Assembly: GCF_964355755.1 (NCBI RefSeq)
Contig: NC_092672.1
Coordinates: 1,984,001 to 2,048,000, forward strand
Length of the DNA stretch: 64,000 nucleotides
From: Antedon mediterranea
Lineage: Eukaryota > Echinodermata > Crinoidea > Comatulida > Antedonidae
Reading direction: 5' to 3'
In this document: positions 1 through 64,000 of the stretch, piece after piece
Numbering within the stretch: the first letter of the stretch is position 1
How the letters are laid out: every line of letters starts with the position of its first letter
Position numbers and translations under genes: made by a program
The notes under the pieces: model-generated
Seen by the model: the letters and a program-made list of their open reading frames with translations, nothing else
Told to the model about the DNA's origin: nothing
Databases searched by the model: none

Positions 1-2044
1 TATATTTTAAATATTATAAACAAGGAGACTGCAGACAGTTGGTGTACCACTTAATGTCCTTTCCAAAGGACTCAATTAAACTTAAATATAGTACAGCATA
101 GATATATAACCAAATGTAAAAATATAAAGTAACACCGTTGACGCCACTCATCAATATATCGAACATCTATCAAAACAGAGATCTTAAATTTGATAAATAG
201 AGCACGCTGGAATTATATTACCGACGTAAAATAATAAGGACACAAAAAATAAAACGTTCAATAATAATAACGCAATAAAAACGATCAATAAAGATCACAC
301 GACATAATATCGTTGCTCTAATTACTATGAAATACGTAAAGATCAAGTTTCCCCCCATAATTTACGATGCAACATTCAAAACCTATATCACATTTTCAGT
401 TTCATGTAATCCTCTATAGGCTAATACAGGTTGAACAGTGGTGCCTCATGTGAATGCATAGGCCTACAGCACATTGAATCATGTAAACAAAGCTAAGAAA
501 ACATTCTAAACTCGTAGGAATTTCATGTAATTTCAACTAAACAAAAGAAGGGTAACAGGATGAGATTTTGAGTTAAGGAACATCTCATGTGCATAATAAT
601 ATGATCAAAGGTTAATTGCTTATCTGGTCTATTTAGGGACCATGACAAAATTATCTACTGCAGTTACTGCAGTAACTATGATCTTATCTTTAACTATCTT
701 AATTTGTTTACTATCTTAGGAAAGTTGTGAGATACACCATCATATGTTACAACTGCATCATATCGATTGCTTTTTATCAAGTCTATTTAGAGACAAAATG
801 ATTCTACTGCAGTTACTGCAGTAACTATCTTATCCTTACTATCTTAATTTGTTTACTATCTTGCATCATATTAATTATTTCTAACTAATGACAAAATAAA
901 CAGAAGAATAACATGTTTGAAAGTTTGCACTGGGTCGAGTCGGGACTCATTTTCAACAGGAAAAAGTAAACTTATTTATTATTCATCTTTTAACACCTTC
1001 TTCAAAGTACCTTTCCATTAAATGTTGTAAATATATAATGTTTACCTTGCACTACCTTGTTGAACAGAATGTTTTATTTAAAATTTCTTTCAATGAGTAA
1101 TGTAAACATAAGGACTACAATCAAGCGTACCACTTGGTATTCAGAAAGACCCTATGGAACTTGAACAAGTTAAGAATGTATGACCAGTTCTGGCTTACAC
1201 TAACAGATTACAAAAGGGAGTCTTGAGGTGGGTGACAAGAAAAAACATGTTGGCCTAAAGGCAGCAAAATCTTATGAGGTTAAAAAGGAAAAAACACAAT
1301 TGAGGTGAATAAGTGTTAACAGGAATAAATAAAGTTTTTATTATTATTATTATTATAGGTTTTTGGAATGGGTGCAAGGTGAAAAATGAGTCAGAAGATG
1401 GGAAGATATTTACTGGAAGATTATCAAGGGGGGGGGGGGGATGTTCTATAGGGTCAGAGGTTAAGAGGTATAAGGGTTAGGGTTAATAAATAGTTTTAAG
1501 TCATTTCACCCAGTACTATCTTATGCATGGATGATATGAAGTGTTATAAGCACATCGGTTGTCAAAAGCGGTGATGTATATATCGTAACTGTCAGACCTT
1601 GATCATATCTCCTGACTATGTAGTGTGCATAATCAATTATTTTAGTTGATTTATTTAAAATGACACGTTCTTGATTGTCATTCAAAAAAGATTCTGCTTG
1701 AAATTCTTTCATGGATACGACAAAGAAAAAAAAATAGATGAAAAATGGGATACTTGCTAATTAAAATTGACTGTTATAAGAAAAACACTAATTGGAGTTA
1801 GCGGTTGGAGGAAGGACACCAGATGAAACAGCCAAGAAGAGTTTCCAATTACTTAATAATCAGAGATGAAAGAAAAGACCAATTAAAAAGAAGATTGAAA
1901 TAACAATGATAATAATAAAATGGATTTATATAGTGCACATTCCACAACCGTGCTCAAAGCACTTTTTAAAAAATAAAAAAAAATTTCAAAAAAATAATAA
2001 AAAATACATTAAAAAAAAAATGATGCAAAATGTTGTGGGCTTAC
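1..2044. other. AT-rich Musashi intron sequence, no gene seen
   Basis: This should be intron downstream of Musashi exon 5. It holds an imperfect direct duplication (about 620-720 and 775-865, both with CTGCAGTTACTGCAGTAACT), a TTA microsatellite near 1,338 and a G tract at 1428-1440. No exon encoding Musashi RRM2 was found here. Confidence 0.6.
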
Positions 2045-5000
2045 CTTCGGATGGGCACGTTTTGGAAATGCAACTTTTGGATCAACCTGAAAAAAGCAAA
2101 ACATGTATTGTAAATAAAATATTTAGGACCACAACAAAATTGTTTATGTTCTGAGCAAATAACCGATTTTAAACTGTGTGAATAAAAATTCACATTTTCT
2201 TAGCAGTAGAAATGGGAAATTAATGTTTAAATAACTAGTTACATTCAGTGTCATTACATTACATTTTAATGTTAACTTAATAACACCCAATTTACTGGTA
2301 TTTTTTATTTAGTGTACAACAATTTAAGCAATTATCATGCAACAGGCCAAAAACTACAATTCCTATGATTAAAAAAGGTATACCTCATCATAGTTTATTT
2401 TAAGCAACCATTATGAGAATTTACTAATAGCCTTTGCATGATTAATTGCTTCTTTTGTTTATTCAATCTCTTTCTACAGCAGATGCAATAAATAAACATG
2501 GCATGTAGGACAAAGGAACACATAGTAATCAACTGGACACATAGCCCTCTTATTATTCTCCCTTAGTTTACATTCAATATAAACAGTGGGACAACACTAC
2601 AGATGCAAAAAGAGACAACAATTTTTTTTCTTTTTCTTTCACAATCACTAAATCCTTCTATAATTATTATGGTGATACAGTTGACTCTCCCAATAAAAGA
2701 CTCTCTGAAAACCAGAAACTCTCCAAACACCAGACTTTTCTTGAGGTCCGACCGAAAGGTCCTAAATTTCTTTTCTACCATTAAAACCAAATACCAGACT
2801 TTCTAAAAAACCAGCCATATTTGGCCAGCCCAACAGTGTCCGGTATTTGGAGAGTTGATTGCATTATAATATAAAAGAAAGTGTTCATTATACAAACTTT
2901 AAATTATAAACCTGATACACAAGCGAGAGAAAAGTGGATAAAATATAATTAAAGCATCTTAGTAATTATTAATATAATCCATATCAAAACACTTTTTAAG
3001 CATGTTTCTTAAACACAGATAAAACAAGCGCCTACTTAATATTTTGAATAAATAAAATACCTAAATAAGTTAATATTTTATCAATATTTTATTAAGAACG
3101 TTTCAAAAATCATAAAAATTTAATGTTTATTTGATGAATCATCGGACTTAAGAGATTTAACTTTAACAAAAATTAATTGTAGACATTGGATTTTATAAGT
3201 TCTTTTTTTGTGTTATAGGATGTAGAGTTAATTGTAATGAAGCAAATTGCATTGGGTGTGGTCAACCAAGTGGTATTGGGTGTGGTCAACAAAGTGGCAT
3301 TGGGTGTGGTCAACCAAGTGGTATTGGGTGTGGTCAACTACCATTCTTTTACTGCCAACCATTGTTAAGATTGAAAAAATATTTATTATTAAGATTAAAT
3401 TATCAGTTATAGCATGGAGGAATTTCTTCCATGGTTAAAGATTGAAACTATCAGTCTTTATTAAGATTGAAAACTAATCCTTAAAGCAAGGTTACTAATA
3501 ATAAAGCTTTTAATTAAACTTTGTGAAGAAATGACCAAATAAACATAATTACCTTCAATTAAAATATGTATTATTACTGGATTTTTTTTAATTATGTGCT
3601 TGACATTAAAACTGCCCTTAAGATGTAACCTATAATTCATTACACTTATATTAATTATTATTATAACAATAACAATAATCATAATAACAATAATTACAAT
3701 AATTAATAAATACAACAGTAGTAATGACTATAATTTGTATGTGTTTAAATTTTAAATGTAAATATGTATATGTTTGTATGATGTAGTATTTTTAAGCAGA
3801 TATTAGCCCTTGGTGGAATTTGCAGCAATCAAGAAATTGAATTGAATGTCTGAAACTGTATATTATAATTTGGCTTACAAAATATTTGTACATATGTACA
3901 GGTATGTATGGTTGTTTCAACAACCAAATATAGCCTATTCATTTTGTTTGTTCTTGTATACAAAATTTGTAATTTACTATCAGCGCCTCCTTTCTTATAA
4001 ATGTATTCTTACTTTTCAAAAATATACAATCTACTAGTGTAAAATATTGGACTGTAAATAACCTTATCTTAAGAAAACATCTAAAACATGAAATCAGGTG
4101 TAACCGACCATGTTCAGTATAATTTACGACACTTTCGTATTCTGTGGACAGTAAGTTATACTGTACTACTACCTACCAGCACTACATACATTAATATGAT
4201 GATGAAATGACTGACTTAATATTACATGAGAATAAAAATGGACAAATTTCAAAACGGGACCATTTGAATGATTTTGTCTACACTATTAAACGATTGATTG
4301 ACAAAAAAAGTGTGAAGTAACCAAACATGGTAGTTATATGCCCATATATAAATGGTAGTAATATGCCCATATATGGTAGTGATATGAATTCATCATGTCA
4401 ATATATGGGCACATCCCATTCATTTGTCACATAAAGTTTGATAGTGTAGACAGAGCTTTAGGATTCCATTGTACAATTACCATTCATCACTGTACATATT
4501 TTAGCTGCTAGAATGACACTGTTATGTAATGTTAAGTGTGAAAGGAGTCTAATTTGGAAATACATAAAAGTAGCAGTGGTCTATTTGACAAGTCACCTGC
4601 ATTGAGCACAGAAGACCCTTTTTCAAATCTTAGGTTAAGGTCAATTCGTAATTGTTACTGAATTTCCTAATGCTGTTTTCATCAATTGGGCTCATCAAAA
4701 AAAGTGTGCTAACCCTGTTTTCATACAGTAAAAGAAGTTTTACTTTAATCTCATGATTATTCCAACATTAATCTGATACTTTTTCACACACAACAGATGC
4801 ACTTCAGTTTAATCCAAAGGGCTGGTTTACATTGATTAAAGTTACCAATGATTTGAATTGCAGATGAACAACCTCGGGCTAAGAAAAAAAAGGTTGAAGT
4901 TTGCAATGTGACAAAAATGTAATCTCATTGCATAGGTAGGCTTACTTATCGTCTACGTATGTGTTCTCTTGTTTTGGTTAGTCTTTCTTCTCAGTTTTTT

Positions 5001-8000
5001 TCCTTCACCTACTTATGTCTATGAGCTAATGTTCCTTGTGGCAAATTTAACTGGCAACATGACGACATGAATATGTAACACACATTACAGTAGACGATCA
5101 AAGCTTGGACAGTATATTCGATGTCTATAATTCTAAATTAACTTAAATTTAGTGTACTACGTTAAGCTTCAATAAATGTTATAGGTGTGATATTACAGTT
5201 TTCGACTTGTATCTCTATATAGGAACAGTGTCATTCTATTCCTGTTCATTCAGGAATTTCAACAATTATGGTTTCCAAATTATCAACGGACTGTCTAATC
5301 TGTAAACATCATTACATTAGCTTATTGATAAAAATACTATTAGTTTGTTTTAGAGATAACGCCAAATCTATCACTAGGTTATTGTGTACACTCAATTGAA
5401 CAAAGACAAGTTCAGAACATCATAAAATGTTTGAAACAAAGAAATACAACAACTCTTATCATAAACATTACTTTTCTCTTCTTTTTCACCACACCAATAG
5501 AGAATGTAGGTTTAAAGGTCATAAGAACACTTAACCGACCACCCATTTCTCCTCACATTTTTTTTAGAAAAGAGAACCGAGAGAATTTATTAACACTGAA
5601 TAAATCTATTATTAGTCAAAACTCCCACAGTGCCCAGTGTGTGACAGACAGTGGCTATGTGTACTAGTACACCGGGGTAACCCCCCTCCCCCCACTCGTC
5701 TTGAAGGATGTACTAGGTTCTTTAAAGTGCACATGAGCTAGATGTGTACACTGGACCTCTGATTTATAGTCCTTATCGGAGAAGACTCGTTCTACCACCA
5801 CAACCATGGAGCGACTGAGCCTCGAACCGTTGCCTATGTTATGTGGCTATGTAATTGCGATTCCACTGTATTAATGGCATGGCCACGCACTCACCAAACC
5901 TTCACTCGTAGTATGTCTAGTTCCACTACCACGCCAACCACCCTCACACACTGTTACATTTACCCCTTAATTCTCTTACCTTTTTACTATCTACTTCATG
6001 TTTGACCTCTGCTAAAACATTATTGACGGAGTTGGGGTCAGAAAATGTTACAAAACCGAATCCCCTGAAAATACATAAAGAAAAATACGACTTTAAATAC
6101 TTAAAACAAATAAATAGATTAATGACCAACAAATGTATTAATGTTTATTGGACACAACTCATATATTCAGATTTTTATATCATACATACAAGAACTACAA
6201 AAAAAATTAAGAAAATACATTATTTTTGCATTAAAAAAGTATTAAAATCACATAAATTGTACAACATTCAAATATTGCAGAAAATAAAATGCCAAATTGT
6301 AATAAAAAAAAATTAGTCTATGTGTCAATATTTAACTATAAAGTTAGTTTATTGTATGGCATGGAAACAGTGTGGCCTTTTGACTGTCATTGGTCTATCT
6401 TTTTGGAATGAGGATTGGAATGATATGAGATGGAGAAAGTAAAAAAAATACATATTCAACAACATTTATTGTAAATTTCTTTAAAAGTAGAAAAACATGA
6501 ATACAATTATACAGTAGTAAGTAATATCAAGAAAGTGGCCGAGCGGTTAAGACAGTGGAACCGTAATTACGTAGCCATAACATCGGCAGGGGTTCGAGGC
6601 TCACTCACTCCATGGTTCTGGTGGTAGAACGAGTCTTCTCGGATAAGGACTATAAACCGTAGGTCCAGTGTACACATCTAGCTCGTGTGCACTTTAAAGA
6701 ACCTAGTACATCTTTCGAGACGAGTAGGGGGTTACCCCGGTGTATTAGTACATCACAGCCACTGATCACCAACTGGGCCCTCTGGGAGACCAGTCTTTGA
6801 CTGAAGAGGTTACCCAGTATAAATATATATTTCAATCAATTCAATAAAAAAAAAAAGATTCACCAAAATACACCTCCTTTGACCTATCCCCTAGGCTATT
6901 TGATCCATCCTTATTCAATTAACCAATCAACTTGTTTGTACCATAACAAACACAATACCTGTCAACATTTTTAGAACAATAGGCACAAACACAGCTAGTG
7001 ACATACTATGAAGTGGCTATTTCAATGGGACATTGATCTCCCTTTATAACTAAGTAAAAATCTAAACACTTTGAGAATGGTTACTAATAGACTACAACTA
7101 AATGGTCAAAACGAAGATAAAAAGTTAGAAAATACATCTACTTGTTTTTATTGATTAGTAACACCTGCTGAGAATATAACTGTAAAGTTTTACTACTGCT
7201 GTGTTGAAATAGAATAGTGTATTATGTTTAAGATGTTCTAGGGCTGTCTACTGAGTACAGTTTATTGATCCACTCTCTCTAATGTGTGAAAAGAATACAA
7301 AGGTAATCGATGAAGCCGGTAGGATTTTAAAGTTCTTAGTTCTATGGGAAATCATTTCTACAAACAGTACTAAAGAGATGATTCACGTAGCTTTAGAGCT
7401 AGCTTGATTTAGTACTAGTGGTAGGGTAGGGTAGTTATCAACCACTTCAGCAGGGCTAACCAATGTTTTTGGTGGTATGGCCAGGGTATCGACATAAATT
7501 ACTAGCCTAATGATATCATTAAAGCATTTTAGTTTTGTTCAGTTTGGGCAAGGAAAATGCCACGCGAGCAAATAACAGCTTTAAACTAATGTACCATGGG
7601 TAAGAACAAAATCGTACAATGTCTTGCTAGATTAATATCAAGAAAAGACAAACGAAATCACTAGCCTAGCTGGCAACGTTTATTACAGTAGGTGCTGTAA
7701 CAAGTATAGCAAACAAACAGTTATTAAACAACACTGCAGGGAATTTGACGATTGAAGAAATATATTCGTCAAAAAAAACAATTGATTCACTTAAGTGGTA
7801 ACTTATTCATTAGAGCTTTTAGCCTAGCTAGTAAAATGAATCAATCTTATTATTCCTTGACTACTGCTGTCGAGGCCAGCAAGTTACTTGCGAAATTCCA
7901 ATAATGTTTATGAACAGAATCAAGTACAAATACTGTCTTGAGGCCCTTAATAAGTTGTGAGCTTTTTAATTTAAAACGCATCATTTGTGTTGTATTAAGC

Positions 8001-11000
8001 AAACTGTTTGCCATTTCTCATTTGGAAAACAAAATGATTTGAATCGTATAGTTGAAAGTATAATCATCAAAGAATTCTTCTTTGTTTTTTCTCTGATGTT
8101 TTATCATTTGACTGTTTTTATGTATGATTTGTATGATGCATGCATGCATAAAACATTATTTTTTATGAGTTTTTAAAAATTGTGTTTTTATTTAAATTAA
8201 AGCATAATACAGAATAAATACTGTAAACGAAACATGTATTAAAAAATTGAAGGTTGAGAATTCAAATTCAGACATAATTTGTATTGATAAATTGAACATT
8301 TTTGAAAAACCAAAAATTAGCTGAAACCTAACCTTGGCAGTTTTGCTATTGTAGCTAAAAACCAGATGAATATTTTTAATAATATAATTTGTATTGTTTT
8401 ATTGGAAACCATAATTCTCTCTCTATTAATGTTACTATAACTTTAACAGGAACAATCAATTTTGTCAGGTGAATACACTTTTATCCAATTTTTATGACAA
8501 TGTTTTCTAAATTTATATTTTTTTTTTACTGCCATCTTTTAACCTTTTTATGTAATTTTTGTATTTTACCCCTTGGTGTCGTACTATTTGTATATTAACC
8601 ATTTCTGCTAATGTTTTATATGCGTAACAAGCAAAACAGTTTTCGAGCCAGAGTGCTTGACAAAATAAAAAAATTGAATTGAACAAATAGAGTATCGTAC
8701 GCACCACACTTTTTCCTTAACATAATTAGTATTGTTTTATTGGAAACCATAATTCTTACTTCATTAATGTTATTATAACTTTATTACAAGATCAGACAGG
8801 AACAGTCAGTAAATAAATAGGAATAACAACGACGGAATAAAATAATTGAATTGAATTATAATAGAGTATCGTACACAACACACCTTCAGCATGGATAACA
8901 AAGCAGCATCCATGGCATAATTATAGTAGGAAAGCCACAATCCTGGTTCCTGAGCTCAAGGCTACTGGGTAATTTCTTAGTTGTGTTTGTGATTTCCTAT
9001 TGCAAGGGAGCAATCATTCATAACTATTCTTTTCTTGTTTCCTTGGCTGTCATTGCACTTTTATAAAAGACTGGATTTGTTAAAGTTCATTGAACATGCA
9101 GAATTAGCTGCATTAGTACTATTCCAGTAAACAATTCACCAAGGAAAACGTTTTAAAGACAATGTATAGACTTTTTCTATATCACACTCACAGACCAAAG
9201 GCCTATTGGAAATTCAAGCAATGTTCCCACCACAAAGCTCTGTCTACACTATCAACCTTTATGTGCCATGCTCAATAATATGGATAATGTCATATCACTA
9301 CCAAATTTAGGCACATCAAACATTTTTTGTCAAACTAATTTGATAGTGTAGACAGAGCTTAAGAAAAGGCAACTTTAGATATCTTAACAACAAAACGTAA
9401 TATTTTTTTTCTTCAAAATGTTAATTTTATAATTGAAATGTAAATCACTAGATTTAGCAAAATAATATACTTTAAAAAAATGTAAAAAACCATTTCATAT
9501 ATAACATTTCTTAATAAACAAATAAATTATTCATTTTTTTTCATTTTCAATTCAATTTTCCGGTGTAAACTTACTTAAAGACATGACTCAGTTATTTTGA
9601 TTTCTCTATGCATTGAAGATGCTGAATTATTAAAGCAGAGACGATAGTATTGACATTTACACGAGAGGTTTGTGAAATTCGCAGTGTACTGTTCTCTTGT
9701 ATAGGTCATGATGTAGTTTCACATGTAGTACAGCCAGTCAATCTTAATCATGGTTACAACATCCCTAACATAAATATTTGGCAATATTTGATTAACTTCA
9801 ATTTTGTATGATTATGTGATAATATTTACTGTAGGTTTTCATTTATTAAGTTAAGGTTAAAAGATGTACAATTTATTTTGTCAGAGGATTGCTCAATGTT
9901 AAAGAAAGGTTCATTTTTTTTGTAACTTATAAAAAGTTAAATTAGATGAAAAACCACCGTTAACTGTAAATTCATACGGCATAAAATTTACATAATAAAG
10001 AATAAATTTATAATTCATATTTTTCTACATTTTCAAATTAAATTTTCTTCTTTTTGACATGAACCATATAAAAACAAAAATCATAGCTATATAAAGATGA
10101 TTAAAGCTAAGGCCGTGACTCTCTCGGTCACAAAACAGATCAAATTTTACACACCGGCGTACTCTCGCGAAGACTTATATCCCTTCGTCACATTATCCCG
10201 GAGTCTAATACGGCGTTTTAAAGCTATTCATTTTCTTGATGAACTTCATTAATGATCCCCAGTAATCTAAGAATTACTAGCTCTAGGGATCTTCTTGAAA
10301 GTTATCAAACGTGGTGGACTTCACCAGCCAGCCTGTGATGCTCCACTATTGAGAACATTGTACGATGATAAATTACTATAATAATGCATGGAATTTCATG
10401 TTCGTAAAGTAGTGCACAGCCATGCAATCATTATAATGTGAAGATGAACATTACTAAAGAAATCATCTTTTTCGAAATTGCTGCTAAACTGTGGTGGATT
10501 ATACAATACTTTAAAAAAAAATATAATATCGTCGTAGGTGTGAGGTTATTATCAGGACACAGGAGTGGGCAGTTGGTTGAAACTTCACAACCCAACATCG
10601 GATATAAATATATAAAGCTCTGTCTATACTATCAAACTAGTTTGACAAAAAAAAGGTGATATCCCAAAATGTGTATGGGCAAATCACATTTTGTTGTCAC
10701 ATAAAGTTTTATAGTGTAGACAGAGCTCAAGACCAGTATATTAATTGTTGTCTGTATAAGTATATTGTTTATGAACTTGTCGACAAAACAAATTACAATG
10801 TTCAGGAAATTGAATTTTATTTGCAGATATTCTTCCAGTTACTTTCAGATCATGTTTCAACATCCGTTTCTATTATGGTTTCACTTGATTTAATGACTTT
10901 CTTAACATCTAACATTTTTTAGTTTCATGATTATTGAAAATTGAAATGTATTGTATTGTACAGAGTACTATAGCTATCAGAACAAGGGGACCAGTGGCGT

Positions 11001-14000
11001 GACAGCTATTAGCACTTACTTGCTAAACCCAGAGAGCTTAAGAGTATGACCAGCCCCCTAGGAGTTGCTAAACCCAGAGGCCCCAGAGCTTAAAGGGCCC
11101 CTGAGCATGAACAGCTCACTGCAATTACCCAGCGTTATAGGCCCATACAGTAGGACCTGTACCTCCTGTGTCAAAGAAAGTCATGTCTCGGGTCCATTCT
11201 ATTGTCGCCATAGATTGACTTATACATTTGTACTTCTATGAATGGATGATTAGTTGGGAACATGAATGCTAGTTGATCATACCCAGTACCGTTTGATCGT
11301 ACGATCATTCGGGAAAAAACCTCGCCACTAAAGGGGACATGTTGCACTTTTACCTCTGTGAATCAGGCAATGAATCACCATAGATTAATTGTTGTTAAAA
11401 TGTTTCTTTGTGTTAATTTTGCAAGGTGTTTCAATAGAGTTCCTCCATACTTAATCCCTTTGTAGAGATACTCAAAACAAATAAATCATTATCATTAGGC
11501 AACACAACACAATTCAATTAATTGTATGCGTTGTATTTGTATATTTATACGGTACCGTTCTTATTTTTGTTTGAATTATTATTATTATTTTAGGGGTCAA
11601 TGTGAGACAAGTTCTACTTCTAATTTTGATCCCTAAGATGGTCTTATATTAATTGTTTATGATTGTTTATTGTAATATTGTTTGTTATATATTGTGACCA
11701 TCTTAAATAAATGTATTATTGAATTGAATTGAACACATCTGCAGGTTTCTTAATTGTGACTATTGTAATGTTGCTATTAAGTATTATTATAAACAAACCA
11801 TTGAATGTATTTAATCTAATTGAGATGTATGTCTAATTGAATGCGACAAATATATTGTCTTTATTATAAATTGTTTTCATTCATAGATCTCCACAAACCT
11901 TTCACTTAACAAAGACATTTAATAATTCATAAATAATATTTAATTGAAGAAACGTATTGATTCTGTTAAGGACAGCTCAAGTCTTGAATAAAACATGGCA
12001 CATCGATAGATTTAAAAAACGATGACTTAATTAAAATGTTATAATATCGACCGAACAATTACTTGATTATTTTCAACATTTAAATAAATAGAATTGAATT
12101 CCTATATCAACGCAATGAAAAATTAGTTTTTAACTATCAAACAAAAATGTTAATTCATAAAATAAAATTAATTTGTCATTTAATACTGAATTAATTATAT
12201 TTTATTTATTTTTGATATTGCTGAATATATTTTAATTGAAGGTTTTAGGATGTATTGAGGTCAATGGTATGAATATTTTCTCATATCCACTTTATAGTCG
12301 TCGACCAGTTTAAATGCCAATTTACACAGAAAATATATTGAAACTATTATTTCTTATGACCAGTTTCACAAATTGTGGAGAAGACGGGCAGTTGAGTGGA
12401 AACCTGCTCAGTACATATTATATTCTACGTGGGGCAAGGTACATGCTTTCGGGTATTGCTAAACCCCGCAAACCTCCAAGAAATACATAGCAAACCCCAC
12501 CGAACCAACATAAAAGTGATTGAATCATGTAGTGTACAACCCACTGGGTATATCCATATAAAAAAATATTAAATTTCTACTGTTAACTACTTATTTTTGG
12601 GGTAAAACATAATTTTTTGGTCAAAAATGATTGCTAAACCCTGCAAACCTCCAATCTTACAGTAGAGTACTATTTTATCTTTTCCTACCATTCCCTCCCG
12701 CCCCCCCCCCCACCCCTTCCTCTAAACTTTTCTGGCTAACATCACTGTGCCAGTATATATATAACTAATTAAATTATGTAGCCTACTGAATTTCTAAATC
12801 GCAATAAATGAATTAAGTCTTAAGTAAGCTGCTTAAATGTCAATATTAATTAAAACATTTTTTATTCATGATGCAGAACATGTCATTCATTAAACAAAGA
12901 CAACAAAGGCTTAATACGCATCCATGGAGCCAGATGTGGGCATGAGTCTTATCACAAAATGTGCTATTTATTCAGATGTGTCACCAATTTAACATATTAT
13001 AACCTTTGATTTTTATCATCTGTATCATTTAAAAACTACTACTAGTTTACATGACAAACAAAATATGACGACAGATTGTTTTTATTTATATATTTTTGTT
13101 TTCTTTCATTATTTTGCTCATTTGTTTTAGTTTGGTTGCACCACTAACGACAGTGTGTGCCATTGATAAAAAAGTTATGACCAATAAATAAATAATAAAT
13201 AATACAACATGCATTGATTAAAACAGTTCATAATAGAAATGACCCAAAACAACCTTTTTCGCAACATGATTATATTTTACCGCACCATTTGAATTTAGTT
13301 TTTGGGAGTATGTGAAACAAACAAATAATAAATTTCCAATGGCCGAAAGATTTCATTTTTGGTAGCTAACAAAGCTGCATTAACATATTAACTATAAAAC
13401 AATTGTAACCAGGAAGGACATTCTAAAATCTGTTAACAAAAAGAAAGTTTTGAGGTTATGAATGAGCCAGACACAAATTAAAGGTGTTTCAATGAAAACA
13501 CAAGGTCAAAATACTACAAATAACTAATTCCTGGAAGACTACATTCAACCATGATTTAACAGACAATATGGTATACTGTACTGTAAACTGCAGACTTACT
13601 ATTATTATAGGCAAAACCATGAGAATATATATTTATTGTAGTTAACTTTTTAAGTAAAATAAGATTTCCGACATTCTCAGGGCGTGGTCGTACTGGTCCA
13701 TCATGTTACAGGGGTATTATATACTGTATATAATTAAATTGTAAAGGTTAAAAAAATTGAAAATCATAAATACAAATCTATCTTTATGACAGAGTTTAAT
13801 CCCGATATTGAAATATTATATCAAAGATATTTTTGCAAGATCAAAACAAATATTAAAGAATACCCCAAACAATACAATAAATCTAATACTATAATTATAA
13901 TATATTATATTTCCATTCAATATTTTTATAGAAATTTGCATAAAATTTGCATATAAGATGAGATATAGATGCATATTTGATCACTTACCTTGAGCGTTTG

Positions 14001-16793
14001 GTTATTGGGTCCCGCATTATAACACACTCACTGATATCTCCATATTTTGCAAAGTAGTCCCTAAGCTTATCTGAAAAACATAAAAAAACAATACCATTAT
14101 ATATTTATCAACTGATTTTGGTACACTAGGTGCTGTATGATATTGCCCCTAAAGGAGGAAAAGGCCAATGTTGGTTTATCTAAGTAAGCAAGGCACGAAA
14201 TAGATACGGCATGGGACGATACAGCTATCGAGTTGAAAAGTCATTCTGCGCATACTTAGTGAACAAAATGACTATTAGACTCAACAGCTACATGGTTATG
14301 CAAGGTGTCCTCAAAAACTAAAGTTCACTAAGTTAAGGGGTTAGGATGCTAAAAGCTATGGATACAATACAGTAGGTGAAATGTTGAAGTGGTGGGGTTG
14401 TCAAAAGGTGGGGTTGTAAAAGTGGGGGGTGGGGGGGGGGGGGTGGTTATCAAAGGGTAGTATAGGTGCTAAAAAGTAAAATACTTTAAGCGGGTCATTA
14501 CTAACTTCTATCTATATTCATAGACTGGTTCGAAGAACTATATGGTTTGGGTAACTTTACCATCACTGACCAAAGGTACAGTCTATGGTATCCCTGGTGC
14601 AATACCATACAAACTAGGTAAGAGGTCACAATTTAAACAACCGATTTGTATCATGCTGCTCACATTCTAATTATACTACAGTAGACTGTGTACTGCACAT
14701 TAGCATTATCATCCGACAACCTCATAGTTATTAATAGAACAAAATTAATTCTAAGAATCGGATATAAATACATCTGTTGCCAATGTGCGGTACCATTCAT
14801 GCATCTTTTGTTACGTTCAATAAATATGTTGATAAATATTGTTTTGCATAATTCTAATATTCTGTTCTGCAGGTAATTTTGTATTGAAGATTTTACATTA
14901 CATTTTCGCCACTTTAGCATAGCAAAATGCTAGACAACTCAATACCACCTTGCTACAGTACAAATAGAGGCCTAGCATTTTACCGGTTGCTTACTATAAT
15001 AATATTAACAAAGTCCCTGTCTGGAATGTTGAATATCCAACAATGTATTTTTTTGATACCTTCTCCATTATTAAAAATGCATAACCTCATTTTATATAAA
15101 GCAAGGGATTTATAAAGCACAGACAATGTATAAATTGTCTATTTTCTTCAAGCTATACTCAATATACAATGTGTTTATTTTAACATCAAAGCCTTATCTA
15201 ACTAAACCGGATATCTCAGATATCTTGTTTGCCCGAAACATTCAAACTATAACTTGCCAAGGTAGTAGATTTTTGTATACATACGATAGTATGTATTACA
15301 ATACAAGAATGTTATAAAATCTTTTTTTGAAATTTATTATTATCAATGTGGTTTACTGTGTGTAGGGCTTTACATGAATAGATATGATAATCCAGTATTT
15401 TCTTAATGGAATAGCCCGAACATATAATAGTAAAAAATAGATATCAAATTAAGGTTCAAAATTTAATTTTAGCTGGGGGAACGCGTGCCTCAAGCTATCC
15501 TGGGATCCATCCAGGGCTGCCTAATTAAAATTAATAAATGAAAATGAAATTCTGCGTGAGAAGTAATACGAGAAATTTGAAATGGATTTGAATTCATATC
15601 GTCAAAATTACAAACAAGCAATTATGACAATAAAGATGTGAAGATTGAATGTGTCATATTGATTTAGTTATCGTATGTTTATGATGACAATGTAACAAGA
15701 AAAATATCTTAATGTCATAAATAGTAATAATATATTTACATATCAAGTCATAAGAGAAATAGAATATTTTAATAGATCTGACAAGAGCATGTCAGTTGTT
15801 GCTAAATAGAGAATGATTGAAATATATTAATTTGTTTTACAATTACACTGGTACTGGATAGTAATGGTATACAATGTCATAGACAATTAAGTCTGTTTAT
15901 ACCAACTCAACCATTATACTGTAGATTAAGTTTTAATCTATTGACGTTTATCTGGTTTTGATCTAGGCCTAGGGTGTGCTGGTGGTAGGTCTTTGATTTA
16001 GGCCTAGAGTGTGCTGGTGGTAGGTCTTAAGTAACAATAAGCTAACTCACCTGTAGTGGTGGTCCAACTAAGTCCGCCTATAAACATCTTGCTGAAAAGT
16101 GAAGAATTTAAATAATTAGTATAAAATGTCATATTTACCAAAGTCATTTTAATTTTTATATTTTATTTCATCACCACTCAATTTAGTGACACAGTCACCA
16201 TTGGCATTACCAAAGTTGAACAATACATAGTAGGCATAATAAATATTTGAGGAACAATTTATTTTCAGTAATACATTGGTAAATTATAATGTAGGCCTAC
16301 AAATTCTACTCAGAACTCATCATTCATTCTACTAAGTACTAGTAGTACTAACTACTCATCTGTATTACTATTACCTTAGCCTAGGCCTACCGCCAGTAAG
16401 ATCTAAGGTAAGTGGTATAAAACAGATTGTTAGGGTAAATCCCCATTAAGATCAACGATTCAAAGATGAATTATTTATTTATTATGATGAGGGATCATGA
16501 TGGTAGAAGCCAGCCGCTACTGGTGGTTTACCACTTGTCTAGCGACAGCTGATACCGTACCTGTACCAGCAGTACCAGTAGTAGCCCAGTAGTGGTGGTG
16601 GTGGTGGTGGTTACACTGGAACTATAAGGATGGGTTATTCCTGTACCAGGTACTTCGTTCATTATTACTCAATGACATTTTGCCTGAACATAAAAGTTAA
16701 TTCCAATTCACAATCTACACTGACATAAATAAAAACAACTTACCCGGGATCGTGTGAATCTGAGCCCCCTAAATTTTGTTGGCCGTCTGCCAT
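2045..16793 (-). CDS. MSI: Musashi-family RNA-binding protein, 5' exons (partial gene)
   Basis: Five coding exons on the minus strand: 16744-16793, 16051-16091, 13989-14070, 5980-6064 and 2045-2086. All have AG/GT borders and matching phases, giving 100 codons. The ATG at 16793 opens a short leader ending HDPG, as in Musashi-2. RRM1 then follows, with RNP2-type MFIGGL at about residues 19-24, the stretch [10 protein letters not shown], and RNP1 RGFGFVTF at 58-65. The last visible exon encodes [14 protein letters not shown], the linker before RRM2 in Musashi proteins. RRM2 and the C-terminus must lie left of position 1. Musashi proteins bind UAG-containing 3'UTR sites and control translation in progenitor and germ cells; that role is family knowledge. 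DAZAP1 and hnRNP A/B have related RRMs, but the leader and linker favour Musashi. Introns are long (3.9 and 7.9 kb) and hold SINE and MITE copies. Confidence 0.9.
2678..2861. mobile_element. Tigger/pogo-like MITE
   Basis: A 184-bp element with inverted ends, CAGTTGACTCTCCCAATA on the left and TATTTGGAGAGTTGATTG on the right. The left end is preceded by TA. The ends are close to those of the larger element at 29365-30691, so it is likely a deleted relative of the same family. Confidence 0.7.
3249..3340. repeat. 24-bp minisatellite, about four copies
   Basis: The unit (ATTGGGTGTGGTCAACCAAG plus TGGT) repeats almost perfectly four times. Because 24 is a multiple of three, one frame stays open and reads a tryptophan-rich WVWSTKWY repeat. 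Nothing suggests that it is translated. Confidence 0.85.
4272..4460. mobile_element. MITE family A copy 1
   Basis: Family A has ends resembling AAGCTCTGTCTACACTATCA and its inverse, a core with repeated AATATGGTAGTGATATG, and an ATCATCATGTCCATATATGG block. This copy has a diverged left end (TTGTCTACACTATTAAA) and an intact right end, GATAGTGTAGACAGAGCTTTA-like. Confidence 0.8.
5630..5900 (-). mobile_element. tRNA-derived SINE, family S1
   Basis: Minus-strand copy of the family described at 6530-6856. The tRNA-like head lies near 5,900 and is degraded; the body with CCATGGTT and the GAAGACTCG block (as read on the plus strand) and the GTACTAGTACACCGGGG segment are shared. Confidence 0.7.
6530..6856 (+). 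mobile_element. tRNA-derived SINE, family S1 (best copy)
   Basis: The head reads GTGGCCGAGCGGTTAAGACA, a tRNA Leu/Ser-like A box, followed about 45 bp on by GGTTCGAGGCTC, a B-box-like internal pol III promoter. A unique body of about 190 bp and a TCAATTCAATA tail with poly(A) follow. The same element recurs at 5630-5900, 31062-31340 and 37942-38152. It is not a functional tRNA gene because no acceptor-stem pairing or proper anticodon arm follows. Confidence 0.8.
8382..8884. repeat. diverged tandem duplication with retroposon-like tails
   Basis: TTGTTTTATTGGAAACCATA occurs at about 8,393 and again at about 8,732. ATTGAATTGAA followed by AGAGTATCGTACRCAMCACAC occurs near 8,673 and 8,845. This looks like two copies of the 3' end of a retroposon ending in an ATTGAATTGAA tail, or a local duplication. 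Confidence 0.55.
9235..9361. mobile_element. MITE family A copy 2
   Basis: Both ends are present (AAAGCTCTGTCTACACTATC and its inverse GATAGTGTAGACAGAGCTTA), about 127 bp. Confidence 0.85.
10614..10730. mobile_element. MITE family A copy 3
   Basis: TAAAGCTCTGTCTATACTAT on the left and TATAGTGTAGACAGAGCTCA on the right, with a shortened core. Confidence 0.85.
11571..11735 (+). mobile_element. 3' tail of a retroposon
   Basis: An AT-rich block with TGTGACCATCTTAAATAAAT and an ATTGAATTGAATTGAA tail, a form common at 3' ends of LINE or SINE copies. No coding part remains, so the class cannot be set. Confidence 0.35.
14423..14445. repeat. poly-G tract
   Basis: G-rich tract within Musashi intron 2, preceded by GGTGGGGTTGTAAAAG. 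It is long enough to form a G-quadruplex in principle. Confidence 0.8.
15960..16028. repeat. tandem duplication of a 34-35-bp unit
   Basis: Two copies of a unit with TAGGCCTAG and GTGTGCTGGTGGTAGGTCTT lie just beyond the donor of Musashi exon 2. The AGGCCTA core is the motif that recurs throughout the window. Confidence 0.8.
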
Positions 16794-17145
16794 TCTTACT
16801 ACGCTACTAATATTCCTGAAACTAAATAAAGAGAACCTGGCTAAGCAGCGACTATCCTCGTCTGCACGTGTTTAGTGATCTGTGGTTAAACTACGGCTTG
16901 TAAATTCTAAACCCTGTGCTAGCCGACGTGGGTGGTTCCACTGGCGAACTCACCGGTCCAGAAAGACGCGAAACATATTTGATTGATGGATGAATACGTC
17001 TTCTGATTGGTCGACGGATTGGTAACCTGGAACGCTCGATGAAGTAGTGATGACGTCAGCATAACGAAATCTTCCGGTATCCAAACGTGGAATCGGCCAT
17101 CGGCTTCGCGCCAACTTCGATATTTACTTTTCTTTTGCAAATAAA
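16794..17145 (-). promoter_or_regulatory. probable promoter / 5'UTR of the Musashi gene
   Basis: This is the stretch just upstream of the Musashi ATG. It is richer in GC and CpG than its surroundings and includes a perfect CRE palindrome, TGACGTCA, at 17051-17058. A 73-codon minus-strand ORF runs through it but shows no recognisable domain. The transcription start was not determined; the call rests on position and composition. Confidence 0.4.
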
Positions 17146-18270
17146 TGTTGAACTTTGTTCCGAGTATGTTCTTAATTTTATAATAAAAACAATAAGCCTA
17201 CTAAAATAGCTTTTATTGGTATTATAAGGGTTCATTGTTGATAAATATATATTTGTTTTAGGTGTTTAATCAATAATTCGTTTACATTTATTTGATTCTC
17301 AATTGCTTCCCTGATTACATCGACCTTAATCCCTTTAATTAATATCCAATATAATATATAACTTTCTCTCATCCTAATAATTAAATATGTGATTATAAAT
17401 AACCATGATAGGATTAACGCGCAGGCTTTAAATTACCGAATCAACATCATGTGCGGTAGGCCTATGATAAGACGACCAGAAAGTAACATAAGTATTTTAG
17501 TAGGCCTACTGTATTAACATTATAAATCCAAGATTTGTTAAGTATATTGTTATAAATTATATGAGTTAGTTAGTTAAAAGTTAGGTCAAGATAGCGTAAA
17601 CGAAGTACGGTATAAATAGCTATTGTTTTGGAAAATGTTAGACTTGCCCCAAGTCTGTATTATCTTTTTTTTTTATTTATTTGTCTGAAAATCCAAAATC
17701 AAGTAGTATACGTATGAAACGCCATATGTGCCAAAATATTTATCTTTTTACTAATATTAAGACAAAACTCCGTCTGGAACAACCCAGACTAGGAAAATGT
17801 ATTCATTTATTTAAAAAGGCTAAAATTAATACGCCGTCGGGTCATGAATGTTTTAGGCCTCATACCCGAAATCCAAAATAACAAACATAAGTAACAACAC
17901 AATGATTTGTTTAAATAACATTCGTTTGTTTGGGAAGATAATGACAGTTTATTTTACTAAATGACAACAAAATACTATAATTTAGCGAACATGTTATACA
18001 TTATACTTTCCAATGACTTTGGTACAACTTTTGAGGCAAGAGGGCGCCCTGTTAAAAACTTATATAAACGAAGTTTGCCTGACTATTTTTTTTATTTTTA
18101 GGCGACGTTTAAAACCGTATCAAACTAAATATGGTAGTGATATGCTTAAGTCTCATTTGATTGTTTTTATAATTGTGTAAGTATAGTGTAATCCAGACTT
18201 TTGCGGCGATTATATTGAATAATGGTAGCAATATGTAGGCCTACTAATATATTGTGTCTGGAGATGCCTG
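17146..18270. other. intergenic DNA upstream of Musashi
   Basis: AT-rich and without a convincing ORF. It contains the dispersed repeat at 17700-17800. Confidence 0.5.
17700..17800. repeat. dispersed repeat E copy 1
   Basis: A block starting CAAGTAGTATACGTATGAAA and including AAAACTCCGTCTGGAAC recurs at 60474-60570 in CATSPER4 intron 10, in the same orientation and with few differences. No terminal inverted repeats were identified; the element class is unknown. Confidence 0.7.
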
Positions 18271-18271
18271 T

Positions 18272-18525
18272 TTTTTTTTTTTTTTTTTTAACCATATTTA
18301 ATGAGGGTGATCCATCCAGCTAATGCTGATCATTAGGGACCCTCAGAGGTTCACAAAACAAACATATACACAAGATGCTCTACATAAACAAAGTCTTCTT
18401 ACAAGTCTTTGGGAGTGGAATTGTAATTTGGTCCTTAGAAAAAATCCTGACATGTGACGGGACTTGAACCCAGGACCCTTGGAGTGGTAGCCAAGCATCA
18501 TAACCACCAAGCCACAACTCACACT
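18272..18525 (-). mobile_element. full-length tRNA-derived SINE, family S2, with poly(A) tail
   Basis: Read on the minus strand, the element starts GTGAGTTGTGGCTTGGTGGT (A-box region). It contains GGGTTCAAGTCCCGTC, an exact B-box match, then a body ending TGGATCACCCTCATTAAATA and a poly(A) of about 18 nt (poly-T at 18,271-18,289 on the plus strand). The head differs from family S1, so this is a separate SINE family. Confidence 0.8.
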
Positions 18526-18747
18526 GAATACTCAACGGTTTGCGGCGTTCATTTGATCTTTAAAATAACGTTACAGTCTAGGCATTATTAATAATATATA
18601 TATATAATATATATATTATAGATTATTGAATGCCATTACGGTACTAACACATTGCAATATAATGTCACGCGGCTGTTGAGCATAAATTAAAATGGTGAAA
18701 AATAAGTGACTTTACTAAATTGGTAACAATAACAACATTTGACGGTC

Positions 18748-18877
18748 GAGTCTATACTATCAAACTTGATGTGATGTGTCCATATATGGACATGATGATG
18801 TCATATCACTACCATATTTGGTCACATCACACATTTTTTTGTCAAACTTGTTTGATAGTTACTGTAAGACAAAGCTT
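18748..18877. mobile_element. MITE family A copy 4
   Basis: Left end CGAGTCTATACTATCAAACT and a degenerate right end GATAGTTACTGTAAGACAAA. The core contains CCATATATGGACATGATGAT. Confidence 0.75.
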
Positions 18878-19017
18878 TACGCTCATGAACCAAGTACGTT
18901 ACCCAGTAATTGGGCTGGATTTTATCAATTTTTTTTTGCTTTTTAAGTCAAGATAGTTAAGTTAAGAAGTGCTACTGAAAAACAGCCACTTTATTTACTA
19001 TTAAACCAATGTCTATC

Positions 19018-19163
19018 TAAAGCTTTGTCCACACTATCAAACTTTTTGTGACAAAAAAATATTATGTGCTAATATATGGACACGATGACGTCATATCACT
19101 ACCATATTTCGACACATCACTCTTTTTTTGTCAAACTAGTTTGTTTGTAGAGACAGAGCTTTA
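19018..19163. mobile_element. MITE family A copy 5
   Basis: TAAAGCTTTGTCCACACTAT at the left and AGACAGAGCTTTAG at the right. Confidence 0.8.
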
Positions 19164-19200
19164 GAATGGAGAGTGACATGAACTGTCTGTTGCTAACTGC

Positions 19201-19311
19201 TAAAGCTCTGTCTACACTATCAACTAGTTTGACAACAAAATTGTGATGTGCCCAAATTCATGTCCATGTGTATGTGTCACATTTTTTGTCACATAAAGTT
19301 TTATTTAGACA
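19201..19311. mobile_element. MITE family A copy 6, right end decayed
   Basis: Intact left end TAAAGCTCTGTCTACACTAT; the right part stops at ACATAAAGTTTTATTTAGAC. Confidence 0.75.
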
Positions 19312-19476
19312 CGATGGTCAATCTGTTTAACTTAACAGATGCACCGAATTTCTTTGAAGACCTCATAAAAAAGTAGTACCATTAATTTAATTTGGTGGCG
19401 CTATAAAGTTTATCAAAAGAGCTAAATCGGTTCAATCATTTTATCTGATCTGCCTTCTTTATTAATAAGTCGAATC

Positions 19477-19612
19477 GTGACAAAATAAATGTGATGTGCC
19501 CATATATTGACACGATGATGTCATATAACTACCATATTTAAGCATATCACTACCATATTTGGGCACATCACACTTTTTTGGTCAAACTAATTTGATAGTG
19601 ACAGAGCTTTAA
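19477..19612. mobile_element. MITE family A copy 7, left end missing
   Basis: Core with two CTACCATATTT blocks and right end TTTGATAGTGACAGAGCTTT. Confidence 0.75.
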
Positions 19613-19871
19613 ACTACCGATCTGCTGTATTCATATTTATATTAAAATATTTTTTATTATTAATTTGCGTAATTTATAGAACAGTCTGTTGATTCGTTAT
19701 TATTTAATTTATTACATGCTTTTTACGACTGCGTTCAGCTTCTATAAAAATTTGAATCACTTAGTGAAAATATGTCTCTGACCTGCTTAATACAATCACG
19801 TGAAAACGTATTGAGACTTATTTCTCGAATTTGAGTGAATATAAAAACAACATAGGTCTGAAGTACGTCAA

Positions 19872-20030
19872 AAAGTCTACACTATCAAATTAGTTTGACA
19901 AAAAAAATGTGATGTGCTCAAATACGGTAGTAATATGCTTAAATATTGTAGTGATATGACATCATCATGTCCATATATGGGCACATCACTTTTTTTTCAC
20001 ATAAAGTTTGATAGTGTGGACAGAGCTTAA
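19872..20030. mobile_element. MITE family A copy 8
   Basis: Left AAAGTCTACACTATCAAATT and right GATAGTGTGGACAGAGCTTA. This is the fifth copy within 1.3 kb, a strong local cluster. Confidence 0.85.
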
Positions 20031-20362
20031 GAAGCGTGTTTCCCACTTAGAGACGCGGCGTTCATAAAGCGCGCGTCTAAATACGTCACTACTTCAAGCA
20101 TGATTGGCGGAGACACAAACAATCAGGAAACATTTTAAACACAGTTGTATCCCTATACAATATTTTTATTGCTGTAAAACAAATAATTATTCTTGTGCTT
20201 TTCTGGACGAGTATTTTACAAGGTAACATTGTTAGGAAGACAAAATACAGTGAAAGGTGTACAATGAATCGGCATACACACAGACAATAATAGATAATAA
20301 ACATAGAATAGGTTTTTTTTTCTAGTAAAACGTCAACTCTCTTGTCATTATAGCTGCTGGTA

Positions 20363-20529
20363 TAGCTTGGTTCCCACTAGAACGCAACGCAAGGAACGTA
20401 TGCCGCAACGCAATTGACCTATCAAAGCGAAAGATTATTCGAACCGTTCCTTGTGATTGGTCAATTCGCTTCAGTTGCGGCTAACGGCTTACGTCCTGCG
20501 TTGCGTTCTAGTGGGAACAACCCAGCTTA
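20363..20529. mobile_element. MITE family B copy 1
   Basis: Family B has long inverted arms beginning AGCTTGGTTCCCACTAG and rich in AACGCAA / TTGCGTT. This copy is flanked directly by copy 2. Confidence 0.85.
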
Positions 20530-20534
20530 AGCAC

Positions 20535-20718
20535 TAAAGCTTGGTTCCCACTAGAACGTAACGCAAGGACGTTAACGCAACGCAAGCGTTTTAACCAATG
20601 GCAAGCGAAGTTATAGACAGTTAGCAATCACAAGCGAATAAGCCATCGCTTGTGATTGGTCAATTCACTTGCGTTGCGTTACGTCCTTGTGTTGCGTCGC
20701 TAGTGGGAATTACGCTTT
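20535..20718. mobile_element. MITE family B copy 2
   Basis: Left TAAAGCTTGGTTCCCACTAG, right CGCTAGTGGGAATTACGCTT. Nearly identical to copy 7 at 62241-62425 and to the reverse complement of copy 6 at 31368-31552. Confidence 0.9.
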
Positions 20719-20996
20719 TTTGGTGTAAAACCATGCGTTAAAGGGTGGCTCCGGGTTTTATTTATATTGTTTATTATAAACCGTTGCAGCATTACCGCCA
20801 GTGACGACATAAGTTTATATGTTGTATATAGGAAATGTGTTTTTTTTAATTTTATATCTATTATGTTGTATTGTTTTATGTTTTTTATATAAAATGGTCC
20901 TGTGAAAACAGAAGTGTACACTTCTTTATGCAGGATCCTTGCCATCATTTATGCTATGAAACTATATTTATAAAGGATGAATTGAAGAATTAAAGA

Positions 20997-21052
<56 letters not shown>
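20997..21052. repeat. ATTG microsatellite
   Basis: About fourteen uninterrupted ATTG units preceded by AATTGAAGAATTAAAGA. The same tetramer ends a LINE fragment at 35,052, so this may also be a retroposon tail. Confidence 0.9.
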
Positions 21053-21054
<2 letters not shown>

Positions 21055-21311
21055 GCGCGGTTATCTATGTTGTTGCCAATCTTTCTATATTTTAATGAAC
21101 AAGGGCATTTTTATTCTAGGAACTAACCTTTAAATTTAAACTCTAAACCATTTTTTCACTATTTATGCAGAGATTAACTATAACTTTTTAAATTCCTTTT
21201 TTGACGATAGAGTTTAACTTTGACTTAAAGTTTAACTTATATACGGTATACATTCCAATAACTACACAACATTGCACGCAGTCGTGCCTACAATTACTGA
21301 ATCGCTCCACA

Positions 21312-21508
21312 TAAAGTTTGGTTCCAATTAAAAACGTAAGCACAATGCAATTTCCACAAGAGACGTAAAGCAATGACGTAGGCGCAACGCAAGCGAGTTG
21401 ACCAATCACAGGCGACAGTTTGTATAATCCATCGCTCATGATTGGTCAAATTGCTAACGAGACGCTTACGTTCTTGCTTTGCATCGTCCAAGTGGGAACG
21501 AAGCTTTA
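21312..21508. mobile_element. MITE family B copy 3 (diverged)
   Basis: Left TAAAGTTTGGTTCCAATTA, right CAAGTGGGAACGAAGCTTTA. It abuts the TIR of the next element. Confidence 0.75.
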
Positions 21509-22525
21509 AAGGAAAGGAACACCCTGGGCTAAATGTGCCACTGTGCTTATAGATAAATGTAATAAAAACATGATTACAATGGTTCAAGGTACAATAGTAA
21601 GCAATTTAGTTAAAAAATAGACTTTTAAACGACAAAATATCGGAAATTGAACAGCGCCATTTTGACAGGTTAAGAGCAATTATGTGACGTCAGATTAGGT
21701 GGACGCATTCAAGCAAATCCAAGCGCCCATCGTGTTAGTACAGTATTTCAATATGGAAGTGCGGGATATAACCATAAATAAAATCAATTAAATAGCCTAA
21801 CATACCTAATATTTTCGGAATATGGCTTGGAGTTTTTATAATTCAAAAAATTTGGAACCAGAATATACAGAAAGAGAGTTAGTTTTGCGTCGTGCTGATG
21901 AGGAAAAAAGAAGAAAAGAAGAACATTCTCGAGCATAACAAGCCGTCAAAGAATGGTGTACTTTCGGCCAGTGTATCTGTACTGTATGCCTTACTAGGCC
22001 TAGAACTCGTGTTGAACGAAAATAAAGTAGACACTGCATCGTCAACCAACAGCCTCCGTTTCGAAGGTTTGCCAGTTAATTCCCCTACCAAATCCCGTTT
22101 GAAACAGCTAGGCAATAAAAGTAACAATAGATTAACAATAGCTGAAAGATTTACGAATTGGCTTGCAGAAGAAAAGATCGATCGAAGGTTTGTTTACCAA
22201 GCCAGCGCATGCTCATACCGTGTCATCGCCGTCCTGCATGACCGCATGTCGCGTTATTAGCCAATCATATTAGCGGATTCGCTTAGCCAATAGAAGCGCT
22301 GAATGCAACCGCGAATCTTAAAATTTTCGTCGGCCGTATCTGACGTCACAAACAGGCTGCCATGAGCACAAGATGGCGATTTTCAAATGTCTTGAAAACA
22401 GCTTTAAAATCCTGTTTACTAGAAAACTACAAATCCGATTTAAACATAAATTGTGCTGAATATTAAGTTGGTAGGGTTACTTTTATAATAGTTAGGTAAG
22501 ATATTAGGGTGTTCCTTTCCTTTAA
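21507..22525. mobile_element. 1-kb TIR DNA transposon with degraded P2X7-like coding piece
   Basis: The ends are perfect inverted repeats, AAAGGAAAGGAACACCCT and AGGGTGTTCCTTTCCTTT, with TA-compatible flanks. Inside, from 21,822, a plus-strand frame begins MAWSFYNSKNL and includes ADEEKRRKEEHSRA before a stop. In frame after it comes VKEWCTFGQCICTVC, resembling the W-C-x-x-G-x-C region of the P2X7-receptor-like cytoplasmic domain that occurs in many invertebrate genes and transposons. A 122-codon ORF at 21892-22260 is in another frame and seems to be a shadow. The element is non-autonomous in its present form. Confidence 0.65.
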
Positions 22526-22549
22526 TGTGGACATATACATAGGCATATT

Positions 22550-22666
22550 AGCTCAGGAAGCGCGAGTTGACAAATCACAGGCGACAGTTTGTATAATTCG
22601 TCGCTCATGATTGATCAAATTGCTACTAACGGGACGCTTGGCGTCGTCCATGGGAACCAAGCTTTA
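22550..22666. mobile_element. MITE family B copy 4, 5' truncated
   Basis: Shares GACAAATCACAGGCGACAGT and the right end CATGGGAACCAAGCTTTAAT with copy 3. It is bracketed by two copies of AATGTGGACATATA (22,525 and 22,666). Confidence 0.7.
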
Positions 22667-23045
22667 ATGTGGACATATATATAGGCCTTTAATAACTCAG
22701 TAACATTCCAATAATACATCTTAAACATTAATCATTCCCATAACACATTTACAAATAACTTAAAATAATTATTGAAAAATTAGAACTCATTTCTTATAAA
22801 TACATCATTTTTTTGAATAGCAAAAGGGCACATACGGTGGGATAACAAGTATTGATTATTATAATATACACTAATTAAACTTAAAATATTAGTAAATAAA
22901 TAACTTAATAACACTGTTTATATAACCTTTAAATAGACCTATACAAAGTGATAAATATGATATATAAAGGTGGTCTATGTAAATGCATGAAAGACCTTAA
23001 CAAGAACACAAACTGTTTTGGAGATTTGGAGGCAAGAGGATACTT

Positions 23046-23391
23046 AAGGTCCATTTACACAAGGACGATAACGATCGACTTTAAAAAAGCATTTTCAAGC
23101 ATAAAACAAATGAAACTACCACTATAGTATAGTCATCTATGCTGGCCTTGGTAAAAGTGATTTTTTTTTGCAATGACTTTTCCACGTCATGATTGAGCCA
23201 TAACATCGTGACATTACAACGATTTTATTGTTTTTATTAATCATGACGTCAGTTGATTAAATTTTAAAATGATAATGATTATTCTATAGTTTTAGAAAGA
23301 AAACCTGTCTAATTTCTTATGTTTTAAGTAAGAAAAATGCATTCTTGTCTATTTATCGTTGATCATTATCGTCCTAGTGTAAATGGGCCTT
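23046..23391. mobile_element. MITE family C, full copy
   Basis: About 345 bp with long inverted ends: AAGGTCCATTTACACAAGGA at the left and CCTAGTGTAAATGGGCCTT at the right, each followed inward by a CGATAACGATC-like block. Related ends occur at 26,950, 57,801 and 63,333. Confidence 0.8.
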
Positions 23392-23656
23392 TTGGGTAGA
23401 TAGATGAATACATTGGGAATGGAGGATTATAATTCGGAAGAAGAGGTTTTGAAGTTAAAGGTTGTTAATTTGCTTCGTTCTCAACAATGTTTACAAACGG
23501 TTCTTACTATTAATTATTTAATATGAAATAGTACTTTACAATCACTTAATATTCTATACGTCTAATACCCGTTCACACATACAAAAAGTTTACACATTGC
23601 TAAATAAATGTTACAGTGTGTTGTGTAGTGTGTGTGTGAATAGCAAAACATATTAA

Positions 23657-23814
23657 TAAAGCTTGGTTCCCACTAGGACGCAACACAAGGACATAGAGTT
23701 GACCAATGACTAGCGCCAGTTTTAGAATACAGAATAATTAATCGCGACGTGATTGGTCAATTTACTTGCGTTGGGCTTACGTCCTTGCGTTTCATCCAAG
23801 TGGCAACCAAGCAT
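23657..23814. mobile_element. MITE family B copy 5
   Basis: Left TAAAGCTTGGTTCCCACTAG, right CCAAGTGGCAACCAAGC. Confidence 0.8.
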
Positions 23815-24434
23815 AGACATTGGCCTATAACAACACTACACACATATCAAGACAAATATAATATCACTGTCCAAACCATATCATACACAACAAAACATTT
23901 TTTCTATTTGAATGACTTTCTGTTGAGCACAAATTTACAATTCGAATACAAAAAGTACTCAACGAATCTTTACGTTGACAACGAAAGTTCCCAATCGAAT
24001 ACCACAATTGTTACAATATAACTTTTATATAATTTTTTATATATTTTATCATTTAATAGTACAAAATCACAACAATAAAATGTAATGATGCTAACACAAT
24101 GTTGTTATGAATGTTCTTGTCATCACTGAATAATGTAACTGAAATCACATACTATGCTCAGCTGCATAATGTTGAATACCAATTAATAATTTATTTTCCT
24201 TGTTGTTAGATATATAAATTATAATTTCTTTGTATGTACAGTTATAATGGTTTTGTTTATACTTCAGAAATCATATACAAAATGTTTTTCAGAACAAAAA
24301 CTGAAACTAACTGATAAAAATATTTATAACTGAACATCAAAAAACCTATAAAATAAGAGAAAGTAAACATTTCCAAATTATCATCCAATTCCCAGTGCTG
24401 TATCTCCACATATGGAATAATATTTCTCCAGTAT

Positions 24435-24590
24435 CCAGGCAAATTCCATAAAACAGCATCCCATGTGTTTCACATGCATCATGAAATGGTTAGGGTCTGA
24501 TACAGGTTTTATATGTGTTTTACATTCACTGTATCATGGAATTTGTCTATGATACTCTGCAAATAAAGGTACAGTACCAGGAATCGGCTA
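24435..24590. repeat. dispersed repeat F copy 1
   Basis: AGGCAAATTCCATAAAACAG and CATCCCATGTGT recur at 33112-33262 with moderate divergence. TGGAATTTGTCTATGATACT near the far end could be a decayed inverted copy of the start. Confidence 0.5.
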
Positions 24591-24927
24591 AAGTAATTTA
24601 TATTGGCAAATATTTCTCAATAGTAATCGTAATTTAGATGGTCAGCTTGGTAGAGCCGCCACAAATAGGTAAGTGAAAAGACACCTAGCTGCAACAGCCT
24701 ACAAAAACCAACTTCCTCAAATACATCTTTGGTGAATACATCAATGTAGCGGCGACTGTAGCCAATGAACCCGGTTGACCTTTTCACATTGTAAACGACG
24801 AGTTGAGTGTATACGAAAATAAAAGCGAGCTTAAGTGCAGTTTGAGCGTTCCATTTGAAAAATCTCGACGAATCCTCATTGAAATAAACATCCTGTAAGT
24901 AATAAATAAAGTAAAATTCAAGTTAAA

Positions 24928-25084
24928 AGAGTGATGTGCCCAAATATGGTAGTGATATGCACACATATGGTAGTAATGTGCCCAAATATGGTAGTAAAAT
25001 GCACAAATATGGTAGTAATATGACATCATCATCATGCCAATTTATTGGCACATCACATTTTTTTTATTAGATAGAGTATACAGA
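24928..25084. mobile_element. MITE family A copy 9, degenerate
   Basis: The core is expanded to four AAATATGGTAGTRAWATG-like units; both ends have decayed. It is immediately followed by copy 10. Confidence 0.7.
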
Positions 25085-25087
25085 CAT

Positions 25088-25201
25088 TAAGCTCTGTCGA
25101 CAGGCTATCAAACCAGTTTGAAAAAAAATGTGATGTGACAAAATATAATAGTGATATGACATCATCATGCCCATATAGTTTGATAGTGTAGACAGAGCTT
25201 A
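25088..25201. mobile_element. MITE family A copy 10
   Basis: TTAAGCTCTGTCGACAGGCT at the left, GATAGTGTAGACAGAGCTTA at the right. Confidence 0.8.
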
Positions 25202-25894
25202 ACTATTGCTTACTTTAAGTTCAATTCAGTGTTTTTTTTCAATCTGATATCAGATGTTATTTTTTAATTCATTTCTCTTTAAATTTAAGCCAATTATTTT
25301 TTGGGGTTTTTCCAATTTCTACAGGCTAAATTGATTCACCAGCAGCTACTGATAAAAGCTTTGCTTTGTCAAAGATACAGAGCACACACACACATATCCA
25401 TTAAACTGTACCTTCACCTTTAACCTAGATAATCATAATGATTTCTTTCATTATCGATCCGTTAAAATACAAATTATATAACAAATCCTTTCTTTAAAGC
25501 ACTTGTAGTCATTAATATGCTTTGAAACAGTTGGCGCTACTACTAGACGTTGTTGTAGTGAATGGATGATTAGCTCGTTAAATGCTTCTAAAGAGTACGT
25601 GTGATTGAAGAACGTCAATAATTCTCAATCGTAGAAACGCACACATGTTTTTGATTCATAATATTACGATGTTTTGATTTATGAAATGACACACTTTAAC
25701 CTAATTCCTACACAATATTTTGTGAATTAATAATTTGAACCAAAAATTTGTTTTTATCTGTGAATAGTACAAAAGTAAAAACAAAATTGAATAAAATATG
25801 TGAATATAAAGGCCAAGTTTTACAAGTGTTGTTTCTGCGACGAGTGCGAGGAGGAAGCAATTCCTAATATTCAAGATGTGGAGTTTAAAGTTTC

Positions 25895-26004
25895 TAAAGC
25901 TCTGTCTACACTATTAAACTAGTGTGCCCATATATGCACACTACCATATTTGAGCACATCACACTTTTGTGTCACAAAAGTTTGATAGTGTAGACAGAGC
26001 TTAA
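25895..26004. mobile_element. MITE family A copy 11
   Basis: TAAAGCTCTGTCTACACTAT and GATAGTGTAGACAGAGCTTA ends, short core. Confidence 0.85.
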
Positions 26005-26054
26005 GTAATCCAGTAATTATTAATTAATGGGTCATGGTGCATCTGCCAACAAGT

Positions 26055-26168
26055 GAAGCTCTGTTTAAACTATCAAACTAGTTTGACAAAAAAAGTGTGA
26101 TGTGCCCAAATATGGCAGTGATATGCTTAAATATGGTAGTGATATGACATCATCATGTCCATATATGG
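26055..26168. mobile_element. MITE family A copy 12, right end missing
   Basis: GAAGCTCTGTTTAAACTATC at the left; the copy ends after GTCCATATATGGGTGAT. A 111-codon ORF starting inside it is not a gene. Confidence 0.75.
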
Positions 26169-27645
26169 GTGATGTAGGAAACAGTCAGATTCCTTCAAAT
26201 CACGTTGAAGAGTACAGATCAAAACAATTAAGCCAATCTACTTGTAATATTAGCAAACACCAGGTTTTACTAACTAGTTATTTAACAGTCAAATTGTTCA
26301 CACTTCAAAACCATTTCTGTAAATTTTACCAAGAGCTAACCAGAGTTTATCTACACAATAATAAAAGATCGTCGCCAATACGCTTCATTCAGCGTTCAAT
26401 GCGCGTTTATCAGGCAATTACAAAGCGACCACTCTAATATTAATCAATTTTTGACTATGACAGGCCGAGTGTGATTGATGTAAAGTGATTTTATTGGTGT
26501 GCAACAATTACAACAAACACCCTTGGAGATGCATTTATAAATGGACCAATCAGAAACAAGTATTCCAATTATTCTTAATGATTATATCATTTAAAAGATA
26601 CAATGAACTCAAAACCCAGAAAAGCAGAATTCATCCTAGAATACTATTTATAAATTAAGACTTTCCGAAGCCTGTGTTTTATTTTGTTTTTTAAATTTCA
26701 ATAACTAACAACATGAATAGAAAAAAATTAACAACAATAATAATGAAAATAGTATAACTTTTGATGCTTTCCTGGCAGCTAGTGACTATGATTTTTCTAG
26801 TTTCTCCTTGCTTTGTGTTTGTTTAGATTGTTGATTTGTATCATATTTTGTAAAATTATCTTTTGCCTGAATAAATAATAATATACATGCAAAATACTGT
26901 ATCTCTGCCTCAGATATATAGATCCTTTGGTACAATCCACTATAAAAGTTAAAGCCCATTTACACTAGGACAATAACGATTGATGATAAATAAACATTTT
27001 TCTTAGATAAAACAAAGAAAATTAGAAAGGTTTTCGTTCGTTTAAACTACCAATTCAGCAATATATCAAGCAATATACTTATTTTTGTTTCATCTAAATA
27101 ACTTAACATCAGTTAATATTCAAGGTTGCTTTGTCGTCGTCGTTGTTCACATTCCAGTAAATCGCAGCAATGAATCAAACCGGATTTTGTTACTATTTCT
27201 GGTTTAGTAAAAGAATCTGTCATAATATCTAGCAAATCGTACAATGTATTATTAATTATTTAATAGATTTGCACATTATTAATTATGCAGATTTATATTA
27301 CCACCTGTTTTCTTTAATTTCACCTGCGACCTTCATTCAAAAATCTATACTTATGTAATGATAAATAAGATTGTAAAATCAAAAGTTGTCAATAACATTA
27401 AATAAGACTAAAATCACTTTTTTCCCCAATGTTGATATAAATAGTGCAACTCTTTCCCTCTCTTTTAACCTAAAGATGTATTGTCCCTCAAAAACATGAA
27501 AAATGAAGATTAATTAAATCAGACATTGAACAGGTTATTTTGTAGTTTTAATAAAGTTAATCACTTTCGTAGAAAGAAAAATAACAAAATAAACCCATTG
27601 GCTGGCAGCCAATTGACTATTTTAGCCAATTGACTATTTTTATAG
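26169..27645. other. intergenic AT-rich DNA
   Basis: No gene seen. A partial family C MITE is at 26950-27045. Confidence 0.5.
26950..27045. mobile_element. MITE family C, partial copy (inverted relative to 23,046)
   Basis: AAAGCCCATTTACACTAGGA followed by ACAATAACGAT and AGAAAGGTTTTCGTTCG matches the reverse complement of the right half of the copy at 23046-23391. No second end was found. Confidence 0.7.
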
Positions 27646-27647
27646 TC

Positions 27648-29258
27648 ACTGCTGAGATGTTTGAGAGTGACCAGTCTTATTATATGCCTATTGTAAGAAC
27701 TAAACGGTCAACTAGGGTACATCAACGTGAGTAAATCACTGCTGAGATGTTTGAGAGTGACCAGTCTTATTATATGCCTATTGTAAGAACTAAACGGTCA
27801 ACTAGGGTACATCAACGTGAGAGTAAATCACTGCTGAGATGTTTGAGAGTGACCAGTCTTATTATATGCCTATTGTAAGAACTAAACGGTCAACTAGGGT
27901 ACATCAACGTGAGAGTAAATCACTACTGAGATGTTTGAGAGTGACCAGTCTTATTATATACCTAATTGTAAGAACTAAACGGTCAACTAGGGTACATCAA
28001 CGTGAGAATAAATCACTGCTGAGATGTTTGAGAGTGACCAGTCTTATTATATGCCTATTGTAAGAACTAAATGGTCAACTAGGGTACATCAACGTGAGAG
28101 TAAATCACTGCTGAGATGTTTGAGAGTGACCAGCCTTATTATATGCCTATTGTAAGAACTAAACGGTCAACTAGGGTACATCAACGTGAGAGTAAATCAC
28201 TGCTGAGATGTTTGAGAGTGACCAGTCTTATTATATGCCTATTGTAAGAACTAAACGGTCAACTATAGGGTACATCAATGTGAGTAAATCACTGCTGAGA
28301 TGTTTGAGAGTGACCAGTCTTATTATATGCCTATTGTAAGAACTAAACGGTCAACTAGGGTACATCAACGTGAGTAAATCACTGCTGAGATGTTTGAGAG
28401 TGACCAGCCTTATTATATGCCTATTGTAAGAACTAAACGGTCAACTAGGGTACATCAACGTGAGAGTAAATCACTGCTGAGATGTTTGAGAGTGACCAGT
28501 CTTATTATATGCCTATTGAAAGAACTAAACGGTCAACTAAGGTACATCAACGTGAGAGTAAATCACTGCTGAGATGTTTGAGGGTGACCAGTCTTATTAT
28601 ATGCCTATTGTAAGAACTAAACGGTCAACTAGGGTACATCAACGTGAGAGTAAATCACTGCTGAGATGTTTGAGAGTGACCAGTCTTATTATATGCCTAT
28701 TGTAAGAACTAAACGGTCAACTAGGGTACATCAACGTGAGAGTAAATCACTGCTGAGATGTTTGAGAGTGACCAGTCTTATTATATACCTATTGTAAGAA
28801 CTAAACGGTCAACTAGGGTACATCAACGTGAGAGTAAATCACTGCTGAGATGTTTGAGGGTGACCAGTCTTATTATATACCTATTGTAAGAACTAAACGG
28901 TCAACTAGGGTACATCAACGTGAGAGTAAATCACTGCCGAGATGTTTGAGAGTGACCAGTCTTATTATATGCCTATTGTAAGAACTAAACGGTCAACTAG
29001 GGTACATCAACGTGAGAGTAAATCACTGCTGAGATGTTTGAGAGTGACCAGTCTTATTATATGCCTATTGTAAGAACTAAACGGTCAACTAGGGTACATC
29101 AACGTGAGAGTAAATCACTGCTGAGATGTTTGAGAGTGACCAGTCTTACTATATGCCTATTGTAAGAACTAAACGGTCAACTAGGGTACATCAACGTGAG
29201 AGTAAATCACTGCTGAGATGTTTGAGAGTGACCAGTCTTATTATATGCCTATTGTAAA
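27648..29258. repeat. 92-bp tandem array, 17 full copies plus a partial one
   Basis: The unit starts CTGCTGAGATGTTTGAGAGT and includes AACTAAACGGTCAACTAGGG and TACATCAACGTGAGAGTAAA. Most copies are 92 bp; a few are 90-94 bp through loss of GA or small insertions. Copies differ by only a few substitutions, so the array is young or homogenised. As 92 is not a multiple of three, each pass shifts frame, and the short ORFs here (starting MFESDQSYY) are by-products. Confidence 0.95.
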
Positions 29259-29259
29259 G

Positions 29260-29362
29260 ACTTTTCTTTTTTTCTTTTTTTTTGGTTATCTTAGGTTATT
29301 TTATGGTTCATTTTGTTTTTGTGTAAAGCGCTTAGAAACATTCATTATGTGCGATATAAGAC
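29260..29362 (+). mobile_element. 3' tail of a LINE/SINE retroposon
   Basis: GTGTAAAGCGCTTAGAAACA followed by TATGTGCGATATAAGACT resembles the AAGCGC...GCGATATAAG type 3' end of many invertebrate retroposons. It lies between the 92-bp array and the Tigger-like element. Confidence 0.45.
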
Positions 29363-29364
29363 TA

Positions 29365-30691
29365 CAGTCAACTCTCCCAATACCGGACTCTCCCAAAACC
29401 GGAATTCACGAAAAACCGGACTTTTTTGGAGGGCCCAATTTGTCCCTATTCTAAATGTACTGTAATTTATCATGAAAACCGGAATACCCAATTCCGGATT
29501 CCGGACAAATTATGAAGTACAAAACACGAAAATTAGCGTCTGAAAACCGGACTGACAGTTAAAAAACTCCAAATATTTACGAAAACAACGTAACATCGTC
29601 GTCGCTGACTCGGATTCAATACATTCACAATGTACAAAAGCTTTTAACCATACCCTCACCATGCATGAAGTGCGCGACGTTTCGCGGTACGATCAAATAA
29701 TGTTGCCATGGAGCACTACACTGTGATTGACAGGTCAGTTCATTGTTAACCCACGAGGCGGCAATTGCTTTGTTGCGTATCGAACTGCGGTGGGCTTTTT
29801 CACATCGAAGCGCTATGTCTTAATGTCTATTGTTTTTAGCAGGGAGTTGTTAACAACTCCCTGTTTTTTAGCATATGAATTGTTTTTTAATAAAGTTCAA
29901 TTTACATTCCACTTTGTGTCTTTGTTTTGTTTAAATTATTGTTAAATTCACAATTGCAATAGGACTTTAAAAAGGAATGTTTCACTAAAAATGTGCATCA
30001 TTATAAATTTGGAAATCATTATGGCAAAACGTAAACGGAATGAACTTAACTTAACTAGTGTTAATAAACTTTGAAATGTTACCAATTAATTATTGTGTCA
30101 TTATTGCTTGGCTCGTTTACCTAATCAATTTTCATCATTGCTATCAAATTACGTCAAAATAAAGGAGCTTAAAAAACATGTGGTCTAGGTGTGGGCGTTT
30201 TTATTTGATTATGACACCTCTGCACATGCGCATCAATCAAAGCCCTTCACCCATGCTGCTGCTGCTAGCTAGCTCACGAAAAACAATAAACAGACCGAAA
30301 TTATGTTCACCGTACGTACGTACGTAGGCCTTTTTGCCGTTAAAAACACATTGAGAAACAATAATTTACTATTGTAATGTTTTATTGGTACAGTAAATAA
30401 TGTAACTTTTAAAAAAGGTAAATTGAATTACTGTAGCTTAATATTAATAAAGTAGGCCTAGCCTAGGCCTATCAGTATTTATTTAATTAAAACTAGATTG
30501 ACACAATCATAGCCTAGCCTAGGCCTTCCCTACGCTAGGAGACCGTACTGGGCAGCATTCGGACCGGTGATTCAAAGCATTTTCAGTGACAACGTGATGA
30601 CTTAAAAAATATGTTTTCAGGAAACCGGACTTTCGAAAAACCGGAAAATATATGCCCGCCCAAGGGTGTCCGGTATTGGGAGAGTTGACTG
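29365..30691. mobile_element. Tigger/pogo-like DNA transposon, non-autonomous, 1.3 kb
   Basis: The ends CAGTCAACTCTCCCAATACC and GGTATTGGGAGAGTTGACTG are near-perfect inverted repeats, and both flanks are TA, the target duplication of Tc1/mariner-type elements. AAAACCGGA motifs repeat inside both ends. No transposase is readable; the longest ORF (29727-29945, 72 codons) has no DDE features that I recognise. CRTACGTACGTACG and several AGGCCTA motifs lie in the interior. Confidence 0.85.
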
Positions 30692-30852
30692 TACCATTAT
30701 TATTATCAAACGGTCAACTTTTTTATAATTATTATTTTTAATCAAATGGTCAACTTGGCAATAGACAAGTGATGCAAACAGGGTAGATTATTCCTCATCC
30801 TTTGGGTTTTTCCAAAAGTGTGGCGCAAAAATGTAATATAAAACTGACTTAC

Positions 30853-33800
30853 TTGTGCGTTTCGTTTTGACATGTACCAGACGGTGTTTAGTACGCTGCT
30901 TACCCGTAGAACGATCAAAATCAGAAATGAAGCGCTGAACATGTTACGTAGGAACTGAACAGCTTGTGTCGCTTTGTCTAGAAAAGAAAACAAACAATAT
31001 TTATGATTTATATCTATAGCCACTGTAAATATTAATAACTAAACATTCATTCAACAAAAATTCAAGCCAGAAGCAGTTAAGACAGTAGAACGGTATTATG
31101 TAACATAACATAGGCAACGGTTCAAGGCTTACTCGCTCCATGGTTCTGGTGGTAGAACAAGTTTACTCGGATAAGGAATATAAACCGTAGGTCCAGTGTA
31201 ACATAAAATAATAAATAGCTCATCTTTCAAGACGAGTAGAGGGTCACTGCAGTGCCACTGTCACACACAACCATCCATCATGGGAGACCCGACTTTGACT
31301 GAAGAGGTCACCCAGTATAAAGAAATAATAATAGAAAAATAAAAAAGCTGTGTGAAATATCGTCCCCTAAAGCGTGGTTCCCACTAGCGACGCAACGCAA
31401 GAACGTAACGCAACGCAAGTGAATTGACCAATCACAAGCGATGGCTTATTCGCTTTTGATTGCTAACTGTCTATAACTTCGCTTGTCATTGGTTAAAACG
31501 CTTGTGTTGCGTTTACGTCCTTGCGTTACGTTCTAGTGGGAACCAAGCTTAAACATATGGATGAAATAAATCGACATACTCACAAATCTGTTTTGTTAAA
31601 ATAGTGTAAAAGACTTGAATGAAAGAATCTTCTTCTGTTGCTGTCCTGAACAAAAGAAAAATTAGAACTGAAATCAGGAAAAAAGAAAGCACCTTCACTC
31701 GCCTTAAGTTTACATGTAGCATTGATTTGGTGCTATATCTCCTGTCCCTCATAACCTCCTTTATTATAATCTTTAGCTGCAAATACTAGGCCCTGTATCG
31801 AGTTGTTTAAACATACCTCGCCCCTCATAACCCCTAGCTGAAGATACTATTAGGCCCTAAGCTTGCAACAACATTAGTTTGGTCAGAATATTTACCCATA
31901 CATCACTTGACCCATATCCAACCAGTGTACTATTAATAATAGACTTATATAGTGCATATAATTCAAATTTATTAACATTCACCTTAACATCAAGGTATGG
32001 TTAACAACAACATTTACAAAAATAAACTAAGCAAGCCCTTAATGCGCTGCACATTATTACACCAGTCATTTTTTTGGATCAAACAGGTATGGAAACATAC
32101 TCCTATAATAATGCAGCTGGTGGTAATCAGCGCAAAGTTGTGACTTGATCTAACCCGTGTAGATGGCTAGGCCCTCTAGCTTACCTGTACCATTGGTTTG
32201 GTTCTATAACTGGATGTTTTACTACCTGCATCTCTTGTCTCATAACCCACATAGCAAGGCACATAGCTAATGTAATAACTGCAGCATCAGATATCACTCC
32301 TGGAAATACAAAAAAAGATCAACCAATTTTGTCAATTTAATGTCTGGTGGTAGCAACAGTGTCGATTATAAAAAGGACCTTTTCTTAGACAACAATTTAT
32401 AACATACAGGAAAGATATAACGTTGACCCCATTGTTGAGGACATTAAGTAGACTCCATCAACAGCAAAGTGAGAGAGCATCAGCATTTAAGAGTCGGTCC
32501 TCTCTGGCTACAGGTATATCTTTAATCACCTTCAGTTATAATAAGCCCATAACCACATTTGGACAAATCTTTCTTGAAAAATCATCCATGTGGGGTAATT
32601 TGTCAAACCTAAATTTCATGTTTAAAGCTCTTGTCTACACTATCAAACTTTAAATGACAAAATGTGATGTGCCCATAGATGGACAAGATGATGTCATATC
32701 ACTACCATATTTGATCATATCACTACCATATTTGATCATCACTACCATATTTCGGCACATCACACTTTGTTTGTTGAACTAGTTTGATAGTGTAGACAGA
32801 GCTTGAGGGCAGTATTCAAATCATTAAGATACAGGTGACCTACATTAATAATAGACATTCTAGCACATCATTTTATGGACATTGGAAATAGTTCAGTAGA
32901 TTGAACTCATAGATATTGTGTGTTATGAGGTGTAATTACTGCATTGGCTTAATTCAGTCTATTAACAGATAAAGTAATCCATTAGATGATGAGTGGGAGG
33001 TATTTATGTAGGCCCTATACTTTATTTACTGCACAATTCATTAAGAGGCTCTGTGAACAACTCTAAACACCACCGATTCTCACGTTTTATTTTCACGTAT
33101 GAGAGTATCATAGGCAAATTCCATAACACAGCATCCCATGTATCAATGTGGTGTCTGTATCATGAAAGGTTAGGTTAGGCTCTACACAATGAGATGCTGT
33201 ATTACAGATTTTTCTATAATACTGGACAAATTTAGATACAGTATCAAGAATAGGATCACCATCTTAACTCTGTCTATACTATCAAAATGTAAAGTTACAA
33301 AAAGGTGATGTTCCCATATATGGACACAATGATGTCATCACTACCATATTTGGGCACATCACTACCATATTTTAGCACATCACATTTTGTTTTTAAACTA
33401 GTTTGATAATGTAGACAGAGCTTTATAAGATCTCTAACCTAAAAACAAGCACAATAAAAACAATGTTTTTTTGTAACTACAACCACATAATTTGAAATAT
33501 TATATTTTTGCATTGATTTTTGTACAGAAAATAAAACATGGCAGTCGTCTTTACCTTCTTCAGTCAACAACGTAGCAACCAGAATAATAATAGCCAGTAA
33601 AATCAATACACAAAGAAGCCTATAAAAATAATACAATAAATTAATTAAATATAAAATATGCATTGGCTTATTTCATAATTATAATGCAGAATTCATTAGC
33701 TATGATGAGTGGGAGGTATTGTAATGTCTATGTAGGTAATACTTCATTGTTGGATCATCCAATATTGCAGTGGAGAGGGTTGACCTGGAACAAACCACAA

Positions 33801-35051
33801 TACACTGTAAACCAGTAACAACTTAAGATTGAATGTCTACACTATAAAACTTTATGTGAAAACAATACATGCCCATATAATGGACATGATGATGTCATAT
33901 CACTACCATATTTTTTTGGGGGTCAAACTGGTTTGGTAGTGTAGACAGAGCTTAATAATAATTACTAATATATTTATTTCCTCCAAAATATATACTGTAA
34001 TTACAAAAACAACACAGAGGATCGGAGGGGTGTATAGTGCCAAGATCTCACATGCCAGTCTAATTCATTATATAATAATATATGAAACCTCTAAAGGCTG
34101 TACATATTATTACTCGGTCATTTTTTGATCAAACACATGGAAACATACTTCCATAACGCAGCTACTATCAGCGCAAAGTTGTGTCTTGACCTTACCAGGT
34201 GCCTATTTGTACACCTGGTTGAGAGAGGGTACATAGTAACTTTCTATTGCAGGTGCAAATTGCTTAATATTGATTGAAATGCTCTTTAAACATTTTTTTT
34301 TGAACATTTTATTACGATATTATCCTCACCCTTTTTCTGTTGCTGATCCAGTTGAAAAAAGAAAACTGATTATGTGCAGAGAGAGCAGGTAACACAATCC
34401 GCTGCCACCAAGTATAGCTGACTAAAATGACAATGATGATGAGAATAAGAATATCAATAGATTGGAACAAACTGTCTTTCTACTCATAATAATGTGCCAA
34501 TCAACATGGGTCATGGATCAAATCCTAGTGAAGTTTGTAATGCTATAAACACAGAGGTAATGTAGTCTGCTGGCAGTTATGTAATAAAAACCTCTTTTGA
34601 TGCTGCACATCATTTCTTGTGTGCGAATAACATAAGCCCCTGGGGCTAATGAGGAGTACTCTAGCTTAAAGGGTTAAAGCAAGATCAACCAATGAAAAGA
34701 AAGGAAGTTAGAGTTGTGTAAAATAGAAGAGCAACTTTTTTTAAAAAGATGACATGGCAAGTTGTAAGGAAGGAAATCCTATGAATTAGATTGGAAAATT
34801 ATGTGCTAGATTGGATAATAGATAATAAACTTCTCCTTCATGTTCTTATATGGAAACTTCAGACATACGGCCATCGTGCATTTTCCTGTGCAGCACCCAT
34901 TTTGTGGAAAATGCCAATCGACATAAAGACATCTGAAAACATAAACACTTTCAAAACATGACTAAAAACCCATTTTTACACAGAGGCATTTCCTGCTTAA
35001 CTTTGTCAAGCGCCTTTGAACATTATTATGGATACTGGCGCTATATAAATC

Positions 35052-35086
<35 letters not shown>

Positions 35087-35927
35087 GGCGGAATAGCACA
35101 TGCGTGACAGTAAATTATAATGATTAAACTTTTGTTTTATACATTTGATACCTTTGTAAAGATAGGCTGATATTCTATATACTCAACAAGTCTTTGACTA
35201 AGACTAGTCGTGACTCGCACAATCTGCACGGCCTCTAGGGTCAGCAGCGCTGGTTCGGACAGCCATATTAGCTTGTCGTAAAGCCACACGACAACAAACG
35301 GCACCAGGTTGATTGGAAGTGAAATCAGCAAGAAAAAAAAGGCCGACTTGAGAAATGGCATAAATGGCACCTGAAAGTAAACAATTTATTATACAGGTAG
35401 TACAAAAATAATTCAATGAAATAAGTTTAAATAGATAATTGTTTGATAAGCAAGCCTTTAATTTAAATTTAATATACTTTCTATTTAGTAGATCTGGACC
35501 AACTTAAGCTAGCTAGGGCACTATTACAGAAAACCCCTAGTTGTGAGAGATTGTTGGGCAACTAGCCTAGGCCACTCTCTAGTCTCTATAGCTCTACGTA
35601 CTAGCTAGGCCTAGGCCTATATAGATAGATAGGCCTAGCTTTTTTAAACAAAACAATGTTTTTCAGTACTTTCTTTCTGTTTAGGTTATGCCATTTTTTT
35701 TTATCCCAATCAATATATATTTATGGTTGAAATATGAACGCACAGAACTGTCTATTTACCAATATCTCGGGAAGAATTGCCCCGCAAATGACATTATTAA
35801 TGATGAGCAGTAGCGAGAAACGAAGAACAGCTTCAGGGCCACGAAACGACCCAAATACTGGAAGAGAGATTATCCAAAAAAACGGGGATAGCGCCACACA
35901 ATCTGTCCCCGACAGCGGTAAACACAT
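30853..35927 (-). CDS. unrecognised multi-pass membrane protein (3' end not found)
   Basis: Seven minus-strand exons join in phase: 35760-35927, 35152-35370, 34330-34421, 33555-33619, 32185-32299, 31584-31645 and 30853-30977, giving 282 codons. The ATG at 35927 is the first after an in-frame stop. I see hydrophobic helices around residues 12-28, 35-58, 62-84, 130-152, 160-175, 184-203 and 255-275. The loops between them are short and charged, with an aromatic segment ending EPNQWYR near 213-219. No signal peptide, catalytic motif or known domain was recognised. Exon 7 ends in a strong donor (GTAAGT), so at least one more exon should lie below 30,853; without splicing the frame runs to a stop at 30,742. 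It shares a short divergent promoter region with TRMT44. The exon structure is well supported; the identity is open. Confidence 0.75.
31062..31340 (+). mobile_element. tRNA-derived SINE, family S1
   Basis: Diverged copy in intron 6 of the membrane-protein gene: AGCAGTTAAGACAGTAGAAC head, CGGTTCAAGGCTTACTCGC B-box region, CCATGGTTCTGGTGGTAGAA body. Confidence 0.75.
31368..31552. mobile_element. MITE family B copy 6 (inverted)
   Basis: TAAAGCGTGGTTCCCACTAG at the left and CTAGTGGGAACCAAGCTTA at the right. Inverted relative to copies 2 and 7, with which it shares nearly the whole sequence. It lies 30 bp from exon 6 of the membrane-protein gene. Confidence 0.9.
32622..32805. mobile_element. MITE family A copy 13
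   Basis: Core expanded to three CACTACCATATTT units; right end GATAGTGTAGACAGAGCTTG. Confidence 0.85.
33112..33262. repeat. dispersed repeat F copy 2
   Basis: Shares AGGCAAATTCCATAACACAG and GCATCCCATGT with 24435-24590. Confidence 0.5.
33264..33424. mobile_element. MITE family A copy 14
   Basis: TTAACTCTGTCTATACTATC and GATAATGTAGACAGAGCTTT ends. Confidence 0.85.
33834..33954. mobile_element. MITE family A copy 15
   Basis: Left ATGTCTACACTATAAAACTT, right GGTAGTGTAGACAGAGCTTA. Confidence 0.8.
34862..35086 (+). mobile_element. 5'-truncated CR1/L2-type LINE fragment with GATT tail
   Basis: One frame reads YGHRAFSCAAPILWKMP and then FKT*LKTHFYTEAF, the C-terminal block shared by CR1/L2-like reverse transcriptases, here with a stop. 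The 3' end CTGGCGCTATATAAATCTG runs into (GATT)n. It is inserted in intron 2 of the membrane-protein gene, opposite to its transcription. Confidence 0.75.
35052..35086. repeat. GATT microsatellite (LINE tail)
   Basis: About eight GATT units ending the LINE fragment. Confidence 0.9.
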
Positions 35928-36293
35928 TGCTTGTTGTTCGCATCACAAATTGATTAACGTATATATCATGTCGTGTCAAACGCAATAAAGGTCTTAATGT
36001 GATAATAAAAGTACTGAAATACCCACTTTCCTTCAAATTTCCCGGAATGAGTTAATTGATGTAGGACCAGAATTCCCTTTTCTCGCGCGGTGTACATTCC
36101 TTCCCATCATACATTTCTTTGTTGACAAAATGTTCAACTTCTTCCGGGGTTAAGTTATTAAAAACACATCGAGTCATAACAATCAGAAGAAAGAACTGCA
36201 TGTGCTAGAGAGAGATGCTCTATTATACCTCTCTGTTTGATTTATTTTGGTTAAATCATTACCTAAATTGAAATTGTTGCCACTTCGAAGGAA
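35928..36293. promoter_or_regulatory. bidirectional promoter region, TRMT44 / membrane-protein gene
   Basis: A 366-bp gap separates two start codons on opposite strands, so both 5'UTRs and any core promoters must share it. It contains a CpG-bearing patch (TCTCGCGCGG near 36,082) and an ETS-type site, CTTCCGG, at 36141-36147, both typical of broad housekeeping promoters. No TATA box is evident. Function is inferred from arrangement. Confidence 0.5.
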
Positions 36294-39200
36294 ATGTTAA
36301 AGATGAATTTAAATTTGTTTGATTTCAAATGGAATTTAATCGAAACAAATAATAGTTGTTCTTGTAGTTTTAATGACTTTTGTAAAGCTGTGGATGTGTG
36401 GCTCATGAAACCTCATGTTTTGAATAGACGAATCTGTACATCTCAAATGTTATGGAGAAAAGAGATTCCAAACACGAAATTATTAACATTTCTAGAAGGC
36501 TGTATAAATTCTGATGCAGAATGTACAGCGGTACAAGACAATTCTAGCAATGACAGTAAATGTGTTGAATGTTGTCTCCGCAAACTTTTACCACGTAACA
36601 GAAGAAATGAAACTGTCAATGAAATTATTGTTATTGGTATGAACAAATTGCTAAATGTTGTCATGGTGATCAAAATGAAATTACTTTATTTAAAGTTATT
36701 TTCACACAAGAATAAGATACTACTTTTTACAATTATTCCAATAACTTTCAATTTTTTTTCAGATAATTCATCAGCAACTGTTATATTTATTCCTCTGGAA
36801 AACCCGAGTGCGTCAATACCATCTTTGGGTTGCGAGAATCTAATAAACAATACAGGTTACAAGATAGAGTTTAACGAAAGTGATCATAGGTATTAAAAAG
36901 ACCTTATACAATAACATACAATTTTAAAAATATATTTACCGGCTTATCTACACTATCAAACTTTGTGACAAAAAAATGCCCATAATGGACATGATGATGT
37001 CATATCAATACCATATTTGGGCACATCACACTTTTTTTTGTCAAACTAGTTTGATAGTGTAGACAGAGCTTTATGCTATACCCAATTTTTTTTAAACCCA
37101 TTTTTGGTTGGTTTTTTTCATAACAAAATCAAAGGTACTTAAATTATGATGATGATGACAGTGTGATCAGAATTTTTGAAAAAATAATAACTAAATTATG
37201 ATAAAATAAAACATTTTATTTTTAGCCTGAAATTGTTCGTTGGACAAGACTATAGCATCTCCGCCACAAGTAGTTTTGCACGACCTTCTATACCGTGGTT
37301 GAAAAATCAACTGTTGCCAAAATTGATAAAGTGGGCCACCGAAAACAATGAAGATTCTGGCAACCAATTTACATCCTTAGTTGCTATGGACAAATACAGC
37401 AAGTTGTACGCCGAACTGAAGCAAAAATATGGTGCCAAGTTTGTAAAGGTAAATTTATTTCTACGATGGATGAACTATTTGTTGTGCGAGTTAAATTAAT
37501 TAAAATCTTTTACAACTTGGAGAGTTAATAAACTTATAAAAGTGTGGCACTCTTTTCCTTTCAAGTATGTTTTCGTAAAAGTTCATAAATTTCTACTTCT
37601 ATTCTTAATATTTAATTTTCGTTTGGTCTTTAAGCTGTGGACAGAGGTGACTGATCCCCAAAAATTTGTTTATGAAGATGTTGCCATAGCAGCATACATC
37701 CTCACGTTGTGGCGGCAGGAAACGGACGAGCTAGGGTTAACGACCCCACAGTCTTTCATTGATCTTGGATGCGGTAATGGATTATTAGTTCATATTCTGA
37801 CTTGCGAAGGAGTAAGTGTACAGAGGTACATAGTAATATATCTGATAAATAAAAGACAACAGCATCCAACTAAAAATGTTAGTTATAGAAGCTGAGCCTA
37901 AACAGCGTATGCTGACAATCTTGATAAGTTATGATAAGTGTTTGTGTGTATACTAGTACACCGGGGTAACCCCTACTCATCTCGAAAGATGTACTAGGTG
38001 TTCATGAGCCAGATGTGTACACTGGACCTATGGTTTATAGTCTTTTTCCGAGAAGACTCGTTCTACCACAAGAACCATGGAGCGAGTAAGGCTCGAATCC
38101 TTACAAAGGTATTACGGTTCTTCTGTCTTAACCGCTTGGCCACTCACTCGCTAAAACAGTACATAACCTACACCCCTGGAATCTCAATGTGACCAACCAC
38201 CAAGCTAACATTTACTCATACTAGTAGTAAATTCATACATCTACAGTAATGACTTTGATTTGTAAAAGATTTCTTAATTTTTAAATTCTGTTTTTTTTAG
38301 CATCGTGGAAAAGGAGTTGATTTACGCAAAAGGAAAATATGGGATCTGTATGGAGAAGAAACTTGTTTAGAAGAATCTGCTATCACTCCATCAGACAGTA
38401 ATCTATTCCCAGAATATGATTGGCTAATTGGTAACCATTCAGATGAGCTGACTCCATGGATACCAGTTATTGCTTCCAGGTCAGGTCAAGAGAAATTCTA
38501 AAGCTCTTTATTCATTCCTCACTGTGAGTGTGAGAAAAATATCTCAAAATGTAACATTCAGCAATAAATCAAAATAACTGCTGTATTTTGTCATTTATTT
38601 TGTAGGTCATCTTTCAACACTAGATACTTTGTTCTACCGTGCTGTTTTCACGATTTTAATCGCAAGTTTGCACGCGTTAACTCAAACCAAGGGCAGTACA
38701 GAGCGTATCTAGATTTTGTGTTTGAGATCGGCCAAATATGCGGTTTTACAGTTCTTGAAGACAGGCTGCGAATCCCATCAACTAAAAGGGTTTGTTTAAA
38801 AATGTTGAAAAAATTAAAATAGCTAAACTATGAATGATTATGATTGTAGAAAAAGACAGTCAGATTGTCATTAGCAAAATAAAAACAAATCATCTCAAAC
38901 AACAAGATCAACAAATTAAATACCAATAAATCATCAAGAAACACTTTTTTAAAGGAATCAATTTTTGGAGGTGGAGTTTTCAGAAAAATGATCATCATAA
39001 CACAGCACAATAGTGTCTGCTTTTAGGATAGTTGTTTACTATTCTACTTCATACTATATAGATTCATTCTTTCTTAGATATGCCATGTTGGAAAAACCCG
39101 TACATACAAACAAGAAGAACAAAAGAAAATTGATTCAAAGATAAAAGAACTTATTGAAAAAAGGTCATCCACAAAGAAAACTGATTATTCAAATAATATG

Positions 39201-40376
39201 CAAGTTATTTGTGAATCAGAGTCGAGTGATTCATATAGGATAAAGAGAGAACTGGACGAGACGCAAAACGTTAGTTGCCAAAAGATACAACGTATCGATC
39301 AACATGATAAAACAACTTGTGGTGACGATTCAAAGAATTGGGTTCAGGGTTTCACAGCACGGGAAAAGGTAGAACGTGTTAGAAACTGTGCTACAGTCTG
39401 TCGAGATCTCAGACAAGAAATAGTCAATAAAGTTGCCTTAAAGTTACTTGAAGAGGGTGGAGTGCAGCTAAGAAGTGATACTCTAGTGAAAGATACCAGT
39501 CTTACTGACAATGATAGTCTTGATGACACTCCAGCAAGTGCCACTCCTGCGACTGACACTCACAGTTTTGAAGATGACACTCAAACTGTTGTAAAAGAAT
39601 GGAGGAGAGGAGGTACAAATAATCATAATTTGGAATAAATACACTACCATAATTTACTTGCAATTACTAGAGAATATTGCGAACTCTCTCCCAAAACCAG
39701 CATTTTTGTAACGGTCCAAATGTCCAAATTCTTTCCTACTATTCAAAATAAAATCAGACTCTGGGAAACCAGGAAATTGTCAAAAGATGATCAATGCAAT
39801 TGAGGCTTAGAATAAATTAACAAATTCTAATAAAATGTTTCTTCAAATACGATCATGGATATTGTTCATGAAGTTCAGACTCTCTTTAAAATGCCTTGAC
39901 ATTTGAAGGTATTTTTTGTTCTTCCTTAGGTGAACTCTATCTATCGGCAGTCGCGAGTTTTCTTGGCTCTGATACTTTGAAGAAACTAAAGCAAGAATGT
40001 GGGGGTTTGAAAACTCTCTTGAAAAATGCTAACCAAGTTTTTGAAGGTCAGTTTGAATTATTTTCCATAATGTAAATAATTAAAACAAGTATTATTTAAG
40101 AAAGTGGCCATGCTGTTACTTTCTACATTTAAACTGTTTTTGCATTACTTTTCAGTTTCTGGCAATACTGTTAAAATCCGTGATTGGGCAAACCGTGAAA
40201 ATGAACCTGGCAAAGCACATGCATCTCTCAAGAATATACAAGATAAGGAATTATTATTTAAAACGAAACATTGCTGGTTTCATAGCAACCATCCAGATGG
40301 ATGCCCGCGTAAAGATCACACCTGCCCATTTGCTCATGGTGATAATGATTTAAGGGAAAGGGCTACTTTTAAGTAA
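36294..40376 (+). CDS. TRMT44: tRNA (uracil-44 2'-O)-methyltransferase TRMT44 (METTL19)
   Basis: Nine exons join in phase into 701 codons plus stop: 36294-36636, 36763-36889, 37226-37448, 37635-37811, 38301-38479, 38606-38789, 39078-39612, 39930-40046 and 40156-40376. The SAM-binding motif FIDLGCGNG lies at about residues 272-280. VLPCCFHDF follows near 359-367, then a lysine-rich and acidic linker in exon 7. The C-terminus carries a CCCH zinc finger with Cys668, Cys678, Cys685 and His689. This order and length match TRMT44/Trm44, which methylates the 2'-O of U44 in tRNA-Ser using S-adenosylmethionine; human TRMT44 is of similar size. The ATG at 36294 is the first possible; another lies three codons on. 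Intron 2 holds a MITE, intron 4 a SINE and intron 7 a Tigger-like fragment. It is convergent with the CFAP97D gene, the stops being 248 bp apart. Confidence 0.93.
36941..37073. mobile_element. MITE family A copy 16
   Basis: In TRMT44 intron 2. GGCTTATCTACACTATCAAA and GATAGTGTAGACAGAGCTTT ends. Confidence 0.85.
37942..38152 (-). mobile_element. tRNA-derived SINE, family S1
   Basis: In TRMT44 intron 4, antisense to the gene. The head reads, on the plus strand, CTTAACCGCTTGGCCACTCA; the body has GAACCATGGAGCGAGTAAGG. Shorter than the copy at 6530. Confidence 0.8.
39677..39785. mobile_element. Tigger-like MITE fragment
   Basis: CGAACTCTCTCCCAAAACCA and ATCAGACTCTGGGAAACCAG resemble the interior of 2678-2861; the ends are decayed. 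Lies in TRMT44 intron 7. Confidence 0.5.
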
Positions 40377-40624
40377 TTTAAAAGAAACAATCCAATTGTG
40401 TTCATGTTAATGAATGTTAATTTATATACCGAATTCCACAAACAATGTCGTCTCAATATGCTGAATTTTGTGGAAAATGTTCATTTCTTAATTGGTTTTT
40501 AAATAAAGAAAAAAAACAGAAAAACGGTTGTCTTTGAATCAGCATTTAATTTTTGGATATATGATTGATATACAATTATTTATGTGAATTTCTAGTAAAA
40601 TGATTTAAATATTAATGTGCTCTT
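40377..40624. other. shared 3' region between TRMT44 and CFAP97D
   Basis: A 248-bp gap between two converging stop codons. A plus-strand AATAAA at about 40502 could serve TRMT44, and ATTAAA on the minus strand (40555-40560) could serve CFAP97D, so the transcripts may overlap at their 3' ends. Confidence 0.5.
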
Positions 40625-43600
40625 TTACATACTTTCGATGATAGATCTGCTTCGTACAACTGATTGGTTCTGTAAGAAAAAAACAAACAACTTATAACTT
40701 TTCTAAATTGTCTAAAGTTGTTAATGTTTCGCACGTTACCTAAAGTTTTCTAAAGTCCGCAAGTTTTCTAAAGTTTCCCAAGTTTTCGGAAGTTTTCCAA
40801 GTTTTCTAATGTCTCCCAAGTTTTCTAAAGTCTCATGTTTTCTGAAGTCTCCCAAGTTTTCTAAAGTCTCCCAATTCTTTTTTAAAGTTGGAAAAGTTTT
40901 ATAAAATAATCCTATTGTTTTCCATAAAGTTTCAGAAGTTTTCTAAAATAATGAATCTCGTACACAAATTCTGAAAATATCCCAAGATCCACGAGATTCG
41001 CACACAATCTGGAAGTCCCAAAAGGCCCGTTATAAATTAAACAACAAGCTTCTTTAGTGATATTCCAACATTTTTATGAATTAAATCGAGATACTGTATA
41101 TGATTTGTATGATAAATTTTTCTATTACATACCTGCATTTGGTTGGCTGATATAATGCTCTTGTTATTCATACGATCTACGGAACTATCGTTAGTTTTCC
41201 ACGGCATATAGACGGTATACGATTGCGGATACTTTGCTATGTTTGCCATGTACTTTTTGTTTAACTGTAAATCAACAGAGATGCATTAACCACTATGATT
41301 TACTATAATGACATTAAACAGTTTTCGAAATAGTACGCACTGACAATTATCATAAGTTTCTAAAAAATGAAAATTGTATAAGAACTATAAGTTGCATACT
41401 CGCGCGCGCACAATACATTATTTAAAGTTTGGTTTGTGTCTGAGATCACAATAGCAAGGGATTCGAAACTAGTATGATTTTCTTTTGTGTTGCACTTGCC
41501 GACAGTCTCGACGCCGTGGGCATCATTATGTCAACTTGCTGGGCTTAATCTCATTGGTTATCAGTGACTCCGTGACTTTGCGCCCGCGCAGTTTTATTAG
41601 TAGAAAATCAGTGATCCACAAAGAAAGTTTGCGAGAGAATCTCGCGGCGAATACGCCGATTAATGCACATGAATCCCTGTTAATAATACTTGTCTCAGTT
41701 AGTGTTGAGGACCCCAAGAGCACACGGGCGCTGGAAATATGATGGAATATATTAAAATAAAATAAATTGTAGAATGCAATAAATGACGCACACGCGTGCG
41801 ACTCAAGAGTGGTAATGACAAATTAAAAGCGATAATTCCAATGATCCATCGCTTGCGGCCGGCAGTCCATACGTTGCGACCCAATGAATAGTGACACAAA
41901 CCCTCTCAAAACGTACAGTGTTACTACACACACAACTTTTATAATAATGGTTGATAAAACAATAAAGTTTTTTTTTTTTTTTTTTTATTCAGTTGTCAAC
42001 CAACAGCGATGAAACCGCCACTAACAGGTTGAATAATAAATTGTAAACAATTAGAAACAATTAAGTTCATTGTGTATTGTTACGTCATCGTTGCTGCAAA
42101 CAATCAACCATCAAACATTCCATTTGTTTCAAACATTATGTACAATTTTGTCTGTGCGTGTTTTGTCAACATTAACAAAAAGATACCAATGCTTACCTCC
42201 CATTCGTGTTCCCATTTTAGATGGCTATAGTGTGCCTCTTTAGAGAAGATCCGCTTCAGTATAGCTTGATTTTCGTGAGTGACCCGCAGTAATTCTCGCT
42301 GACGCTTCGTTTTATTCAAACTTTAAAAAGAGATACTGGACATGAAATAATGACACGCAACTTCGACGAAATAATAAGAATGAATAAAAGCGTGTTATTG
42401 TTACGGATCGCATTCTACTCGTGAAAGCTATCTCACGACTGCACCTGGTTATTTACATACTTAGTGACGTCATTTCATAATAAATGATAAATCACGTATT
42501 GGATGAGGTTGTGGCAATTAAAATAAGGATATTATTATTATTAAAATATGATTCAAATTGTTAAAAAATAAGCTTTAAAGATGAATCATGAATAAATGTG
42601 TGAACACAAAAAAAAATATGAAAAAAAAAAACTATTTAACATAGCGAAATTGATCGTTAAAAAAAAGAATTGTGTTTGGCCATATCGTTCGGGCTACCAA
42701 TCGCATTCTATTCATGACCGCTTTCCCGTTACTACTCCACGTGGGAACTTTTGCGTTTTTCGAGTTACTCTCAGGAACTATAATATGTATTGGCATATTG
42801 ATGAAGTTTTTTTTATTAAGATTTTGTTTTGAAAATGCTACTTTAAAATGTAAAAAGAATGAAATAAAAGACAACAATAGTTCTTTTGAAAATTGAGGCA
42901 TTTGCCTATTTGAAGTAAAAAAAAATAAAAAAATAAAAGAATTGTGTTTGACCATATCGTTCGGGCTACCGATCGCATTCTACTCATGACCGCTTTCCCG
43001 TTAATACTCCACGTGGGAACTTTTGCTTGCTGTGTTGCCACCCTGGGCCAGTACGTTCCTCCTTAGTCAACCTGGTTGTCCATGCCTCCACTTGGCCAAC
43101 CATATCGACGCCGAGTTTAACGTGGACGTTCAATCGACATAGAACAACGACCGACACGATTCCCGAACTCATGCCATCCAACAATCCCGGCTTCCCGAGT
43201 CACTGGATTACAGACGCACGCCACAACGCCCAGCCGACAGAAACCAATTAATTAAGCACCTCGTTATTTACATACTGAATTTACATACTGAGTGACGTCA
43301 TACACGTCATCGAATTATCGAAAGGTCACTGGGTCGATTCGTTTGATTTTACGCTCAGCGCTGATGTATATTGAGATAGCTTTGTATAAAGAATTTTCTG
43401 CAAACATGGCTGCAATAAAAATAATGAAATAACATATGTATTTAGGCCTACTAGTAAAGTTAAAATAAAAAAAAACGGCACTAGATCGAGTTGTTACTTT
43501 TACGCTCAGGGACTATAATATGTATTGGTATATTGATAACGTTTTTCTATTAAGAATTTTTTTTGAAAATTCTACTTTAAAATGTAAAAATAATGAAATA

Positions 43601-46600
43601 AAAGACAATAATACTTAATAGTTCTTTTAAGATTGAGGGACGGGGCCTATTTCAAGTTCGTCCAAAAAAAAAAAAAAAAGAAAAAAAGAATTGTGTTTGG
43701 CCATATCGTTCGGGCTACCGATCGAATTCTACTCATGACCGCTTTCCCGTTACTACTCCGCGTGGGAACTTTTGCTTGCTGTGTTGCCACCCTGGGCCAG
43801 TACGTTCCTCCTTAGTCAACCTGGTTGTCCATGCCTCCACTTAGCCAACCATATCGACGCCAAGTTGTTTAACGTGGACGTTCAATCGACATAGAACAAC
43901 GACCGACACGATTCCCGAACTCATGCCATCCAACAATCCCGGCTTCCAGAGTCACTGGATTACAGACGCACGCCACAACGCCCAGCCGACAGAAACCAAT
44001 TAATTAAGCGCCTCGTTATTTACATACTGAATTTACATACTGAGTGACGTCATTATTCACGTCATCGAAATATTTAAACGTCACTAGATCGAATCATTTA
44101 CTTTGACGCTCAACGCCGACGTATATTAAGGAGGGTTTTCTATAAAAAAATTTCTAAAAATGGTTGCATTAAAAATAACGAAATAACATATGTATTTGCT
44201 ACTAAAGTTAAAATAAAAAACGTCACTATATCGAGTTGCTGCTTTTACGCTCAGGGACTATAATATGTATTGGCATATTGATGAAGTTTTTTTATTAAGA
44301 TTTTGTTTTGAAAATGCTACTTTAAAATGTAAAAAGAATGAAATAAAAGACAAGAATAGTTCTTTTGAAAATTGAGGCATTTGCCTATTTGAAGTAAAAA
44401 AAAAAGAAAAAATAAAAGAATTGTGTTTGGCCATATCGTTCGGGCTACCGATCGTATTCTACGAATGACCGCTTTCCCGTTACTACTCCACGTGGGAACT
44501 TTTGCTTGCTGTGTTGCCACCCTGGGCCAGTACGTTCCTCCTTAGTCAACCTGGTTGTCCATGCCTCCACTTGGCCAACCATATCGACGCCGAGTTTAAC
44601 GTGGACGTTCAATCGACATAGAACAACGACCGACACGATTCCCGAACTCATGCCATCCAACAATCCCGGCTTCCAGAGTCACTGGATTACAGACGCACGC
44701 CACAACGCCCAGCCGACAGAAACCAATTAATTAAGCACCTCGTTATTTACATACTGAGTAACGTCATACACGTCATCGAATTATCGAAATGTCACTGGGT
44801 CGATTCGTTTGATTTTACGCTCAGCGCCGATGTATATTGAGATAGCTTTGTATAAAGAATTTTCTGCAAACATGGCTGCAATAAAAATAATGAAATAACA
44901 TATGTATTTAGGCCTACTAGTAAAGTTAAAATTTAAAAAAATGTCACTAGATCGAGTTGTTACTTTTACGCTCAGGGACTATAATATGTATTGGTATATT
45001 GATAACGTTTTTCTATTAAGAATTTTTTTGGAAAATTCTACTTTAAAATGTAAAAATAATGAAATAAAAGACAATAATACTTAATAGTTCTTTTAAGATT
45101 GAGGGACGGGCCTATTTCAAGTTCGTCCAAAAAAAAAAAAAAGAAGAAAAAAAGAATTGTGTTTGGCCATATCGTTCGGGCTACCGATCGCATTCTACTC
45201 ATGACCGCTTTCCCGTTACTACTCCACGTGGGAACTTTTGCTTGCTGTGTTGCCACCCTGGGCCAGTACGTTCCTCCTTAGTCAACCTGGTTGTCCATGC
45301 CTCCACTTGGCCAACCATATCGACGCCGAGTTGTTTAACGTGGACGTTCAATCGACATAGAACAACGACCGACACGATTCCCGAACTCATGTCATCCAAC
45401 AATCCCGGCTTCCGGAGTCACTGGATTACAGACGCACGCCACAACGCCCAGCCGACAGAAACCAATTAATTAAGCACCTCGTTATTTACATAGTGAATTT
45501 ACATACTGAGTGACGTCATTATTCACGTCATCGAAATATTTAAACGTCACTAGATCGAATCATTTACTTTGACGCTCAACGCCGAGGTATATTAAGGAGG
45601 TTTTTCTATAAAGAATTTTCTACAAATGGATGCAATAAAAATAATGAAATAACATATGTATTTGCTACTAAAGTTAAAATAAAAAAAGTCACTATATCGA
45701 GTTGTTGCTTTTACGCTCAGGGACATATGTATTAGCATATTGATGAAGTTTTTTTTTATTAAGATTTTGTTTTGAAAATGCTACTTTAAAATGTAAAAAG
45801 AATGAAATAAAAGACAATATTAGTTCTTTTGAAAATTGAGGCATTTGCCTATTTGAAGTAAAAAAAAAATAATAAAAAAAAAATTGTGTTTGACCATATC
45901 GTTCGGGATACCGTTCGCATTCTACTCATGACCGCTTTCCCGTTACTACTCCACGTGGGAACTTTTGCTTGCTGTGTTGCCACCCTGGGCCAGTACGTTC
46001 CTCCTTAGTCAACCTGGTTGTCCATGCCTCCACTTGGCCAACCATATCGACGCCGAGTTTAACGTGGACGTTCAATCGATATACAACAACGACCGACACG
46101 ATTCCCGAACTCATGCCATCCGACAATCCCGGCTTCCAGAGTCACTGGATTACAGACGCACGCCACAACGCCCAGCCGACAGAAACCAATTAATTTAGCG
46201 CCTCGTTATTTACATACTGAATTCACATACTGAATGACGTCATTATTCACGTCATCGAAATATTTAAACGTCACTATAAGATCGAGTCATTTACTTTGAC
46301 GCTCAACGCCGAGGTATATTAAGGAGGTTTTTCTATAAAGAATTTTCTACAAATGGATGCAATAAAAATAATGAAATAACATATGTATTTGCTTCTAAAG
46401 TTAAAATAAAAAACGTCACTATATCGAGTTGTTGCTTTCACGCTCAGGGACTATAATATGTATTGGCATATTGATGAAGTTTTTTTTATTAAGATTTTGT
46501 TTTGAAAATGCTACTTTAAAATGTAAAAAGAATGAAATAAAAGACAAGAATAGTTCTTTTGAAAATTGAGGCATTTGCCTATTTGAAGTAAAAAAAAAAA

Positions 46601-49600
46601 AAATAAATAAAGAATTGTGTTTGACCATATCATTCGGGCTACTCCACGTGGGAAGTTTTGCTTGCTGTGTTGCCACCCTGGGCCAGTACGTTCCTCCTTA
46701 GTCAACCTGGTTGTCCATGCCTCCACTTGGCCAACCATATCGACGCCGAGTTTAACGTGGACGTTCAATCGATATACAACAACGACCGACACGATACCCA
46801 AACTCATGCCATCCAACAATCCCGGCTTCCAGAGTCACTGGATTACAGACGCACGCCACAACGCCCAGCCGACAGAAACCAATTAATTAAGCGCCTCGTT
46901 ATTTACATACTGAATTTACATACTGAGTGACGTCATTATTCACGTCATCGAAATATTTAAACGTCACTAGATCGAGTCATTTACTTTGACTCTCAACGCC
47001 GAAGTATATAAGGAGGTTTTTCTATAATGAATTTTCTAAAAATGGCTGCATTAAAAATAATGAAATAACATATGTATTTGCTTCTAAAGTTAAAATAAAA
47101 AACGTCACTATATCGAGTTGTTGCTTTTACGCTCAGGGACTATAATATGTATTGGCATATTGATGAAGTTTTTTTTTTATTAAGATTTTGTTTTGAAAAT
47201 GCTACTTTAAAATGTAAAAATAATGAAATAAAAGACAACAATAGTTCTTTTGAAAATTGAGGCATTTGCCTATTTGAAGTAAAAAAAAAATAAGAAAAAA
47301 AAAGAATTGTGTTTGGCCATATCGTTCGGGATACCGATCGCATTCTACTCATGACCGCTTTCCCGTTACTACTCCACGTGGGAACTTTTGCTTGCTGTGT
47401 TGCCTCCCTGGGCCAGTACGTTCCTCCTTAGTCAACCTGGTTGTCCATGCCTCCACTTGGCCAACCATATCGACGCCGAGTTTAACGTGGACGTTCAATC
47501 GACATAGAACAACGACCGACACGATTCCCGAACTCATGCCATCCAACAATCCCGGCTTCCAGAGTCACTGGATTACAGACGCACGCCACAACGCCCAGCC
47601 GACAGAAACCAATTAATTAAGCGCCTCGTTATTTACATACTGAATTTACATACTGAGTGACGTCATACACGTCATCGAATTATCGAAATGTCACTGGGTC
47701 GATTCGTTTGATTTTACGCTCAGCGCCGATGTATATTGAGATAGCTTTGTATAAAGAATTTTCTGCAAACATGGCTGCAATAAAAATAATGAAATAACAT
47801 ATGTATTTAGGCCTACTAGTAAAGTTAAAATAAAAAAAACGTCACTAGATCGACTTGTTACTTTTATGCTCAGGGACTATAATATGTAGTGGTATATTGA
47901 TAACGTTTTTCTATTAAGAATTTTTTTGGAAAATTCTACTTTAAAATGTAAAAATAATGAAATAAAAGACAATAATACTTAATAGTTCTTTTAAGATTGA
48001 GAGACGGGGCCTATTTCAAGTTCGTCCAAAAAAAAAAAGAAGAAAAAAAGAATTGTGTTTGGCCATATCGTTCGGGCTACCGATCGCATTCTACTCATGA
48101 CCGCTTTCCCGTTACTACTCCACGTGGGAACTTTTGCTTGCTGTGTTGCCACCCTGGGCAAGTACGTTCCTCCTTAGTCAACCTGGTTGTCCATGCCTCC
48201 ACTTAGCCAACCATATCGACGCCGAGTTGTTTAACGTGGACGTTCAATCGACATAGAACATCGACCGACACGATTCCCGAACTCATGTCATCCAACAATC
48301 CCGGCTTCCAGAGTCACTGGATTACAGACGCACGCCACAACGCCCAGCCGACAGAAACCAATTAATTAAGCGCCTCGTTATTTACATACTGAATTTACAT
48401 ACTGAGTGACGTCATTATTCACGTCATCGAAATATTTAAACGTCACTATAAGATCGAGTCATTTACTTTGACGCTCAACGCCGAGGTATATTAAGGAGGT
48501 TTTTCTATAAAGAATTTTCTACAAATGGATGCAATAAAAATAATGAAATAACATATGTATTTGCTACTAAAGTTAAAATAAAAAACGTCACTATATCGAG
48601 TTGTTGCTTTTACGCCCAGGGACTATAATATGTATTAGCATATTGATGAAGTTTTTTTTTATTAAGATTTTGTTTTGAAAATTCTACTTTAAAATGTAAA
48701 AAGAATGAAATAAAAGACAATATTAGTTCTTTTGAAAATTGAGGCATTTGCCTATTTGAAGTAAAAAAAAAATAATAAAAAAAAGAATTGTGTTTGGCCA
48801 TATCGTTCGGGATACCGTTCGCATTCTACTCATGACCGCTTTCCCGTTACTACTCCACGTGGGAACTTTTGCTTGCTGTGTTGCCACCCTGGGCCAGTAC
48901 GTTCCTCCTTAGTCAACCTGGTTGTCCATGCCTCCACTTGGCCAACCATATCGACGCCGAGTTTAACGTGGACGTTCAATCGATATACAACAACGACCGA
49001 CACGATACCCAAACTCATGCCATCCGACAATCCCGGCTTCCAGAGTCACTGGATTACAGACGCACGCCACAACGCCCAGCCGACAGAAACCAATTAATTT
49101 AGCGCCTCGTTATTTACATACTGAATTCACATACTGAATGACGTCATTATTCACGTCATCGAAATATTTAAACGTCACTATAAGATCGAGTCATTTACTT
49201 TGACGCTCAACGCCGAGGTATATTAAGGAGGTTTTTCTATAAAGAATTTTCTACAAATGGATGCAATAAAAATAATGAAATAACATATGTATTTGCTTCT
49301 AAAGTTAAAATAAAAAAACGTCACTATATCGAGTTGTTGCTTTCACGCTCAGGGACTATAATTTATGTATTGGCATATTGATGAAGTTTTTTTTATTAAG
49401 ATTTTGTTTTGAAAATTCTACTTTAAAATGTAAAAATAATGAAATAAAAGACAATAATACTTAATAGTTCTTTTAAGATTGAGGGACGGGCCTATTTCAA
49501 GTTCGTCCAAAAAAAAAAAGAAGAAAAAAAGAATTGTGTTTGGCCATATCGTTCGGGCTACCGATCGCATTCTACTCATGACCGCTTTCCCGTTACTACT

Positions 49601-52600
49601 CCGCGTGGGAACTTTTGCTTGCTGTGTTGCCACCCTGGGCCAGTACGTTCCTCCTTAGTCAACCTGGTTGTCCATGCCTCCACTTGGCCAACCATATCGA
49701 CGCCGAGTTGTTTAACGTGGACGTTCAATCGACATAGAACAACGACCGACACGATTCCCGAACTCATGCCATCCAACAATCCCGGCTTCCAGAGTCACTG
49801 GATTACAGACGCACGCCACAACGCCCAGCCGACAGAAACCAATTAATTAAGCGCCTCGTTATTTACATACTGAATTTACATACTGAGTGACGTCATTATT
49901 CACGTCATCGAAATATTTAAACGTCACTAGATCGAGTCATTTACTTTGACTCTCAACGCCGAGGTATATAAGGAGGTTTTTCTATAAAGAATTTTCTAAA
50001 AATGGTTGCATTAAAAATAATGAAATAACATATGTATTTGCTACTAAAGTTAAAATAAAAAACGTCACTATATCGAGTTGTTGCTTATTACGCTCAGGGA
50101 CTATAATATGTATTAGCATATTGATGAAGTTTTTTTTATTAAGATTTTGTTTTGAAAATGCTACTTTAAAATGTAAAAAGAATGAAATAAAAGACAACAA
50201 TAGTTCTTTTGAAAATTGAGGCATTTGCCTATTTGAAGTAAAAAAAAATAAGAAAAAAAAAGAATTGTGTTTGGCCATATCGTTCGGGATACCGATCGCA
50301 TTCTACTCATGACCGCTTTCCCGTTACTACTCCACGTGGGAACTTTTGCTTGCTGTGTTGCCACCCTGGGCCAGTACGTTCCTCCTTAGTCAACCTGGTT
50401 GTCCATGCCTCCACTTGGCCAACCATATCGACGCCGAGTTTAACGTGGACGTTCAATCGACATAGAACAACGACCGACACGATTCTCGAACTCATGCCAT
50501 CCAACAATCCCGGCTTCCAGAGTCACTGGATTACAGACGAACGCCACAACGCCCAGCCGACAGAAACCAATTAATTAAGCACCTCGTTATTTACATAGTG
50601 AATTTACATACTGAGTGATGTCATACACGTCATCGAATTATCGAAACGTCACTGGGTCGATTCGTTTGATTTTACGCTCAGCGCCGATGTATATTGAGAT
50701 AGCTTTGTATAAAGAATTTTCTGCAAACATGGCTGCAATAAAAATAATGAAATAACATATGTATTTAGGCCTACTACTAAAGTTAAAATAAAAAAAAAAC
50801 GTCACTAGATCGAGTTGTTACTTTTACGCTCAGGGACTATAATATGTATTGGTATATTGATAACGTTTTTCTATTAAGAATTTTTTTTGAAAATTCTACT
50901 TTAAAATGTAAAAATAATGAAATAAAAGACAATAATACTTAATAGTTCTTTTAAGATTGAGGGACGGGGCCTATTTCAAGTTCGTCCAAAAAAAAAGAAG
51001 AATTGTGTTTGGCCATATCGTTCGGGCTACCGATCGCATTCTACTTATGACCGCTTTCCCGTTACTACTCCGCGTAGGAACTTTTGCTTGCTGTGTTGCC
51101 ACCCTGGGCCAGTACGTTCCTCCTTAGTCAACCTGGTTGTCCATGCCTCCACTTGGCCAACCATATCGACGCCGAGTTGTTTAACGTGGACGTTCAATCG
51201 ACATAGAACAACGACCGACACGATTCCCGAACTCATGCCATCCAACAATCCCGGCTTCCAGAGTCACTGGATTACAGACGCACGCCACAACGCCCAGCCG
51301 ACAGAAACCAATTAATTAAGCGCCTCGTTATTTACATACTGAATTTACATACTGAGTGACGTCATTATTCACGTCATCGAAATATTTAAACGTCACTAGA
51401 TCGAGTCATTTACTTTGACTCTCAACGCCGAGGTATATAAGGAGGTTTTTCTATAAAGAATTTTCTAAAAATGGCTGCATTAAAAATAATGAAAAAACAT
51501 ATGTATTTGCTACTAATGTTAAAATAAAAAACGTCACTATATCCAGTTGTTGCTTTTACGCTCAGGGACTATAATATGTATTAGCATATTGATGAAGTTT
51601 TTTTTATTAAGATTTTGTTTTGAAAATGCTACTTTAAAATGTAAAAAGAATGAAATAAAAGACAACAATAGTTCTTTTGAAAATTGAGGCATTTGCCTAT
51701 TTGAAGTAAAAAAAAAATAAAAAATAAAAGAATTGTGTTTGACCATATCGTTCGGGCTACCGATCGCATTCTACTCATGACCGCTTTCCCGTTAATACTC
51801 CACGTGGGAACTTTTGCTTGCTGTGTTGCCACCCTGGGCCAGTACGTTCCTCCTTAGTCAACCTGGTTGTCCATGCCTCCACTTGGCCAACCATATCGAC
51901 GCCGAGTTTAACGTGGACGTTCAATCGACATAGAACAACGACCGACACGATTCCCGAACTCATGCCATCCAACAATCCCGGCTTCCAGAGTCACTGGATT
52001 ACAGACGCACGCCACAACGCCCAGCCGACAGAAACCAATTAATTAAGCGCCTCGTTATTTACATACTGAATTTACATACTGAGTGACGTCATACACGTCA
52101 TCGAATTAACGAAATGTCACTGGGTCGATTCGTTTGATTTTACGCTCAGCGCCGATGTATATTGAGATAGCTTTGTATAAAGAATTTTCTGCAAACATGG
52201 CTGCAATACAAATAATGAAATAACATATGAATTTAGGCCTACTAGTAAAGTTAAAATAAAAAAAACGTCACTACATCGACTTGTTACTTTTACGCTCAGG
52301 GACTATAATATGTATTGGTATATTGATAACGTTTTTCTATTAAGAATTTTTTTGGAAAATTCTACTTTAAAATGTAAAAATAATGAAATAAAAGACAATA
52401 ATACTTAATAGTTCTTTTAAGATTAAGGGACGGGGCCTATTTCAAGTTCGTCCAAAAAAAAAAGAAGAAAAAAAGAATTGTGTTTGGCCATATCGTTCGG
52501 GCTACCGATCGCATTCTACTCATGACCGCTTTCCCGTTACTACTCCACGTGGGAACTTTTGCTTGCTGTGTTGCCACCCTGGGCCAGTACGTTCCTCCTT

Positions 52601-55600
52601 AGTCAACCTGGTTGTCCATGCCTCCACTTGGCCAACCATATCGACGCCGAGTTGTTTAACGTGGACGTTCAATCGACATAGAACAACGACCGACACGATT
52701 CCCGAACTCATGCCATCCAACAATCCCGGCTTCCAGAGTCACTGGATTACAGACGCACGCCACAACGCCCAGCCGACAGAAACCAATTAATTAAGCGCCT
52801 CGTTATTTACATACTGAATTTACATACTGAGTGACGTCATTATTCACGTCATCGAAATATTTAAACGTCACTAGATCGAGTCATTTACTTTGACTCTCAA
52901 CGCCGAAGTATATAAGGAGGTTTTTCTATAATGAATTTTCTAAAAATGGCTGCATTAAAAATAATGAAATAACATATGTATTTGCTACTAAAGTTAAAAT
53001 AAAAAACGTCACTATATCGAGTTGTTGCTTTTACGCTCAGGGACTATAATATGTATTGGCATATTGATGAAGTTTTTTTTTTATTAAGATTTTGTTTTGA
53101 AAATGCTACTTTAAAATGTAAAAATAATGAAATAAAAGACAACAATAGTTCTTTTGAAAATTGAGGCATTTGCCTATTTGAAGTAAAAAAAAAAAATAAG
53201 AAAAAAAAAGAATTGTGTTTGGCCATATCGTTCGGGATACCGATCGCATTCTACTCATGACCGCTTTCCCGTTACTACTCCACGTGGGAACTTTTGCTTG
53301 CTGTGTTGCCACCCTCGGCCAGTACGTTCCTCCTTAGTCAACCTGGTTGTCCATGCCTCCACTTGGCCAACCATATCGACGCCGAGTTGTTTAACGTGGA
53401 CGTTCAATCGACATAGAACAACGACCGACACGATTCCCGAACTCATGCCATCCAACAATCCCGGCTTCCAGAGTCACTGGATTACAGACGCACGCCACAA
53501 CGCCCAGCCGACAGAAACCAATTAATTAAGCGCCTCGTTATTTACATACTGAATTTACATACTGAGTGACGTCATTATTCACGTCATCGAAATATTTAAA
53601 CGTCACTAGATCGAGTCATTTACTTTGACTCTCAACGCCGAAGTATATAAGGAGGTTTTTCTATAATGAATTTTCTAAAAATGGCTGCATTAAAAATAAT
53701 GAAATAACATATGTATTTGCTACTAAAGTTAAAATAAAAAACGTCACTATATCGAGTTGTTGCTTTTACGCTCAGGGACTATAATATGTATTGGCATATT
53801 GATGAAGTTTTTTTTTTATTAAGATTTTGTTTTGAAAATGCTACTTTAAAATGTAAAAATAATGAAATAAAAGACAACAATAGTTCTTTTGAAAATTGAG
53901 GCATTTGCCTATTTGAAGTAAAAAAAAAAAATAAGAAAAAAAAAGAATTGTGTTTGGCCATATCGTTCGGGATACCGATCGCATTCTACTCATGACCGCT
54001 TTCCCGTTACTACTCCACGTGGGAACTTTTGCTTGCTGTGTTGCCACCCTCGGCCAGTACGTTCCTCCTTAGTCAACCTGGTTGTCCATGCCTCCACTTG
54101 GCCAACCATATCGACGCCGAGTTTAACGTGGACGTTCAATCGACATAGAACAACGACCGACACGATTCCCGAACTCATGCCATCCAACAATCCCGGCTTC
54201 CAGAGTCACTGGATTACAGACGCACGCCACAACGCCCAGCCGACAGAAACCAATTAATTAAGCACCTCGTTATTTACATACTGAATTTACATACTGAGTG
54301 ATGTCATACACGTCATCGAATTATCGAAACGTCACTTGGTCGATTCGTTTGATTTTACGCTCAGCGCCGATGTATATTGAGATAGCTTTGTAATAAAGAA
54401 TTTTCTGCAAACATGGCTGCAATAAAAATAATGAAATAACATATGTATTTAGGCCTACTACTAAAGTTAAAATAAAAAAAAACGTCACTAGATCGAGTTG
54501 TTACTTTTACGCTCAGGGACTATAATATGTATTGGTATATTGATAACGTTTTTCTATTAAGAATTTTTTTTGAAAATTCTACTTTAAAATGTAAAAATAA
54601 TGAAATAAAAGACAATAATACTTAATAGTTCCTTTAAGATTGAGGGACGGGGCCTATTTCAAGTTCGTCCAAAAAAAAAGAAGAATTGTGTTTGGCCATA
54701 TCGTTCGGGCTACCGATCGCATTCTACTCATGACCGCTTTCCCGTTACTACTCCACGTGGGAACTTTTGCTTGCTGTGTTGCCACCCTGGGCCAGTACGT
54801 TCCTCCTCAGTCAACCTGGTTGTCCATGCCTCCACTTGGCCAACCATATTGACGCCGAGTTTAACGTGGACGTTCAATCGATATACAACAACGACCGACA
54901 CGATTCCCGAACTCATGTCATCCAACAATCCCGGCTTCCAGAGTCACTGGATTACAGACGCACGCCACAACGCCCAGCCGACAGAAACCAATTAATTAAG
55001 CACCTCGTTATTTACATACTGAATTTACATACTGAGTGACGTCATTATTCACGTCATCGAAATATTTAAACGTCACTAGATCGAGTCATTTACTTTGACT
55101 CTCAACGCCGAGGTATATAAGGAGGTTTTTCTATAAAGAATTTTCTAAAAATGGTTGCATTAAAAATAATGAAATAACATATGTATTTGCTACTAAAGTT
55201 AAAATAAAAAACGTCACTATATCGAGTTGTTGCTTATTACGCTCAGGGACTATAATATGTATTAGCATATTGATGAAGTTTTTTTTATTAAGATTTTGTT
55301 TTGAAAATGCTACTTTAAAATGTAAAAAGAATGAAATAAAAGACAACAATAGTTCTTTTGAAAATTGAGGCATTTGCCTATTTGAAGTAAAAAAAAAAGA
55401 AAAAATAAAAGAATTGTGTTTGACCATATCATTCGGGCTACCGATCGCATTCTACTCATGACCGCTTTCCCGTTACTACTCCGCGTGGGAACTTTTGCTT
55501 GCTGTGTTGCCACCCTGGGCCAGTACGTTCCTCCTTAGTCAACCTGGTTGTCCATGCCTCCACTTGGCCAACCATATCGACGCCGAGTTTAACGTGGACG

Positions 55601-56596
55601 TTCAATCGACATAGAACAACGACCGACACGATTCCCGAACTCATGCCATCCAACAATCCCGGCTTCCAGAGTCACTGGATTACAGACGCACGCCACAACG
55701 CCCAGCCGACAGAAACCAATTAATTAAGCACCTCGTTATTTACATACTATGACGTCATCATCATACGATAGGTTTTTCTATAACAAATTAAATAAGGAAC
55801 TACAATACAATATAGGCCTAGTATAATTTAGTAAAATTTAAGGCTACATAAACACTAAGGCCCGTATTAGTACATAGCCTGGTGAGTGAAAGAAAGCTCC
55901 TTCACCATCGTAATTCTTAAAGGAACTTTTTTATTTTTTATTTTAATCAATTTCTGATTTCATCCCCCAGTTACAACAATAATACCACACCCTCAATCAA
56001 GACACACCTTTTCTGTTCGTAGTCATTGTAATTGTCAACACGCCCTCTTGTTCGCATAATGTAACACATCTTTTCCAGGAGAATCCGATTATCTCGTTCA
56101 ATAATTGCTGTTCGTTCCTCTTCCATTTGCAGCTTTTTTAGTTTCAAATGTAGATGCATGTATATGTGTGGGGGTCGATTGTCAATTACTGCTTGCGCTA
56201 TCAAAACAATGTTATTGTTATTCTTTTTACAAATTGATTAAAGATCGATACAATTTAGAAAGTCAGTGGCTAAGAATATCTAGCCCTACCAGTAGTACTA
56301 GGTGGCCTACAACAGGTTACTTAAGCTCTGTTATGTCAAACAAGTTTGACGAAAAAACTGTGTTGTGCCCAAATATGGTAGTGATATGATGCCATAGTGT
56401 CCATATATGGGGCGCATCACATTTTTTTTTCAACATAAAGTTTGAGACAGAGTATGTAGACAGAGCTTTAAACATAAACAATACATTAATTACCATTCTG
56501 AACTTTTTGCCGATGCCTGTCGAACCGACTTTGGTCCCATCTTTGCTTGAGTAATTTGTTATTTGCCGGTGTGATGGGCTGATACGCTCGATGCAT
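40625..56596 (-). CDS. CFAP97D2-like: CFAP97 domain-containing protein, CFAP97D1/D2 type (Hemingway family)
   Basis: Five minus-strand exons join in phase into 194 codons plus stop: 56494-56596, 56008-56188, 42197-42320, 41133-41264 and 40625-40669. The protein starts MHRAYQP. It continues with PPHIYMHLHLKLKKLQMEEE and RDNRILLEKM (exon 2), then KSLNKTKRQRELLRVTHENQ across the exon 2/3 junction. These are the conserved blocks of the CFAP97 (KIAA1430-like) domain, and the KSLN...REL..T.ENQ block closely matches CFAP97D1. Part of exon 2 is probably coiled coil. CFAP97D1 is needed for sperm axoneme maintenance in mouse; a flagellar or ciliary role here is inferred from family. D1 and D2 cannot be separated with certainty, although the N-terminus looks D2-like. 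Intron 2 is 13.7 kb and nearly all satellite DNA. The gene is head-to-head with CATSPER4. Confidence 0.88.
40740..40880. repeat. degenerate short tandem repeat, about 20 bp unit
   Basis: AAGTTTTCTAAAGTCTCCC-like units recur about seven times in CFAP97D intron 4. Confidence 0.8.
42441..55759. repeat. intronic satellite array, about 735-bp monomers in higher-order A/B arrangement
   Basis: About 18 full monomers lie head to tail inside CFAP97D intron 2. The anchor CCATATCGTTCGGG (or a close variant) recurs at 42680, 42952, 43701, 44431, 45167, 45894, 46625, 47317, 48063, 48798, 49544, 50275, 51013, 51743, 52488, 53223, 53958, 54696 and 55424. Spacing is 727-749 bp except for a truncated first unit (272) and one with an internal deletion (692). 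Each monomer has an A-rich tract, a GC-balanced core of about 330 bp, then an AT-rich tail. Two linker types precede the anchor: A, with GAGGGACGGGGCC (or GAGGGACGGGCC), and B, with GAGGCATTTGCC. From the second anchor on they run B A B A B B B A B A B A B A B B A B. Both flanks keep TTATTTACATAC followed by GACGTCAT, marking the edges. Confidence 0.95.
55760..56007. other. intron sequence between satellite array and CFAP97D exon 2
   Basis: The only non-satellite part of the 5' side of intron 2. It holds two AGGCCT-type motifs and nothing else recognisable. Confidence 0.5.
56321..56470. mobile_element. MITE family A copy 17
   Basis: Fills most of CFAP97D intron 1. Left TTAAGCTCTGTTATGTCAAA; right end GTAGACAGAGCTTTA preceded by an inserted ACAGAGTAT. 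Confidence 0.8.
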
Positions 56597-56900
56597 TGTT
56601 ATACTATTATTGAACTGATTGTTTAATAAAAATAAGAAAATAAATAGGCCTAGGTAGACAATTGATAAACAAAATAAGTAGCAAAAGCAAGTATTCATGA
56701 ATATATTGAATACACGTTGTTATTTATGTATTCGAATTTACGCGCCTTTCCAAATAAGAAGCAACGCGATTTGCACAGAATAAGAAGGCGCGACGCGCTA
56801 GAAGTATGGTACTAACGCGCGTATTTTCATTTCGAAAAATATATCTTAATCCTCCTAGAAAATAAGGATACACAGTACTATTTAAATTATAGTTTTAAAT
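56597..56900. promoter_or_regulatory. divergent CFAP97D / CATSPER4 promoter region
   Basis: Only 304 bp separate the CFAP97D start codon (minus strand) from the CATSPER4 start codon (plus strand). The CATSPER4 side has several CpG and GCGC steps around 56,741-56,825. A forkhead-type motif, ATAAACA, lies at 56665-56671, which would suit FOXJ1-type control of ciliary genes, but such short motifs are common by chance. No canonical TATA box or RFX X-box was found by eye. Confidence 0.5.
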
Positions 56901-59900
56901 ATGGAAGAAATATCTAAAGAGTGTGATGGCAATAATATTCCGACAGATGAGTCGAAGAATATTCCAGTTGCAGAAACACAGAAAGCGGGGTCTGGGTTCA
57001 AACGTGCAACACTCGGTTTGACTGCTTTTAAAAAGGTAGGTTTAGCCTAACTAGGCCTAGGCCTAGGCCTAGGCCTAGACCTACCTAGGCCTAGGTCTAG
57101 GCTGTCTAGCTAGCCTTGTTGTAGTAGGCCTACTGGGCTAGGTTAAGCTCCTTTCTTTGTTATTGTGTAGGCCTCTAGGCCAAGCTGCTTATGTATAACG
57201 AACGGATCCATTATGTGTAGCCTATGTTCATGCATTGAGGCTCTAAAATATTAAAAACATTTATTTTTCAGATTGGAGAAAAGGTAAAAGTTGGAAATCG
57301 ATTGATGGGTAAGAAAGATAAATTGCCTGAAAATGATAGGTAAGACAAACGAGATAGGCCTACTAGCTCCTGAGCTTAAAAGCTAAGGCTAACCATCGGA
57401 CGGTAATTTCAAGGTGTAGGTTCAGTCAAATGAAAATAGGAACAAATTTGTAGTTCAGTAAATTCTAGAATTATGTATCAGCGGACTGTACAGCTCATTG
57501 CAAGAGAACATATATAATATTTCAATTTCATAAATAAGTGATATGATTACGTCACTAATGCGAATAATCCATTCTTATTTCTACCTAGTGATGAAATACA
57601 ACGCGTGTTTACGTTTGATGAATCGGCGGTAAGTGCAATCTAATGTAGTTTGTTGAAAGATATTTCGAACATTGTCCAAAATATTAAAATATTATATTGC
57701 GCATTGCACGCTATGTTTAATGAAATTGTCAGATTTAGGACGGCACTTGGACTTTGTGAAGAAAGGAAATGCATTTTGGTTGGTTGATATCACCCCTTTA
57801 AAGGCCAATTTACACAGACGATCGAGCGGTAACGGTAATAAAAAATATGTTATTTTTTATGAACATTTACACACAACTTAACACGGAGCGAACGGAAGGC
57901 TTCAACTCAGAAAAGACACAGATTCTACGTGGGACAAGCTACGTGATTTTTCGCTTAACGTTACCGCTCGTCTGTCTGTGTAAATTGACCTTTATACTCA
58001 ACACAAGGTGTTTCAATCCCATTTAATACTTAGCAGAAACTTGTATTTTCTTAATAAATCAACATTACACCTATATTGAAGCTACCAGTTGTGCGCACTA
58101 TAGAGGAAAAAGATGATGATACGGTGATGAAGAAGATTATGATAATGATGTCGGTAAAAATTACGCAATATGTTATCATCAAACTGAACGATTTACTTGA
58201 TTTTTATTATTAGGTGAAAGAGGGCGCATCGATATCCGAACTCTTTGCAAGTGACGAAGTTGAAGAAGATTTCAACGCCATCGTAGACCAGGATGATGAC
58301 CGTGTGGAAGCGTTCGTGTCGCAAGAGCTGGTGGGCCAGATGGTCGACAGCTACTTCTTCCGATCTTTTATATTCGCTGTTATTGTTGCCAATGCTGTTC
58401 TGATTGGCTTGCAGACCAATGAGGAACTCGTAAGTAGGCCTAAACATCATTTTACATTTTGAAACGTAACAAACCATTCATACTACCAATTTAGTGGAAA
58501 GTTAGCATTTATCTTCGAAATACAAAATAGCATTTTAGTGATCAGACAAAAGAAAGAGTTTGGCTAAGATAATATGAAACAGATTTAAATTCAAACTCAA
58601 TTCACAAATTAGTCTCAGTCTTAATGCTTGATTCACACCAAATCAAACCAAAGCGCACACAACTGACGGTTCAGATCCTAGAATTATACCATGTGTAAAT
58701 TAAATGACATTATATTACGGTAACATTTATATATCTTTTTACAACAGTCTAGAGACTATGCCAATCTGTTTTCTGTGTTCGATAACATTGTACTCACCAT
58801 ATTTGTGTGTGAATTAGCTTTAAAATGGTACAACGGATTCTTTATTTACTGGCGAGTCGGTTGGAATGTTCTAGACTTCTTCATTATACTGACACTTCTT
58901 CTTGGTCCAAGTAAGTGTAGACAAAGTCCCACCCTTCTCTGTCGTCATTATTGTCACACGCGCGCGTATATCGTTCCGCTTCAGTGTTTCATTCATGTTG
59001 ATCTTATTTCACTTTTTAGTAAATCTCTCAATTTTGTTTCTAATTGTTGTTGGATATTTCCACAGCATTGACGTTTCTTGGTAGCAGCAGAATCTTAAGA
59101 ATCTTACGAGTGCTAAGAGCTTTTCGAAGTCTTAGAAGGTAGGTGATACTCAGTGTTAGTGGAAAATAAATAATTACACCAAAATTGATTTAGACTTGTA
59201 GGCCTAAATGTCTACCAAACTTAAATTTGTTTCGCTTCTCCAATTCTGAGTAAGTTTTATTTTGTTGGTATTCTTTACAGTATTAGTGCATTAACGGGTC
59301 TTTCTGTAGTTGTTCAGACGATCTTTCAATCCGTTCCAGGTAGGTAAACAACTAAACGACGCGCAACGCAAGTAACGACGCGCAACGCACATAATATCAC
59401 TATCACAAAAATAGCAAACTGTCGATTGGTCGCCCTTACGTCATAAGACTTTAACTATTATTTTTCCAGATATGACCAACATTGCTCTTCTTTTGATTAT
59501 CATAATGTTAGTGTTGGGTGTTGCCGGTGTCTCACTATTCGGCAAAGATGTACCGAAACACTTCGGTGACATGACTGCAGGTAAAATTAAAACATTAACA
59601 CTGTATTAAACCGACAAATATGTCATTAATAATATACAACTAAAAAAGTAACTATAAATAAAACTATGTCTACACTATCAAACTAGTTTGACAAAAAAGT
59701 TTCATGTGCCCAAATGTGGTAGTGATATTCTTAAATATGATAGTGATATGACATCATCATGTCTATAGTTGGGCACATCGCATTTTTTTTGGCACATAAA
59801 GTTTGATAGTGTAGACAGAGATTAAGTTAAGAAATGACAACAACTTTAGGCCATGAGTGAGTTACAGAAGATATATTGATGTGCTTTAACGTGTACATTA

Positions 59901-62739
59901 TTTATTCACTTCATTATTATGTATTATTAGCAATGTTCTCATTATTTATCTGCGTTACCCAAGATGGATGGAGAGGCGTTTTTAAAGATTTTGAGGTATG
60001 TAATCAATTCCACCATTGAGACCAGGACGTTGACACGCGCGCGCCGTACCATATCAAAGGTTCGACGCGCGCGCTTCCAAATGTGGGGTCTTATTTGGAA
60101 ACGATTGGAGATCATCATATTTAAAGTATCTGTATAAAAACAGTTAATTGATGGCATTATAACTACTTACATTACAAGTTAACGTTAACAATAAACAAGA
60201 TATTTTCCTTCCATACAGTGAGAAGATTATGTAACTTTGGTAAACTTTAATTTATTATTACAGGAGAAGGGATTGTTTGTGACCGGCGCCCTTTACTTTA
60301 TCGTGTGTATCGTCGTTGGCGCATTCGTCTTTGCAAACTTAGTAGTGGCTGTGGTCGTTACAAACTTGGTATGTATTTATGTGGATTGTTAAATAGAAGT
60401 TCCCATGTGAAGTAGTCTGATAACGTTCATAATAAGAAACTAGACTCGACAAGTCTGTAGTTATTTTGAGGCTCAAGTAGTATACGTATGAAACACCATA
60501 TGTGCCAAAATATTTATCTTTATATTAAGTCAAAACTCCGTCTGGAACCCAGACTAAAGTAGAAAATACAATAACACAGAATATTCTTTTGGAATTGGTA
60601 ACTTTTAGGATAAAGCTATGAGAGAGGTTAAAGAGGAGAATAAGAAACGAGAAGACACGCTATCAACAAAACCAACTAGCAATGAAGACGGTAGGTTAAC
60701 ATTTTTGGCGGGAAACGACATTTCAGAGCATTCATTTTACAGTTTTTAGGCCTTATTTTAAAATCCAATTTAAGATCCGCCGCTGTACGATAGGCTACAT
60801 GTAAAACTACTTTGCCCGTCTACAATGAGCGTAATTACTCCATTTTGCCAAGCTTAGTTTCTTCTTATTAAGCTCTATCAATCATAGTCGTGCAATACTT
60901 TGAGATTATTAAACCCTCTATAGGTTGAATAACCTGCGTTTTCTTTTAGAATTTTTCTCTAGTGGATAATATTTTTTTTTGTAATTCAGATCATTTACAA
61001 ACTCCACAAAATGTGTCTATCAAAAGCGTCGATACTGTTTGTGAAGAGGCTAGCCTACATCTTCAAAAACCTCTTTATCTTGGCGTAAGTTTCCTTGAGT
61101 TAAAAGATGCTACCAATTAATTGCAATTTATCAATGGCATTAATTAAGGTATTTAAAATATTTATTTGCGTAAAAATAATCTTCTTTGACTTACCGAAAG
61201 AATACTAAACATCGAAGATAGGCTACATACAATAAAAACAATCGACGTCTTGGTAACTATTGCATGCCACGAATATAAAGCATGTTTTGTACTAGGCGAA
61301 TTAATTCACACTAATAGAAAGCGTTGGCTCTTAATACGCATGCGTATTCATACGTTACGAACCAATGCGTACGGTAACCAATCAGAGCTTAGGAATGCCT
61401 CTATTTGCGCGAATCATAAATGCCTATTACAGATTTCAATCTTGGTTATAATATTTTAATCTTGACTCATTCAAATTTTTGTTAAAGGATTTAAATAATC
61501 TTACACTGAAGCACCTGCAAAACTACTTCCTAATTATTGCGGCAATAGAGGATAATCTAGTCGAATACAAGAAAATCAGGAAAGAGGTTGACGACGTGAG
61601 TAAAGGGTCTTTCACACCTGTTCCGACATGGTTCCGGACCGCCGGCGCCGGCAAATCAAATCAAACGTTCAAGTTTTGTTTTCACGCGGCTACGCGCATA
61701 TCGACTGGAGCGTCGAACAATGACGTTCGATTCGTCGACGGGACCGTGCGGGAACAGATGTGAAAGACCCTGAAACAATGTGACTGGCCAGTTATTTATA
61801 CCTTATAACCCCACTTCGTTGAAATGTTATTGAATCGCGTTGTTTCTCGTCGTTTCGATTGTTACGCAGATCTTCTCGTTGGTGTGGAATGTAAACCTGG
61901 AAGCACGGCAAAACGCGGACGAACCTGGCAACGACGGTCAACCTCCACCACCAGCGACACACGCTGACCTGAATTTTGAAGACATTGGTGTAGGCTAAGT
62001 GCTTTCTTTTATGCTTTCCCGAGATTCCCCCTTTCCATTCTTTTTTTGTCTTTGTACTATGATTATTTAGGTATGATGAATGGAAATAAAGAAAAAAGAT
62101 AAATGTAATGTAGTAGGCCACCTGTAAATAATGAGGCACAACAGTTATCATTGTCTGGTGGGAGAAATTACGCCTACAACAATTGAAATATTAATGCTCA
62201 GCCAAGACCATGATGACGTGAATTGGCAATTTCTCAAAACTAAAGCTTGGTTCCCACTAGAACGTAACGCAAGGACGTAAACGCAACGCAAGCGTTTTAA
62301 CCAATGACAAGAGATGTTATAGACAGTTAGCAATCACAAGCGAATAAGCCATCGCTTGTGATTGGTCAATTCACTTGCGTTGCGTTACGTCCTTGTGTTG
62401 CGTCGCTAGTGGGAACCACGCTTTAATGCGCGCTACGCGCATGGAGGAACCTGAGGAAGTTTGTGACTATTTGTGTTTTGCTTAATATAATATTAAAAGT
62501 TAACATTGTTTTTGCAGCGTAAAGGTGACATCTTATCGAACCTGATGGAGCTTGAGAGGAGACAAGTGATCACGTCGAAGCGAGGCAGTTTCAGCGATAT
62601 GGTGAAACACGCAGCATTCGCCATGGATGTTAACAAAACGTACACAGCAGGAATACGAAGATTGTCGTTAGGTGCTAGTAGAGGACATTATAAAAGCGGC
62701 GAGAGGAAACCATCGTTATCTAAACTTCATAAACAATAG
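56901..62739 (+). CDS. CATSPER4: cation channel sperm-associated protein 4 (CatSper4 pore subunit)
   Basis: Fifteen exons join in phase into 553 codons plus stop: 56901-57035, 57272-57339, 57589-57628, 58214-58429, 58748-58910, 59066-59138, 59281-59339, 59470-59580, 59931-59995, 60264-60368, 60609-60690, 60990-61084, 61488-61595, 61870-61989 and 62518-62739. The product is one six-helix voltage-gated channel domain: S1 about 125-147, S2 158-180, S3 190-207, S4 214-232 with arginines every third residue, S5 253-276, pore VTQDGW at 297-302 and S6 318-345. The blocks QSVPDMTNI, FGKDVPKHF and ITQDGW-like pore, plus the C-terminal NYFLIIAAIEDNL, match CatSper4 rather than CatSper1-3. CatSper4 is one of four pore subunits of the alkaline-activated Ca2+ channel of the sperm flagellum. 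Human CATSPER4 is about 470 aa; the extra length here is in both tails. Introns 3, 8 and 13 contain MITEs. Confidence 0.95.
57051..57102. repeat. (AGGCCT)n-type simple repeat
   Basis: Repeated CTAGGCCTAGGCCTAGGCCT and variants in CATSPER4 intron 1, the densest cluster of the AGGCCTA motif that is scattered through the window. Confidence 0.85.
57801..57991. mobile_element. MITE, family C-like ends (D1)
   Basis: AAGGCCAATTTACACAGACG and the inverse CTGTCTGTGTAAATTGACCT bracket about 190 bp with TTA at both flanks. GAGCGGTAACG and CGTTACCGCTC form the inner arms. In CATSPER4 intron 3. Confidence 0.8.
59662..59824. mobile_element. MITE family A copy 18
   Basis: In CATSPER4 intron 8. AAACTATGTCTACACTATCA and GATAGTGTAGACAGAGATTA ends. 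Confidence 0.85.
60474..60570. repeat. dispersed repeat E copy 2
   Basis: In CATSPER4 intron 10; see 17700-17800. CAAGTAGTATACGTATGAAA and AAACTCCGTCTGGAAC are shared. Confidence 0.7.
61604..61771. mobile_element. GC-rich MITE beside a CATSPER4 splice donor
   Basis: AGGGTCTTTCACACCTGTTC at the left and GAACAGATGTGAAAGACCCT at the right form inverted ends of a 168-bp element. It starts 8 bp inside intron 13, just after the donor GTGAGT at 61596. The high-GC interior lets the exon frame read on for 58 codons if unspliced. Confidence 0.85.
62241..62425. mobile_element. MITE family B copy 7
   Basis: TAAAGCTTGGTTCCCACTAG and CTAGTGGGAACCACGCTTTA. In CATSPER4 intron 14, about 90 bp from exon 15. 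Nearly identical to copy 2. Confidence 0.9.
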
Positions 62740-63329
62740 GCCTATTACTAACTAAACCTGCGTTTACACTGAGCACGGATTTGGTCCGGTGGCATAGTCG
62801 GGACTATGTTATAGTTTTCGATGACACACGTATGTTTTGTACGGAATCCGGAATGAGTTCGTGTGGACTTAAACACTATAATACTACTTCACGGATTTCT
62901 CCAGTCTCTAGCTCCAGATCGGATTTCGAACCTAAATGGGCTTCAGACGTGGAGTATGAACACATTCAACGAGTATCTCGCCGACAACTGATACAGTATA
63001 ACGATAGGCCTAATTGATATTTTATTAATTTCAACCAAAGTGTTAAAAGAAAGGAAGGTTATATTCATTATATTTTCACTTAATCTAATTATTTAATGCT
63101 ATTAATATTTGTTTAAAATGTGTTTCTGTAGAATGATTGGATCGGTATTTAGATGGTGAACTAAATTGTCGTCTCATCGCAGAATGTGTTATCGGGGGTG
63201 TTCAAAAGTGAGGAGTAACGCTGAATGTAGCATAACTAGCGACCGTGGTAGTATAAAGCAATGTGTATTTTGTTTGTTTGATACCAGTTTAATATATATA
63301 CGGTATTGTAAATTGTAAAAATGATCTGC
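62740..63329. other. CATSPER4 3'UTR and downstream DNA
   Basis: A 78-codon ORF (62781-63017) lies here but has no recognisable domain and follows a TE-like GCGTTTACACTGAGCACGG stretch. No clear polyadenylation signal was picked. Confidence 0.4.
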
Positions 63330-63332
63330 TTA

Positions 63333-63534
63333 AGGCCAATTCAGACAGCGTTGTGCGACGTGTCGTCTCATCGGGAGAAGATTAAACATGTTTAAAGTTC
63401 TCTCGACGACGAGCTAAAAACTCCGCCCGATGCTATCCCACGACGACTCGTCTCGTCGGGATTCAACTCAGACAGCACCGACGAGTCGAGACATTTCGTC
63501 GGGCCTCGTCGTACGACGCTGTCTGAGTTAGCCT
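63333..63534. mobile_element. Harbinger-like MITE with TTA target duplication (D2)
   Basis: Ends AGGCCAATTCAGACAGCG and CGCTGTCTGAGTTAGCCT, each flanked by TTA (63330-63332 and 63535-63537), a 3-bp duplication typical of PIF/Harbinger insertion. The interior is full of CGACGA / TCGTCG arms. Confidence 0.85.
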
Positions 63535-63750
63535 TTACACTACATTTTACAGCTTAGACGGTAATTGACAAATCAGGCGAGTAATAGTTACAAATAATGA
63601 ATGAAAAAACCAAAAATGATAACTCGCCTAAGGTTTTTATTAAGTTATTAGAGGGCCTACACTCCACGTTATTCCCAACGTATGAACGAACACCTTGGGC
63701 CGGCTCCGATGTTCTGATAATGTTGCATTTTGAGTAGGCCTATTTATACC

Positions 63751-63791
63751 GAATAAATAAATAAATAAATAAAGAAATAAAATAAATAAAT
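63751..63791. repeat. AAAT microsatellite
   Basis: AATAAATAAATAAATAAATA with one interruption, between CATSPER4 and the convergent partial gene. Confidence 0.9.
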
Positions 63792-63881
63792 GTACGACGT
63801 CGTTAGCTACGACAGCTAATGATTTACATCTAAACGCCCTTAAGATTACTAAATATTGCTTAATATTGGTAGGTCTACAAA

Positions 63882-64000
63882 TTATGTATACTCGATTAAG
63901 TATCTAAAGGCAGCCATTACACCGGCGTACGTCTCTTCACCTGTTGGAATAATCTCTTCTTCGGGTAGTACGAACCCGTATTTGCCTTTATCTGGTAACT
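63882..64000 (-). CDS. 3' end of an unrecognised protein-coding gene (cut by window edge)
   Basis: On the minus strand an open frame runs from the right edge for 38 codons to TAA at 63882-63884. It contains [10 protein letters not shown] and [18 protein letters not shown], which look like real protein (balanced charge, aromatic C-terminus, good codon use) and not like the surrounding AT-rich DNA. The start and upstream exons lie beyond 64,000. The family was not recognised. It would be convergent with CATSPER4. Confidence 0.6.

Follow-up and report, generated by a model that had tools for sequence, protein, structure and literature searches.

The analysed window was a 64-kb stretch of contig C3 (C3:1984001-2048000) with zero N and zero gaps. 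It carries a CFAP97D gene of five exons on the minus strand: exon 1 at 56494-56596 (ATG at 56596), exon 2 at 56008-56197 (donor gtgtgt), exon 3 with the KSLN block at 42197-42320, exon 4 at 41133-41264, and exon 5 with the TAA stop at 40625-40669. All exons were placed using a spliced gene model, with the addition of PDB alignment for exons 1 and 3 and of Pfam PF13879 for exons 2 and 3. Every junction is GT-AG, and the CDS of 594 nt encodes 197 aa plus the stop, which agrees with the original prediction of fewer than 600 coding bases. That prediction had exon 3 at the same coordinates and exon 2 at 56008-56188, the end of which was corrected to 56197. The spliced product matched Pfam Hmw_CFAP97 (PF13879) at 96.2 bits over profile positions 1-99 of 100 (cutoff, 25.6), i.e., a complete domain, with the matches of exons 2 and 3 consecutive along the profile. 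It aligned over residues 1-170 with the sea urchin sperm doublet-microtubule CFAP97 (PDB 8SNB, chain 8snb_4T) at 247.5 bits and with mammalian CFAP97D1 chains at ~92 bits. The product is thus a full-length member of the CFAP97D1/Hemingway family (PF13879), with the sea urchin sperm doublet protein nearest to it among solved structures; the animal is probably an echinoderm.

Exons 2 and 3 flank intron 2 (42321-56007, 13,687 bp, minus strand, phase 2; gene model and PDB alignment), which carries an array of SRP RNA genes. The joint reads EQK|SLN in phase 2, and the alignment to 8snb_4T is gap-free across it, so that the predicted in-phase joining and restored KSLN block were borne out, as was a 13.7-kb intron spanning the array. 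A CFAP97D paralog on contig C5 reads ...NDYEYK|SLNKEKRQ and is interrupted at the same codon and in the same phase by an intron of only ~217 bp, whereas intron 2 here is 13.7 kb owing to the gene array. Exons 1-2 and exons 3-5 could in principle be two transcripts with the array lying between genes. This is very improbable in view of the in-phase joint, the consensus splice sites, the gap-free alignment to one sea urchin protein, and the intron of the C5 paralog, and no other copy of exons 1-2 or exons 3-5 with a comparable fit was found among the PF13879 matches. One CFAP97D gene with a single intron 2 spanning the entire array is strongly supported by the encoded protein, with the splice itself predicted.

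Repeat-derived sequence at 42402-55757 makes up 97.6% of intron 2, and intact array units at 42936-55757 make up 93.7%. The array had been placed at 42441-55759 and about 97% of the intron described as satellite; the share held, the limits became those given here (the wider ones including remnants), and the satellite label was given up, the units being SRP RNA genes. As predicted, 18 units were counted, a copy number taken from the assembly, where the array may be collapsed or expanded. The units are arranged head to tail, are ~735 bp each with a spacing of 692-749, and all lie on the minus strand, i.e., sense to CFAP97D. Numbered in transcription order, the SRP RNA genes (all minus strand; RF00017 scores in brackets) are u1 at 55408-55706 (218.5 bits), u2 at 54680-54978 (201.3 bits), u3 at 53942-54240 (222.3 bits), u4 at 53207-53508 (211.9 bits), u5 at 52472-52773 (210.5 bits), u6 at 51727-52025 (214.8 bits), u7 at 50997-51298 (209.1 bits), u8 at 50259-50557 (216 bits), u9 at 49528-49829 (212.3 bits), u10 at 48782-49080 (203.7 bits), u11 at 48047-48348 (200.1 bits), u12 at 47301-47599 (218.4 bits), u13 at 46597-46869 (113.2 bits; internal deletion, probably a pseudogene), u14 at 45878-46176 (203.7 bits), u15 at 45151-45452 (205.7 bits), u16 at 44415-44713 (217.6 bits), u17 at 43685-43986 (206.6 bits), and u18 at 42936-43234 (214.9 bits). 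Beyond u18, blastn identified a truncated SRP RNA 3' part, ~97% identical to the array genes, at 42659-42754 on the minus strand, and older remnants on the same strand at 42402-42480, one of them an SRP RNA 3' fragment (76% over 50 nt) and the other a piece of upstream spacer/promoter.

7SL RNA forms the core of the cellular machinery for protein export. The RF00017 covariance model (gathering cutoff, 70 bits) matched 18/18 units on the host-gene strand, 17 of them at full length (positions 1-299) with 200-222 bits. In the full-length units, the SRP RNA core occupies 299-302 nt of each 735-bp unit. The Alu-domain UGUAAUC, the helix 6 GGAG loop, and the helix 8 GCAA loop with AGCA were found in 17/17 full-length units, and 93-96 model pairs were kept in each of the 17. 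In u3 and u4, a C is replaced by G in the region of the helix 8 internal loop. The array units are SRP (7SL) RNA genes by sequence and structure. An ordinary non-coding satellite that happens to occupy an intron would account for the long head-to-tail arrangement and for a higher-order period of two units (1466 bp); such a reading has next to no chance here, since the covariance model identifies each of the 18 monomers as SRP RNA and no dispersed copies of the sequence were found in the genome. It was rejected on the RF00017 matches, as every unit is by sequence and structure a gene for SRP RNA.

Every unit has at least one upstream CRE half-site (TGACGT/ACGTCA), located at -51 in u1 and as far out as -97 in other units, compared with 0.16-0.17 expected from the shuffle control. 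At the array edge, u1 is preceded only by a minimal promoter (55707-55757, minus strand), read from the sequence as TGACGTCA at -51 and the invariant AT-rich block. T-runs follow every array unit. The human 7SL promoter has TATA-like, ATF/CRE, and internal elements (reviewed in PMC8362101), and the CRE half-sites and T-runs of the array units agree with it. Judged from these signals, the units would be transcribed by Pol III. Upstream of a solo 7SL gene on contig C1 there are three CRE half-sites, at -91 to -117, where shuffles gave ~0.17; beyond the CRE half-sites, local alignment of the C1 and array promoters was no better than shuffles. The array units share with metazoan SRP RNA genes (RF00017) the full-length fold, the protein-binding motifs, the upstream CRE/ATF half-sites, and the T-run terminator, and differ in that there are 18 head-to-tail copies here plus one diverged solo copy. 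The view of the array as satellite, a type of DNA generally excluded from transcribed genes, does not fit the RF00017 matches, the promoter and terminator features, and the kept RNA fold. Since the array looks like a functional cluster of small-RNA genes, its location in transcribed chromatin is no paradox but what one would expect. A depletion of sense-strand poly(A) signals in the array (AATAAA + ATTAAA, 12 versus ~30 in shuffles) was dropped as a candidate signal, the antisense count being raised and the units non-independent.

The array genes have a mean identity of 97.9%, and the proximal promoter of the units is as conserved as the gene itself. The spacers fall into two classes, ~97% alike within and 86% between (~14% difference), and since the two classes roughly alternate, the array has an alternating dimer period of 1466 bp. 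Units u3 and u4 are near-identical neighbours. A 3-nt AAC insertion in helix 5 was seen in seven units (u4, u5, u7, u9, and u11 within 48047-53508, and u15 and u17 within 43685-45452), which mostly precede the second spacer class.

The genome (354 Mb, 18 contigs) was searched with RF00017, and the sole further locus found was C1:16943811-16944109(-) at 252.8 bits, locus counts being lower bounds. The array spacer sequence was not found elsewhere in the genome. At the sequence level, to which this uniqueness applies, the array comprises nearly all of the 7SL genes found in this genome. 7SL is a known source of some SINEs, and a run of SINE-like retroposed 7SL copies would draw on that origin; it is exceedingly improbable, as the units have their own upstream promoter and spacer, a single orientation, and near-constant spacing, and the genome-wide search matched just one locus beyond the array. 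SINE-like retroposition was rejected on this unit architecture and on the lack of dispersed copies in the search. Just a few 7SL genes are active in humans. In schistosomes, eight 7SL candidates have been reported, one of them almost canonical (PMC2770079).

The array consensus and the C1 7SL gene are identical at 235/299 positions (79%), with 64 differences (21%), 57 of which fall in helices. Of the 120 model pairs, 94 are formed in C1 and 96 in the array consensus, compared with 73 left (sd 4, maximum 88, 5000 trials) after random changes with the same transition share. Compensatory double changes between array and C1 numbered 10, whereas in the random trials they averaged 2.2 and never exceeded 8. 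The kept pairing and the 10 compensatory pairs indicate that both lineages evolved under selection for the SRP fold. This bears on whether the array is a dead 7SL-derived satellite, its copies spread by unequal crossing-over and untranscribed, with all SRP RNA coming from the C1 gene. The C1 gene scores above the 200-222 bits of the full-length units and is nearer the metazoan consensus (74% identity, array 65%), and it could supply most of the SRP RNA; the deleted u13 and the remnants at the array edge also suit this reading. A dead array is nonetheless improbable given the compensatory changes relative to C1, the intact protein-binding motifs in 17 full units, the invariant proximal promoter, CRE half-sites, and T-run of each unit, and a conservation of the genes that far exceeds the similarity between the spacer classes. 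Beside selection, the high identity of the array genes may partly be due to gene conversion.

Tandem arrays were also found for 5S (mostly C6), U2 (mostly C3:13.66-13.71 Mb), and U1 (C5:15.66-15.75 Mb), so that there is nothing exceptional in this genome about small-RNA genes forming an array. Like the 7SL array, these 5S rRNA, U1, and U2 arrays consist of short structural-RNA genes in head-to-tail units. What is unusual is 7SL in an array, the intronic site, and two diverged 7SL classes in one genome. Lists of tandemly arrayed gene families do not usually include SRP RNA, and searches of the open-access literature turned up no description of 7SL genes in tandem in a metazoan. Tandem structural-RNA genes are already known; this array is of interest for its position in an intron and for the coexistence of two diverged 7SL classes. 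Separate oocyte-type and somatic-type 5S rRNA genes exist in frogs, where, as here, an amplified tandem class accompanies a separate diverged class of one RNA; the present case differs in concerning 7SL with one solo gene and in that specialisation is only proposed. A solitary 5S gene at C3:4487846-4487964 scored 117.4 bits, higher than the C6 5S array (mostly 113.8), the same solo-plus-array pattern as in 7SL.

The locus is most probably a tandem 7SL gene cluster that lies within intron 2 of a CFAP97D-type sperm-axoneme gene and has the same orientation as this host. Each 735-bp unit would be one Pol III gene, composed of an upstream CRE/ATF-type element with the AT-rich block, the 299-302-nt SRP RNA, a T-run terminator, and a spacer. 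As the sequence signals suggest, Pol III would make SRP RNA from every unit separately, starting at the promoter and stopping at the T-run of that unit. Independently, Pol II would read CFAP97D through the array, and one splice would remove the whole array; the protein supports the splice, and the independence of the two processes is presumed. The array probably grew by unequal exchange of a 7SL gene already sitting in an ordinary short intron, because the intron of the C5 paralog is short, there are two spacer classes, and u3 and u4 are near-identical. Selection and/or conversion would have kept the genes alike while the spacers diverged into two classes. The amplification may have served SRP RNA dosage, as the analogy with the 5S, U1, and U2 arrays suggests. 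A further proposal, tentative and rather unlikely, is that there are two SRP RNA systems, a canonical single 7SL gene and an amplified, faster-evolving class of ~17 genes in the intron of a sperm-axoneme gene, the latter perhaps used in particular cells, e.g., the germ line, like frog 5S, and its expression perhaps interacting with transcription of the host gene.

The apparent paradox of a satellite in a gene becomes a case for testing how a Pol III gene cluster and the Pol II transcription and splicing of a gene can share one strand. The array also indicates that tandem organisation, as in 5S and snRNA genes, is open to SRP RNA genes. The two SRP RNA classes, which differ by 21% but fold alike, form a natural pair with which to ask whether a single genome maintains specialised SRP RNAs. 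As a caution, tandem repeats should be compared with RNA families before they are called satellite.

Upstream of CFAP97D, a plus-strand gene (56902-59400, ATG near 56902) starts ~300 bp from the CFAP97D start. It probably continues into an exon at 58.7-58.9 kb on the plus strand that has CatSper4 as best match (PDB 9ubw_D, 51.3 bits), and CFAP97D and the CatSper4-like gene are probably two sperm genes arranged head to head. Expression of mouse Cfap97d1 is confined to the testis (PMC7444823); if this holds here, the array would sit in chromatin opened in the male germ line. Elsewhere in the window, exons at 37191-37892 (+) match PF07757 (predicted AdoMet-dependent methyltransferase, 71 bits), probably TRMT44. 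A second tandem array at 27646-29257 has 17.6 copies of a 92-bp unit that are 97% alike, and a perfect ATTG tetranucleotide repeat of 14 copies is located at 20997-21053.
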